A DNA stretch of 51,548 nt. It comes from Candidatus Infernicultor aquiphilus (GTDB lineage Bacteria; Atribacterota; Phoenicimicrobiia; Phoenicimicrobiales; Phoenicimicrobiaceae). Within the stretch, counting starts at the first letter, position 1; each line of letters begins with the position of its first letter. The translations under genes were made by a program, and so were the position numbers. The notes beneath the pieces are model-generated. The model did not search any database. It was not told the DNA's origin and was given only the letters and a program-made list of their open reading frames with translations. The stretch is from NCBI GenBank assembly GCA_002782675.1, contig PFIP01000015.1, positions 1-51,548 on the forward strand, read 5' to 3'. Below are positions 1-51,548 of the stretch, in pieces.

Positions 1-906
1 CAATTCTTCCTTAATTACTGCTCCAAAAATTATATTTGCTTCAGGATTAGCCGCTTTAGAAATTATTTCAGCCGCTTCATTAACTTCATATAAAGTTAAA
101 TTTGAACTTCCACTAATGTTAAATAATATCCCTTTAGCTCCTTGGATATTTGTCTCCAAAATTGGACTATTTATAGCTCTCTCTGCTGCTTTTATAGCTC
201 GGTTTTCACCACTAGCTCTTCCCATTCCCATTATAGCTGTGCCAGCATTGGCTATAATCGTTTTTACATCAGCAAAATCTACATTTATTAAACCGGGCTC
301 AACTACAATATCTGTAATTCCCTGAATCCCTTGTAATAGAACTTCATCGGCAATTTTAAAAGCCTCTAAGATAGAAGTATTTTTATCAACTACTTGAAGT
401 AACCTATCATTAGGAATTACAATTAAAGTATCCACACATTCTTTTAATAATTTGACCCCTTCTTCAGCCTGTTTCATTCTTATGCGGCCTTCAAAAGAAA
501 AAGGTTTAGTCACTACTCCAACGGTTAATGCACCTAAACTTTTAGATAATTTAGCGATAATTGGAGCTCCACCAGTTCCAGTTCCACCTCCCATACCTGC
601 GGTGATAAATACCATTTCTGCTCCTTCTAAGGCGTTTAAAATTTTATCTTTATCTTCTTCGGCAGCTTGACGACCAATTTCTGGGTTTGATCCACTACCT
701 AATCCCTTAGTTATACTACTACCAATTTGTATTTTCTGTTCTGCATTAGAAAGGGCCAATACTTGGGCATCAGTATTAGCGGAAATATATCCAACCCCCT
801 GTAATTTCGATTCAATCATTCTATTAACCGCATTACCACCGCCGCCACCCACACCAATAACTTTTATCTCCACAAACTGTCCTACTTTATTATTAAAGTT
901 AGGCAA
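1..906 (-). CDS. ftsZ: Cell division protein FtsZ (3' end beyond window)
   Basis: Tubulin-like GTPase that polymerises into the division ring on the inner face of the membrane. About 302 codons are present. The GTP-binding signature [10 protein letters not shown] lies near residues 106-115 and the catalytic T7 loop NVDFADVK near 206-213. The last visible part, [12 protein letters not shown], is typical of the FtsZ C-terminal domain; the rest of that domain and the tail that binds FtsA lie outside the window. No ATG is suitably placed. The start is TTG at 904-906, preceded by AAGGAGGT, and gives the usual family N-terminus leading to [14 protein letters not shown]. It is the last visible gene of the dcw cluster, 58 bp after ftsA. 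Confidence 0.97.
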
Positions 907-964
907 TTTATAACCTCCTTACAAAATAACAAAATAATAACTTATCTTAAAATAATGAAAACAA

Positions 965-2203
965 CTAAAAAAAATCTCTCAACCAACTATAAATTTTTCC
1001 AAAAATATTTTTTAATCCTGTTTTTTTTCTAGATAATTTAAAAGACCTCCCGATAGAATATCTTTCTGTAGCATAACTCAATAATCCAACTGCTGCAGAA
1101 TAGGAAGGGTCATTTATCATATCTGCTAACTCCCCCTGGTAATGGGGCCTTCCTAATCGAGAAGGTAAATTTAAGACCTTTTCAGCAACTTCTGAAATAC
1201 CAGGCAGTAAAGAACTACCTCCAGTTATAACTGCTCCCCCGGGAATCATATCATAATACCCAGATTTTTTAACTTCAGCTCCTACTAAACTAAATATCTC
1301 ACTGACTCGAGGTTCAATAATTTCTACCAGGTATTTTTTAGATATATTTTGTTTATCTTTTTCATTAATACTGGAAATTTCTACTAATTTTTCAGGAGAA
1401 ATACTATTTTCAATAGCGGTTCCATAATTAATTTTTATCTTCTCAGCTTCTTCTACAGAAGTTCTTAAACCAATAGCTAAATCATTAGTAATCTGAATAC
1501 CCCCTACTGGCAAAACTGCAGAATAAGCTAATCCACCTTTAACAAAAATCGCTATTTCAGTAGTTCCAGCACCAATATCAATTAATAAAACTCCCAACTC
1601 TTTCTCGGTACTGCTTAAAACCGCATTACTAGAAGCTAAAGTTCCAAAAATAATTTCCTCAATATTTACTCCTGCTCCTTCTACACATTTAATTAAATTT
1701 TGTATCGCTGTACTCGAACCAGTTATAATATGGACTTTACACTCTAATCGTGTACCAGACATTCCTAGTGGATCCACTATTCCACTTTGGCCATCTACCA
1801 CAAATTCGCGACTTAAAATGTGAATTAATTCTTTCTCCGGAGAAACTATTCCCGCTTTAGCAGCTTCTATAACCTTTTCAATATCCCTTTCAGTAATTTC
1901 TGAAGATGCTTCAGAAATGGCAATAACCCCTTTACTATTTACAGATGTTATATGACTTCCCGCAATAGAAACAAAAACAGAATCAATTCGAGCTCCGGCC
2001 ATACGTTCAGAACTTTCGATAGATTGTTTTACAGATTGAATAGCTTGATCCAAATCTATAATTACTCCCTTTTTTACTCCTAATGAAGGGGAGGTGCCTA
2101 TGCCAATAATTTCTATTTGGTTATCTTCACCTAATTCACCTATAACCGTACATACTTTTCTAGTACCTATATCTAAACCAACTACTATTTCATCTCTTTC
2201 CAT
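965..2203 (-). CDS. ftsA: Cell division protein FtsA
   Basis: Actin-like ATPase that tethers FtsZ filaments to the membrane and recruits later division proteins. 412 residues from the chosen start, a normal length. The start is the ATG before ERDEIVVGLDIG, which has AGGAGG at a good distance; the reading frame runs 11 codons further upstream without such a site. Phosphate-binding segments are visible: GLDIGTRKVC near the N-terminus and LLIDIGAGTTEIAIF around residues 200-215, plus ITGGSSLLPG further on. The C-terminus NIFGKIYSWLRDFF looks like the amphipathic membrane-targeting helix of FtsA. Lies between ftsQ and ftsZ in canonical order. Confidence 0.96.
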   Translation of the reverse strand: MERDEIVVGLDIGTRKVCTVIGELGEDNQIEIIGIGTSPSLGVKKGVIIDLDQAIQSVKQSIESSERMAGARIDSVFVSIAGSHITSVNSKGVIAISEASSEITERDIEKVIEAAKAGIVSPEKELIHILSREFVVDGQSGIVDPLGMSGTRLECKVHIITGSSTAIQNLIKCVEGAGVNIEEIIFGTLASSNAVLSSTEKELGVLLIDIGAGTTEIAIFVKGGLAYSAVLPVGGIQITNDLAIGLRTSVEEAEKIKINYGTAIENSISPEKLVEISSINEKDKQNISKKYLVEIIEPRVSEIFSLVGAEVKKSGYYDMIPGGAVITGGSSLLPGISEVAEKVLNLPSRLGRPHYQGELADMINDPSYSAAVGLLSYATERYSIGRSFKLSRKKTGLKNIFGKIYSWLRDFF

Positions 2204-2287
2204 ATCTATAACCTCCTGCCTGCTTTTAAATATCATACACTACTGATTAATTAAAGTAAATAACTGATATCTTTTGTTTAAAAAATA

Positions 2288-3094
2288 CTATTTCTTTACT
2301 TTTATTATTAAACTATCTTTAAAACTCATATCTATATATTCGACTAATAACTTCTCATTTTCAATCTTTTCTAAAGCTTCTCTTAATAATTTTTCTTTAT
2401 TAATAATCTCCTCTGGTTTATTTAACTTAACTTTCAATGTATCATCTTCATTGCAAATCATAAAATCATCTGGAGCTAATATTTTTATGATACAAAATTT
2501 CTTAGGTAATATCACTTCTGCTGAGTTAATAATTTCTAATGCTGTCCTAAACTCAGTTTCATCTATTTTTTTACCTATTTTTATTTCAGTAATTTTTAAT
2601 CCTAATATTAAAGGTAGATTAAATCCTCTCTTGGTTTTATCAATTTTAGATAAAACTATTCCTTCTTGGCTCGAAATAAAATATTCTTCTCCGATATATA
2701 CAATTGCTGCTGCTTTTCTTTCTTCTAAAGAAATGATTATTTTATTAGGTATTACCCTCTTTACTTCTAATTCTCTTATCCAGGGTTCTTCCTTTAAAGA
2801 GTTTATAACTTTATTTAAATCTAACTTAAAGATATTTTTACCTAATTTTATCTGAGACTTAGCAAATATTTCATTTTCGCTAAGATAACTATTTCCTTTA
2901 ATTATAACTTCATCAATATTACAAAATTTCGAGTCAAACATAAAATTAAAAAAATTCCAACCTAAAAAACCTATTATTAAATAAAAAATCAATATTTTGG
3001 TTACTTTTACTCCAAAATATTGGCTTTTTTCGCCTTCTTCTTCCTCTTCTTCTTCCTCCTCTAATTCATTCTCTTTTTCATTATCATTAATCAT
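2288..3094 (-). CDS. ftsQ: Cell division protein FtsQ/DivIB
   Basis: Bitopic divisome protein that links early and late division proteins through its extracytoplasmic POTRA domain. 268 residues. The cytoplasmic N-terminus carries an unbroken run of nine Glu (about residues 12-20), then one membrane segment (about 30-52), then a POTRA domain beginning IDEVIIKGNSYLSENEI and continuing through PWIRELEVKRVIPNKI, the usual FtsQ pattern. Position directly before ftsA supports the call. The Glu run is encoded by a GAA/GAG microsatellite, so its length may vary between strains. The ribosome binding site is weak, so the exact start is less sure than the gene. Confidence 0.9.
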   Translation of the reverse strand: MINDNEKENELEEEEEEEEEGEKSQYFGVKVTKILIFYLIIGFLGWNFFNFMFDSKFCNIDEVIIKGNSYLSENEIFAKSQIKLGKNIFKLDLNKVINSLKEEPWIRELEVKRVIPNKIIISLEERKAAAIVYIGEEYFISSQEGIVLSKIDKTKRGFNLPLILGLKITEIKIGKKIDETEFRTALEIINSAEVILPKKFCIIKILAPDDFMICNEDDTLKVKLNKPEEIINKEKLLREALEKIENEKLLVEYIDMSFKDSLIIKVKK

Positions 3095-3131
3095 TCTTCC
3101 ATTTTCCCCTGGTTTCTTTTTATATGATTTT

Positions 3132-3162
3132 GCGCGATACGCAATACACGATACGCGATACG
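3132..3162. repeat. ATACG/TACGC-type intergenic tract (murB-ftsQ gap)
   Basis: A tract of overlapping words (gcgcgatacgc, aatacacgatacgcgata) that begins a few bases after the murB stop. Similar words recur in many intergenic gaps of this window. It fills the gap where ddl sits in many dcw clusters. Confidence 0.7.
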
Positions 3163-3165
3163 TTT

Positions 3166-4086
3166 TTACGGTTCACCCAGAATTTGTATTTCCCGATTTA
3201 ATTCAATATTAAAAGCTTCTTTTACTCTTTTCTCTATTTCTTCAATTAAATATAAAACATCCCTTGCGGCAGCATTCCCGTTATTTATAATGAAATTAGC
3301 GTGCTTACAAGAAACTTCAGCTTTACCTTGAGAGAGTCCCTTTGCTCCAACCTTTTCTATTAATTCAGCAGCATAATAACCTGGTGGATTTTTAAATATA
3401 CTACCTGCACTCAATTTATCGATAGGCTGTTTAGCTTTCCTGATTTTAATATTTTTTCTTATTTTAGATTCTATTTTTTCTTTATTCCCCTCTTTTAATT
3501 GTAAGGTTGCTTCTAAAATTATAGCTGACCTACCTTTTAAATTACATTTCCGATAATTAAAATCTAAATCAGATTTAGATGCGCTCTCTAGATTATTTTC
3601 TTCAGTTAAAAAAGTAACCTCTTGCACTATATTTGCCATGCAGTTTCCATTAAAACTAGCGTTATTAATTATTGCTCCACCTAAAGTTCCGGGGATATTA
3701 CAGACAAATTCTAATCCACTTAATTCTCTCTTTAAAGCTATTTTACCTAAATGTATTAAAGATACTCCCGCTCCTACTTTTACAATTTTATCCAGAAATA
3801 TTATTTTTTTAAAACCCTGGTTTAATTTAATTACTATCCCTCTTACCCCTTGATCTAAAATTAATATATTGCTTCCGTTCCCAATTACCCAAAAGGGAAT
3901 ATCATATTCTTTGGAAATAGAAATAACTTTTTTTAATTCTTCGATAGTATTAGGGGTACAAAAAATGTCAACAGGTCCACCGATTCTAAACGAAGTATGC
4001 TTCTTTAATGGTTCATTAAATTTAACTATCTTATTAATTTCTCTTTTTTTTAATTCATTACTTATAATCTCTAGATTCATTCTCAA
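3166..4086 (-). CDS. murB: UDP-N-acetylenolpyruvoylglucosamine reductase MurB
   Basis: FAD enzyme that reduces UDP-GlcNAc-enolpyruvate to UDP-MurNAc with NADPH, in the cytoplasm. About 306 residues, normal for the family. The FAD-binding half includes SFRIGGPVDIF and GNGSNILILDQGVRG; IPGTLGGAIINNASFNG and the catalytic segment SAGSIFKNPPGY with its Ser follow; the C-terminus EIQILGEP is typical. The start is uncertain: TTG at 4084-4086 or ATG at 4078-4080, neither with a strong ribosome binding site. Placed 5 bp after murC, so probably translated with it. Gene order murC-murB-ftsQ is a common dcw arrangement, but ddl is not found in the gap after murB. Confidence 0.95.
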   Translation of the reverse strand: MRMNLEIISNELKKREINKIVKFNEPLKKHTSFRIGGPVDIFCTPNTIEELKKVISISKEYDIPFWVIGNGSNILILDQGVRGIVIKLNQGFKKIIFLDKIVKVGAGVSLIHLGKIALKRELSGLEFVCNIPGTLGGAIINNASFNGNCMANIVQEVTFLTEENNLESASKSDLDFNYRKCNLKGRSAIILEATLQLKEGNKEKIESKIRKNIKIRKAKQPIDKLSAGSIFKNPPGYYAAELIEKVGAKGLSQGKAEVSCKHANFIINNGNAAARDVLYLIEEIEKRVKEAFNIELNREIQILGEP

Positions 4087-4091
4087 ATAAA

Positions 4092-5486
4092 TTAAGACAC
4101 CTTCGTTCTCTTTAATTGTTTAGCCAATTCCTGACCAACAGTCCAAATATCTCCTGCTCCCATAGTTATTATTACATCTCCAGGTTGAACAATTTCGTAT
4201 AAAAAACTTAAAATATTATTTTTAGAGGGTATATATTTTACAAAACTATGATTGGCTTTTTTAATCTCCTTAAATATAGTTTCTCCACTAATTCCAGATA
4301 TTGGTGGTTCGTTGGCTGAATAAATATCAGTGATAACTACCTGATCAGCATCAAAAAATACCTTACCGAACTTTTCTGCCAGAAGTTTAGTCCTGGTATA
4401 CCTATGAGGCTGAAATACGACAATTATTCTTCTATTTTCCCAACTATTCCTTAAAGCACTTAAGGTTGCTTTGATTTCGGTAGGATGGTGAGCATAATCA
4501 TCCATAATTAATATTTTACCATCGATATTGGCAACTATTTCCATTCTTCTTTGTACTCCCTGAAAGCTTTCTAATATTTCTGCAATTTGATTAAAATTCA
4601 TTCCCAATTCTCGAGCAACAGCAATTGCCGCTAAGGCATTTAAAATATTATGATATCCCGCAACATTTAAATGAAGATTACCGATTTTTTCACCCTGCCA
4701 ATATATTTCTGATCTAGAACTTAATTTATCTAATTCTATTTTTTTAGCCATAAAATCCGCTTCTGTAGATATTCCATAAGAAATATAACTTTTTCCATAT
4801 TCTTTTATTAATTTCTTCACATTATCGCAATCCTTGCACAAAATCACCTGTCCATCATTAGGAACTTGATCAATGAATTTCAAAAAATCTTTTAGAACAT
4901 TTTCTATATTTTTATAATGATCTAAATGATCATCTTCTATATTGGTGACTATAGCCATATATGGATTTAATTCTAAAAAAGAGCCATCACTTTCGTCAGC
5001 TTCTACAACAATATAATTTCCCTTTCCCAATTTGGCATTACTTTTAATATTGTTTGATTCTCCTCCTATTACTACCGTAGGGTCTAAACCACTTTTTTCT
5101 AATAATAGACTTATCATAGAAGTAGTAGTAGTTTTACCATGTGTACCGGCAATGGCTATTCCGTATTTATGATCCATAAGATTTGCCAACATCTTAGCTC
5201 TTTTAATTATTTTTATATTTTTCTTTAAAGCAGCTTCAATTTCTGGGTTAGATTCGGGAATTGCTGATGAAACTACTATTAGATCCGCTCCTTCTATATT
5301 ATTTTCGTTATGATTCTCAAAAATAATTGCTCCTTTATCAATTAATCTATTAGTTATCTTGGAAGGACTAATATCAGAACCGCTAATTTTATAGCCTAAA
5401 TCAAGAAGGATTAAAGCTAAAGCACTCATTCCTGCTCCGCCTATACCTATAAAATGTATATGTAATTTTCGTTCATTCATTAACAA
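4092..5486 (-). CDS. murC: UDP-N-acetylmuramate--L-alanine ligase MurC
   Basis: Cytoplasmic ATP-dependent ligase adding L-Ala to UDP-MurNAc, the first Mur ligase step. 464 residues, full length. The N-terminal Rossmann domain shows HFIGIGGAGMSALA and SGSD; the ATP loop is AGTHGKTTTTSMI near residues 113-125; VVEADESDGSF and a C-terminal ligase domain with MDDYAHHPTEI and FQPHRYTR follow. The start is TTG at 5484-5486 with AGGAGG seven bases upstream; an in-frame ATG two codons later is the alternative but is spaced worse. Neighbour of murG and murB in the dcw operon. Confidence 0.97.
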   Translation of the reverse strand: MLMNERKLHIHFIGIGGAGMSALALILLDLGYKISGSDISPSKITNRLIDKGAIIFENHNENNIEGADLIVVSSAIPESNPEIEAALKKNIKIIKRAKMLANLMDHKYGIAIAGTHGKTTTTSMISLLLEKSGLDPTVVIGGESNNIKSNAKLGKGNYIVVEADESDGSFLELNPYMAIVTNIEDDHLDHYKNIENVLKDFLKFIDQVPNDGQVILCKDCDNVKKLIKEYGKSYISYGISTEADFMAKKIELDKLSSRSEIYWQGEKIGNLHLNVAGYHNILNALAAIAVARELGMNFNQIAEILESFQGVQRRMEIVANIDGKILIMDDYAHHPTEIKATLSALRNSWENRRIIVVFQPHRYTRTKLLAEKFGKVFFDADQVVITDIYSANEPPISGISGETIFKEIKKANHSFVKYIPSKNNILSFLYEIVQPGDVIITMGAGDIWTVGQELAKQLKRTKVS

Positions 5487-5529
5487 TAATATCCCTCCTC
5501 TTCTCGTATATCGTATTGAAAAATATCTT

Positions 5530-6648
5530 TTATTTTTTATTTTTTTTTCTAATATAATTAAAAATAATATTTATGATTTTTGCAGCTGAATCGACCTTAT
5601 CTAATTCTCTACTTTTTTTTGCCATTAGCTCTAATTTATTTTCATCTTTAATTAAATCGACTAAAACCTTGGCTAATTTTTCTCCAGATAAATTTTCTTC
5701 TAAAATTACTAACGCAGCTCCCTCTCTTTCTAAAATACGAGCATTAATTTCTTGGTGATGGTTAGTCGCATAGGGATAAGGTATTAAAATTGCAGGTATC
5801 CCATAAGCACTAATTTCAGCTAATGTCGTAGCTCCTGCTCGACAAATCATTAGATCAGCCAAAGAATATGCTTTTTCTATATCATATAAATAGCGCTCTA
5901 CAAAAAATATTTTATTATCTTCTCCAATTATTTCGATTATTTTACTATAATCATCTTGCCCACTAATCAACAAAACTTGCCATTTATTTTTAATAATTTC
6001 CTTTATTATACTTATTCCTTGCACTACTGCTCTATTAATTGAAGCTGCTCCCTTGCTACCTCCTAAGACTAATATGGTATTTTTCAAGGGATCAAGATTA
6101 AATTTTTGGTAATCTTTGCTTTTATTTCTTTCTAAATTTTTAAATCGAATCGGGTTGCCAGTTAAGGTTAATTTTGATTGGTGGCTAAAGTATTTTCGCG
6201 ATTGATCAAAGCTTAAAAATGTTGCCCTTGCTAGAGGAGATAAAAATTTATTGGTAACTCCAGGGACTACATTCTGTTCATGAATAAAAGTTGGAATGCC
6301 TAGTAAGGCAGCCATCAAAACAACCGAACCACTTACATAGCCACCGGTTCCGATAACCAAATCTGGTTTATATCTTTTTATAATTTTAAAAGATTGAAAT
6401 AGTGATATAAAAAAAATTAAAATAGCCACTATATTTTCAAAACATATTTTTCGTTGGATACCTCGAGCAGAAATTTTCTCAAATTTAAAACCTTCCCGAG
6501 GTATAAGTTTTGATTCTAAGCCTCTTTCTGTTCCTATAAATAAAACCTTATTATTTACATTTCTATCTTTTATTTCATAAGCTAAGCTAATTCCAGGATA
6601 TATATGTCCGCCTGTTCCACCACCAGATATGATTGCCTTTATTGACAT
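5530..6648 (-). CDS. murG: Lipid II synthase MurG
   Basis: Peripheral membrane GT-B glycosyltransferase that transfers GlcNAc from UDP-GlcNAc onto lipid I to make lipid II. 372 residues. The N-terminal glycine-rich loop ISGGGTGGHIYPGISLA and the second loop VLGGSKGAASINRAV are diagnostic, with the donor-binding ICRAGATTLAEISAYG segment near residues 270-285. The ATG overlaps the ftsW stop in TAATG, so the two genes are likely translationally coupled. Followed after 43 bp by murC; that gap holds a short TATCGTATT-type tract. Confidence 0.97.
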   Translation of the reverse strand: MSIKAIISGGGTGGHIYPGISLAYEIKDRNVNNKVLFIGTERGLESKLIPREGFKFEKISARGIQRKICFENIVAILIFFISLFQSFKIIKRYKPDLVIGTGGYVSGSVVLMAALLGIPTFIHEQNVVPGVTNKFLSPLARATFLSFDQSRKYFSHQSKLTLTGNPIRFKNLERNKSKDYQKFNLDPLKNTILVLGGSKGAASINRAVVQGISIIKEIIKNKWQVLLISGQDDYSKIIEIIGEDNKIFFVERYLYDIEKAYSLADLMICRAGATTLAEISAYGIPAILIPYPYATNHHQEINARILEREGAALVILEENLSGEKLAKVLVDLIKDENKLELMAKKSRELDKVDSAAKIINIIFNYIRKKNKK

Positions 6649-7772
6649 TAATTAACTCCACCCTCTTTTATTTTATACCGGGAAATATTCAATAAAATTC
6701 CGGCACAAAACATATTCATAATTAAAGATGAGCCTCCGAAACTTATGAAGGGTAAAGTAATACCAGTAGTAGGGATTATCTTAGTTACTACTCCTACATT
6801 GATTATACTCTGAAAAACTAGCATAGAAGTAATCCCAGCAGCTAATAAAGTACCAAATTCATCAACTGAATTCAAAGCTATCCTAAATCCACGCCATAGT
6901 AATATTATAAACAGAATAATTATTATAAGAGTACCTATAAACCCAAACTCTTCCCCAATAATGGAAAAGATAAAATCCGTATGTTGATCAGGAAGATAAA
7001 AATATTTTTGCTTGCTTGCCCCCAATCCAATTCCCAAGATTCTACCACTACCTAAAGCTAATAGAGATTGTATTATATGAAACCCACTGTCTAAAGGATC
7101 TTTCCATGGATTCAAAAAAGAAAGCAATCTTATCTTTCTATATTCTTCTTTTAATAACATAAAAATCCCGAAAGGAATTGAGGCTATTATCAACGAATAA
7201 AGTTGAAGGACCCTAGTTCCACCAATAAATAACATAATAAAGGAAATACCTAGAATGATTAAGGAAGTACTAAAATCAGGTTCTTCTAAAATCAATAAAA
7301 ACATAACTAACACAATAATTATTGAGGGTAATATCCCTTTAATAAATGTTTTTATATCTTTTAATTGTTTCCTGGTTAAAAATTCTGCCATATATAAAAT
7401 TAAAGCAAATTTAGCCAGTTCAGAAGGTTGAGGTTGGAAAGGAAGAAAGGCTATCTTAATCCATCTCTTTGCTCCCCCAGCAGATCTCCCCAGGTTTGGA
7501 ATAAATAACATGGATAGCAAAATAATAGATAAAATTAAGAGAGGTAAAGCAAATTTTTTAAAGTGATGGTAGTCGGTAAATATGGCGAAAAAAAATACTA
7601 TTAAAGCTATTATACTAAAAAATAATTGTTTCTTTAAAAAATAATAACTATCTCCATACCACTTATAACCCATAACATAGCTTGAACTAAAGACCATACA
7701 TACGCCAATAGCCGTTAGAATAATTACAGTTATAAAAACCCATAGATCAGGAGATTTCTTTTCTATTATCAT
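6648..7772 (-). CDS. ftsW: Lipid II polymerase FtsW (SEDS family)
   Basis: Polytopic SEDS glycosyltransferase that works with its partner PBP at the division site. 374 residues from the chosen start. Multiple hydrophobic segments are visible. Family motifs include SSGG-like spacing at RSAGGAKRWI, FQPQPSELAKFALILYMA, LDSGFHIIQSLLALGSG and FGGSSLIMNM near the C-terminus. The frame is open 30 codons further upstream, but that part is encoded by intergenic repeat DNA (a GTAGGGGC palindrome) and is not FtsW-like; the ATG before IIEKKSPDLW has GGAG ten bases upstream and fits the family. murD, normally between mraY and ftsW, is absent. Confidence 0.94.
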   Translation of the reverse strand: MIIEKKSPDLWVFITVIILTAIGVCMVFSSSYVMGYKWYGDSYYFLKKQLFFSIIALIVFFFAIFTDYHHFKKFALPLLILSIILLSMLFIPNLGRSAGGAKRWIKIAFLPFQPQPSELAKFALILYMAEFLTRKQLKDIKTFIKGILPSIIIVLVMFLLILEEPDFSTSLIILGISFIMLFIGGTRVLQLYSLIIASIPFGIFMLLKEEYRKIRLLSFLNPWKDPLDSGFHIIQSLLALGSGRILGIGLGASKQKYFYLPDQHTDFIFSIIGEEFGFIGTLIIIILFIILLWRGFRIALNSVDEFGTLLAAGITSMLVFQSIINVGVVTKIIPTTGITLPFISFGGSSLIMNMFCAGILLNISRYKIKEGGVN

Positions 7773-8004
7773 TTCATTATAACTCCATATTTTGTAGTTA
7801 GCGTATTGCGTTAAAGCCTCTTGAGGGCGTATGCAATACGCCCCTACTTTTTTCAAATCCAAAACTTATTACTTGTTACACATTACTCATCACTTATTAC
7901 TATATTTTACTATATATATAGTAAAGAAAAGAGATTAGAATTTAGAAATTATTGTTCTTTAATTTCTTACTATATACTCGATACTCGATACTAAATACTC
8001 GATA
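7773..8004. repeat. Repeat-filled gap in the murD slot (mraY-ftsW)
   Basis: 232 bp with no gene. It holds a gcgtattgcg tract (about 7800-7810), a perfect palindrome of the GTAGGGGC family (7823-7847; stem gggcgtat/atacgccc), a run of ttattactt/cacttattact words (about 7866-7902), and an actcgata tract (7968-8013) that runs into the mraY stop codon. I see no remnant of murD. Confidence 0.75.
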
Positions 8005-8955
8005 TTATATACTGGCTATCCCAATAATAGCCAGTATTATTCCCGCTATCCAAAACCTGATCACAATTTTTGGTTCTGGCCATCCACAAAGTTCAAAATG
8101 ATGATGAATCGGACTCATCTTAAAAATAGTTTTCTTTCTTAATTTTACAGAAGTTACCTGTAAGATTACTGATAAAGTTTCAATTGCAAATACTCCCCCA
8201 ATGATCAATAAAAATAGTTCTGTTTTAGTAAAAATTGCTATAGATACAAGTGCGCCACCTAAAGCAAAAGCACCTACATCTCCTAAAAATATTTGAGCCG
8301 GGAAAAAATTATAGACTAAAAAACCGAGGCAAGTAAAGGCAACTATTAGAGAAAAAAGACTCATCGGCAAAATATTTTGAATATAGGCGATTAAAGCAAA
8401 AGTCAACATAGCAATAAATATCAATCCGGTAGCTAGTCCATCTAAACCATCAGTTAAATTTAAAGCATTTACCGAGCTAATCATTACCAAGACTACAAAA
8501 GGTGCAAACAATCTACCTAAATCTAAACTTTTCTTCAAAAAAGGAAGATAAATTTCTGTACCCAAATCACCAATTGGATAAATAAAAAAAATAACTATTA
8601 GAGAAAAGATAATTTGAAGAAATAATTTATAGCTAGCTTTAAGACCTAATGAACGTTTTTTAAAATATTTTATTAAATCATCAATTAAACCGATAAGGCC
8701 AAAACCGACCGTAATGATTAACGACCATAAAATATATTTATTATAAGGGACAAGCAGTATAATTACTATTAGCAAAGTAAGAAGAACAATTATTCCTCCC
8801 ATGGTGGGTATTCCCATTTTATGTTGATGAAGATCTGGCCCTTCCTGACGAATTCTCTGTCCTATTTTATGCTTTTTAAGATAATTTACAAAAAATGGCA
8901 AAGTAATAACTGGAATTATAAACGAAATTAAAATTATCCATAGCCAATTGGTCAT
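8005..8955 (-). CDS. mraY: Phospho-MurNAc-pentapeptide translocase MraY
   Basis: Integral membrane enzyme that transfers phospho-MurNAc-pentapeptide to undecaprenyl phosphate to give lipid I. 316 residues with about ten hydrophobic segments. Diagnostic motifs: KHKMGIPTMGG near residue 46, NLTDGLDGLATG with the catalytic aspartates near 165, FLGDVGAFALGG, and the cytoplasmic MSPIHHHFELCGWPE near 281-295. ATG start nine bases after the murF stop, with the ribosome site GGGGGG overlapping that stop. The C-terminus is short, and the TAA stop is formed by the start of a TATCGAGTA-type repeat tract, so the tail may have been altered by the repeat. Confidence 0.96.
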   Translation of the reverse strand: MTNWLWIILISFIIPVITLPFFVNYLKKHKIGQRIRQEGPDLHQHKMGIPTMGGIIVLLTLLIVIILLVPYNKYILWSLIITVGFGLIGLIDDLIKYFKKRSLGLKASYKLFLQIIFSLIVIFFIYPIGDLGTEIYLPFLKKSLDLGRLFAPFVVLVMISSVNALNLTDGLDGLATGLIFIAMLTFALIAYIQNILPMSLFSLIVAFTCLGFLVYNFFPAQIFLGDVGAFALGGALVSIAIFTKTELFLLIIGGVFAIETLSVILQVTSVKLRKKTIFKMSPIHHHFELCGWPEPKIVIRFWIAGIILAIIGIASI

Positions 8956-8964
8956 TATGCCCCC

Positions 8965-10401
8965 CTAGGTGGTGAGATTATTTTTTTGATATTCTTTTTG
9001 CCAAAATTCTAAGATCTCTTCCATCTTCATTTCTCGAGAACCTTTTAATAAGACAAAATCTCCTGGTCTAGTTAGATTTAATAGTTCTTTAACCAATTTT
9101 TTCTTCTCACTTTTCTCAAAAGAAAAAATTTTATTTTCTGACATTCCCTCATCTTTAGAAGATTTAGCAATTATCTTTCCTCCTTCACCAACAGTAATTA
9201 GCAGATTAATAGATAATTTTGCTACTTCTCTTCCTATTTCTTGATGATAAAAGTTAGTCTTTTCTCCTAATTCAAGCATATCTCCTAAGATAGCTACGTT
9301 TCTATTTCCTTGTGACACTTCTACTAAAGTTTCTAAAGCCTTTTTTACTGCTAATGGACTAGCATTATAGGAATCATTTAAGATTTTAATATCATCATAA
9401 AAATTCTTTAAATACATATGCATTTCTAATGGTTTAAAAGAAGCTAAGCCTTTTTCAATTAAATCCATTTCTACTCCCAAAGCAAAAGCAGTTGCAGAAG
9501 CAGCAAGTGCGTTATAAATGTTATACCTTCCTAATAAAGGGGAAAATATCTCTCGGTCTTCAACATCTTTTATTTTAAGGGTAAACTTCATTCCTCTGTC
9601 GCTGATCATTCTAATATTAAAAGCCATAATATCACTTTTATTCTCAAGGCCAAAGGTAATCATTTTCTTGCCTTTAACCATTTCCAAGGTCTTTAAAAAA
9701 TAGGGATCATCTCTATTTAAAATTACTATACCATCTTGGTTTAATGATTGTAACAATTCTGATTTAGCCTTAAAAATATTATCTCTTGATCCTAATAAAC
9801 CAATATGGGCCTCTCCAATATTAGTTATCACTGCTAAATCAGGATGGACAAGATTAGTAAGAACTTTTATCTCTCCTAAACCTCTCATCCCCATCTCTAC
9901 CACTAATATCTGATGTAATGCATTAAGCTGTAACAAAGTAAGAGGGATTCCAATTTCATTGTTATAATTACAAGAGGTTTTTAAAAGAGAGAATTTTTGA
10001 GATAATATATGAGCAATGATCTCTTTGGTGGTGGTCTTTCCGTTACTACCGGTAATGCAGATATTAAAAGTTTTAAATTTATTTTTATAATGCTTAGACC
10101 AATCTTGCAGAGCAGAAAGAGTATCTTTTACTTGGATAATAATTTTATCTTTATTTAGCTCTTCTTTCTGTAACAAATTACCAATATTTTTACAAATTAC
10201 TGCTCCCACCGATCCTTTATTAAGAGCTTCTCCAATAAAATTATGTCCATCAAAACGGGAACCAATTATGGCAAAAAATAAATCACCGGGAGCTAGATTC
10301 CTACTATCTATAGAAACTCTATTTATTAAGCGATCTTGGTCACCCTGAATTAACCTTCCTGAGGTAGCTTTTATCAATTCTGTAACTTTATACCCTTCCA
10401 A
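8965..10401 (-). CDS. murF: UDP-MurNAc-tripeptide--D-Ala-D-Ala ligase MurF
   Basis: Cytoplasmic ligase that adds D-Ala-D-Ala to UDP-MurNAc-tripeptide. 478 residues. The ATP loop ITGSNGKTTTKEII, VVEMGMRGLGEIK, NIGEAHIGLLGS and LNDSYNASPLAVKKAL with VAILGDMLELGE are typical of MurF and distinguish it from MurC/D/E. The start is TTG three bases after the murE stop; GGAGAG at the end of murE acts as the ribosome site, so translation is probably coupled. D-Ala-D-Ala ligase (ddl), which makes its substrate, is not in this window. Confidence 0.97.
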   Translation of the reverse strand: MEGYKVTELIKATSGRLIQGDQDRLINRVSIDSRNLAPGDLFFAIIGSRFDGHNFIGEALNKGSVGAVICKNIGNLLQKEELNKDKIIIQVKDTLSALQDWSKHYKNKFKTFNICITGSNGKTTTKEIIAHILSQKFSLLKTSCNYNNEIGIPLTLLQLNALHQILVVEMGMRGLGEIKVLTNLVHPDLAVITNIGEAHIGLLGSRDNIFKAKSELLQSLNQDGIVILNRDDPYFLKTLEMVKGKKMITFGLENKSDIMAFNIRMISDRGMKFTLKIKDVEDREIFSPLLGRYNIYNALAASATAFALGVEMDLIEKGLASFKPLEMHMYLKNFYDDIKILNDSYNASPLAVKKALETLVEVSQGNRNVAILGDMLELGEKTNFYHQEIGREVAKLSINLLITVGEGGKIIAKSSKDEGMSENKIFSFEKSEKKKLVKELLNLTRPGDFVLLKGSREMKMEEILEFWQKEYQKNNLTT

Positions 10402-10404
10402 TTT

Positions 10405-11877
10405 TTATCTCTCCATTAATATTTTCCTTACTACTTCTTCATCATTATAGTGAAGAATTTTATTTTTATAGATTTGTTCATTTTCAGGTCCTTTCCCAGC
10501 TATCAAAACTATATCTCCTTCTTTAGCTTTACCTAAAGCATGTTTAATAGCTTCCGCTCGGTCGATAATTATAATATATTCTTTATTGGTTTTTTTAACC
10601 CCTTTTTCAATCTCTTTAGCAATCTTTACAGGATCCTCACTTTTAGGGTTATCAGCAGTTATTACTACATAATCACTATATTTTCCTATAACTTCTCCTA
10701 TGGTAACTCTTACCTTATTATATTTTTCTCCTCCATGTCCAAATACAGTAATTATATTACGAGAAGCATAGCGGTGTAAATTCTGCAATATATTTCCTAA
10801 TCCATGATAATTGTGAGCAAAATCTATAATAATAGTATAATTCTGACCATATTCAATCATTTTATATCTTCCAGGAGCCCCATAAAACTTACCTAAAGCT
10901 TGGGAAATTATATTTAAAGGAATACCCTGAGAAATAGATGCTGCTATAGCTGCTAAAGCATTATATATGTTGTATACTCCACTAAAATTTAAAACTATCT
11001 TAGTATCACCTATAGGTGTCTCCACTATAAATGAAGAATTTTTAATATCCATTTCTATATTTTTAGCCCTAACATTACTCTCTTTTTTTATTCCATAGGT
11101 CATTAAATTGACCTCATTACAATCTATAAAATTTTTACTATACTCTTCGTCAATATTAATTATCGCAAATTTTTTATAAGCTTCTTTTTTACTTTTATTT
11201 AAACTTAAAAATAATTTTTTCTTTGCCTCTAAATAATTAGAAAAATTTTTATGGATTTCGAAATGCTCTCTGCTAATATTACTAAAAATAGCTAGATCAA
11301 AATTACAACCTTCTACTCGAGATAATTGCAAGGCATGTGAAGATACTTCCATTACCGCATAGCTATTCTTTTTTTCTACCATTTCTTGGAGGGCTTTTTG
11401 TAAATCGACTGATTCCATAGTAGTCATATGAGAAGAGACAATATTATCACCAATTATGTTTTGAGCAGTACCAAGAAGTCCAGTTTTATAACCTGCTTCC
11501 TGCAAGATAATTCTCAACATATAGGTAATGGTAGTTTTACCGTTTGTTCCAGTAACTCCAATTAATTTTAATTTACTGGAAGGAAAACCATAAAATTGAT
11601 TAGCTAAAATTGCTAAAGCTTTGCGACTATCCTTTACCTTGATTACAGTAATACCGGGTCTGAGGTTAATTTCTTTTTCTACTACCAGAGCAATAGCACC
11701 TTTATTAATAGCTTCAGCAATAAAATGATGCCCATCGAAAGTAAAACCTCTTATGCATATAAATAAAAAATCTCTCTTTATTTTTCGAGAGTCATAGTAA
11801 ATTCCTTTAATATCTAAATTTAAATCGCCAAAAACTTCCTTAACTTCTAAGTTAGTTATCAGTTCGCTTAACTTCAT
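10405..11877 (-). CDS. murE: UDP-MurNAc-dipeptide--diamino acid ligase MurE
   Basis: Cytoplasmic ligase that adds the third, diamino, residue to the stem peptide. 490 residues with the three Mur-ligase domains: N-terminal YDSRKIKRDFLFICIRG, the ATP loop VTGTNGKTTITYML (about 109-122), TMESVDLQKAL, and a C-terminal domain. The substrate-selecting loop near 406-411 reads DNPK where meso-diaminopimelate enzymes usually have DNPR. This suggests meso-DAP rather than lysine, but the Lys-for-Arg change makes it tentative. ATG start with GAGGT ten bases upstream. Lies between ftsI and murF. Confidence 0.96.
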   Translation of the reverse strand: MKLSELITNLEVKEVFGDLNLDIKGIYYDSRKIKRDFLFICIRGFTFDGHHFIAEAINKGAIALVVEKEINLRPGITVIKVKDSRKALAILANQFYGFPSSKLKLIGVTGTNGKTTITYMLRIILQEAGYKTGLLGTAQNIIGDNIVSSHMTTMESVDLQKALQEMVEKKNSYAVMEVSSHALQLSRVEGCNFDLAIFSNISREHFEIHKNFSNYLEAKKKLFLSLNKSKKEAYKKFAIINIDEEYSKNFIDCNEVNLMTYGIKKESNVRAKNIEMDIKNSSFIVETPIGDTKIVLNFSGVYNIYNALAAIAASISQGIPLNIISQALGKFYGAPGRYKMIEYGQNYTIIIDFAHNYHGLGNILQNLHRYASRNIITVFGHGGEKYNKVRVTIGEVIGKYSDYVVITADNPKSEDPVKIAKEIEKGVKKTNKEYIIIIDRAEAIKHALGKAKEGDIVLIAGKGPENEQIYKNKILHYNDEEVVRKILMER

Positions 11878-11904
11878 AGCATAAATTACCTCTAATTTCC
11901 CTGA

Positions 11905-11988
11905 TTCGTATATAGTATATCGTATTGCGTATAGTGTTTCAATTGTTATACTAACCTTGTAACAGGCAGATACAAGATCTGCCCCTAC
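11905..11988. repeat. Intergenic repeats: TATCGTATTGCG tract and GTAGGGGC palindrome
   Basis: Between murE and ftsI. A cgta/tatcgtattgcgtata tract covers about 11905-11935. A palindrome covers 11963-11988; read on the minus strand it starts gtaggggcagat, has loop cttgt and closes atctgcc. A second tract (caacgctatacgctattg, about 12011-12028) runs into the end of ftsI and provides its stop codon. Confidence 0.75.
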
Positions 11989-12022
11989 ATATTATTATAT
12001 ACTTATTTCTCAACGCTATACG

Positions 12023-13711
12023 CTATTGATTGGGTGGAATTGATAAATAAGGGAGGACTTTGGAAGCAATTTCTTTAAATACCGGAGCAGCCACCGTTCC
12101 CCCGTAATAACTACCTTTAGGTTGATCTAATAAAATTAAAATAGATATTTTGGGATTTTCAGCTGGTACATAACCTACAAATAATGAAGTATAAGCACTA
12201 TTAGAGTATTTACCAGTAGCAAAATCAAATATTTGACCAGTTCCAGTCTTCCCGGCAACCTGGTATTCATCAAGTTTTGCCTCCATGCCAGTTCCATTAA
12301 TCACTACTTGTTCTAATATTTTAGTCATAGTTAAAGCTGTTTCAACTGATACTACTTGCCGCACTGGCTTGGGCTTAAATACTTTAACGCTATTTTGATT
12401 AGAATCTAAAATTTCCTTTACTATCAACGGTTTCATCAAAGTCCCTCGATTAGCTATAGCTGATACAGCCATTATTAATTGGATAGGAGTTATTGAAATT
12501 TCCTGCCCTATAGATATAGAGGCTAAAGATATTTTTGACCAATCTTTAGAACTTCTTATTAATCCATTTGCTTCACCAGGTAAATTTATTTCGGTTAACG
12601 TTCCAAATCCGAATCTTCTAATAGATGTTTCAAAAACCTTTTTTTCTAACCTTATTCCAACTTGAATTATACCTACATTACAAGAATTCTTTACTATATC
12701 GGTAAGATTTTGTGAGCCATGTTGGTGTATATCGTGAAAAATATGTCCATTATAATTTATCCACCCTTTACAATAAAACTGATCATCTAATTTAACTACT
12801 CCTTCTTCCAATGCGGTAGCTATAGTAACGATTTTAAAGGTTGATCCCGGCTCATAGGTATTAGTTATGGCCAGGTCCTTCCAAGAATCGAGAGCATATT
12901 TATTAAAATAATTTGGATCATAAGAAGGTCTTACTGCTATTGCCAAAACTTCGCCAGTTTTTGGTTCTACTACAATAGCAACTCCGGCTTTAGCTTTGTA
13001 TTTCTGAAAAGCTTTATCTAGAGCTTCTTCAGTAATATACTGTATAACTTCATCAATAGTTAAAACAATAGAATTTCCGTCCCGATGAGTATTTAGTTCT
13101 TTAATGCTAAGTGGTATTTCCCCTCCCGAAGCATCTCTTTCTAAAACTACTAAACCAGGTAATCCTTTTAATTCCTGATCAAAAAATGACTCCAAACCTT
13201 CCAAACCTTGATTATCTATCCCTACAAATCCCATTAAATTAGAAGCTAAATATTTTTGAGGATAAAATCTTTTGCTCTCCTTTAAAAAATCTAATCCCTC
13301 TAAATTTAATTTTTTAATCTCTTCAACTTCTGTTTCATTTAATTTTCTCTTTATCCATACAAAAGGTCTTTTCTGATTTAATTTATCTAATACCTCTTTG
13401 GTTTCTAAATTTAAAATTAAAGATATTTTTAAAGCGGCCTCTTGAGGATTTTTAATTTTAGGTGGGATAGCAAATAAGGATTGAACATCAACATTAACAA
13501 CTAACTTCTTTAAATTTCTATCATAAATATTACCTCGCTCTCCTTCAATAGAAAAAGAAGTGAGATGCTCTTGTTGGGCAATTTCTTCAAATTTATTACT
13601 TTGAATAACTTGAATGTTATATAATCTATAAATTAATAAAAAATAAAAAATTATAAATAATATGAATAAAAAAGTAAGACGTTCTTTTTTTTCTTTGGAA
13701 AGCAATAACAA
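12023..13711 (-). CDS. ftsI: Division-specific class B penicillin-binding protein (FtsI/PBP2 type)
   Basis: Membrane-anchored D,D-transpeptidase that cross-links septal peptidoglycan with FtsW. 562 residues: one N-terminal membrane segment (about 12-31), a PBP dimerisation domain with EGERGNIYDRNLKKL, then the transpeptidase domain. The three active-site motifs are present: SxxK as STFK (Ser near residue 290), SxN as SCN in KNSCNVGI, and KTG in AGKTGTGQIF. No PASTA repeats. TTG start with AAGGTGGG just upstream. Position between ftsL and murE supports the division role. The TAG stop lies inside an ATACGC-type repeat tract. Confidence 0.96.
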   Translation of the reverse strand: MLLLSKEKKERLTFLFILFIIFYFLLIYRLYNIQVIQSNKFEEIAQQEHLTSFSIEGERGNIYDRNLKKLVVNVDVQSLFAIPPKIKNPQEAALKISLILNLETKEVLDKLNQKRPFVWIKRKLNETEVEEIKKLNLEGLDFLKESKRFYPQKYLASNLMGFVGIDNQGLEGLESFFDQELKGLPGLVVLERDASGGEIPLSIKELNTHRDGNSIVLTIDEVIQYITEEALDKAFQKYKAKAGVAIVVEPKTGEVLAIAVRPSYDPNYFNKYALDSWKDLAITNTYEPGSTFKIVTIATALEEGVVKLDDQFYCKGWINYNGHIFHDIHQHGSQNLTDIVKNSCNVGIIQVGIRLEKKVFETSIRRFGFGTLTEINLPGEANGLIRSSKDWSKISLASISIGQEISITPIQLIMAVSAIANRGTLMKPLIVKEILDSNQNSVKVFKPKPVRQVVSVETALTMTKILEQVVINGTGMEAKLDEYQVAGKTGTGQIFDFATGKYSNSAYTSLFVGYVPAENPKISILILLDQPKGSYYGGTVAAPVFKEIASKVLPYLSIPPNQ

Positions 13712-13753
13712 TTCCCACCTTTTTTTGCATATATTTTTACAACTATAGTATTA

Positions 13754-14197
13754 TTATTTTAATAGCCCTAAAATCAAGTCGTCTAATTTATTTAGGTTAA
13801 GACTAGCCCAAAAGTACTTTTCTTTTTCATAATTATTACTGCTTACTCCAATATCTTCTCGAGAACTAACCTGAGGAGTAGGGTTTAAAACAATATATTT
13901 AACTTCTTTTGGTCTAATCATCCCTAAATGGTTAGAAGCAACTCCTTCAATTCTATCAAGTGCAGAAAGAGTCTCTACATTTAAGTCAAGCTTCCTATTC
14001 TGTTCTTCTAACATTACCTTAGTATTTTCTAACTCTATTAATTTATATCCTAATTCTGTTAATATAATATTATTCGAGATATAAAAAATAATTATGGAAG
14101 TGATAAAAAATACTAAAAATAAAAATGATCCATAAATAGCCAACATATTTTTATATTCACAATTACTACTAATTATAATATTATTACTACTTCTCAC
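13754..14197 (-). CDS. ftsL: FtsL-like cell division protein
   Basis: Small bitopic protein expected to pair with FtsQ/DivIB and DivIC in the divisome. 147 residues: a short cytoplasmic N-terminus, one membrane segment (about 20-42), then a coiled-coil stretch LTELGYKLIELENTKVMLEEQ and the typical FtsL/DivIC end motif SNHLGMIRPKEVKYI. FtsL proteins are poorly conserved, so the call rests on topology, that C-terminal motif and the slot between rsmH and ftsI. GTG start with a GCGGTG ribosome site. The roughly 40-residue tail after the motif is unusual in length and not recognised. Confidence 0.87.
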   Translation of the reverse strand: MRSSNNIIISSNCEYKNMLAIYGSFLFLVFFITSIIIFYISNNIILTELGYKLIELENTKVMLEEQNRKLDLNVETLSALDRIEGVASNHLGMIRPKEVKYIVLNPTPQVSSREDIGVSSNNYEKEKYFWASLNLNKLDDLILGLLK

Positions 14198-14243
14198 TTT
14201 ATTATCACCGCTTTTTGTTAAAAATTTTTAAAAATAAATTTAT

Positions 14244-15182
14244 TTATATATTTATAGTATTAGATATTATCTTTTCTGCCACTCTTAATTTAGCGCTTCT
14301 CGCTTTAGGATTTCCCTTTATTTCCTCTAAAGAAGGCCTAATTGGTTTTTTAGTAATAATTTTTAAGTTATACCCCTTTTGTCCTATTCCTTCTTTCTCC
14401 GCTTTTTTAAATATATTTTTAACTATCCTATCCTCTAAAGAATGGTAGGAAATAACACCTACCCTTCCTTGATCATCTAAAACTTGGATAGCTTGATATA
14501 ACCCCTTTTCTAAGAACTCGAGTTCTCGATTTACCTCTATTCTGATCGCCTGAAAAATTCGAGTGGCGGGATGAATTCTCCACCAACTCTTTTTTTTAGT
14601 TTTAGGAAGAGCCCTTATCACCAAATCAGCTAATTGTTTGGTAGTAGTTATAGGATTATTTTGCCTCTTTAGGACTATTAAATGGGCAATTCTTTTAGAA
14701 AATCTTTCTTCTCCATATCTCTGGAATATTTCTATCAGATCTTTTTCTGAATAACTATTAACCAGAATATCAGCATTAAATTTTTGGGTTAAATCCATCC
14801 GCATATCTAAATAACTGTCTTCTTTAAAGCTAAATCCCCGCTCCTTTTCTGCTAATTGGTGAGAGGAAACTCCTAAATCAAAAAATATTCCGCTAACTTT
14901 TTTAATTTTTAAGTTATTTAAAATCTTTTCTAAATTATTAAAATTATCTTTCACTAATTTCACTCTATCCAGATAATTTTTTAATTTTCTACTTGCTGCT
15001 TCGATTGCCTCTATGTCCTGATCAATACCAATCAACAAACCATCAGGGTATATTTTTTCTAAAATTGATTCAGCATGTCCTCCGCCTCCTAAAGTACAAT
15101 CAATATAAATACCCTCTTTTTTGCAATTTAAATAATATATAACTTCTTTTGTTAGTACTGGACTATGAAAAGAATTCACCAT
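14244..15182 (-). CDS. rsmH: 16S rRNA m4C1402 methyltransferase RsmH (MraW)
   Basis: SAM-dependent enzyme that N4-methylates C1402 in the decoding centre of 16S rRNA. 312 residues, full length. Visible family motifs: HSPVLTKEVIYYL at the N-terminus, the SAM loop IDCTLGGGGHAESIL, GIDQD, FFDLGVSSHQLAEKERGFSF, and ATRIFQAIRIEVNREL with VISYHSLEDRIVKN toward the end. The ATG follows the mraZ stop after three bases, so it is probably coupled to mraZ. This is the standard second gene of dcw clusters. Confidence 0.97.
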   Translation of the reverse strand: MVNSFHSPVLTKEVIYYLNCKKEGIYIDCTLGGGGHAESILEKIYPDGLLIGIDQDIEAIEAASRKLKNYLDRVKLVKDNFNNLEKILNNLKIKKVSGIFFDLGVSSHQLAEKERGFSFKEDSYLDMRMDLTQKFNADILVNSYSEKDLIEIFQRYGEERFSKRIAHLIVLKRQNNPITTTKQLADLVIRALPKTKKKSWWRIHPATRIFQAIRIEVNRELEFLEKGLYQAIQVLDDQGRVGVISYHSLEDRIVKNIFKKAEKEGIGQKGYNLKIITKKPIRPSLEEIKGNPKARSAKLRVAEKIISNTINI

Positions 15183-15185
15183 AGA

Positions 15186-15617
15186 TTATTCTTCTTTTTC
15201 ATATACCCTTTCCGCAATATCTTCATATGAATCTTCAATCTTATCAAAATATTTTTGCCATATATCTTTACTCCAGATTTCTATCCTATCTGACACCCCA
15301 ATAATCATAACTTCTTTATCAATCCGAGCATATTCTCTTAAATATTTCATAATAATTACTCTACCTTGACTATCTATGGTACAATTAGTAGCTCGAGAAA
15401 ATAGTATCCTCTTAAATGCTCGTGCATCTCTTTGTCCCAAGGGAAGTGACTTTAATTTCTCAGCAAGAGTTTTCCATTCTTCAAGAGAGTACACAAAAAG
15501 ACAAACATCAAGACCATAGGTAATAATAAAATTATCACCTAAAGGTTCACGATATTTTGCCGGTACAATTAACCGCCCTTTCTCATCAATGGTATGTTCA
15601 TATTGTCCTAAAAACAT
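15186..15617 (-). CDS. mraZ: Transcriptional regulator MraZ
   Basis: DNA-binding protein of the AbrB/MazE fold that represses its own dcw operon in species where it has been studied. 143 residues with two tandem MraZ repeats, MFLGQYEHTIDEKGRLIVPAKYR and a second one around CTIDSQGRVIIMKYLREYA. ATG start with AAAGGAG seven bases upstream. First gene of the cluster; 23 bases upstream of the start are three TGGAG boxes at 10-bp spacing that look like its operator. Confidence 0.97.
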   Translation of the reverse strand: MFLGQYEHTIDEKGRLIVPAKYREPLGDNFIITYGLDVCLFVYSLEEWKTLAEKLKSLPLGQRDARAFKRILFSRATNCTIDSQGRVIIMKYLREYARIDKEVMIIGVSDRIEIWSKDIWQKYFDKIEDSYEDIAERVYEKEE

Positions 15618-15639
15618 AAATGCTCCTTTAGATTAAATC

Positions 15640-15664
15640 CTCCACTTCACTCCACTTCACTCCA
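15640..15664 (-). promoter_or_regulatory. Candidate MraZ operator: three TGGAG boxes
   Basis: On the minus strand TGGAG occurs at 15664-15660, 15654-15650 and 15644-15640, each pair separated by the same five bases TGAAG. This matches the architecture of the E. coli MraZ operator (three TGGGN boxes with 5-nt spacers). A possible -10 (TATACT, 15673-15678) lies just upstream; I see no clear -35. Confidence 0.6.
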
Positions 15665-15679
15665 TTATTTATAGTATAC

Positions 15680-15880
15680 TACATTTTTTTAAAAAATCCT
15701 CTTTTTTTGAAAAAATATTTTATTTTTTTTTAAAATATGGAAAATTCGACGGTTTTAACTTGTTTTTCTAACCATAAAAGAAAGCAGTATTTTAATTATT
15801 ATTTTGGATTAGGTAGGACAGATGGATTATTTATAAAAATTGATTTACTTATGGAGAGTATTCGAAGAAAAAGAATAAAT
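15680..15880. other. AT-rich spacer between rnpB terminator and mraZ promoter area
   Basis: Apart from the operator region, the 322 bp between mraZ and rnpB holds homopolymeric A/T tracts next to mraZ and no convincing gene. A 72-codon plus-strand frame starting at 15737 runs into the rnpB terminator stem, has no ribosome site and looks like chance. Confidence 0.5.
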
Positions 15881-15929
15881 AAAAAAAGAGATATAGGATA
15901 TTATTTTCTATTCCTATATCTCTTTTTTT
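15881..15929 (-). terminator. Rho-independent terminator of rnpB (bidirectional)
   Basis: A perfect 18-bp stem (arms 15881-15898 and 15912-15929, loop 13 nt) with A7/T7 ends. It begins 11 bases after the RNase P RNA 3' end. The T-run is present on either strand, so it can stop transcription from both sides. Confidence 0.9.
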
Positions 15930-15939
15930 ACTCTATTCT

Positions 15940-16324
15940 GATAAGTAGATCATAAGCCGAGTTTTGTTCCCTTATTAAATTATAAGGGCGGTAATCATCT
16001 ATCTTGGATGTAAGTTACCTTACATCTCTAGCGACCTACCCGAAGATTAAAGCGGGCCGCTACACCTCTTCCTATTTGGTCTTTCTCCAAGTGGGGTTTG
16101 CTAAGCTTGTTAGTCACCTAACAACTGGTAGGCTCTTACCCTGCCTTTTCACCTTTACCCTACACTCAAGTCTGGTATCAGATTTAAGTGTTAGGCTGTA
16201 TATTTTCTGTAGCACTTTCCTCGAGGTTACCCTCACTGGGGATTACCCAGCACTCTGCCCTATGGAGCTCGGACTTTCCTCGGAAGAAAATATTTTTCTT
16301 CCGCGATTACCTGACCTACTTATC
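15940..16324 (-). ncRNA. rnpB: RNase P RNA, bacterial class A
   Basis: Catalytic RNA of RNase P, which removes tRNA 5' leaders. About 385 nt. The minus strand shows the conserved core: GAGGAAAGTCCGAGCTCC near the 5' end, GAGGAAAGTGCTACAGAAA (start of CR-II/III), GGTAAGAGCCTACC, and near the 3' end AAAACTCGGCTTATGATC. The ends pair as P1 (GATAAGTAG with CTACTTATC), which sets the limits. It has its own promoter and is followed by a strong terminator. A plus-strand open frame across it is a shadow. Confidence 0.96.
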
Positions 16325-16358
16325 AACTATTTATCAACTATTCTCTTTTTTCTATTTT

Positions 16359-16387
16359 AAAATACCATTTTATTTTTAAGAAGTCAA
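16359..16387 (-). promoter_or_regulatory. Promoter of rnpB
   Basis: -35 TTGACT (16387-16382), 17-bp spacer, -10 TATTTT (16364-16359) with TGG directly before it (extended -10). Lies between the zinc-ribbon gene and rnpB; the leader to the mature 5' end would be about 30 nt. Confidence 0.65.
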
Positions 16388-16397
16388 TTAACTTGAA

Positions 16398-17111
16398 TTA
16401 CCCTTTCCAAACCAAAATTCGGTTACAATTAGGGCAAGTTATTAGTATTTGACCTTTTTTCAATTGATAAATGATATCACTGGGAAGATCGAGAGAGCAA
16501 CCTGGGCATATAGAACTATTAACCGTGACAATGGCTTTCCCACCTTTTTCTTTTTTTAATAGTTCATATTCTTTCAGAAGACGGTTATCGGTTAATTTAA
16601 TTAACCTTTCTTTTCTTTTAAGGTTTAAAGAATTCATACTCTCTTCTATTCTGGCCGCTAATAATTCCATTTCCTGTTGACGCTTTTGTAAATACTTTTC
16701 TTTCTCTTTTAAATCTTCCTCAAGTTTATTAACTAATTTATTAAGTTCTTCTATTTCTTCCATTAAATTTAAAAGTTCGTTCTCAATATTATTTTTTTCT
16801 TCTTCATAATTAGCTATTACCCTTTGTAATTGTTTAAGTTCTTTGATATCAGATATCTTACCTCCGTATAAATCTTCCTGATGTTTTTTAATCTTGTTAG
16901 ATTTTTCAGATAAATCTAATTCTTTTCTTTTCAACTTAAGCTGCAATTCTTTATAATTTTCATGTTTATTCTTTAGATCATTTTTTAATTCTTGAATTTC
17001 TTTATTAATTATTTCTATTCTCGAGGGCAACTCTTTTTTCTTTTTCTCTTCTTCATTTATATCATTATCTATTTTTTGTAATTCTAATAGAATATCAAAT
17101 TGCTCTATCAA
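16398..17111 (-). CDS. Coiled-coil protein with C-terminal C4 zinc ribbon
   Basis: 237 residues. Residues 1-190 are almost entirely charged heptad sequence, predicting a long helical coiled coil. The C-terminus has CPGC (202-205) and CPNC (226-229), the four zinc ligands of the zf-RING_7 / C4-type zinc-ribbon family. Members are widespread in bacteria and often thought to bind nucleic acid, but the function is not established. TTG start with AGGGGAGG upstream. Lies between the CAU tRNA and rnpB; the rnpB promoter starts about ten bases after its stop. Confidence 0.9.
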   Translation of the reverse strand: MIEQFDILLELQKIDNDINEEEKKKKELPSRIEIINKEIQELKNDLKNKHENYKELQLKLKRKELDLSEKSNKIKKHQEDLYGGKISDIKELKQLQRVIANYEEEKNNIENELLNLMEEIEELNKLVNKLEEDLKEKEKYLQKRQQEMELLAARIEESMNSLNLKRKERLIKLTDNRLLKEYELLKKEKGGKAIVTVNSSICPGCSLDLPSDIIYQLKKGQILITCPNCNRILVWKG

Positions 17112-17156
17112 TTAACTATTCCTCCCCTCTTCAGATCAATAGAGTGCTTTAAAATA

Positions 17157-17196
17157 AAAAAACCTTACTTCCTACATATAAGAAGTAAGGTTTTTT
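17157..17196 (-). terminator. Rho-independent terminator after the CAU tRNA
   Basis: Perfect 15-bp stem (17157-17171 with 17182-17196), arms ending in A6 and T6. It separates the tRNA transcript from the zinc-ribbon gene and can act in both directions. Confidence 0.85.
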
Positions 17197-17284
17197 AAAA
17201 ACTCTAATCTTTTATCAATTTTAAATTTCTTCATAAAATTTTTTACTACCTTGGTTTGCTACTAATAAAAATATATTAGTTTTT

Positions 17285-17360
17285 TGGTGGGCCCACCTGG
17301 ACTCGAACCAGGGACCGACCGGTTATGAGCCGGTTGCTCTACCAACTGAGCTATGGGCCC
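17285..17360 (-). tRNA. tRNA with CAU anticodon, probably tRNA-Ile2 (lysidine type)
   Basis: 76 nt including encoded CCA. The acceptor stem GGGCCCA/TGGGCCC, D arm AGCTCAGTTGGTAGAGC and T loop GGTTCGAGTCC are all present. The anticodon loop CTCATAA on a CCGG stem resembles tRNA-Ile2, whose C34 is changed to lysidine by TilS, more than elongator or initiator Met. Elongator Met cannot be fully excluded. Confidence 0.93.
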
Positions 17361-17386
17361 GTTTTCTAATAATTATCTTCGTTAAA

Positions 17387-17414
17387 AGTATACCAAATAT
17401 ACTTATAAAGTCAA
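17387..17414 (-). promoter_or_regulatory. Promoter of the CAU tRNA
   Basis: -35 TTGACT (17414-17409), 16-bp spacer, -10 TATACT (17392-17387) preceded by TGG. The first tRNA base is 26 nt beyond the -10. An ATTGCG/TATCG-type repeat (about 17424-17447) lies just upstream. Confidence 0.65.
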
Positions 17415-17510
17415 GAATATTTTCGTATTGCGTATTGCGTATCGAGTAAATAGAAAGAAAAAACTCTAGAAAAAATACTTTAGGCAATAGAATAATTAAT
17501 ATTTTTGCAC

Positions 17511-18539
17511 TTATTTTAGATGCAGGCTCTTTAGCTGTCCACAAGCAGCGTATATATCACTACCCCTTGATTGTCTTATGGTAGTGGGGATTCCACTGGC
17601 CATTAATTTATCTTTAAAGTTCTTAACCTGAATAACCTCAGATGGTTGAAGCGAAGAATGAGGAACAGGATTAAAAGTTATTAAGTTTACTTTAGAATTA
17701 AATCCAATAATTAATTTAGCTAATTTATCAGCATAATGCAGCGAATCATTCACTCCTTTAATTAAAATATATTCAAAAGTAACCTGTCTTTTTGTTTTTT
17801 TGGTATAATTCTTACAAGCTTCTATCAAATCATATAAAGGATACTTATTATTTACTGGCATTAGATAAGATCTTAATTTATTCTCCGGGGCATGGAGAGA
17901 AACAGATAATTCTATCTGCCAATTACGCTCTTGTAATCTTTTTATAGCTGGTATTATCCCGCAAGTAGAAATAGTAATTTTTCTTGCTCCCATATTAAAA
18001 GCATCCTTAGAATTTAATATATCAATGGCTTTTATAACATTATCATAATTATCTAAAGGCTCTCCGATTCCCATAAATACAATATTGTGGGGATTAGACT
18101 TTATCTTTCTCTTTACAAATAAAACTTGATTTAAAATTTCACTAATGGAAAGGTTTCTAACCAAACCTTTTTTACCACTTTCACAAAACAAGCAGTTATA
18201 TTTACAACCAATTTGAGATGATATACATTCAGTCAATCTCTTATGGAAAAATATAAGCACACTTTCTATTAAACTCCCATCTTCTAATTGAAATAAATAT
18301 TTTTCGGTTTGATCTTTCGATTTTGTAAACTTCACTAACTTTATATTACTTAGATGAAAGTTATCCTGAAGAAAATTTTTAAATGTTATAGGTAGATTGG
18401 ACATATCTGTGAAATTTTCCACATTTTTTTTATAAAGCCAATAAAATAATTGAGTAGCTCTATATTTTCTTTCTCCTAAAGGTTTAAATTCTTCTTCTAA
18501 TTCATCTAAAGTAAAATTTTTAATATCTTTATTCTGCAT
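17511..18539 (-). CDS. rlmN: 23S rRNA (A2503-C2)/tRNA methyltransferase RlmN
   Basis: Radical-SAM enzyme that methylates C2 of A2503 in 23S rRNA (and A37 in some tRNAs). 342 residues. The cluster-binding CxxxCxxC is C112, C116, C119 (GCKYNCLFCESG). The distal catalytic Cys is C333 in RGSDIYAACGQL; GIGEPLDNYDNV, ISTCGIIPAI and SLHAPENKLR are RlmN motifs. The residues after the third Cys are ESG rather than the common ATG, a variant worth noting. ATG start with only a weak ribosome site. Follows the flavodoxin-like gene by 23 bp. Confidence 0.94.
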   Translation of the reverse strand: MQNKDIKNFTLDELEEEFKPLGERKYRATQLFYWLYKKNVENFTDMSNLPITFKNFLQDNFHLSNIKLVKFTKSKDQTEKYLFQLEDGSLIESVLIFFHKRLTECISSQIGCKYNCLFCESGKKGLVRNLSISEILNQVLFVKRKIKSNPHNIVFMGIGEPLDNYDNVIKAIDILNSKDAFNMGARKITISTCGIIPAIKRLQERNWQIELSVSLHAPENKLRSYLMPVNNKYPLYDLIEACKNYTKKTKRQVTFEYILIKGVNDSLHYADKLAKLIIGFNSKVNLITFNPVPHSSLQPSEVIQVKNFKDKLMASGIPTTIRQSRGSDIYAACGQLKSLHLK

Positions 18540-18562
18540 CCTATTAAACCATCTATTTTCTT

Positions 18563-19615
18563 TTATTTTTTAATTTCTTTTATTATATTTTCAGCAAATT
18601 CCTTTGCTCTTTTTTCTATTCCTTGAACTTTCTTTATTGCACCAGGATCATTAGCGGTAGCCATTAAGGCAAAATAAGGGGGTAGTCTAAACCCCTTGTT
18701 AATATTTAAGGCCCCTAATAACTGTTCAGCTACACAATCACTTCCTGAGTTTCCAGAAACAATAATAGAAAATAGAGTTTTATCCCAAAATTTTACTCTC
18801 TTATAGAGTACCGTCATTCTATTTATTACTGCCATAAGCTTTGCTGAGATAGCATCATTATAATTAGGACATAACCAGATTATACCATCAGCATCTTCTA
18901 TGGCGGGAAGAATTTCATTTACAATTACTCCTCCATAAAAGCAGCTTTTTCCCTCACTATAATGGATACAGGTCTTATAAAGACATCCTCTACAATCTAC
19001 AATAGTTCCGTTTTCTAGATGTAGTTCTCTTAAATTCCCTCTAGTAAGATTATCCTTAACCATTTCCCAGAGCATAAGAGTATTAGAAGTCTTAAATGAA
19101 CTGGAATGAAGGATTAATATCTTTGGGGTATCAATCAAGATTAAATTCTCCATCATTAATTTACTTACTAATTCCTTGGATTGTTTTTGATAAATCTCGG
19201 CAAGAGATAGATCAAAAGTCTTTTGCCAGGTAAAAAAATTATTAAGATTGCGGGTAGCTTCTACAATTGGATTCCCCGGGAATCTACATCCCATCTGATT
19301 AGCTAAAAAAATTATCTTTTGAGCCATATTTTTAGTAAACAGTTCATTGGGACTCTGGATTATCATTACTGCCCTTGAACCTAAAAGAGAATCATTACCT
19401 CTTTCTCTTAATCTTAAAATTATTTCAAATAAAGAAATATTAAATCCACACTTATCTAATTCTATAGCAAATATTATCTTTTTATTTCTTAGATCAGCAG
19501 GAATGTCCTTAATAGTTTTGATAATCACTGAGGGATAATTTTTAGTAGCTATTTTGATAATATCAGCAAAACTATTTGATATTGTCCCAGGTATAATCAA
19601 ATAAACAATTTCCAT
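18563..19615 (-). CDS. Flavodoxin-fold NAD(P)H/FMN reductase-like protein with Cys cluster
   Basis: 350 residues. The C-terminal half (about 165-350) looks like the NADPH-dependent FMN reductase/iron-sulfur flavoprotein family: KILILHSSSFKTSNT at the phosphate loop, then CRGCLYKTCIHYSEGKSC, four cysteines where iron-sulfur flavoproteins bind a cluster, then DADGIIWLCPNYNDAISAKL. The first ~150 residues are also alpha/beta-like (VYLIIPGTISNSF...) but I do not recognise them. They may be a second, degenerate flavodoxin-like domain. Substrate unknown. Sits between rlmN and an LDH-like gene with about 25-bp gaps, so probably co-transcribed. Confidence 0.75.
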   Translation of the reverse strand: MEIVYLIIPGTISNSFADIIKIATKNYPSVIIKTIKDIPADLRNKKIIFAIELDKCGFNISLFEIILRLRERGNDSLLGSRAVMIIQSPNELFTKNMAQKIIFLANQMGCRFPGNPIVEATRNLNNFFTWQKTFDLSLAEIYQKQSKELVSKLMMENLILIDTPKILILHSSSFKTSNTLMLWEMVKDNLTRGNLRELHLENGTIVDCRGCLYKTCIHYSEGKSCFYGGVIVNEILPAIEDADGIIWLCPNYNDAISAKLMAVINRMTVLYKRVKFWDKTLFSIIVSGNSGSDCVAEQLLGALNINKGFRLPPYFALMATANDPGAIKKVQGIEKRAKEFAENIIKEIKK

Positions 19616-19642
19616 AAAATGATTTCCTCTATTTAGAATTTT

Positions 19643-20887
19643 TCATAAAATATTGCCCAGCTCTTTATAACTTGCTTTAATTTTTTCTACTAAAATAGTA
19701 GGAAGATCTAATCTTTCAATTTCAGTTCCTGATCTATGCAATCTATTTTTCGCTCCCATAAATACTCCCCCTATAAAGGTGGCACTATATTGCCACTTAC
19801 CACTGATGGTGGCAATAATTGGAAGACTCCCCGAGGATAAGGCAGGAGCTACATAAGGTTTAAAACCGATCCTTCTTATTTCTAAATTCGCTTTTAAGGC
19901 CTGATCGGTAAGCAGCTCCGATAGTCTTTCATCATATTTTTTTATACTGTTGGCAATTATTAAGCCTTTACCATGAGGGCCAAATGCTCTACCTTCCTGA
20001 TCATATTTATTAGTTTTAGAATTTTGTTTAGAGTAATATACTGCTCGAGCAAACATTACCCCTAATCCATATCCCCTTATCTGCTCTGCTGCTAATCCTT
20101 GAAAATCAAATTTTCCACTTTTATTTTTATTGCTGGCTAAGAAGGTAGCTTTACACAATAAATCTACCGGGTCTGATATTACTGCAAATATTCCTTTAAA
20201 CGACTTTTCCCGAGCTTTTCGGGCATAATCAGAAATTAGCTTAGAATTTTCTTTAAATTGTCTCATTCTCACATCTTCTTGTTCTTCTCCCAAAGCAGGC
20301 ACCCTTATGGTAGCACAAAATACCAACATATCACCATTGAAAATCTCCTCTTCATTTAAAACATAAACTTCTGGATATTTTTGAGTGGTAAATGGATTAA
20401 ATATCTGATTTGCTTCTAATTCCCATCTTTTTATAATATTTATATTTTTATCATATATTCCAATAGATTTAATATATCTTCCTCCTAATAATCTCAAACC
20501 AGTAAGGAGGACTCCTCCTACATCACCCAACCCTACAATATTAACTTTCCAACGTAAAGGAACTTCATAATTTAATACATCTTGCCAATTAGGATATTCG
20601 GTATTAAGTAAACTCACTCTTTTGGCTTTTATTCTTTCTTTAATCCATTTAGGCAAATTATAATTAACCTTTTTTGGTTTCTGTAATAAATGGATATTCT
20701 CTCCTTTTAAAAATATAAGAGAGGGATCGGTAATACTAAAACTTCTTCTTGATTTTAAAGGGTTTATCTGATTCAGCACATAAATTATGCCTTTATTCTC
20801 TCTGGCCTGATCTTCTGATATCTCATCTAGTTCCTGGTATTTTGACTGGGAAATTAGTATTTTATCTTTTAGTTTATAAAAGAACAT
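19643..20887 (-). CDS. Lactate/malate dehydrogenase-superfamily protein, divergent
   Basis: 414 residues. After about 112 N-terminal residues of unrecognised sequence comes a Rossmann segment, VNIVGLGDVGGVLLTGLRLLGG, followed by IGIYDKN with an acidic residue typical of NAD binding. Further on are VFCATIRVPALG, AVISDPVDLLC (like the NPVD segment of LDH/MDH) and GPHGKG, which resembles the catalytic-His motif GxHG. The substrate-recognition Arg pattern of true LDH or MDH is not obvious, so the substrate cannot be assigned. The N-terminal extension is unusual. ATG start with GGGGA upstream. Confidence 0.75.
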   Translation of the reverse strand: MFFYKLKDKILISQSKYQELDEISEDQARENKGIIYVLNQINPLKSRRSFSITDPSLIFLKGENIHLLQKPKKVNYNLPKWIKERIKAKRVSLLNTEYPNWQDVLNYEVPLRWKVNIVGLGDVGGVLLTGLRLLGGRYIKSIGIYDKNINIIKRWELEANQIFNPFTTQKYPEVYVLNEEEIFNGDMLVFCATIRVPALGEEQEDVRMRQFKENSKLISDYARKAREKSFKGIFAVISDPVDLLCKATFLASNKNKSGKFDFQGLAAEQIRGYGLGVMFARAVYYSKQNSKTNKYDQEGRAFGPHGKGLIIANSIKKYDERLSELLTDQALKANLEIRRIGFKPYVAPALSSGSLPIIATISGKWQYSATFIGGVFMGAKNRLHRSGTEIERLDLPTILVEKIKASYKELGNIL

Positions 20888-20898
20888 CTTTAATTTTT

Positions 20899-20935
20899 CC
20901 CCCTCACCCTAATCCTCTCCCTCCAGAGGAGAGGA
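20899..20935. repeat. CCCTCACCCTAATCCTCTCC-type dispersed repeat
   Basis: A copy of a repeat class seen in many unrelated bacterial genomes, with an internal hairpin (tcctctccct / agaggagagga). Lies in the gap between the 1643-residue protein and the LDH-like gene. Confidence 0.7.
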
Positions 20936-20966
20936 AACAAAAATTATGTATTTTCACATTTATCCT

Positions 20967-21019
20967 GTAGGGGGCGGATTTATCCGCCCCAAAACGGGTT
21001 CGATGAATCGAACCCCTAC
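20967..21019. repeat. Two adjacent GTAGGGG-family palindromes
   Basis: First unit 20967-20990: gtag then stem gggcggat, loop tt, atccgccc. Second unit 20996-21019: stem gggttcgat, loop ga, atcgaaccc, then ctac. The second is the uninterrupted form of the palindrome that is split by an insert at 44808-44857. A tact/cgata tract follows directly (to about 21038). Confidence 0.85.
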
Positions 21020-21048
21020 TCGATACTATATACTGTCTTCTTCCCGCT

Positions 21049-24000
21049 TTACCTTTCCCTGTCTGCCATTCCTCTGGTTCGCCTTAAAAGTTCAAGGTCA
21101 TTCCTTAAATAATGAGAAGGACTAAGATTTAAATTATAATCCATATCTTCTCCCTGGTCAGGATATCGAGGATAAATAATTACCTCTCCTAAATGGTCAA
21201 GAGTTAATTTTCTTTGTTGCATTACTTGATATTCATTTTCTAGAGCCTCTAATATAGTTAAAGAATTTTCAATACAAACTTCGGAGAAATTATAAATAGT
21301 TTTTCCAGAGATATTTTTAATAAATGAAGGAAAGGTATAAGGCAATATCCAATTGATGGACCTAACCAGATTCCCTTGAGACCTAATTTTTCTTTCCAAG
21401 GCATCTCCACCGATAAAAGGATACAATTCACTTTCGTTAAACCATAAGCTGAGATTAGGAATAAAATAAGCCCAATCAACATCTCTATTTAATATAGTAG
21501 CTATTTCTTTCCCACTTCCGGACAGTGCTCCTACAATTATTTTTTTAACTTCGATATTATATTTTTTAAACAGAGGTTCCAGAGTTTTTATTCTATAGCC
21601 TTTGTGTAAATAATCATCGATAAGGATTACCGGCCTATCAAATGAATGAATCATCTTAACCTGATTTTCCAGACTCATATAGTTAGAAAAGGCGTCGATC
21701 TCAAAACTTTTCATATTGGGGGCAAATATTTTTTCAGTATGGAGAGATTTCGTTACCGTATTAGGAACCACCATTTTATGTAGTATCTTACCAAAAGGTA
21801 CACACATTGACTTACCAAGAATTCGAGAAGCTAAAGGAGTGGTCGGAACATTATTTAGCTTACAGATTTTTTTTACAATAGTCTGATTGATTAAATTTAT
21901 ATTAAAGGGTAGAACAATATTCCCAGGATAAAAGGTAGTTAATGATTTTAGTAATTTCTTCCGTGAGATAATAACTGATTTCTTAATATTTAGATTTTGC
22001 CCGAAAGGTTCTTTTATAATAGTCTCTGTATCCAGATTGATGATACAAGGTTTGCTCATATTCACTACAAATACCGGATTATCTTTCTCACTAAAAGGTA
22101 AACGATAAAATCCCATAAGTTCTAAGTTCTCGTTTAAAGAAGTGGAAGGATAATTATTTAATATATTCCTGAAAATTGCATAATTGTAATCTTTCTCTAT
22201 GCAAAAAGAAAGGGTTTCGGCAAGGATAACCTGCTCAAGATTTTCAAGTTCTGATCTATTCTCTGCATCAGTTATGGTAAAAATACCATCAATAACTATG
22301 GTATGACCAAAGGTATTTTCTCGGATATATTCCGATATCAAGTTATTACTAAATTCCTGGAAAAGAATACTCGAACGAACCCAATGAAAAACTGAAAAAC
22401 CTAATATCATTCCATTATGATCAACATCACGTAAAAGCAAAATCCTTGGATTCAATTTATGGGTAAACTCATTGAACTTTTTAGATATATCGTTCTGATG
22501 GTATTGAGAAAATATCTTCTGGCCAAGTTTTTCTATTAAATCTGCGGTGATACTTTCACCTTCAATTATCTGCACCTCGATAGAGATAGTCTGAATCACC
22601 CTTTTATATTGAGGTTCTCTCTGATATAAACTATTTTCGTAAATATATTTCTGGGCTAAAGGATCAATAAGTTTAAAAATGTCTCTATTTTCATCGATAT
22701 TGGTTCTTATTTGACTTGAACTTATCTCTTCATAGTGAGAAGTGAGATTAAGATGTATAACCTCTTTTTCCATTTTTTCAATAGACTTTTGAAATATTTT
22801 TTCTTCTTTATGGTTAGCAGAAGGTAAGGTCCTTCTATCGAAAACAATATGAGGAAAAGTGTGTACGGAATTTTCGGTTCTATTCTTCTGATAAGCTGAA
22901 GCATTTAAGATGACATCAGTGCCTACTACAATATAAACCTCAGAAAGGGGAAAATTTTCTCTTAAAATCTTTAAGTCGTGGGGATTAGCAATATTAATAG
23001 GTAAATCTTCAGGAAATAAGTAGACATTAAGTTCATCGGCAATAGAAATATTTATTATATTCTTTCTAAAGAGATGGGGTTGAGTCCTTTTAGACCAAGA
23101 AAACTCATCAACGGCTAAATATATTTCAAAACCAAGGGCTTCTATTGCTTTTACTATCTCTTTATGGCTTAGAGAAAACGGGTCAAAAGCCCCGGGAAAG
23201 AAGGCTATCCTAACCGGAGCTTTAAGGTTTATACTACCTTTACAGAAATTATAATCAGAGATAAATTTATAGATATAATTAAGTCCGGTACAATTTATTA
23301 AAAACATCAAGTTTTCTCTATTTACGGGAGTCAATAGAGTAAGAATTTTTTTAGCAATAAGCTGAAATATATGGTTCTTTTCTTCTAAACTGAGATGTTT
23401 TGAACCAAATATTTCCCTACCAATAACTCTAAATGCAGCTTGTTTGACTTGTAAATTATAATGCACCAAGCCGTTTAGAAGAATACCAATTATTTTACCA
23501 AGTCTATTTTCGTAAGATTTTTCTTTTTCTGAAAATCTTTTACGGTATTGAGGATAATTAGCAATAGTTATACCAATAGTCCTAAGCAATAATGAGCTTA
23601 ATTTAGGGTCTGATTGTTTGATCTTTTCTATTAAATCATCAGTGAGTTCCTCTAATTCATTAGGTGGAAGATATAGTATTAGCTGACCTAAATAATAAGG
23701 AATATATTTAGTAAACTGATAGTCTTCCATCTCTAAAGCCCGTAATAGTTCAATAGCAATATCATTTCGTTGCTCAAATGATAAACCGGGCATTAAATTT
23801 ACTAAGGTCTTCCCAGCTAAATTTCTAATATCTTCAATTCCACTAACTTTCAAGATGTTACAAAAATGTAAAGCAGTATAAATTTCCTCTTGTTTAGTAT
23901 TTAAAGTATGTTCTGATAAAAGTTCTATCTGAATCTTTTTAATTATCCAACTAGTTGAAGTTTTAAGATTACTTAAAAATATATACTGAATCTTTTCCAT

Positions 24001-25980
24001 ATCTCTTCGATAAAATTCAGTATACTTTTCTACCATAGTTTTGTTCAGACCTAATAATTTAACTATCTTTATATTTAAATAATTTTCAGCCGGAAGTACA
24101 GAAGAAGATATATTGTGACTAAATATTTTCCTTAAGCTACTTATGAATTTAGATTTTTTATCCAGCTGAGATATTAAATTATTTACCACTTCCAAGGCAG
24201 TAAGTCTAAGATTATAGTCTTTTTTCTTTAACATTTTTAAAATATAATCAAATAATACCTTTAAAGATTCTTCATCTGAGGATATAGGTATATACTGGGC
24301 GGTTTTTATTAAAGATAATTGAATGTCTTCATTGAGATATAAGTCTTTTTTATAATGTTTTAAAATAATTTTTCGATAATTGTTTAGCTGATTTTTACGA
24401 CAATTAGAAAAGAAAGATAAAATCATATTATCAGTGCTATTAATAATTCGAACTTGATGAAGAGGAAGTTTTTTATGATCTGGTCGTAAAAAATATTTTA
24501 AATATCTATCCAACAAATCAAAGCTGGTAATAGCTGGGGGTTTAAGGCTAACTTTATAAGGAATTTCTTTGCGGTAATCTTCGTCAAAAGTGGCAATTAA
24601 TATACCAATAAGTTTTGAACTTCTTCTTCTTATTTCATCTTCCGGATGAGTTAATTGTTCGTATAAATACCTCAAAGTAATCATCTTCTGTTTTTGAGTT
24701 AAGTAAGTTGAATATTCTTCAAATATTTGTAAATATTCTCGTAGATTATTCCAGTTTTTTTCGCTTCGGGCTAATTCTAATAGAGAATTAAGAGAAGATT
24801 CATCTCGGAGTTCATACATTAAATTTATATTGTGTTCTATGGAAAGAAATTTTATGCTTTGAATAACTTCCTGATTATGCAGCAGAGAATAATATGGTTT
24901 TTTATCTTTTTTACCCGGATATATTTTTTTATTTTCTAAACTTACCTTTACTCCTAAATTTATGATATAATCTTCAAAATCTTTTAATTTCGCATATACC
25001 CGATAATATCTTTTTCTTTTTTCCTCATTGACATTGTCCAGTTTGTTTAAAATTATCTGAAAAGAATCTTTAAGACTAAAGATACTTATTTCCTTTTTGG
25101 GATCATTATCTACATTTTTTACCCGAAAATCGGAATAAATTAAAATAAGAGATTCTAAAGGTAAATTTTCTAATTCTAAATCCCAAACAGAATGATTAAC
25201 TGCAATATGCCCAATATAAGAGATATTATGTTTTTTAAACCACCTATCGGTATAATAATAATGTAAATAGGGAGTCCTTTCCGCCTCTATGCCTTTACAT
25301 CCGTATTTTCCTATATCATGCCCTACTGCTGCTCCCGAAACCCTATCCAAATTAACCGGAAGACCCAAATCATATAATTGTCTACCTATAAATAAAGCCA
25401 TCCAATTAACTCCACAAATATGGTCAAGGGTATTATATTTTAAGACTTCCTGGCTTAATTTCATCATCTCATAAATATATTCGGAATTAAATGCTTTTAG
25501 AAACCTTTTGTATTCGATAGGATTTTCTAATTTACTTTTTTCTTCAGAAGTTAAAAAATTAAGGGGGTATTTACTTTGAAAAGTAGAATCATCAGATGAC
25601 TTTTGAAACTCTGAAATCACTCTTAATAATTTTAAATAGAGCCAGAAACTTTTTTGGCAATTATCGGAGATATATTTATTAAATAGTCCTACTGCTTCAG
25701 GAAAAGATTGAGATAGGGTAAATTGGTATACTTGATAAAGCCAATTATTAGGGTTATGTTTTTTATCTATACCTACCAGGATATCCTGACCTAAAGAATA
25801 TACTGCTTTACAACTATAGTCTTTTTTTTCTATTAGGGATGATAATTTTTTTAAAAATAAGGGGCTTTCAATATATTTTTTAACCAGCCCTTTCTCTAAA
25901 GAAATATTACCTAAAATATCTGAAGTTAAAATCCTTTTAAATATTTTTTTATATATTTTTTTAGTGCTAATTTTGTCCAC
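21049..25980 (-). CDS. Giant multidomain protein: HD, helical repeats, NadD-like, GNAT-like, PRTase-like
   Basis: 1643 residues, no stop or frameshift. Visible domains in order: (1) HD-superfamily region about 180-300 with H187, H221-D222 (GHDIGKYG), H263 (NHSVWD) and a later Asp in YSDFRV; (2) about 380-900, helical repeat sequence resembling HEAT/ARM; (3) about 925-1135, a nucleotidyltransferase of NadD type with FPGAFDPFSLSHKEI (His near 939; SLSH for the usual TxGH-like motif) and SSSQIRTNI (Arg near 1092); (4) about 1120-1300, GNAT-like, ending ELMGFYRLP; (5) about 1380-1520, PRTase-like with PVILIDDYLHKGYRI (Asp 1455-1456), matching the PRPP-binding loop. No signal peptide or membrane segment, so cytosolic. 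HD next to NadD recalls NadD-YqeK pairs. GTG start with a poor ribosome site; own promoter. Function unknown. Confidence 0.85.
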   Translation of the reverse strand: MDKISTKKIYKKIFKRILTSDILGNISLEKGLVKKYIESPLFLKKLSSLIEKKDYSCKAVYSLGQDILVGIDKKHNPNNWLYQVYQFTLSQSFPEAVGLFNKYISDNCQKSFWLYLKLLRVISEFQKSSDDSTFQSKYPLNFLTSEEKSKLENPIEYKRFLKAFNSEYIYEMMKLSQEVLKYNTLDHICGVNWMALFIGRQLYDLGLPVNLDRVSGAAVGHDIGKYGCKGIEAERTPYLHYYYTDRWFKKHNISYIGHIAVNHSVWDLELENLPLESLILIYSDFRVKNVDNDPKKEISIFSLKDSFQIILNKLDNVNEEKRKRYYRVYAKLKDFEDYIINLGVKVSLENKKIYPGKKDKKPYYSLLHNQEVIQSIKFLSIEHNINLMYELRDESSLNSLLELARSEKNWNNLREYLQIFEEYSTYLTQKQKMITLRYLYEQLTHPEDEIRRRSSKLIGILIATFDEDYRKEIPYKVSLKPPAITSFDLLDRYLKYFLRPDHKKLPLHQVRIINSTDNMILSFFSNCRKNQLNNYRKIILKHYKKDLYLNEDIQLSLIKTAQYIPISSDEESLKVLFDYILKMLKKKDYNLRLTALEVVNNLISQLDKKSKFISSLRKIFSHNISSSVLPAENYLNIKIVKLLGLNKTMVEKYTEFYRRDMEKIQYIFLSNLKTSTSWIIKKIQIELLSEHTLNTKQEEIYTALHFCNILKVSGIEDIRNLAGKTLVNLMPGLSFEQRNDIAIELLRALEMEDYQFTKYIPYYLGQLILYLPPNELEELTDDLIEKIKQSDPKLSSLLLRTIGITIANYPQYRKRFSEKEKSYENRLGKIIGILLNGLVHYNLQVKQAAFRVIGREIFGSKHLSLEEKNHIFQLIAKKILTLLTPVNRENLMFLINCTGLNYIYKFISDYNFCKGSINLKAPVRIAFFPGAFDPFSLSHKEIVKAIEALGFEIYLAVDEFSWSKRTQPHLFRKNIINISIADELNVYLFPEDLPINIANPHDLKILRENFPLSEVYIVVGTDVILNASAYQKNRTENSVHTFPHIVFDRRTLPSANHKEEKIFQKSIEKMEKEVIHLNLTSHYEEISSSQIRTNIDENRDIFKLIDPLAQKYIYENSLYQREPQYKRVIQTISIEVQIIEGESITADLIEKLGQKIFSQYHQNDISKKFNEFTHKLNPRILLLRDVDHNGMILGFSVFHWVRSSILFQEFSNNLISEYIRENTFGHTIVIDGIFTITDAENRSELENLEQVILAETLSFCIEKDYNYAIFRNILNNYPSTSLNENLELMGFYRLPFSEKDNPVFVVNMSKPCIINLDTETIIKEPFGQNLNIKKSVIISRKKLLKSLTTFYPGNIVLPFNINLINQTIVKKICKLNNVPTTPLASRILGKSMCVPFGKILHKMVVPNTVTKSLHTEKIFAPNMKSFEIDAFSNYMSLENQVKMIHSFDRPVILIDDYLHKGYRIKTLEPLFKKYNIEVKKIIVGALSGSGKEIATILNRDVDWAYFIPNLSLWFNESELYPFIGGDALERKIRSQGNLVRSINWILPYTFPSFIKNISGKTIYNFSEVCIENSLTILEALENEYQVMQQRKLTLDHLGEVIIYPRYPDQGEDMDYNLNLSPSHYLRNDLELLRRTRGMADRER

Positions 25981-26043
25981 TTTAAAAGACCATCCGGTTA
26001 AAATTAATATAATTTAGAATAAATATTATTTTCTTTAACCTTT

Positions 26044-26073
26044 ATTATAACTGAAAACTGCGAAAAGTTACAA
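26044..26073 (-). promoter_or_regulatory. Promoter of the giant multidomain gene
   Basis: -10 TATAAT (26049-26044, perfect) with -35 TTGTAA (26073-26068) at 18-bp spacing. The leader of about 55 nt has a possible long-range hairpin (ggttaaa with tttaacc) shortly before the GTG start. Confidence 0.55.
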
Positions 26074-26139
26074 TTAAATCGGTATTTTAAAATAAAAATC
26101 ATTTCCAATTCGGTTTGATAAAGACTTTTGGTCTAAAAG

Positions 26140-26167
26140 ATAAAAGGGGTACGATAATTCGTACCCC
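26140..26167 (-). terminator. Rho-independent terminator of ndk
   Basis: Stem ggggtacga/tcgtacccc (26146-26154 with 26159-26167, 4-nt loop), followed on the minus strand by TTTTATCTTTT. It ends the transporter-ndk transcript before the giant gene's promoter. Confidence 0.85.
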
Positions 26168-26225
26168 TCCCCTAAGGTTAGATCCATTTAAAAATGTGTT
26201 GAATATATTCTAATTGATATCTCTA

Positions 26226-26762
26226 CTAACTATAATTAGCAAACCAAAGAGAGATTTCTCTCTTTGCCTCCTCGACTGTTTCCGAAGCGTGAACCAAATT
26301 TTGTAAAACTCTTTTTTCTCGAGCAGAAAGGTCAGGTGAATCTATTGAAAAATCACCTCTTATGGTTCCTAATTCCGCGAAAAGAGGAACTGTATTACCT
26401 ACTATTTTTCTTACCATTTCTACAGCATGGTTTCCACTTAAAATAAGAACCGATACCGGTCCGGAAGTTAAATGTTGAATTAACCATTTTCTAACTAGTT
26501 GACCAATTTTTAAGGCATCATTGGTACCTAAATCCTCTATAATATTTAAATTATATTTTTCATAAGTATCTATAGTCTTCTTACCCACAGATCTAATCCA
26601 ATTTTTATCATCAGGATAGTGCTTTTCGACCATTTCGATAGTAGCATTTAATATTTTCATTCCTTCCAAGGTTAACCCTACCCTTTCAAATCTGGAAATA
26701 ATTTCTCCCACCAGGCCTCTTTTAAATGCATCTGGTTTTATTAAAACTAAGGTTCTTTCCAT
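26226..26762 (-). CDS. ndk: Nucleoside diphosphate kinase, long form
   Basis: Transfers the gamma phosphate of ATP to NDPs through a phospho-His. 178 residues, against about 140 usually. The N-terminus ERTLVLIKPDAFKRGLVGEII, the SGPVSVLILSG and GTIRGDFSIDS motifs, and the catalytic His in NLVHASETVEEAKREI are all present. The extra ~40 residues sit between the HYPDDKNW segment and HLTSGPV, i.e. in the middle of the fold, so this is an insertion form rather than a fusion. Last gene before a terminator and 34 bp after the ABC ATPase gene. Confidence 0.93.
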   Translation of the reverse strand: MERTLVLIKPDAFKRGLVGEIISRFERVGLTLEGMKILNATIEMVEKHYPDDKNWIRSVGKKTIDTYEKYNLNIIEDLGTNDALKIGQLVRKWLIQHLTSGPVSVLILSGNHAVEMVRKIVGNTVPLFAELGTIRGDFSIDSPDLSAREKRVLQNLVHASETVEEAKREISLWFANYS

Positions 26763-26796
26763 TCCTTAATGCACCTCTATTTCCTTCCCTTATCTT

Positions 26797-27552
26797 TTAA
26801 TTATATTCCCCGAGTATGGAACCTACAATTAAACCAACTACTTCATCAGCACTGGTCTTTTTTGTAATCCTTTCTGCTACTTTCTTACCTCGTCGCATGA
26901 TTAACAATCTTGTAGCCACTGAAAATACATCATGGATCTGATGGCTAATAATAAAGATAGAAACCCCTTGAGAGCTCAAAGTCTTTACCAAATTTAATAC
27001 TTTTTTCTGCTCTGCCACTCCCAAAGCTGCGGTAGGTTCATCCATAATCAATAACTTTGCATTCCAGTAAATAGAGCGGGAGATAGCTACCGCCTGCCGT
27101 TCTCCTCCAGAAAGTGTACTAATCTTATTTTTTAAAGAAGGAATGTTGATATCTAAGCGATTTAATACTTTTTTAGATTCGCTATGCATATAATCATGAT
27201 CCAGCACGTCTACTAAACCCAAAAATTTCTTTAATTTTTCTCGACCTAAAAAGATGTTAGAATAAACGTTCATATTTTCAGCCAAAGCTAAATCTTGATA
27301 GATAGTTTCTATCCCGATTTTTAATGCTTCCGTTGGATTGCTAATTTTTATCCTTCGGCCTTCATAAAATATCTGACCTGCTTCAGCATGATATACACCA
27401 GAGATTACTTTAATTAAAGTAGATTTACCTGCCCCATTATCGCCCAAAATACCAATAACTTCTCCAGGAAATATCTGCATACTGACATTATCAACTGCAG
27501 TTAAACCACCAAATTTTTTGGTAATATTTTTTACTTCCAATAAAGGTTCCAT
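26797..27552 (-). CDS. Sugar ABC transporter ATP-binding protein (single-domain RbsA type)
   Basis: Energises an RbsC-type importer at the inner face of the membrane. About 251 residues, so one nucleotide-binding domain instead of the two fused in RbsA. Walker A GDNGAGKST, Q loop in TIYQDLALAENMNVYSNIFLG, signature LSGGERQAVAISRS, Walker B LLIMDEPTAALG, H-loop SHQIHDVF. Two adjacent ATGs follow AGGAGG; the second (27550-27552) has the better spacing. Lies 11 bp after a permease gene, so an operon with the two permeases and the binding protein. Confidence 0.95.
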   Translation of the reverse strand: MEPLLEVKNITKKFGGLTAVDNVSMQIFPGEVIGILGDNGAGKSTLIKVISGVYHAEAGQIFYEGRRIKISNPTEALKIGIETIYQDLALAENMNVYSNIFLGREKLKKFLGLVDVLDHDYMHSESKKVLNRLDINIPSLKNKISTLSGGERQAVAISRSIYWNAKLLIMDEPTAALGVAEQKKVLNLVKTLSSQGVSIFIISHQIHDVFSVATRLLIMRRGKKVAERITKKTSADEVVGLIVGSILGEYN

Positions 27553-27565
27553 CATAACCTCCTTA

Positions 27566-28642
27566 TTAAATCTCCTCTTCTTTTTGTATTAATTCAGGTG
27601 AAAACTGATCAATTAACACCGCAAAGATAAGTATACAAGCAACGGCAATATATAAATTATAAGTAGGAATACTTAGGTTAACTAAGCCTATCTCTAATAC
27701 ACTAATGATCAAAGCACCAATAACCGTACCTATTATTGTTCCTTTGCCACCGTATAGGCTAGCTCCACCAATTACTACTGCGGTTATGGCATCTAATAAA
27801 CGAGCACTACCTGCTGGTGCCCTACCAGTAATATATTGCAATACATACATAACCCCAGCAAGAGAAGCAAAAAATGAAGAAATCATATAAACTTTAATTA
27901 AATGGGTTTTTACATTAACTCCTGCCCTTTCCGCTGCATTAATATTCCCCCCAATGGCATAGGTATGCTGCCCAAATTTAGTTTTAGCCAGAATAAAGGC
28001 AAAAATAGCAATAAATATAAAAGTAATGACTACTACATTAGGAATAATTACTATTAAATGCTTTAGTTCATCTCTGGTGAGGTTTCCGGGTTTATTTAGA
28101 AAGCTAAAAATCTTCCCCGGTAACCAATAAAATAAATAACCATGACCTAAAGTTCCCAAAGAGGAAGGCAAATTATGAACCGGGATATTATTACAGATAA
28201 TCTCAGCAAATCCATAAGCAATACCATACATACCAAAAGTGGCAATAAAGGAAGGAACTCTTAATTTTGCTACCAAAAAACCATTAATAAATCCAGGAAT
28301 TAGTCCTAACAAAAGGGCAGCTAATACACCTATACTAATTGCTGCAACCTGAGAAAACCCCGCCGTTTCTAAATTAACCATCACTTTTGCGCATATCACT
28401 GAGCTAAAACCAACCATAAATCCGACAGATAAGTCGATTCCTCCGGTAATTATAACAAAAGTTTCTCCAGTAGCTAATAAAAGAACCGTGGTTGAAGCAA
28501 CAAGAATATCTTGTAAATTATTTAAGCTAATATAATTCGTTCCTACCAGGCCAAAAAATAGAATTTCACCCAGTAGAAAGATTAGAGTCCACCTTCTGAG
28601 AATACTAATCCCTATTTTTTTTGGTTTATGGTAATTTATCAT
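27566..28642 (-). CDS. Sugar ABC transporter permease 2 (RbsC family)
   Basis: Integral membrane permease of the carbohydrate uptake family 2. 358 residues with about eight to ten membrane segments. Family motifs GETFVIITGGIDLSVGFMVG, VAKLRVPSFIATFGM and AVVIGGASLYGGKGTIIG are present. Its ATG overlaps the stop of permease 1 in ATGA, so it is translationally coupled. Permease 1 is a clear paralogue, so the channel is probably a heterodimer, and only one single-domain ATPase gene is present to drive it. Confidence 0.94.
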   Translation of the reverse strand: MINYHKPKKIGISILRRWTLIFLLGEILFFGLVGTNYISLNNLQDILVASTTVLLLATGETFVIITGGIDLSVGFMVGFSSVICAKVMVNLETAGFSQVAAISIGVLAALLLGLIPGFINGFLVAKLRVPSFIATFGMYGIAYGFAEIICNNIPVHNLPSSLGTLGHGYLFYWLPGKIFSFLNKPGNLTRDELKHLIVIIPNVVVITFIFIAIFAFILAKTKFGQHTYAIGGNINAAERAGVNVKTHLIKVYMISSFFASLAGVMYVLQYITGRAPAGSARLLDAITAVVIGGASLYGGKGTIIGTVIGALIISVLEIGLVNLSIPTYNLYIAVACILIFAVLIDQFSPELIQKEEEI

Positions 28643-29739
28643 TCTTTGTACACCAACTCTGGGAAGAACTGATCAATTAAAACGGCAATAATTAAAATAC
28701 ATCCAGTGGCAATATATCGATAAAAAATAGGCAATCCCATCATCATTAAACCATTGTCTAAAATCCCGATTAATAATACACCAATGACAGTACCCCAGAC
28801 TGTCCCTTTACCACCGGTAAGACTTGCTCCCCCTATAACCACTGCTGCAATTGCAAAAAGTTCATAACTAGAAGTATATTGAGTATGAACACCCATATTT
28901 AATTTAAAAACTAATAATACACCGGCAGTTGCTGCAAAAAATGAAGATATAATATAAATCTTAATCAAATGCAGGGGAACATTAATCCCTGCTCTTCTAG
29001 CAGCATCCACTTTTCCGCCAATAACATAGGTATGCTGTCCGAATTTAGTTCGGGATAGAATAAAAGCAAATATAACCAGGATAAGGGTTATTAATAAAAT
29101 GGGTATGGGGATAATTTTTAATAAGCTTAATATGTCTTTCCTTTCAGTCAGCTCAGGTTTTACAAAAAAGGAAAAACCCTTTTTAGGAGAAAAATATGCA
29201 ATATACGCATTACCAATGTCTCGTACTTGTAAAGGTATAAAACCAATAGGAAATCCTTCGCAAAGTCTCCAGGCTAAGCCGTTAGTAATTCCCCACATAC
29301 CAAGGGTAGCAATAAAGGGCGGTACTCTTAATTTAGCCACCAGAAATCCATTAACCATTCCTGGAATAAGCCCTAATAAAAGTCCGACCAATGAACCAGT
29401 TAATATAGAAATAAATGGTGAATAACCTGCTGCATTTAAATCTCGCATAATAATAGCTGTAGTTACACAGACAAAACCCATAACAAAACCAATGGAAAGA
29501 TCAATACCTCCACTAATAATCACAAAGGCCTCTCCACTGGCTAATAAAAGAAGAGAACTTACTCCTAAAACAATATTATTAAAATTATTCAGAGTAAAAA
29601 AATTTTTTCCTAAAAAACTGAATAGGATTAACATAAAAATAAGAAAGATAAGAGCCCAGTTTCTACCCAAAATATTAATTACATTATTTTTACCGAATTT
29701 TTCTGAATTTATCGAAAAACTATTATTTAGCTCAGTCAT
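28639..29739 (-). CDS. Sugar ABC transporter permease 1 (RbsC family)
   Basis: 366 residues, polytopic. Shares motifs with permease 2: GEAFVIISGGIDLSIGFVMG, VAKLRVPPFIATLGMWG, HTYVIGGKVDAARRAGI and AVVIGGASLTGGKGTVWG. The long loop containing FFVKPELTERKDILSLL after the central membrane segments matches one in permease 2, showing duplication of one ancestral gene. ATG start with AAAGGT; its start lies 105 bp after the binding-protein stop, with a stable hairpin between them. Confidence 0.94.
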   Translation of the reverse strand: MTELNNSFSINSEKFGKNNVINILGRNWALIFLIFMLILFSFLGKNFFTLNNFNNIVLGVSSLLLLASGEAFVIISGGIDLSIGFVMGFVCVTTAIIMRDLNAAGYSPFISILTGSLVGLLLGLIPGMVNGFLVAKLRVPPFIATLGMWGITNGLAWRLCEGFPIGFIPLQVRDIGNAYIAYFSPKKGFSFFVKPELTERKDILSLLKIIPIPILLITLILVIFAFILSRTKFGQHTYVIGGKVDAARRAGINVPLHLIKIYIISSFFAATAGVLLVFKLNMGVHTQYTSSYELFAIAAVVIGGASLTGGKGTVWGTVIGVLLIGILDNGLMMMGLPIFYRYIATGCILIIAVLIDQFFPELVYKE

Positions 29740-29777
29740 AAAAATACCTTTTTAGTATTTAGGATATAGAATAATAC

Positions 29778-29802
29778 GACAGGGAGTAAAATACTCCCTG
29801 TC
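29778..29802 (-). terminator. Intercistronic hairpin between binding-protein and permease genes
   Basis: Perfect 11-bp stem gacagggagta/tactccctgtc with a 3-nt loop and no T-run after it. Best read as a partial terminator or RNA-stabilising hairpin that lets the binding protein be made in excess over the permeases, as in other importer operons. Confidence 0.6.
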
Positions 29803-29844
29803 ACTATTTAGTTTATGCTAAAATATTCAAGTTTTTGAAGAAAG

Positions 29845-30816
29845 TTATTTGTAAATATATTGCTGTGCTTCAGGATCATTAACATTTTCTTGAGTGAAAA
29901 CAAAAAACCCGGGAATTACTTTCTTAGGAATTTCTGCCCCTTCGGTAAGGTGTTTGAAACCCCACTCTACAGCTAAAGATCCAATCTCTGCAGGCATCTG
30001 AGCTAAAATTAAATTCAACTCTTTTCTTTTTAAAGCTTCAATTAAGGTTTCCGTTGCATCCCAGGTGGCAATTTTAACCGCACCTCCCAATCCAGCACTA
30101 ACCACAGCCTGGTAGGCACCTTGAGCACTAAATACGTTAACTCCAAATACTCCAGCTAAATCAGGATTTTTCTGTAAGGCAGCACCCACTTGAGCAACAG
30201 CAGTTTCCTGAATATCAAGGCAATATTCTACTCCTACTAACTCCATGTCGGGGAATATTTTTAATCCCGCTCTAAAACCCAATTCTCTACCCATTACACT
30301 GGATACATCCGGATTAGTATTTTCTAAAAATACTTTTCCTTTTCCACCAAGTAATAGGGCTAATTGACCAGCAACTACCTCTCCACCCAAGAAATTATCT
30401 GTCCCAATAAAAGCAAGAGGGAAATTATAATTACTTGGTTTGGTATAATCCCCGTCACCGATATAGGTATCGACAGTAATAACTGGAATACCACTATCAG
30501 AAATTTCTTTCAGAACCGGGATTAAGGCCTCTACAGAAGTAGGAGCTGTAAAGAGTAAATCAATGTCTCCTCGAGCGACCAGGGCTTTTAATATTGGTAC
30601 CTGGTACTCAGGGCCCCAAGCTTTCGGATATTCTCCCACAATCAACTCTACACCTAATTCTGCTGCTTTTGCTTTAGCACCTTTTTCCATGGTAAAGTAG
30701 AAGGGGTCAGCAATGCCAGGCATAAAGGCAAATTTCAGTTGTTTAGCAACCCCGGCCATAGCAATAAAAGACAAACCTAAACAGATTAACAGTAAAGTAA
30801 TAATAAACTTTTTCAT
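29845..30816 (-). CDS. Periplasmic sugar-binding protein (RbsB/type 1 family)
   Basis: Captures the sugar outside the membrane and delivers it to the RbsC-type permeases. 323 residues from ATG at 30814-30816, which has AAGGAG upstream and begins a classic signal peptide (MKKFIITLLL...FIAMAGVA). The frame is open 19 codons further, but that part is not signal-like. No lipobox Cys, so probably a soluble secreted protein. The mature part follows the periplasmic-binding fold: FYFTMEKGAKAKAAELGVEL, GIPVITVDTYIGDGD, FIGTDNFLGGEVVAGQL, GVFGVNVFSAQGAYQAV. The ligand cannot be read from the sequence; neighbours suggest a pentose, hexose or polyol. Confidence 0.94.
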   Translation of the reverse strand: MKKFIITLLLICLGLSFIAMAGVAKQLKFAFMPGIADPFYFTMEKGAKAKAAELGVELIVGEYPKAWGPEYQVPILKALVARGDIDLLFTAPTSVEALIPVLKEISDSGIPVITVDTYIGDGDYTKPSNYNFPLAFIGTDNFLGGEVVAGQLALLLGGKGKVFLENTNPDVSSVMGRELGFRAGLKIFPDMELVGVEYCLDIQETAVAQVGAALQKNPDLAGVFGVNVFSAQGAYQAVVSAGLGGAVKIATWDATETLIEALKRKELNLILAQMPAEIGSLAVEWGFKHLTEGAEIPKKVIPGFFVFTQENVNDPEAQQYIYK

Positions 30817-30987
30817 TTTTTTTCTCCTTAACTTAATAATAATAAATTTACTCCATTTTAAAAATTCTCGCAAACATTTTTGAAAACAAGATAGTAAATT
30901 ATTAATTATTTTTCTTTCTTTTATTTCACCTCCTTAAATTTTTTAATCTCTATTTGCTGCAAAATTACCTCGGACTGATAAGCTGTT

Positions 30988-32139
30988 TTAAATTTCTGAA
31001 CACTTTTTTTCTAACCAATGGATCATGGCATAAATTCCTGCTCCACTCGGTACCGCATTTGATGAGATACTGGAGAATTGAATATTCACTGCTTGCTCTC
31101 CAAATAAATAGCGAGATACAATTTTCCTAATCGGTTGGATCAAAGGTTCTCCTAAGACCACCATTTTCCCTCCAATAAATACAGTCTGAGGTCCAATCAT
31201 ATGAATAGCATTAACAATAGCGGAACCTATCCAAGTCGCTATCTTTTTTACAATTGAGTTAGCAATCTGATTATCTTGTTGAAGTAATTCAGCTATGCTT
31301 TTTAAACTTTTTACTGACAAGCCCTGAGAATTAGCCCAACGTAGTAAGACATCTGCTCCGGCAATATCTTCCAGATACTGAAATTTCCCTTGTTCATAAC
31401 ATAAAAAATGTCCGATCTCTCCTACAAAATCATAAGTACCCTGATAAAGCTCATCATTAATAATGACTCCCGCCCCTATACCTTCATTTAGAAGTATATT
31501 GATAAAATTATGTATATTTCTTCCACTTCCCAACCACTTCTCTGCCAAAGCACAAACATTAGCGTCATTTTCTATCCAGACGGGAACCCCATATTCCTTT
31601 TGTACTATACTTCTCAAAGGAACATTTTTCCATCCTTTAAATTTAGGAGGTTTTTTTACCACACCAGTCTGCGCATCCAAAGGTCCTGGTATTCCAATAC
31701 CGATTGCTCCAATATTAATTTTCTTTTTTTTTGCATATTCTCTTATTTTATTAATATTAATAAATAAGCTATTAATAACTCCCTCTAAACCAAATTTTTC
31801 ATAATCTTCTCCTCTATTATAAGTAATAATATTCATTTGTGCATCCATTAGTAATGTTTCTATCCGTTCCCTACTAAGATGTACACCTATGGTATAAACT
31901 GCATCAGCTCTAATATGAAGAGGAATGGGAGACTTTCCGATATTGCCAGTAGAAACTTGATTTGATTCTTCGACAATACCAGAATCTTTAAACCCTTTAA
32001 TGATGGCAGAAACAGTGGTTTTGGTTAGACTGGTCATTCGGGATAATTCTACTCGAGAGATACCGTTTTCTTTCAGTAAAATATGGAGTAAAGTATTAGC
32101 ATTTTTTTTTCGTGTACCTTCTGGCTTCAGAACTAACAT
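30988..32139 (-). CDS. ROK-family transcriptional regulator
   Basis: 383 residues. The N-terminal winged helix (about 10-70: ISRVELSRMTSLTKTTVSAIIKGF) is followed by a ROK sugar-kinase-like domain with GIGIPGPLDAQTGVV, ENDANVCALAEKWLG and GIGAGVIINDELYQG. The usual zinc motif after GEIGH (CxCGxxGCLE) is degenerate: GEIGHFLCYEQGKFQYLED keeps one Cys only. ROK regulators usually repress sugar genes until a sugar or phosphosugar binds. It sits between the catabolic genes and the importer and has its own promoter with an overlapping inverted repeat, so it is likely to regulate itself and the importer. Confidence 0.93.
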   Translation of the reverse strand: MLVLKPEGTRKKNANTLLHILLKENGISRVELSRMTSLTKTTVSAIIKGFKDSGIVEESNQVSTGNIGKSPIPLHIRADAVYTIGVHLSRERIETLLMDAQMNIITYNRGEDYEKFGLEGVINSLFININKIREYAKKKKINIGAIGIGIPGPLDAQTGVVKKPPKFKGWKNVPLRSIVQKEYGVPVWIENDANVCALAEKWLGSGRNIHNFINILLNEGIGAGVIINDELYQGTYDFVGEIGHFLCYEQGKFQYLEDIAGADVLLRWANSQGLSVKSLKSIAELLQQDNQIANSIVKKIATWIGSAIVNAIHMIGPQTVFIGGKMVVLGEPLIQPIRKIVSRYLFGEQAVNIQFSSISSNAVPSGAGIYAMIHWLEKKCSEI

Positions 32140-32157
32140 AGAAGCTCCTTATTTTAG

Positions 32158-32178
32158 TTAGTAAACTATACTTACTAA
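32158..32178 (-). promoter_or_regulatory. Candidate ROK operator (inverted repeat)
   Basis: TTAGTAA and TTACTAA, perfect 7-bp arms with a 7-bp spacer, beginning 2 bp downstream of the -10 of the ROK gene promoter. Its position over the start site is that of a repressor site; the TTAGT/ACTAA half-sites resemble those of other ROK regulators. Confidence 0.6.
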
Positions 32179-32180
32179 AT

Positions 32181-32209
32181 ATTTTATACTACCTTTCTTT
32201 TTTTGTCAA
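32181..32209 (-). promoter_or_regulatory. Promoter of the ROK regulator gene
   Basis: -35 TTGACA (32209-32204, perfect), 17-bp spacer, -10 TAAAAT (32186-32181, 5 of 6). The ATG of the regulator is 42 bp beyond the -10, with AAGGAG. Confidence 0.75.
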
Positions 32210-32238
32210 CCTATATTGGTAAAATTTTAACTCCTAAT

Positions 32239-32775
32239 CTATTCCTCCGGAACTCTCTTTATATGAAGATCGGTGAATATATCACTGGCATCATCACTAT
32301 ACGAGGAAAATTCAGAGATAATTGCTCCTACCTCTCCGGCTTTAAACCAGTGCAGTTTGTTCTTCTTAATGGTATGTTGGTCTCCCGGTTTTAAAATAAT
32401 TTCGTGAAATACAGTATAATATTTTTCATCACCAGTAGGGGGAGAAGCATGGAGATTTGGGCTTTTCTCTCCTTCGACATAAAGATAAACTAAACCATAA
32501 CGACAGCGAAATGTTTCCTGTTTTCCATCAACACCATTATGATCAGGGTGGCGATGTTCAGGACAAGTTTGATTAGGAAACAATACCATCTCTTTCGCAC
32601 AATACCTAAAGCTATTTATATATACTACAAAAACCAGACCGCTTCTTGCAAAATCATTTAGACCAAAATCAGCAATTTCCATATTTTCTTTCTCTTGCGA
32701 AGAAAGAACAATACCTGCTTTTTGAAAATATTCAAGGGCTCTTGCTTTTATTCTTTCTTTTTCTTCTTCTCTCAT
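32239..32775 (-). CDS. D-lyxose isomerase-type cupin
   Basis: 178 residues. Matches the D-lyxose isomerase family (as in the E. coli O157 and B. subtilis YdaE enzymes): metal-binding cupin segment CPEHRHPDHNG, then GKQETFRCRYGLVYLYVEG, and the second cupin motif LKPGDQHTIKKNKLHWFKAG. Characterised members interconvert D-lyxose/D-xylulose and D-mannose/D-fructose. Strong AAGGAGGTG ribosome site. Downstream of PfkB kinase and MtlD genes, so it likely feeds a ketose to the kinase. Which sugar is used cannot be told from the sequence alone. Confidence 0.88.
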   Translation of the reverse strand: MREEEKERIKARALEYFQKAGIVLSSQEKENMEIADFGLNDFARSGLVFVVYINSFRYCAKEMVLFPNQTCPEHRHPDHNGVDGKQETFRCRYGLVYLYVEGEKSPNLHASPPTGDEKYYTVFHEIILKPGDQHTIKKNKLHWFKAGEVGAIISEFSSYSDDASDIFTDLHIKRVPEE

Positions 32776-32820
32776 TTTTCCACCTCCTTTATTCTCATTA
32801 TTTTTAAAATTGAAAAATAA

Positions 32821-33972
32821 TTATCTGACCTGATCCTCAGGACCTTTCCAAATCTTATATTGATAATCAAATTTCCAATGGTCTAGGGGGATAGAAAGTG
32901 ACAAGCGCTCCCACCCAGAGGTTACTCTTTTTATAATTTCAGGTAAAGGTCGAATTCCTTCAGTAGCATCAACCGCTTCTACACAACAAGCACCTACCGC
33001 GGTAGCTAAGGTAATGCACTTTTCTGGTTCTCCTCCCTTTAAAAGTTCCGCTAAAAATCCAGCAATAGTAGCATCTCCGGTCCCGGTAGTTCCTTTAACT
33101 TCTGCAGCAAAACAAGGGGATAAAAGCTGCCGATAATTCCAATCTTGATGGTTAATTATAGAGGATAAATTGCTTTTTTCTATCTGGTGAGTTCTCAAAT
33201 ACAAACCCTGGTCACCTAACTTTATTGCCACTACCTTCGTCCCATAATCAATCAATTGCTTAGCTAATTGATTTAATAATACCATATCAAATCTCTCTCG
33301 CTTTTCATAAATTTTATTATACTTCTCTGGTCTTAGCATATATAATAGTTCATCAATGCTGGGCATAAAAATATCCACCAGAGGTAAAACATTTTTAAAA
33401 AATTTAAACCAATCCACTCTACCAGCAGGAGATTCAGGGTCCGGCATAGCCATATCCAGACTGGTTATTATTTTCATCTTTCTAATCCTTTGAAACATTT
33501 TTACCAATTCTTTTCCATCGTTCTCATAAAATTTTTGCATTAAGGGAGGATATCCAAAATGAAATATGCGGCTGCTTTTTATTTTTTCATAAGGAATATC
33601 ATTCGCAGTAAAGGTATGATTGGGTCCAGGGTAATGTAAAAAGACCCGATCAGTATCTGGCGGGTTTAAAACAATAGTATAAGAAGAAACCTCGTTTCCG
33701 CTAATAATCATATTTTCGGCTAAAGTTTTACCTTCTTTCTTTAAAATCTCTAAAATAACCTTCCCAAAGGCATCTGTTCCAACTTTTCCCAATAAAGCAG
33801 TGCTAATTCCTAACTTTTTAAGAGCTATTCCGGTATTAGCTACTGCACCACCGGTGGATAATTTTAATCCTGACATTTCCAGAATATGTCCGGGAATAAT
33901 GGTCTTAATACTCCCTATCCTCCAATCTGGAATAATATCTAAACAGATATGACCAGCAACGACTATATCCAT
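32821..33972 (-). CDS. PfkB/ribokinase-family carbohydrate kinase
   Basis: 383 residues, longer than the usual ~310. N-terminal GHICLDIIPDW and STGGAVANTGIALKKLG (sugar-binding glycines), KVGTDAFGKVILEIL, then the C-terminal signature with the catalytic Asp in KGTTGTGDATIAGFLAEL. Here the anion-hole motif reads GTGDAT rather than the common GAGDAF. About 45 extra residues occur after the signature (VTSGWERLSLSIPLDHW...). Substrate unknown; the context of an isomerase and a mannitol-phosphate-type dehydrogenase points to a ketose or polyol. ATG start with AGGAG. Confidence 0.9.
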   Translation of the reverse strand: MDIVVAGHICLDIIPDWRIGSIKTIIPGHILEMSGLKLSTGGAVANTGIALKKLGISTALLGKVGTDAFGKVILEILKKEGKTLAENMIISGNEVSSYTIVLNPPDTDRVFLHYPGPNHTFTANDIPYEKIKSSRIFHFGYPPLMQKFYENDGKELVKMFQRIRKMKIITSLDMAMPDPESPAGRVDWFKFFKNVLPLVDIFMPSIDELLYMLRPEKYNKIYEKRERFDMVLLNQLAKQLIDYGTKVVAIKLGDQGLYLRTHQIEKSNLSSIINHQDWNYRQLLSPCFAAEVKGTTGTGDATIAGFLAELLKGGEPEKCITLATAVGACCVEAVDATEGIRPLPEIIKRVTSGWERLSLSIPLDHWKFDYQYKIWKGPEDQVR

Positions 33973-34008
33973 AAAATCTCCTATTTTAAAAATAAAAAAA
34001 TATTTTTA

Positions 34009-35211
34009 TTAAATTAGGTTCCCTTTTTCAATTTCTTTCCTAACTTTTGCTTCCTCATCCTGATGGCTGGATAGATGACACACATTTTTTAATATATGTT
34101 TTAATCCTCTTGGATATTCTCGCTGGAAAAATATTTTATCGAGGGGATACATTTCCCCTTTCTGGTCTTTCGCTTTAAAATTTAAAGCAGCATAAAATAC
34201 TCTTTTGATCTTATGGTAAGGAACGTTTTGTTTTTGAGCCAAAAGCATTGATCCTACTAATCTTTCATTTTTGTCTAACTTACGATACAAATCTCTACCT
34301 ACCCGAAAAATAGTATCTCTTAATGATTTATTTTGAAATCTAAAAAGTAGATCATCAATATGGTTTTGTAAATCCTGTAGAGCAAGATCTTTTGGGTAGG
34401 CCTTATTCAAAGCTACTGCTGACTGCTTCATACCTTCTCGAACAATTTTATAAATTTCTGGCAGCTCTAATGCTTCATATATATAAGTCATTTTTGAATC
34501 ATATTGATACCCTAAATAAGCTGCTGCGGAATGACCTAAATTGTGGATAAAGAGTTTTCTATCTACATAGGCCTTGATATTTTCAACTGCTCGAAGATCT
34601 CTAATCTGAGGAAGTGGGGTTTTAAAACCTTTTTTATCCACAATAAGAGTATTATAAGGCTCGGCAAATATCCATAATAAGTCCTTTTTTTTATCTTCCT
34701 CTTTCATCAGAGGAACCATTTTACCTATGCTTGATTCAATTAATCCAACCAATTCATCGAAAGGATATTCTAAGGGAAGTAAGCTTTTTAATTCCTTTCT
34801 TAAATAATCCGCTACATTCCTAAAATTCTCGGCAATAATAATATCTAAAGGATTTTTCCTTCTTTTTTCATCTCTCCATTGAAGCCCTTGAGCAATTACC
34901 GGAACAATTTGAGGCAAGGCATTTTTTCCTACTGCAGTAGCCAGGATATCCGTATCTACTATTTCCCGAATAACTGCCTCTTTATCATAACCATTTATAG
35001 CCCTTATATTTTCTATCAAAATAATTTCATCGGGAAGCTCATTTCTCTTTATTACTAACTTATAGGCTCTTTTTTTGTTGAGTTCCTTTACCAATTCTTT
35101 ATTGATATCAATAAAAACAACTTCATATCCAGAACGGGAAAATAGCTGTCCAATAAATGATCTTCCAATATTCCCCGCTCCAAATTGAACCATCTTTTTT
35201 TTATATATCAT
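34009..35211 (-). CDS. mtlD: Mannitol-1-phosphate 5-dehydrogenase-like polyol dehydrogenase
   Basis: 400 residues. N-terminal NAD-binding loop VQFGAGNIGRSFIGQLF and VFIDIN, then the mannitol dehydrogenase catalytic region KLFIHNLGHSAAAYLGYQ (compare NTGHA..AYLG in MtlD) and the C-terminal helical domain. It would oxidise a polyol phosphate such as mannitol-1-phosphate to fructose-6-phosphate with NAD. No PTS genes are visible here, so if the substrate is mannitol-1-phosphate it must come from a kinase such as the adjacent PfkB protein. First gene of the visible sugar cluster; ribosome site weak. Confidence 0.88.
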   Translation of the reverse strand: MIYKKKMVQFGAGNIGRSFIGQLFSRSGYEVVFIDINKELVKELNKKRAYKLVIKRNELPDEIILIENIRAINGYDKEAVIREIVDTDILATAVGKNALPQIVPVIAQGLQWRDEKRRKNPLDIIIAENFRNVADYLRKELKSLLPLEYPFDELVGLIESSIGKMVPLMKEEDKKKDLLWIFAEPYNTLIVDKKGFKTPLPQIRDLRAVENIKAYVDRKLFIHNLGHSAAAYLGYQYDSKMTYIYEALELPEIYKIVREGMKQSAVALNKAYPKDLALQDLQNHIDDLLFRFQNKSLRDTIFRVGRDLYRKLDKNERLVGSMLLAQKQNVPYHKIKRVFYAALNFKAKDQKGEMYPLDKIFFQREYPRGLKHILKNVCHLSSHQDEEAKVRKEIEKGNLI

Positions 35212-35242
35212 TCTCTTTCGCTACTCTACCTAAATTAATTTT

Positions 35243-35674
35243 TTACCCTAAATCCTTCTTTTTAACTGTGAGTATCTCAGGAAGTAAACCATCAGCTCCA
35301 TAGCCTTGAATATAAAAAGTTCCTGCAAATAAGGTAATCTGAATTTCACCAGGGGTGCTAGCGCTTTCCGGAAACCATTCTGGCGTGTTCATAGCAACCT
35401 CATTAAAGGGATTATATAAACCTGCATTTTGCGCTATGCTTACAGCATCATCACGACTAATGTTTCTCTCATTAAGTTCTGTCTGTATTAAAGTCTGGAC
35501 CGCTCTAACATTAGATCGAACTACGGTATTTTTTGCCTTTTCTTGAACTATGACATTTTTCCCCTTTACTTGTTGATCGCCATTATAAACTCTTAAGCCA
35601 ATCAGGGACAACAATCCGATAATAGATATTACTAACAATAATCCGATTAGAGCAAAACCGTTTTTATTTTTCAT
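35243..35674 (-). CDS. Type IV pilin-like (pseudopilin) protein, orphan
   Basis: 143 residues. The N-terminus NKNGFALIGLLLVISIIGLLSLIG has the Gly-Phe prepilin peptidase site and the hydrophobic helix of pilins, but the conserved Glu at mature position 5 is Gly (FALIG). Minor pilins that lack Glu5 exist; they usually sit at the tip of the fibre. The remaining ~110 residues are globular and unrecognised, with no Cys pair. No other pilus gene is nearby. ATG start with AAAGGATAGG. A perfect inverted repeat lies 33 bp upstream. Confidence 0.75.
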   Translation of the reverse strand: MKNKNGFALIGLLLVISIIGLLSLIGLRVYNGDQQVKGKNVIVQEKAKNTVVRSNVRAVQTLIQTELNERNISRDDAVSIAQNAGLYNPFNEVAMNTPEWFPESASTPGEIQITLFAGTFYIQGYGADGLLPEILTVKKKDLG

Positions 35675-35706
35675 TGCCTATCCTTTCAAGATTAGAGTAT
35701 TTTTGA

Positions 35707-35725
35707 GTGAATTAAAATAATTCAC
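35707..35725. promoter_or_regulatory. Perfect inverted repeat upstream of the pilin-like gene
   Basis: GTGAATTA and TAATTCAC, 8-bp arms around three bases, 33-51 bp before the start. It could be a protein-binding site or a leader hairpin; TTGACC at 35737-35732 just upstream may be a -35, but the matching -10 is poor. Confidence 0.4.
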
Positions 35726-35804
35726 ATAAAAGGTCAAAAAAATATAAATTATTCCTTTCTATTTTTATAATACTACATAAATTTTCAAAATCCTTCTTTT
35801 CCCA

Positions 35805-35840
35805 ATAAAAAAGCCCTTCAGCATTCAAGCTAAAGGGCTA
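35805..35840 (-). terminator. Rho-independent terminator of tRNA-Asn
   Basis: Stem agcccttTagc/gctGaagggct (one mismatch) on the minus strand, followed by TTTTTTATT. Begins about ten bases after the tRNA. Confidence 0.85.
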
Positions 35841-35850
35841 GTAATTATCT

Positions 35851-35925
35851 TGGCTCCTCGGGTAGGATTCGAACCTACAACCCTCCGGTTAACAGCCGGA
35901 TGCTCCACCGTTGAGCTACCGAGGA
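35851..35925 (-). tRNA. tRNA-Asn (GUU anticodon)
   Basis: 75 nt with encoded CCA. The acceptor stem TCCTCGG/CCGAGGA, D arm TAGCTCAACGGTGGAGC, anticodon loop CTGTTAA and T loop GGTTCGAATCC are clear. Flanked by its own promoter and terminator. Confidence 0.96.
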
Positions 35926-35937
35926 AGGTCACAATTA

Positions 35938-35966
35938 ATTATACTCAAAAACCATATTCGAGTCAA
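35938..35966 (-). promoter_or_regulatory. Promoter of tRNA-Asn
   Basis: -35 TTGACT (35966-35961), 17-bp spacer, -10 TATAAT (35943-35938, perfect). The tRNA starts 13 bases beyond the -10. Confidence 0.85.
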
Positions 35967-36012
35967 TAATTTTATAGAATTAAAAAATATATTTTTAAAT
36001 ATTTAGTTTAGT

Positions 36013-37119
36013 TCATTCTAAATAGTCTTTTAATTTTTTACTTCTGCTGGGATGTCTCAATTTCCTTAATGCCTTCGCTTCAATCTGACGAATTCTCTCT
36101 CTGGTGACTCCAAACACTTTACCAACTTCTTCCAAGGTATGAGGATGACCAGAAGCAATTCCAAATCTCATTTCTAATACTCTCTTCTCTCGATAAGTTA
36201 ATGTCTTTAAGACATCGTCTAACTGCTCTTTGAGAAGAGTATGAGAAGCAATTTTGGGAGGAGCTGGTGAGTCCTTATCTTCTATAAAATCTCCTAAATG
36301 ACTGTCTTCTTCTTTCCCGATGGGAGTCTCTAAGGAAACAGGTTCTTGAGCAGTTTTTAATATTTCCCTTACTTTATCTTTAGAAATTTCCATCTGTTCA
36401 GCTATTTCACCAACAGTCGGCTCTCGTCCTAACTCCTGCAAGAGATGGCGTGATACCCTGATTAATTTATTAATAGTCTCTACCATATGAACAGGAACCC
36501 GAATGGTTCTAGCTTGATCTGCTATAGCCCGAGTAATTGCCTGCCTTATCCACCAGGTAGCATAAGTACTAAATTTATATCCTTTTTTATAGTCAAATTT
36601 CTCCACCGCTCTTATTAAACCCATATTACCTTCTTGAATAAGATCTAAAAATAGCATTCCTCTTCCTACATATCTTTTAGCAATACTTACTACTAATCTT
36701 AAATTTGACTCTACTAATTTTTTCTTAGCTTGATGATCTCCCCTTTGCATCCTGGTAGCTAAGTCTATTTCTTCATTTCCTTTTAAAAGTTTTATCTGCC
36801 CAATTTCCTTTAAATACATCTTTACCGGGTCATCTAATTCTAATTCTTTCGATATTTCTATTTCTAAATCAATTTCCTCTTTAGAATCAGAAGTTATTTT
36901 ATCTTGCTGTTCAATGCCTTTATCTTTGGCCAGCAAATTCCCCTCTTCTTCAGTTTCAACTAAATCAATTCCAGATTCACTAAGAATATCATATAAATAT
37001 TCTATTTTATTTACATCTACAATATCATCTGCTAAAAATTTTTCTATTTTCTTATAAGTTAAGTAGCCTTGCTCTTTCCCTTCTTTAACTAATGCTTCAA
37101 TTATCTTGTTTTTTCCCAT
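36013..37119 (-). CDS. rpoD: Primary RNA polymerase sigma factor RpoD/SigA
   Basis: 368 residues. A short region 1.1-like N-terminus, region 1.2 [17 protein letters not shown], region 2 [17 protein letters not shown] with [18 protein letters not shown] and [19 protein letters not shown] (-10 recognition), region 3, and region 4 with [22 protein letters not shown] (-35 recognition). This is the primary-sigma pattern. It follows dnaG, the usual macromolecular synthesis order, without rpsU. ATG start with AAGGAAGG some bases upstream. The TTGACT/TATAAT promoters found in this window fit such a factor. Confidence 0.97.
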
Positions 37120-37198
37120 TCCCCAAGCCTTCCTTCTTAAATGTAAAAATAAAATTACCTCTTTAAATAAATTTTAAAAGTAAATAAAAAATATTAAT

Positions 37199-38968
37199 CT
37201 ACTTTTGACTTTTTAACTGTTGACTGATTTTCCTTAATTCTTTTAAATCATTTTCTTCTATCTTTTCAGATTTTTTTATCTTTTCATCAAGCATTTTTGC
37301 TTTTTCTTCAAGATTTTTTCTCTCTTGAACTAACTTAAAATTATTTATAGTATCTATATATCCTGAGATTATTTTTTCATCAAGGGTTATAATTTCTTCC
37401 ATTAAAATCTTAGAAATTAATTTTGCCGCTGTATCATTATCTAAATTTTCAATAACTTTTTGAGAATCTATCTTTTTATCATCTTTTAAAATTTTAATAA
37501 TTACTGCTACAATTTGACGATGTAACAAGACTGAAAAATCTTCTACCTTCAACTTTTTTAAAACATTCTGAGCAATTTCTTCATCCTCTAACATACATCC
37601 AATGAGAATCTTTTCGGCTTTAACATTTCCGGGCTCAGAATACGGATTAATAAAACTAGGGATAGATTCCTTTAAGCCTTTTTTATATTTTACTAAATCA
37701 ATCCTAATTGCTTCTTCGGTTAATTTTAATTCTTCAGATATTTTTACAATCTGGGCTCTTAGCTCATTCTCATCGCCCATTACGCTCAGGGTAGGTAATA
37801 TTCCTTTAATTACTTTTACTTTTCCTTCTATTGTTTTGATATTATAATTGGAATATAAAAGTTTCAGCTTATAATCTATTAAAGAAAGAGATTCTTCAAT
37901 TAAAGTTTGAAAAGATTTTTTCCCTGCTTTAATTAAAAAATCCGCTGGGTCAAAACTTGGAGGTAAGACTATTACTTTCACTTCCAGACCCGATTTTACC
38001 AGCAAATCTAAACTTCTTAAAGTCGCCATATTCCCTGCTGAATCTGCATCATAAGCGATCAAAACTGTATCTGTAAATCGTTTTATTAAGTCTATTTGTT
38101 TGATAGTTAAAGCTGTCCCTAAGGAAGCTACCACATTATTAAATCCATATTGCTGAGTTATTAAAACGTCAGTATAACCTTCTACCATAATTGCACTATT
38201 GTTTTTCCGAATATCTTCTTTGGCAAAGTTTAAACTATATAAGTTGCTCCCTTTATTATAAATCAATGTTTCCGGTGAGTTTATATATTTAGGCAAGGAA
38301 TCATCTAAAACCCTGCCTCCGAAGCCTATTGTTCTCCCCTGCAAATCAAAGATGGGGAAAATTATCCTATCTCTAAAATAATCAAGAAATTTTCCTTCTG
38401 TTTTGCTCTTTTTTATTAAGCCAACCTTAATTAAATCTTCATAAGAATAACCTTTTTTCTTTAAAAAATCCGCTAACACATCCCAGCCCGCAGAGGCATA
38501 ACCTAATTTATACTTTTCGATAGTGCTATCGTTAATCCCTCTTTTTTTAAGATAATTTAATATTTTTTCCCCCTGAGGAGTTCGAAATAAACCTTCTCGA
38601 TAATAATTTGCTACTAAATTATTTAATTTAGATAGCCTTTCTTTTTTTCTATAAAGAATATTTTCTTTCTCTTCATTCGCAGGAAGAGATACTCCCGATT
38701 TTTTAGCTAACATCTCTACCGCTTCAAAAAAGCTAACTTTCTCATATTTCATAATAAAATTATAAACATTTCCCCCTTCACCACATCCAAAGCAATGAAA
38801 TAATTGCTTCTCAGGGCTAACCATAAAAGAAGGGGTTTTTTCCTCATGAAAAGGACATAATCCTCTAAATCCTTTCCCCGCTGGTTTTAAATGTACATAC
38901 TCTGAAATTATATTTACAATATCACAACTATTTCTTATTTCTTCCAGTAAATCAGATGAAAATCTCAA
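37199..38968 (-). CDS. dnaG: DNA primase DnaG
   Basis: Synthesises RNA primers at the replication fork. 589 residues. The CHC2 zinc finger has C38, H41, C59 and C62; the catalytic core contains DRIIFPIFDLQGRTIGFGGRVL and the TOPRIM domain VEGYTDVLITQQYGFNNVVASLGTALT with YDADSAGNMA. The C-terminal ~130 residues are the helical helicase-binding type. TTG start with AGGTGA upstream. Forms a pair with rpoD, 79 bp apart. Confidence 0.97.
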   Translation of the reverse strand: MRFSSDLLEEIRNSCDIVNIISEYVHLKPAGKGFRGLCPFHEEKTPSFMVSPEKQLFHCFGCGEGGNVYNFIMKYEKVSFFEAVEMLAKKSGVSLPANEEKENILYRKKERLSKLNNLVANYYREGLFRTPQGEKILNYLKKRGINDSTIEKYKLGYASAGWDVLADFLKKKGYSYEDLIKVGLIKKSKTEGKFLDYFRDRIIFPIFDLQGRTIGFGGRVLDDSLPKYINSPETLIYNKGSNLYSLNFAKEDIRKNNSAIMVEGYTDVLITQQYGFNNVVASLGTALTIKQIDLIKRFTDTVLIAYDADSAGNMATLRSLDLLVKSGLEVKVIVLPPSFDPADFLIKAGKKSFQTLIEESLSLIDYKLKLLYSNYNIKTIEGKVKVIKGILPTLSVMGDENELRAQIVKISEELKLTEEAIRIDLVKYKKGLKESIPSFINPYSEPGNVKAEKILIGCMLEDEEIAQNVLKKLKVEDFSVLLHRQIVAVIIKILKDDKKIDSQKVIENLDNDTAAKLISKILMEEIITLDEKIISGYIDTINNFKLVQERKNLEEKAKMLDEKIKKSEKIEENDLKELRKISQQLKSQK

Positions 38969-39097
38969 CTTTAATTCACCTACATATTATTAAATTACCT
39001 AATTAATAATTATTTTTTTAAAAAACTCTTCAATTTTCCTTTGTATTAATATATTCTACAAAAATTTCGATTTTCCTCTTTTTTTATAAAAATATTT

Positions 39098-39142
39098 TAA
39101 AAAAAAATACTAGTTGATTATTATCGATATAAATCAACTAGT
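39098..39142 (-). terminator. Rho-independent terminator after the EndoQ-like gene
   Basis: Stem actagttgatt/aatcaactagt (39109-39119 with 39132-39142) followed on the minus strand by a T9 run. The remaining bases of the dnaG-EndoQ gap are AT-rich with no gene. Confidence 0.85.
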
Positions 39143-39189
39143 TTAAAACGATTTTCTTTATTTTTTAGAAAGAAATTAGTAAATAAAGT

Positions 39190-40413
39190 TTAAAAAATTA
39201 ATTGTAAATCTTCTTCTTTATAAATTTTTTCTTTTGGTTTAACTTTCCCATATCTTCCTCCACCTCCGGGACTTAACTTTAAAAGTCCCTTTCGGGCTAA
39301 AATTATATCTTGCGCAATTTTAAATCCAGCCACCTGACTGATTTCCTGATATGAAGCCTTATGTAATATATTCATTTCGGTACCAAAATAGTCAAATAAT
39401 TTATTCAGTGTTTTTTTACCTATTCCAGGTACAAATTCTAAAGGAATCTGATGATGATAAGGTGGTCGATGAGGAGGAGAAAAGGATTGCTGATAATCTC
39501 CAATTTCTACAATTCGATCAAAAACACCTTTTACTATTTTATCACTCCCGCATTTTTCGCATTTATACACTGGGGGATTACTATCAGAAGTATAATTACA
39601 AATTTCACAAAAAGTTCGATGATATTTACCCAATTTAGGGTCGAGACCATAATTATCCGTTATCTTTCTTCCTTCTTTTCTCTGTAAGGCTAAAAGCATC
39701 TCCTTAAAATTAGCTTTCTCCAGTTCTATTATATTATATTCTCTACCAATCTTAGGTAGAGAATGAGCATCTGAATTAGTTAGAAAGGTAAATTTTGCCA
39801 GTTCTTTCAATCGGTCGGCAATTTCTGTATCTGCACTCAATCCCAATTCTATAGCTGGAATCTTTTTTAAGGTAGACCTACTAAACATCTCTCCTAATCT
39901 TTTTACACAATTTCCATAAACACTTTTATGAGGAGTAAAGGCATGAGCGGGGATTAAAATCCCCCCCAGCTGGTTTATAATTTGAAAAGCCTCTTGAGCA
40001 CTAATTTTACAATTTTGAGAACTTAAACTTACATTCGTAACCAAAAGAGATAGAGCTTTACTAAATTCTTTTATATCTTCAAAATAGGGAAAATAAGCTA
40101 TCTGATGGGAAGATCCCCCATCTTTTTCTTTAGTTTCAATCTCTGAACCTAAAATAATAGTTACTTTATCCTGATAAATTAAGCCTCCTTCTTTTAAAGG
40201 TTTCATTTCCCCATTATTAATTAATTGGGAAATGTCATCAATAACTTCAGGTGAAGCACAATCAACGATACCTACAATGTCAATCCCTTTTCTATATTTA
40301 CATTCTCGAGCAATATTGGCAAAAGTTAATTCTCTGGAGGCAGTTATTTTTACCGGAGCTCCATTATTGCTTCTTCCAATATGTACATGTAAATCCATAA
40401 AATATTTCTTCAT
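39190..40413 (-). CDS. Endonuclease Q family protein (PHP domain, zinc site, HhH)
   Basis: 407 residues. The N-terminal PHP phosphoesterase domain shows DLHVHIGRS, VGIVDCASPEV, ILGSEIET, PAHAFTP and LTNSDAHSL, with the metal-binding His and Asp residues. A four-Cys zinc site (CEIC...CEKC, about 268-290) and a helix-hairpin-helix segment (FVPGIGKKTLNKL, about 328-340) follow, as in EndoQ, the DNA-repair nuclease that cuts 5' of deaminated bases such as hypoxanthine and uracil. EndoQ is best known in archaea and is patchy in bacteria. It follows a NUDIX gene and is followed by a terminator. Confidence 0.88.
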   Translation of the reverse strand: MKKYFMDLHVHIGRSNNGAPVKITASRELTFANIARECKYRKGIDIVGIVDCASPEVIDDISQLINNGEMKPLKEGGLIYQDKVTIILGSEIETKEKDGGSSHQIAYFPYFEDIKEFSKALSLLVTNVSLSSQNCKISAQEAFQIINQLGGILIPAHAFTPHKSVYGNCVKRLGEMFSRSTLKKIPAIELGLSADTEIADRLKELAKFTFLTNSDAHSLPKIGREYNIIELEKANFKEMLLALQRKEGRKITDNYGLDPKLGKYHRTFCEICNYTSDSNPPVYKCEKCGSDKIVKGVFDRIVEIGDYQQSFSPPHRPPYHHQIPLEFVPGIGKKTLNKLFDYFGTEMNILHKASYQEISQVAGFKIAQDIILARKGLLKLSPGGGGRYGKVKPKEKIYKEEDLQLIF

Positions 40414-40443
40414 ATTTTAATTATAGCCTTATCCTTAGTTTTT

Positions 40444-40500
40444 GAGGGCGTATGCAATACGCCCCTACTTCTATATATTATATAATCGATACGAAATAAA
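40444..40500. repeat. GTAGGGGC palindrome plus TATCGATACG tract
   Basis: 40444-40468 is identical over its palindrome to 7823-7847 (stem gggcgtat/atacgccc). The adjoining tatataatcgatacgaaa tract extends into the 3' end of the NUDIX gene, where it encodes the last residues (FVSII) and the stop codon. Confidence 0.8.
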
Positions 40501-41020
40501 GTATTCCTACGATCGTCTTAGCATCTTTAATAACATTTTCTTTTATTAATTTTAAAGCTTCTGTTAAATTAATAAGTTTGACTTTAATAAATTCATCTAA
40601 ATCTTCTTTTTTATTTCTTTTTTCCAAATCTTCTGCTAAAAAGAGGGTAATTTTTTCATTACAAAAACCAGGAGTGGAGAAAAAAGTTATTAACTTTTTA
40701 ATCCTCCGAGGATAATAACCAGTCTCCTCTTCTAATTCTCTTCTAGCACAACTAACTAAATCTTCTCCCGATTCAACAGTTCCTGCTGGTAGCTCCCATA
40801 AAACTTCTTCGGCAGGTTTTCTGAATTGTCTAATCATCACTATATCTTTTTTATCGGTTAGAGCTAAAATAACTACTGCTCCAGGATGTTCCACTATTTC
40901 TCGAATAGTTACCCGCTCATCAGGAAGTTTTACTTTGTCCTGACGAAGATTAATAATCCTTCCTTTATACCTATAAGTAGAAGATAAAGTATTTTCCTGA
41001 AAAGAATCTTCTTTAGTCAT
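40478..41020 (-). CDS. NUDIX hydrolase, ADP-ribose pyrophosphatase type
   Basis: 180 residues. Nudix box GTVESGEDLVSCARRELEEETGYYP (G5x E7x REUxEExGU) is complete, in an ADP-ribose pyrophosphatase context: HPGAVVILALTDKKDIVMIRQFRKP before it and STPGFCNEKITLFLAEDLE after it. It would cleave ADP-ribose to AMP and ribose-5-phosphate. Its ATG overlaps the end of the peptidase gene by 8 bp, with AGGAG inside that gene, so translation is coupled. The C-terminus is encoded by repeat DNA and may have been changed by it. Confidence 0.93.
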   Translation of the reverse strand: MTKEDSFQENTLSSTYRYKGRIINLRQDKVKLPDERVTIREIVEHPGAVVILALTDKKDIVMIRQFRKPAEEVLWELPAGTVESGEDLVSCARRELEEETGYYPRRIKKLITFFSTPGFCNEKITLFLAEDLEKRNKKEDLDEFIKVKLINLTEALKLIKENVIKDAKTIVGILYFVSII

Positions 41021-42149
41021 CCAATTTTTCTCCTAAGGCTACAGTTTTTATAATAGATAGAATATATTCTGTTGCATTTTTTAATTCCTTAATAAGAATA
41101 TATTCTTCCATGGTATGTACTTTTTCCATACCCACTGCTAAATCAACTGAAGGGAGACCTTTTTTATTAAATACATTGGCATCACTTCCCCCACCACTGG
41201 GACGTAATAATGACTGTAATCCTATATCTTTTGCTGCCTTCCTGGCTATTTTAACTACTAGATCATCGGGGGACAAATTGTAGCAATAGTACTCCCTATT
41301 AATTTTTACCTCTGCTCTCGCTTTAAATTCTTGAGCGGTATCTTCGGTTATCTTTTTTAGTTCTTTAGTATATTTTTCTAATTTTCCTTCATTTCTACTC
41401 CTGACTTCTCCCTTTAATATTACTTCATCAGGAATAATATTAGTAGCTTTTCCTCCTGAAATAATTCCAATATTGGCTGTAGTTTCCTCATCAATCCTTC
41501 CTAACTTCATCCGAGAAAGAGCCACTCCAGCCACCTGAATAGCATTAATCCCCTCTTCGGGATTCGCACCAGCATGAGCAGATTTTCCCCGAATAGTAAA
41601 GTCGAGAGAATTTTGGGAAGGGGCACTAATAATAATTTGTCCTACTTGCCCTCCCGCATCCAAAATAAAACCTATTTGGGCTTTTAATTGCGAAATATCT
41701 AAATTCTTTGCTCCACATAAACCTATTTCTTCACATATAGTAAATAAAATTTCTATATCACCATAGAGAATATTATTTTCCCTAATAAGATGGAGAGCTT
41801 CCAATATAGCAGCTATTCCTGCTTTATCATCTGCTCCTAAAATTGTTTCTCCGGTACTAATTATCTTTTCTCCTTCGCGAAGAGGATTAATATTTTTTCC
41901 AGGGACAACTGTATCCATATGAGCGGCAAACATAATAGGAGTAGCCACTTTAATATTACCATTTAATTTAGCTATTAGATTACCCGAATTAGCTCCTACC
42001 TTCTCACCAGCTTGATCTACTATAACTTCTAATCCTAAATTTTCCAATTTTTCTATTAAAAAATCAGCTAGATTCCTTTCCTCTCTGGATATACTGTCCA
42101 TCCTTACTAATTCCATAAAACTTTCTATCAATCTTTTTTCATTAATCAT
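41013..42149 (-). CDS. M20-family peptidase, tripeptidase T-like
   Basis: 378 residues. Zinc-binding M20 motifs: FAAHMDTVVPG, LGADDKAGIAAILE, TICEEIGLCGAKNL and LDAGGQVG. The dimerisation domain has RGKSAHAGANPEEGINAI, and the last ligand His lies in EKVHTMEEYI. Members of this PepT-like group release N-terminal residues from small peptides in the cytoplasm. This would feed free amino acids to the oxidoreductase/Ptb/Buk module encoded next to it. ATG start with AAAGGGGA. Confidence 0.9.
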   Translation of the reverse strand: MINEKRLIESFMELVRMDSISREERNLADFLIEKLENLGLEVIVDQAGEKVGANSGNLIAKLNGNIKVATPIMFAAHMDTVVPGKNINPLREGEKIISTGETILGADDKAGIAAILEALHLIRENNILYGDIEILFTICEEIGLCGAKNLDISQLKAQIGFILDAGGQVGQIIISAPSQNSLDFTIRGKSAHAGANPEEGINAIQVAGVALSRMKLGRIDEETTANIGIISGGKATNIIPDEVILKGEVRSRNEGKLEKYTKELKKITEDTAQEFKARAEVKINREYYCYNLSPDDLVVKIARKAAKDIGLQSLLRPSGGGSDANVFNKKGLPSVDLAVGMEKVHTMEEYILIKELKNATEYILSIIKTVALGEKLDD

Positions 42150-42175
42150 TAATTAATCCCCTTTCCTAATTAGTA

Positions 42176-42236
42176 TATCATATTTCGTATCTGGTATATC
42201 GTATTCTAGCGTTTAGCGTTTAGCGTTTAGCGTATT
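42176..42236. repeat. TATCGTATTC tract with 7-bp tandem repeat
   Basis: An ATATCATATTTCGTAT-like stretch, then nearly four tandem copies of tagcgtt (42206-42236). It fills most of the gap between the oxidoreductase gamma gene and the peptidase gene. Confidence 0.75.
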
Positions 42237-42273
42237 AGGCCATACACCTCGCCCACGAACCATAAAACTATTT

Positions 42274-42816
42274 TTAGCACTCTTTACCTAATTCTTCCCC
42301 TTGTTTCAAGGCCTTTTTATTTAAATCTATCAACTTTTGGTTCCGTCCAGCCAGAGTCTTTTCTAAAGCTTTAAATATGGTTTTTAGTTTTACTACTCCA
42401 GATTTTTTAATATAGGCGCCCAAAGCAACCATATTGGCGACTCGTAAATTTCCTAACTGGTTAGCTATATCATTTGCTGGAACTCTAACTATAGCAACAT
42501 CATCTCTGTTTACCTTTTGATCTATTAAAGATTCGTTTAATATTATTAATCCATCTTTCTGGACCGTTGCTTCAAATTTATCTAAAGATGGTTTATTCAT
42601 AACAATAATTGATTTAGGATAAGGTACAACTGGAGAAGCAATTTCCTCAGAAGAAATTATTACAGTACAATTAGCCGTACCTCCTCTCATCTCTGGACCA
42701 TAAGAAGGCATCCAAGCAACATTTTTTCCTTCCAACATTCCAGCATAAGCTAATAATCTACCCATTAACATTACTCCTTGACCGCCAAATCCGGCTATAA
42801 TAACTTCTTCTAACAT
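42274..42816 (-). CDS. 2-oxoacid:ferredoxin oxidoreductase, gamma subunit
   Basis: 180 residues, cytoplasmic. GFGGQGVMLMGRLLAYAG at the N-terminus, PSYGPEMRGGTANCTVIIS and NMVALGAYIKKSG match the gamma domain of Vor/Kor-type enzymes that turn branched-chain or other 2-oxoacids into acyl-CoA while reducing ferredoxin. The ATG follows the beta-subunit stop directly, and its ribosome site GAGGAGGTGG lies inside the beta gene, so the two are translationally coupled. Confidence 0.94.
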   Translation of the reverse strand: MLEEVIIAGFGGQGVMLMGRLLAYAGMLEGKNVAWMPSYGPEMRGGTANCTVIISSEEIASPVVPYPKSIIVMNKPSLDKFEATVQKDGLIILNESLIDQKVNRDDVAIVRVPANDIANQLGNLRVANMVALGAYIKKSGVVKLKTIFKALEKTLAGRNQKLIDLNKKALKQGEELGKEC

Positions 42817-43563
42817 CTAAGCCACCTCCTCAGGAGTTCTAAATTCACCTAAAGGATAATAAGGAATCATATTCTCTTCCAACCATTTAGATGCTTCAAT
42901 TGGGCTTAAACCCCAATTAGTGGGACAGGTAGATAAAATTTCTACCATAGAAAACCCTTTACCCTCTAATTGAATTTGAAAAGCTTTCTTAATGGACTTT
43001 TTAGCTTTTATTATATTTGACGGTTTATTTAAAGCTACTCGAGAAATATAAGTAGCACTTTTAAGTGTGGATAACATCTCAGCCATTTTTATGGGATATC
43101 CCATAGTCTTTGGATCTCTACCATAGGGAGAAGTTTGAGTTACCTGTCCCACCAAGGTAGTAGGAGCCATTTGTCCCCCAGTCATTCCATAGATAGCATT
43201 ATTTATAAAAATTACCGTAATATTTTCACCTCTATTAGCAGCATGTACTATTTCCGCAGTACCAATTGAGGCCAAATCTCCATCACCTTGATAAGTAAAA
43301 ACTATAGAGTCTGGTTTTGACCTTTTAATGCCAGTGGCAATGGCAGGGGCTCTTCCGTGGGCAGCGCATATCATATCACAGTTAAAGAATAGATAAGCAA
43401 AGACGGAACATCCTACCGGACAAACTCCTATAGTATTTTCTCTAACTCCAAATTCATCTAACACCTCAGCTACCAATCTATGAGCAATGCCGTGATGGCA
43501 GCCAGGGCAATAAGTAAAAGGAGTTTCAGTTAAAGATTCTGGTCGCCCAAATACTTTCTTCAT
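42817..43563 (-). CDS. 2-oxoacid:ferredoxin oxidoreductase, beta (TPP) subunit
   Basis: 248 residues. Thiamine-pyrophosphate-binding subunit: [15 protein letters not shown] with cluster-ligand Cys, [28 protein letters not shown], and the TPP/Mg motif [15 protein letters not shown] with [16 protein letters not shown]. Together with the alpha, gamma and ferredoxin subunits it makes a four-subunit enzyme of the 2-oxoisovalerate/2-oxoglutarate class. ATG start; GGAGG is present but unusually far (about 13 nt) upstream. Confidence 0.95.
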
Positions 43564-43617
43564 AATATATCATATACCTCCAATATTCTTTTCAAAAAGG
43601 AATCTTTATTTAAATAT

Positions 43618-44673
43618 TTATAAATATTTATTTAATTCTTTTAAAATTTCTATCGGTGTAGGAATTATTCCACCGCATCTTCCATAGAAATTAACTTCCG
43701 CCTTTCCATTTACTGCTAATTTAACATCTTCTATCATTTGACCTAAACTCATTTCCACTACCAAAAATTTCTTTATCCTCTCAGCAGTTTTACTAATTAT
43801 CTTTTCGGGAAAAGGGAATAAGGTAATCGGCCTAATCAATCCAATATTAATCCCTTCTTTTTTTGCCTTCTGAATTACAGTTTTTACAATCCGAGCAACT
43901 GTTCCATAAGCAACAATTATCAAATCTGCATTTTCTATATTTATGGATTCATATCTAACTTCATGTTCTTTAAGTTTTTTATATTTTTCATTTATTACTA
44001 AATTCATCTTTTCTAGTACTGAAGGATTCAAATTAAAAGGAACAATCCAATGTGGCTTTCTTCCTTTGCATCCGACTAAAGTCCAACTTTCTTTAGATGG
44101 TAAATCAACTTTTGGTCTTTCTTTGAATTCTACTGCTTCCATCATTTGCCCTAAAAGTCCATCTCCTAATATCATTGCGGGATTTCTATATTTATCTGCT
44201 AAATCAAAGGCATCCATAGTTAAATCAACTAATTCTTGAACCGAAGAAGGAGCAAGGACAATTAAATGATAATCTCCATGTCCTCCACCTTTGGTGGCTT
44301 GAAAGTAATCACCTTGTGCTGGTTGAATATCTCCTAAACCTGGTCCACCCCTCATCATATTAACCACTACACAAGGTACTTCAGAACAGGCAATATAGGA
44401 AATCCCTTCTTGCATTAAACTTATTCCTGGACTGGAAGATGAAGTCATAACTCTTACTCCAGTAGAAGCAGCTCCATAGACCATATTTATTGCTGCTAAT
44501 TCACTTTCAGCTTGCACAAAAGACGCATCTTTCATTTTCAATAATTTTTTCGCCATATAAGCAATTAATTCGCTTTGAGGGGTAATGGGATAACCAAAAT
44601 AATATCGGCAACCAGCACAAATTGCTGCTTCTCCAATAGCTTCGTTTCCTTTCATTAATATTTTTTCTGCCAT
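43618..44673 (-). CDS. vorB: 2-oxoacid:ferredoxin oxidoreductase, alpha subunit (VorB type)
   Basis: 351 residues. Catalytic alpha subunit: MKGNEAIGEAAICAGC, FGYPITPQSELIAYM, QAESELAAINMVYGAAS, TSSSSPGISLMQEGISYI, RGGPGLGDIQPAQGDYFQ and ATKGGGHGDYHLIVLAPSS. This pattern is close to that of proteins annotated as 3-methyl-2-oxobutanoate dehydrogenase subunit VorB in anaerobes. Substrate range (branched-chain versus 2-oxoglutarate) cannot be fixed from sequence, but the Ptb/Buk neighbours favour branched-chain acids. ATG with AGGAGG. Confidence 0.93.
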   Translation of the reverse strand: MAEKILMKGNEAIGEAAICAGCRYYFGYPITPQSELIAYMAKKLLKMKDASFVQAESELAAINMVYGAASTGVRVMTSSSSPGISLMQEGISYIACSEVPCVVVNMMRGGPGLGDIQPAQGDYFQATKGGGHGDYHLIVLAPSSVQELVDLTMDAFDLADKYRNPAMILGDGLLGQMMEAVEFKERPKVDLPSKESWTLVGCKGRKPHWIVPFNLNPSVLEKMNLVINEKYKKLKEHEVRYESINIENADLIIVAYGTVARIVKTVIQKAKKEGINIGLIRPITLFPFPEKIISKTAERIKKFLVVEMSLGQMIEDVKLAVNGKAEVNFYGRCGGIIPTPIEILKELNKYL

Positions 44674-44772
44674 TTTCTAACCTCCTGGATAAAAATTTAA
44701 CTTTTAAACTAGTCGATAGTGAATAGTTAATACAAAACTCAAAACTTTTTTGCATAAAGTATTGTTTTTAAT

Positions 44773-44883
44773 GTAGGGGTCGGATTTATCCGACCCGTTT
44801 TTATTGCGGGTTCGATGCCTGCCTGTGCGTGCCTGCACGCAGACAGGAATCGAACCCCCGTTTTCACGAGGGCAGGCCCCTAC
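44773..44883. repeat. Composite palindromic repeat with a nested 30-bp insert
   Basis: Three parts. 44773-44796: gtag then gggtcggat, tt, atccgaccc. 44808-44857: the palindrome gggttcgat...gaatcgaaccc split by a 30-bp insert at 44817-44846, which begins gcctgcctgtgcgt and ends gcacgcagacag. About 44868-44883: a half-unit reading gtaggggcctgccctc on the minus strand. The unsplit form of the middle palindrome occurs at 20996-21019. The gap (44674-44932) between alpha-subunit and ferredoxin genes holds no other feature I can support. Confidence 0.85.
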
Positions 44884-44932
44884 GAAAAAAGGAAATTCCT
44901 ATACTAAAATTTCTTTTTGATAAAAAAATTAT

Positions 44933-45136
44933 TTATTTATATACCTCAATCGCCACATCAGGACAAGTTAAAGCACAAAAAGCACAGCCGGTGCATTCTT
45001 CAGGGTTGATCTGTTCAGCCGGATAATAGCCTTTTTTATTAAAATTTTCGGACATAATAATAATGTGTTTAGGGCAAGCTGGAATGCATAACTCGCATCC
45101 TTTACATCTTTCTTGGTCTATTATAATTTTTGCCAT
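44933..45136 (-). CDS. 2x[4Fe-4S] ferredoxin, delta subunit of the oxidoreductase
   Basis: 67 residues. Two CxxCxxCxxxCP cluster motifs: CKGCELCIPACP (near 11-22) and CTGCAFCALTCP (near 48-59). It carries electrons between the TPP subunit and free ferredoxin in Vor/Kor enzymes. Strong AAGGAGG ribosome site. It is separated from the alpha gene by 259 bp of repeat DNA, unusual for what is normally a tight operon, so the repeats may have been inserted between them. Confidence 0.94.
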   Translation of the reverse strand: MAKIIIDQERCKGCELCIPACPKHIIIMSENFNKKGYYPAEQINPEECTGCAFCALTCPDVAIEVYK

Positions 45137-45160
45137 CCCATTTCCTCCTTCTTTATAGAA

Positions 45161-45829
45161 TTATTCCCAGGGTAATTTCATAAAACGTTTTATATAAAAT
45201 ACTGCTTCCTTAAAATTTTCAGTTTTTAGCTTTTGAGAAAATCGTTCATCTATACAAATAAATTTGAGGGGCAATTTTAATTTCTGTGCAGCTCGTTTTA
45301 TTAATATATGTCCTTGCTTAATTATTTCTTCATCGGTTTGGATGCTTAAATTAGGATTACTTATTACTCCGCTAATTTTTAGTCGAGATGTATTTTCTAT
45401 CTCTTGGGCCATTTGTTTAATTTGGAGTATACTTTGAGTAAAAGGTCGGTAAGAATTTACGACCAGTAGCATTTCATAATCTAAATCTTGGAGGAAAGAT
45501 TTAAAGTTACCCAAAACGACTGTACCTATATCATCTCCTCCTACATCAAGAATCAAATGATAATCTGCATCTTGGATTAAACCTTTTATTTCGGGAGAAA
45601 TTAGGGGTAAACCGGCATAAGCCCACTCATCTTGGGGAGCAATCACCTTTATATCTTTAAGGTTTAAGGCATCTTTCGCTTCTCGAGTTCTAAAATAAGG
45701 ATTAACAATATCTAAATCTACAATAGCGACCTGACGGTAATTTTTTCGACAGTAGATCGAATAATTAATGGCAATTTCTGTTTTTCCACTTCCAAAACCC
45801 CCCACAAATATCTTTATACGTTTACTCAA
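45161..45829 (-). CDS. P-loop NTPase of the CobQ/MinD-like type, Buk-Vor linked
   Basis: 222 residues. Walker A GGFGSGKTE near residue 10, then AIVDLDIVNPYFRTREA (switch region) and LILDVGGDDIGTVVLG (Walker B-like with DxxGGD), the pattern of SIMIBI-class NTPases that act on nucleotides or metallocentres. No membrane segment. TTG start overlaps the butyrate kinase stop (TTGA), with GAGGTGGG as ribosome site. Lies between butyrate kinase and ferredoxin genes, so a role in assembly or regulation of the oxidoreductase is possible; function is not known to me. Confidence 0.85.
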   Translation of the reverse strand: MSKRIKIFVGGFGSGKTEIAINYSIYCRKNYRQVAIVDLDIVNPYFRTREAKDALNLKDIKVIAPQDEWAYAGLPLISPEIKGLIQDADYHLILDVGGDDIGTVVLGNFKSFLQDLDYEMLLVVNSYRPFTQSILQIKQMAQEIENTSRLKISGVISNPNLSIQTDEEIIKQGHILIKRAAQKLKLPLKFICIDERFSQKLKTENFKEAVFYIKRFMKLPWE

Positions 45830-46899
45830 TATATTTTTCCCACCTCTTCACCTTTCAGGACTCTTAAGGCACCATTACACAAAGCTAACATTTCTTCCTC
45901 GCCAGGATAGATCATAACTAAAGATAAAAAACTTATTCTATCTTTTACCATATTAATAAACTCATTAGCATAAGCTATTCCGCCAGTTAGAATAATAGCA
46001 TCTATTTGACCTTTTAATACTGTAGCTCCTGCTCCGATTTCTTTAGCTACTTGGTAGGCCATTGCCTCTAATATCAGCTTGGCCTTTTTATCTCCCTGTT
46101 TAATCCTGTTTAGCACTTCTCTAACATCATTAGTATTTAAATAAGCTACTAATCCACCTTTACCTTTTATCTTTTTCATAATTTCGTCTTTAGTAAATTT
46201 ACCAGAAAAACAAAGTTCAACCAGGGCGCCAACCGGAACTCCACCGCTCCTTTCCGGAGTAAAAGGACCTTCTCCATTAAGTGCATTATTAACATCAATA
46301 ACCTTACCCTGGCAGTGTACCCCAACTGAAATTCCTCCGCCCAGATGAGCTATAATAAAATTTGCTTTCTCATACTTTTTGCCTAAATCTAAAGCTGCCT
46401 TTCGAGCAACTGCTTTCTGATTTAAAGCATGGAGGATACTAACCCTCGGAATTTCTGGCATACCAGAAATTCTGGCAATAGGTTTCATTTCATCAATTAC
46501 TACCGGGTCAACTAGATAGGCAGGAATAGATAACTTTTTGGCAATTCCAGAAGCAAGTATTCCTCCCAAATTAGAAGCATGTTCACCGCTTGTTCCCTTA
46601 CGGAGGTCTTCTAACATCTTTTCATTAACTCGATAGGTTCCACTGGCAATAGGTTTTAGTAGTCCTCCTCTTCCCACTACCGCATCAAGAGTAGAATAGT
46701 CAATCCCCTTTTCTTTTAAGAAATTTAAAATTATCTCTAACCGAAATTCGTATTGATCGATAATCTTAGAAAAAATGGATAATTCTTCATTGCTATGTTT
46801 AATCTTTTTTTCAAATAAAAATTGTTCATTAGAGAACAAGGCTACTTTGGTAGAAGTTGAGCCAGGATTTACTACTAATATTTTATAATCTTTGGCCAT
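45826..46899 (-). CDS. buk: Butyrate kinase 1
   Basis: Makes ATP and a short-chain fatty acid from the acyl phosphate. 357 residues, full length. ASKHA-fold acetokinase family: ILVVNPGSTSTKVALF at the N-terminus, VGRGGLLKPIASGTYRVNE, AHLGGGISVGVHCQGKVIDVNNALNGEGPFTPERSGGVP and ILTGGIAYANEF. GTSGEHASNLGGILA is typical of butyrate/branched-chain fatty acid kinases. ATG start with AAGGTGAT. 16 bp after ptb, so ptb-buk form the usual pair. Confidence 0.96.
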   Translation of the reverse strand: MAKDYKILVVNPGSTSTKVALFSNEQFLFEKKIKHSNEELSIFSKIIDQYEFRLEIILNFLKEKGIDYSTLDAVVGRGGLLKPIASGTYRVNEKMLEDLRKGTSGEHASNLGGILASGIAKKLSIPAYLVDPVVIDEMKPIARISGMPEIPRVSILHALNQKAVARKAALDLGKKYEKANFIIAHLGGGISVGVHCQGKVIDVNNALNGEGPFTPERSGGVPVGALVELCFSGKFTKDEIMKKIKGKGGLVAYLNTNDVREVLNRIKQGDKKAKLILEAMAYQVAKEIGAGATVLKGQIDAIILTGGIAYANEFINMVKDRISFLSLVMIYPGEEEMLALCNGALRVLKGEEVGKIY

Positions 46900-46915
46900 A
46901 AAAATATCACCTTTC

Positions 46916-47845
46916 TTAGATCATCTGATTCGGTTTAATTTCAGTCATCTCACTCATTAATACTCCCAGAGCAATAGAATATAATTTTGATTGTGCACTG
47001 TCAGACCGAGAAACTAATACTACCGGAGCTTTTGCACCCAAAAGTAGTCCTGCTGGTACTGCTTTAGCTAAATAAACTAAACCCTTGGCAAAAATATTCC
47101 CTGCTTCAATATTTGGTACTAATATTATATCTATTTCTCCGGAAACTGGGCTTTCAATGCCTTTATGCAAAGCAGCTTCCTTAGAAATAGCATTATCAAA
47201 ACCTAATGGTCCATCCACTATCCCCCCTATAATCTGTCCCCTCTCACTCATTTTAGATAAACAAGCTGCATCTATAGTAGCTGGCATATCAGGATTTACC
47301 AATTCTAATGCACAGACCACTGCCACTTTAGGTTTTTCTATTCCTAATGAATGAGCGTAATAGATAGCGTTCTGAATTATCTGAGCTTTTTGTTTCAAAT
47401 CTGGACTGATGCACATAGCTCCATCAGTCATAGTAAGTAGACGATCATAATTTTTGACCTCCAGGGTATAGACATGACTGAGCATTCTATCAGTTCGTAA
47501 ACCCACTTCTTTATCTAAAACAGCTTTTAAAATTCTGGCAGTTCCCATCATTCCTTTCATTAATATGGAAACTTTTTTATTGCGGACTAACTCTACCGCA
47601 CACCGGGCAGCTTCAGTTTTATCTATTTGGTCTATTATTTCGTAATTGGTAGGATCAATACCCATTTTATTAGCTATTTGAATAATTTCCTTTTTATCAC
47701 CCACTAATATTGAATTGGTTAATCCTTCCTGTCGAGCAGCTTCCACTGCTCGTAAAACATCTTCAGCTTGAGCAGCAGCTACTGACATTTTTTTAGTTCC
47801 ATAATGTTTGGCCTTTTCTAAAACTTCATTAAAAGTTCTTAACAT
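46916..47845 (-). CDS. ptb: Phosphate butyryltransferase
   Basis: Converts butyryl-, isobutyryl- or isovaleryl-CoA and phosphate to acyl phosphate. 309 residues from ATG at 47843-47845, which has GAGGTGAT at a suitable distance; a GTG four codons earlier lies inside that ribosome site. Family motifs: KKMSVAAAQAEDVLRAV, SILVGDKKEII, LMKGMMGTARILKAVLDKE, TDGAMCISPDLKQKAQII and VPNIEAGNIFAKGLVYLA. Directly precedes butyrate kinase 1, giving a complete acyl-CoA to acid plus ATP route. Confidence 0.96.
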   Translation of the reverse strand: MLRTFNEVLEKAKHYGTKKMSVAAAQAEDVLRAVEAARQEGLTNSILVGDKKEIIQIANKMGIDPTNYEIIDQIDKTEAARCAVELVRNKKVSILMKGMMGTARILKAVLDKEVGLRTDRMLSHVYTLEVKNYDRLLTMTDGAMCISPDLKQKAQIIQNAIYYAHSLGIEKPKVAVVCALELVNPDMPATIDAACLSKMSERGQIIGGIVDGPLGFDNAISKEAALHKGIESPVSGEIDIILVPNIEAGNIFAKGLVYLAKAVPAGLLLGAKAPVVLVSRSDSAQSKLYSIALGVLMSEMTEIKPNQMI

Positions 47846-47870
47846 TTTTCTTATCACCTCTTTATTAAAA

Positions 47871-47937
47871 ATTTACCAATTAGTCGATTTACCAATGCAC
47901 CGATTGACCAATTTACTAATTTACCAATTTACCAATT
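47871..47937. repeat. ACCAAT/ACCGATT repeat tract
   Basis: Overlapping words taccaattta, accaatgcaccgattgacc and tttactaattt. The 19-base word accaatgcaccgattgacc also occurs, on the other strand, in 50777-50820. Confidence 0.75.
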
Positions 47938-47961
47938 AAAATAGTCGTTAGTGAATAAGTC

Positions 47962-48009
47962 GTAGGGGCAGACCTTGTGTCTGCCCGTAGGACAGGCGTC
48001 TCGCCTGTC
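47962..48009. repeat. Two tandem GTAGG-family palindromes
   Basis: Unit 1 (47962-47986): gtag then gggcagac, loop cttgt, gtctgccc. Unit 2 (47987-48009): gtag, gacaggcg, loop tct, cgcctgtc. Both are perfect. An aactatatactcgatactaat tract (about 48053-48075) separates this from the aminotransferase stop. Confidence 0.85.
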
Positions 48010-48075
48010 TTCTTAATTCTTTCTTCTTCTTTTTTCTTTCTTTCTTTGCTATATAACTATATACTCGATACTAAT

Positions 48076-49287
48076 TTAATTTTTAATTCTCTTTTTAATC
48101 ACTTTTCCTAATCTTTTAATTCCTTCCTCAATATCTTCCTCTTTAGGGTAACAAAAACTAAGCCTCATCGTATTTTTCCCTTTACCATTGGCAAAGAATG
48201 CAGAACCACTCACATAGGCTACTCCCTCTTCAATTGCTTCGGGAAACATAACATCCACATCAATATATTCAGGTAAGGTAACAAAAACAAAAAAACCGCC
48301 TTCAGGTTTAGTCCAGGAAGCTTCAGACGGAAAATATTTGCTTAATGCCTTTAACATAACATCTCGTTTTTTTCTATAAATTTTAATATTTGATTCTATA
48401 TTTTTATCTATATCGTTCTGACGGCAGTATTCATAAACAATTAATTGATTTAAAATAGTAGTGCACAAATCAGTTGCTTGCTTCATAATTACTATTTTTT
48501 CAATAATTTTTTTATCCCCTAAAACCCAGGCCAATCTTAGACCAGGACATAATATCTTGGAAAAGGTCCCTAAACTAATCACATAACCCTCATTATCTAA
48601 AGAATAAATAGAAGGAAGTGGTTCTCCTTCAAATCTAAGTTTGTCGTAAGGATTGTCTTCTAAAATAAATACTTCAAATTTTTGAGCTATTTCCAGGACT
48701 CTTTTTCGCCGCGGTAAAGACATAGTTACTCCAGCAGAATTTTGAAAATTGGAAATAGTATAGATAAATTTCACCTTTTGGCCTTCCTTTTTAAGTTGAG
48801 TAAGTGTCTCTTCTAAAATATCCACCTCTACACCTTCATTATCCATAGAAATACCCTTCATCTCTCCTCCATAGCTACGGAAAGCATTTAAAGCTGCTAA
48901 ATAACTGGGTAATTCTACTATCACTATATCTCCGGGGTTTAATAAAACTTTACTCATCAGATCTAAACCTTGCTGGGAACCTGATGTAATTACAATATTA
49001 TCTAATCCTAGTTTTTTATTATCTTCAGAAAACCAATTTAATATTAATTCTCTTAATTCTGGTAAACCCTCAGTACTGCTGTATTGTAAGGCACAAGCAC
49101 TATTTTTGGCCAATATTTGTTGGGTTACCTGGTTTATTTCCTTAGCCGGGAAAGTAGCAGGATCAGGCATACCACCAGCTAAGGATATAACATTAGACCT
49201 TTGAATTATTTTTAAAGTTTCTCGTATGGTTGAAGCCTTCATTCTCGAAGCTAAAACAGAGTAAAATTCTTCAATATTTATCGACAT
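48076..49287 (-). CDS. PLP-dependent class I/II aminotransferase
   Basis: 403 residues. MocR/2-aminoadipate-type fold I aminotransferase without the DNA-binding domain: VISLAGGMPDPATFPAKEI, YSSTEGLPELRELI, ITSGSQQGLDLMSKVLLNPGD, NFQNSAGVTMSLPRR, LEDNPYDKLRF and the PLP-lysine motif SLGTFSKILCPGLRLAWV. Members use a broad set of amino acids including aromatic and branched-chain ones. Placed between two butyrate kinase genes and upstream of ptb and the VorB-type oxidoreductase, it is the likely first step (amino acid to 2-oxoacid). ATG with AAGGAGG. Confidence 0.94.
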   Translation of the reverse strand: MSINIEEFYSVLASRMKASTIRETLKIIQRSNVISLAGGMPDPATFPAKEINQVTQQILAKNSACALQYSSTEGLPELRELILNWFSEDNKKLGLDNIVITSGSQQGLDLMSKVLLNPGDIVIVELPSYLAALNAFRSYGGEMKGISMDNEGVEVDILEETLTQLKKEGQKVKFIYTISNFQNSAGVTMSLPRRKRVLEIAQKFEVFILEDNPYDKLRFEGEPLPSIYSLDNEGYVISLGTFSKILCPGLRLAWVLGDKKIIEKIVIMKQATDLCTTILNQLIVYEYCRQNDIDKNIESNIKIYRKKRDVMLKALSKYFPSEASWTKPEGGFFVFVTLPEYIDVDVMFPEAIEEGVAYVSGSAFFANGKGKNTMRLSFCYPKEEDIEEGIKRLGKVIKKRIKN

Positions 49288-49326
49288 GGTTTATCCTCCT
49301 TTATATTTTTTATTTTTAAATACATT

Positions 49327-50415
49327 TTACTTATATTCCTTAGCCTCTTCTTCTCCTTTTAATACCCTGACTGCCCCTAAAGCCAGAGCTTTCATTTCAT
49401 CAGTTCCAGGATATACAGTAATAGGAGCGATAAAATTGACCCTTTCCTTTATCCAACCTATAAAAGTCTTGCCTAATGCACCTTTATCTCTTGCTCCGTT
49501 TCCAGTTATAACTATAGCGTCTACTTCTCCTTTTAACACAGCTGCCATCGCTGCTATCTCTTTTGCTATTTGATAGGCCATAGCCTGATACAATAATTCA
49601 GCTTTCTTATCTCCTTTACTAATTCTTTCTTCTACCTCTAAAGAATTGTTCGTACCCAAATAAGCTACTAATCCACCCTGTCCCATAATTTTCTTTAACA
49701 TTTCTCGGAGAGTATATTTTCCGGAGTAACATAGTTTTACCAATTCCGCACTAGGTAAACCCCCAGTTCTTTCCGGACTAAATGGTCCTTCTGCACTTGC
49801 ATTGTTCACATCTATCATTCTGCCTTTACTATGAGCACTTACTGAAATTCCACCCCCTAAATGAACCACTACTAAATTAAGTTCTGGATAAGATTTCCCT
49901 AAATCTTGAGCCATTCTTCTTGCTGCTACCTTTAAGTTAAGAGCGTGACATAAACTTTCTCTTTCCATCTCAGGCATTCCCGAAATTCGAGCAATCGGTT
50001 CAAACTCATCAACTGCTATTGAATCAACAATAAAAGATGGCACTCCCGCTTTTTGGGCCAGATCATAAGCAATAATTGCTCCTAAATTTGAAGCATGTTC
50101 TATCCGTGGCCTTTCTTTTAAATCTTCCACCATTAATTCATTTATTTGGTAAGTTCCACTATGAACCGGTTTTAAGACTCCTCCTCTGCCCACTATCGCA
50201 TCTAAAGAATTGATTTCAATGTTTTTCTTTTTTAAAAAATTAATAATTATTTCTGCTCTAAATTTATGCTGATCGGTTATTTTTTTATACTTCGACAATT
50301 CTTCTAAGCCGTGTCTGATTATTTCTTTATCCAATAATTTATCATCTTCAAAAAGAGCAATAGCTGTAGAAGTTGAGCCAGGATTTATTACTAATATTTT
50401 TAATTTTTTATACAT
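49327..50415 (-). CDS. buk: Butyrate kinase 2
   Basis: 362 residues. Clear paralogue of butyrate kinase 1: ILVINPGSTSTAIALFED, VGRGGVLKPVHSGTYQINE, RIEHASNLGAIIA, VHLGGGISVSAHSKGRMIDVNNASAEGPFSPERTGGLP. The phosphate- and acyl-binding residues look intact in both copies, so both are probably active and may differ in chain-length or branched-chain preference. ATG start with GAGGAG. First gene after a sigma-54 type promoter. Confidence 0.95.
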   Translation of the reverse strand: MYKKLKILVINPGSTSTAIALFEDDKLLDKEIIRHGLEELSKYKKITDQHKFRAEIIINFLKKKNIEINSLDAIVGRGGVLKPVHSGTYQINELMVEDLKERPRIEHASNLGAIIAYDLAQKAGVPSFIVDSIAVDEFEPIARISGMPEMERESLCHALNLKVAARRMAQDLGKSYPELNLVVVHLGGGISVSAHSKGRMIDVNNASAEGPFSPERTGGLPSAELVKLCYSGKYTLREMLKKIMGQGGLVAYLGTNNSLEVEERISKGDKKAELLYQAMAYQIAKEIAAMAAVLKGEVDAIVITGNGARDKGALGKTFIGWIKERVNFIAPITVYPGTDEMKALALGAVRVLKGEEEAKEYK

Positions 50416-50451
50416 CTATATCTCCTCTATACTTCCTATATATTTTATTAA

Positions 50452-50467
50452 AGCAATTTCTATGCCA
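50452..50467 (-). promoter_or_regulatory. Sigma-54 (-24/-12) promoter of butyrate kinase 2
   Basis: TGGCATAGAAATTGCT against the consensus TGGCACGnnnnTTGCW: GG and GC are 12 bp apart as required, and only two consensus positions differ. A start site about 12 bases after GC would leave a leader of about 25 nt with GAGGAG before the ATG. A sigma-54 activator gene lies just upstream. Confidence 0.85.
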
Positions 50468-50486
50468 ATTTATAGTAAAAAATAAA

Positions 50487-50527
50487 ATAAAAAAAATAGC
50501 TTTTACTGACTAAAAAAGCTACTTTTT
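50487..50527 (-). terminator. Terminator of the sigma-54 activator gene
   Basis: Stem agtagctttt/aaaagctatt on the minus strand (one G-U), followed by a T8 run. It lies about 20 bp upstream of the sigma-54 promoter and would isolate butyrate kinase 2 from the activator transcript. Confidence 0.75.
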
Positions 50528-50560
50528 AAATAAATCAAGATATTTTATTTTTATTTTCAT

Positions 50561-50596
50561 TTGCATATATTTGCATATTTTAGCATTATGTGCAAT
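50561..50596. promoter_or_regulatory. Candidate activator-binding (upstream) site
   Basis: TTGCATAT twice at exact 10-bp spacing (50561-50568 and 50571-50578), then GCATTATGTGCAA, so TTGCA half-sites face each other across about 35 bp. It lies about 95-130 bp upstream of the -24/-12 element, the usual distance for an enhancer-type site. Confidence 0.35.
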
Positions 50597-50660
50597 ATTT
50601 TGTCAATAATTACATTTGTATAGTAATCAAATTGTGGTTATTAGTTTCAATAATATGGAG

Positions 50661-50745
50661 AGGGCACAATTCCTGTCTGCGTGCGGACCTGTCTGCGTGC
50701 GTACACGCACAGGCAGGCACGCACAGGCAGGCATTGTGCCCCTAC
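50661..50745. repeat. Composite palindrome with a 60-bp doubly nested insert
   Basis: On the minus strand the host palindrome is gtaggggcacaat ... gaattgtgccct. Its loop holds 60 bp (50673-50732). That 60-mer is one 30-bp unit (14 bp gcctgcctgtgcgt plus 16 bp gtccgcacgcagacag) split after base 14 by a second complete 30-bp unit (gcctgcctgtgcgt, gtac, gcacgcagacag). The same 30-bp type sits singly at 44817-44846. Confidence 0.88.
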
Positions 50746-50776
50746 AACCAAACGATTTTTTTCTAACTACTAATTT

Positions 50777-50820
50777 AATCGGTCAATCGGTGCATTGGTC
50801 AATCGGTAAATCGGTCAATT
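50777..50820. repeat. ACCGATT/ACCAAT repeat tract (inverse copy)
   Basis: Read on the minus strand: gaccgatttaccgattgacc, then aatgcaccgattgaccgatt. Same family as 47871-47937 in opposite orientation. It ends within a few bases of the activator gene stop. Confidence 0.75.
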
Positions 50821-50825
50821 GTCCT

Positions 50826-51548
50826 TTACTTGCATTCATATATCTTTTTGATATTATACTTTTTAATCTTGTAATAAAAACTCCTCAAGCTAATTCCTAA
50901 CTTTTTTGCAGTCTTTAAACTGTCCCCATTGGTAGACTTCAATGCATTTATTAGGGCAACCCTTTCTGTAAGGTCCTTTATATTTTTTAGATTATTTTTA
51001 CCCCAATCAAAATCAGCGAAAGGAGTATTTTTAGAATCACTAATCAATTTTTCTTTAATTATTCCCACTTCATATAAATCGATTAAAGGAGGAATATGTT
51101 TGGGTAAAATTGATTCTTCACTTAATTTCATATTTATTACTGCTCTTTCAATAACATTTTCTAATTCTCTAACATTTCCCGGCCAGGCATAATCCAATAA
51201 TATATTTAGAGCTTCTGGCAAAATCCCTTTTACATTCCTACCAAAATCTTGATTAGATTTTCTAATCAGATTATTTACTAAAAGAGGCATATCCTCCTTT
51301 CTTTCTCTTAAAGGGGGGATATAAATAGGAATAACATATAATCGATAATAAAGGTCTTCCCTTAATCTTCCTTCTTTTACAGCATTTTTTAAGTCAATGT
51401 TGGTTGCAGAGATTATTCTTACATCTACATTAACCGGACTCCCCCCTCCTACTCTTATAATCTCTTTTTCCTGAAGAACTCTCAACAACTTAGCCTGTAA
51501 ATTCAAGCTCATTACTCCGATTTCATCTAAAAATATAGTTCCTTTATC
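50826..51548 (-). CDS. Sigma-54-dependent transcriptional activator (5' part outside window)
   Basis: 241 residues are visible; the frame is open to the window edge. The Walker B motif GTIFLDEIG near the edge, KLLRVLQEKEIIRVGG, VDVRIISATNIDLKNAVKEG, FREDLYYRLYV-like REDLYYRLYVIPIYIPPLRERKED and YAWPGNVRELENVIERAV define the AAA+ domain of a bacterial enhancer-binding protein. The C-terminus (DSLKTAKKLGISLRSFYYKI) is a Fis-type helix-turn-helix. The N-terminal sensor and the GAFTGA loop are outside. Next to a -24/-12 promoter and branched-chain-type fermentation genes, it resembles the BkdR arrangement of Bacillus. Confidence 0.94.
   Translation of the reverse strand, partial: DKGTIFLDEIGVMSLNLQAKLLRVLQEKEIIRVGGGSPVNVDVRIISATNIDLKNAVKEGRLREDLYYRLYVIPIYIPPLRERKEDMPLLVNNLIRKSNQDFGRNVKGILPEALNILLDYAWPGNVRELENVIERAVINMKLSEESILPKHIPPLIDLYEVGIIKEKLISDSKNTPFADFDWGKNNLKNIKDLTERVALINALKSTNGDSLKTAKKLGISLRSFYYKIKKYNIKKIYECK

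Follow-up and report, generated by a model that had tools for sequence, protein, structure and literature searches.

Palindromic units of 27 or 30 bp have inserted whole, with neither loss nor duplication of target bases, mostly between a purine and C and, at asymmetric hairpin tips, in a fixed orientation. We put the chances at about even that they represent a new family of single-stranded-DNA hairpins that ranks with the smallest known mobile DNAs, has spread through more than 20 phyla and into archaea (perhaps via viruses), lands on hairpin apices including its own, and extends conserved genes by short in-frame peptides. It has long been asked by what means tiny palindromic repeats move and whether they pass from one species to another. 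Because one fixed sequence can be traced through empty and occupied sites, self-nesting and orthologous presence or absence across phyla, the target rule, the orientation and the range now become measurable.

A 30-bp unit nested in a copy of itself

The window, that is, the whole stretch of 51,548 nucleotides that was analysed, corresponds to contig C81:1-51548 of a 1.67-Mb genome assembly (173 contigs, 92% complete). According to the original prediction, a 60-bp insert in a host palindrome consists of a 30-bp unit split by another 30-bp unit, and an exact parse bears this out (Table 1). One unit occupies the exact centre of the host GGGCACAATT/CATTGTGCCCC and the second lies inside the first; host arm, outer half, intact inner unit, outer half and host arm follow one another, and 30 + 30 = 60 bp leaves a remainder of 0. 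The host is a palindrome, as predicted, but the outermost part of its left arm no longer pairs with the right (GAGGG versus GTAGGGG on the other strand of the right arm). DNA folding of the composite gives -32 kcal/mol (z = -7.0). The locus is intergenic, with an acetate-kinase-family gene on one side and a sigma-54 activator gene on the other, and the inner unit is also found standing alone at many loci of the genome.

Table 1. Parsed features of the window, and host palindromes with their occupied and empty copies (a slash marks the host midpoint)
Feature	Position	Strand	Basis or empty copies
Host REP-type palindrome, left arm GAGGGCACAATT	50660..50671	+	exact parse
Outer 30-bp unit, left half CCTGTCTGCGTGCGGA	50672..50687	+	exact parse
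Inner intact 30-bp unit CCTGTCTGCGTGCGTACACGCACAGGCAGG, in outer unit between GGA and CAC	50688..50717	+	exact parse
Outer 30-bp unit, right half CACGCACAGGCAGG	50718..50731	+	exact parse
Host palindrome, right arm CATTGTGCCCCTAC, terminal CTAC (GTAG on opposite strand)	50732..50745	+	exact parse
Third unit copy CCTGTCTGCGTGCAGGCACGCACAGGCAGG, exact centre of palindrome GGGGTTCGATT/CATCGAACCC	44818..44847	-	left-arm match and parse
Empty host palindrome GGGGTTCGATTCATCGAACCC, same type as host occupied at 44818-44847	20996..21016	-	empty-host search (C81:20996-21016)
Window host GGGCACAATT/CATTGTGCCCC	occupied at window 50660-50745		3 empty (C50:2278, C85:5592, C97:2427)
Host GGGGTTCGATT/CATCGAACCC	occupied at window 44818		17 empty
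Host GGGGTTCGATT/TATCGAACCC	occupied at C108:715		15 empty
Host GGGGCGTATTG/CAATACGCCCC	occupied at C114, C140, C29, C152		8 empty
Host GGGGCTCGATT/CATCGAGCCC	occupied at C66:16093		8 empty
Host GGGGCACGATG/CATCGTGCCC	occupied at C114:1096, with changes		7 empty

At the left end the three window copies have 13 bp in common (CCTGTCTGCGTGC), and likewise 13 bp at the right end (ACGCACAGGCAGG), not the 14 and 12 bp given originally; the 4-bp middles in which the copies were said to differ are GGAC, GTAC and AGGC. The left arm is matched three times in the window, compared with 0.00 times in shuffled windows (100 shuffles). The family as a whole consists of imperfect hairpins of the form CCTGTCTGCGTGC-N1..6-ACGCACAGGCAGR, with termini that start with CCTGTCTG and end with CAGGCAGR. 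All six reading frames of the units are open (no stop), as they are in 21% of shuffled units. Coding selection as the cause of the 27/30-bp lengths was rejected in view of that figure and of intergenic copies that are equally long. A known RNA family was also rejected, since the matches in Rfam were hairpins, mostly microRNAs, that all stayed below the threshold.

Related palindromes share the outer stem CCTGYCTG/CAGRCAGG but have inner stems of other sequence (e.g. CGAG/CTCG, CCGA/TCGG), which may point to a wider superfamily whose inner stems covary. Two other kinds of repeat were observed in the window. Short tandem-like repeats of AATCGGTCAATCGGT motifs, with inverted copies adjoining the palindrome, lie at 47870-47929 and 50777-50821, and a separate GTAGGGGCAGACCTTGTGTCTGCCC palindrome family, dispersed in the genome, is present and unoccupied at 11962-11996 and 47954-47988.

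Empty and occupied hosts across the genome

Genome-wide, there are 56 matches to the left arm and 70 to the right arm (at most one mismatch) and 0 to the reversed patterns; the parse of this genome covers these matched stretches rather than every base. The comparison of occupied with empty palindromes, which the original prediction had proposed, recovered empty copies for six occupied host types, dozens in all. Occupied copies exceed empty ones by exactly 30 or 60 bp at the midpoint and show no target duplication, including none of the 2-10 bp expected of a MITE of a DDE transposon. Exceptions to the exact step have gained or lost arms (C28, C78 and C152) or have a decayed flank. Copies without any empty host, or units of randomly varying length, had been named as outcomes that would speak against insertion; empty hosts are present, and the lengths are mostly 27 or 30 bp.

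Same-orientation self-nesting occurs at six loci of this genome, in four of the six between GTA, GGA or GAA and CAC. Opposite-orientation nesting was found at one locus of this genome and in G007, a relative, as well as in five further contigs from different groups, and self-nesting is also seen in unrelated genomes of several phyla. The composite of host and units is found again, with 98% identity, at C28 and in the relative G006. Thus, composites also multiply as blocks, and the occupied hosts outnumber the independent insertions. Separately, the copies at C39:137, C102:2017, C108:2230, C120:2576, C122:9362 and C172:15285 lie in one recurring non-palindromic context, AAAACTTAAAGC...AAAGCGAAAAACC, which is another repeat of this genome serving as host.

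Target preference

At the asymmetric tips of about seven independent hosts, a small number for an orientation count, the unit always reads ATT(CCTG...CAGG)CAT or ATT(unit)TAT. Among 150 distinct sites outside this genome, the base before the unit is A or G at 135, the last base of the unit is G or A at 149 and the next base is C at 102. Hairpin tips, scored by the complementarity of the flanks, are overrepresented relative to shuffled pairings both in this genome (13 of 42 sites with a score of at least 7, 3.7 expected) and elsewhere (16 of 147 with a score of at least 6, 4.8 expected), the two thresholds having been picked from a table of several. Existing hairpin tips, both those of REP palindromes and the unit's own, are strongly preferred, yet most sites elsewhere are non-palindromic. 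The original idea of repeated insertion at hairpin tips is supported by the empty hosts, the self-nesting in unrelated genomes and the orthologous absence described below, but tips are not the sole target.

Both junctions are R/C (R, purine), as would be predicted if a double-stranded site-specific recombinase acting in trans, e.g. of the IS110 or IS607 type, swapped a two-base RC core shared by the unit ends and the target. Moreover, insertion sequences are known to target REPs (PMC1525189). Such recombination is nevertheless unlikely in our view: a 30-bp double-stranded circle is physically implausible, and both the apex preference and the self-nesting would be left unexplained.

Presence and absence in relatives, and insertion into genes

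A helicase gene that this genome shares with G007 (91.6% identity over aligned DNA) contains here a 60-bp nested insertion that is absent from the G007 copy. The G007 copy in turn has a nested 60-mer of its own, different in sequence and located some 1.6 kb away, at a place that is unoccupied here. At the window locus, the insertion is absent from the orthologous place in nine relatives (G003-G006 and G009-G013), and G011 has an empty REP at that spot. Template switching or slippage during palindrome replication, which could build nested hairpins without any mobile element, would fit the arm changes at C28, C78 and C152. As an account of the insertions, however, we consider it very improbable: exact 30-bp insertions are found in six unrelated hosts and in genes, with homology of at most 1-2 bases, the identical unit is present in distant genomes, and gene sites that are occupied in one orthologue and empty in another disfavour it.

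The unit is inserted in frame in a sirtuin gene and in NadA, where it forms a 10-residue insert at a place at which quinolinate synthases in the PDB have an 11-residue gap. Inside ORFs, 27 units have the same orientation as the gene and 15 the opposite one, without evident bias. This speaks against an RNA route, in which a tiny hairpin RNA would be ligated into loops of other RNAs and then reverse-transcribed into DNA, as do the many sites outside hairpins. A route of this kind has been discussed for yeast mitochondrial GC clusters (PMC4478555), loops are a plausible site of RNA ligation, and of the two strands the T-arm strand has the more stable RNA fold (-15.9 kcal/mol versus -12.7 for its complement). 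All in all, we regard it as doubtful, to about the same degree as double-stranded recombination.

Host palindromes resemble REPs of a resident RAYT gene

The hosts are GTAGGGG...CCC palindromes that occur across the genome and carry GTAG at their foot. In a Y1 gene at C78:23714 (180 aa), the first codons contain GTAGGGGTTCGATTTATCGAACCC and the end carries GTAGGGGTCGGATTTATCCGACCC, the two being oppositely oriented, and further copies lie outside the gene. GTAG REPs at both ends of a RAYT gene are a described arrangement (PMC2817692), and the hosts look like the GTAG-type REPs of this resident gene. The best NCBIfam match of its protein is REP-associated tyrosine transposase, with 66.8 bits and thus below the 80-bit cut-off; a Y1 protein at C54, one of four in the genome (C54, C3, C64 and C78), is narrowly above it (80.3 versus 80). 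Two host-type palindromes form a REPIN-like doublet at C93:8194-8300. It was also observed that the first and last codons of the short RAYT gene (C78:23714-24028, locus L049) are themselves GTAG-REP palindromes, which places REPs within coding sequence at both ends.

The original prediction had suggested looking for a RAYT elsewhere. Such a gene is present, but it pairs with the host palindromes and not with the inserted unit, which, unlike a REP, has no GTAG at its foot. No unit (sought by the CCTGYCTG/CAGRCAGG motif) lies beside any of 23 Y1 loci, and no mobilising enzyme was found among the Y1 genes examined there. A Y1 match is present in 7 of 8 unit carriers among the relatives, the exception being G006 (8 copies, 90% complete), and in 33 of 40 other carriers, leaving 7 of 40 without; the corresponding figure for relatives without the unit is 36 of 53, and Y1 is only slightly commoner in carriers. 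The RAYT as mover of the unit was rejected, since no unit stands at the 23 Y1 genes and the presence of Y1 fails to separate carriers from non-carriers.

Range across prokaryotes and viruses

An identical 25-base core is found in at least 116 genome stretches, nearly all of them MAGs, named for more than 20 phyla; the scan covered one genome per species, and the phyla are those of the record titles as deposited, without re-classification. Among the matches listed, the titles name Planctomycetota, Verrucomicrobia with Kiritimatiellae and Lentisphaeria, several deltaproteobacterial groups, Nitrospinota, Nitrospira relatives, Methylomirabilota, WOR-3, Stahlbacteria, Bipolaricaulota, Actinobacteria, Bacteroidota, Spirochaeta, Mariprofundaceae, Thiosymbion, Betaproteobacteria, Deferribacteres, Tectomicrobia, Alkaliphilus, Neomarinimicrobiota, Latescibacterota, Kaiserbacteria, Atribacteria, Thermodesulfobacterium, Omnitrophota, Aminicenantes, KSB1 and Anaerolineales. 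The archaeal carrier, one Methanosarcinales MAG with a single 3.8-kb contig, is the weakest case. Copies number 1-99 per genome in 40 carrier genomes, with 0 matches to the reversed pattern in all of them, and often one loop variant prevails, which suggests amplification within genomes.

The unit is also present in 36 viral-contig stretches. One 27-kb virus-like contig, IMGVR_UViG_3300044786_000060 (L239, L249, L255 and L265), contains at least six copies, some of them within reading frames, and is a possible vehicle between hosts. Plasmid and phage collections gave weak partial matches alone (E 0.4-2) and E. coli gave none, with a 30-base query that limits sensitivity. In a search for a gene common to the unit neighbourhoods, the recurring families came mostly from viral contigs related to one another or were common genes, and none was obviously a transposase.

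That the named carriers are MAGs or other uncultured genomes, and that plasmid, phage and E. coli records hold no convincing match, is what an artefact of assembly, adaptors or contamination might produce. We consider such an artefact extremely unlikely, given that one genome holds as many as 99 copies spread over many contigs with 0 reversed patterns, that conserved genes contain the unit in frame, that its position differs between orthologous genes, and that many independent assemblies carry it. DNA of near-minimal size thus seems able to pass between distant lineages and to give genes such as nadA extra peptides.

Proposed mechanism

We are evenly divided for and against a mechanism in which the unit is a single-stranded hairpin element mobilised in trans by a Y1/HUH-like enzyme, as the candidate class. 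Double-stranded circles of 30 bp would be too stiff, and cut-and-paste transposition would be expected to duplicate the target; a folded 30-nt strand is favoured because neither objection applies to it. The moving form would be single-stranded DNA folded into a hairpin. A strand-specific nicking-joining enzyme provided in trans, for which a Y1 HUH enzyme (IS200/IS605 or RAYT-like) is the likeliest candidate, would cut at R/C on both sides of the hairpin and join it into R/C sites exposed as single strand, e.g. in hairpin loops during replication or at the apex of an extruded REP. The apex of the inserted unit would then offer a fresh target, giving rise to nested palindromes; slippage between the repeated arms could afterwards add or remove arms, and REP and unit are also copied as a block. 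Single-strand joining by a Y1/HUH-type enzyme fits the data because there is no duplication, the orientation is fixed, both junctions have the same dinucleotide and apices are preferred.

Comparison with known systems

Cyanobacterial small dispersed repeats (SDRs) of about 20-30 nt insert in other repeats and RNA hairpin loops and are known from one phylum. The original prediction had likened the unit to them; compared by description only, the likeness holds for the very small size of the repeated insertions, but the unit is not limited to one lineage and is common to very distant prokaryotes. REPs and REPINs, too, are short imperfect palindromes; RAYT-type Y1 transposases mobilise them in trans, probably in single-stranded form (PMC2817692, PMC3116915), and the host palindromes share with them the GTAG motif and the position at both ends of a RAYT gene. 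The inserted unit, in contrast, has no GTAG and no flanking RAYT, enters coding sequence, and stays the same in sequence from phylum to phylum, while the REPs of different RAYT lineages are unlike one another. Set beside IS200/IS605-like transposition, the unit shows no duplication, an R/C preference and a fixed orientation in about seven asymmetric tips.

Rickettsia palindromic elements also lie in frame within protein genes, as the unit does in NadA, the sirtuin and the helicase gene, but they are about 150 bp long and restricted to Rickettsia and relatives (PMC10969869), compared with 27-30 bp here. Yeast mitochondrial GC clusters are tiny GC-rich hairpins in AT-rich DNA that merge together and are transferable; they differ in a putative target duplication (AG) (PMC4478555), of which there is none here. 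The short palindromic repeats of Volvox carteri organelle DNA are often found one within another, and their composites recur at several places, so that they, too, are nested short hairpin units. However, the Volvox units measure 11-79 nt, are AT-rich or differ in other ways, have TTTA loops and belong to the organelles of one alga (PMC2670323), whereas the unit described here has a fixed length of 27/30 bp and occurs in many prokaryotic phyla and in coding sequence too.

No report of the unit family was found in the literature searched, most subscription journals being outside the search, and 11- to 13-mers of the unit retrieved from literature text only titles on unrelated subjects, where they are probably primers. 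Nesting has precedents; for the fixed tiny size, the R/C rule at apices and the cross-phylum range we could find none in that literature. Few mobile DNAs may be as small as this unit or have travelled as widely.
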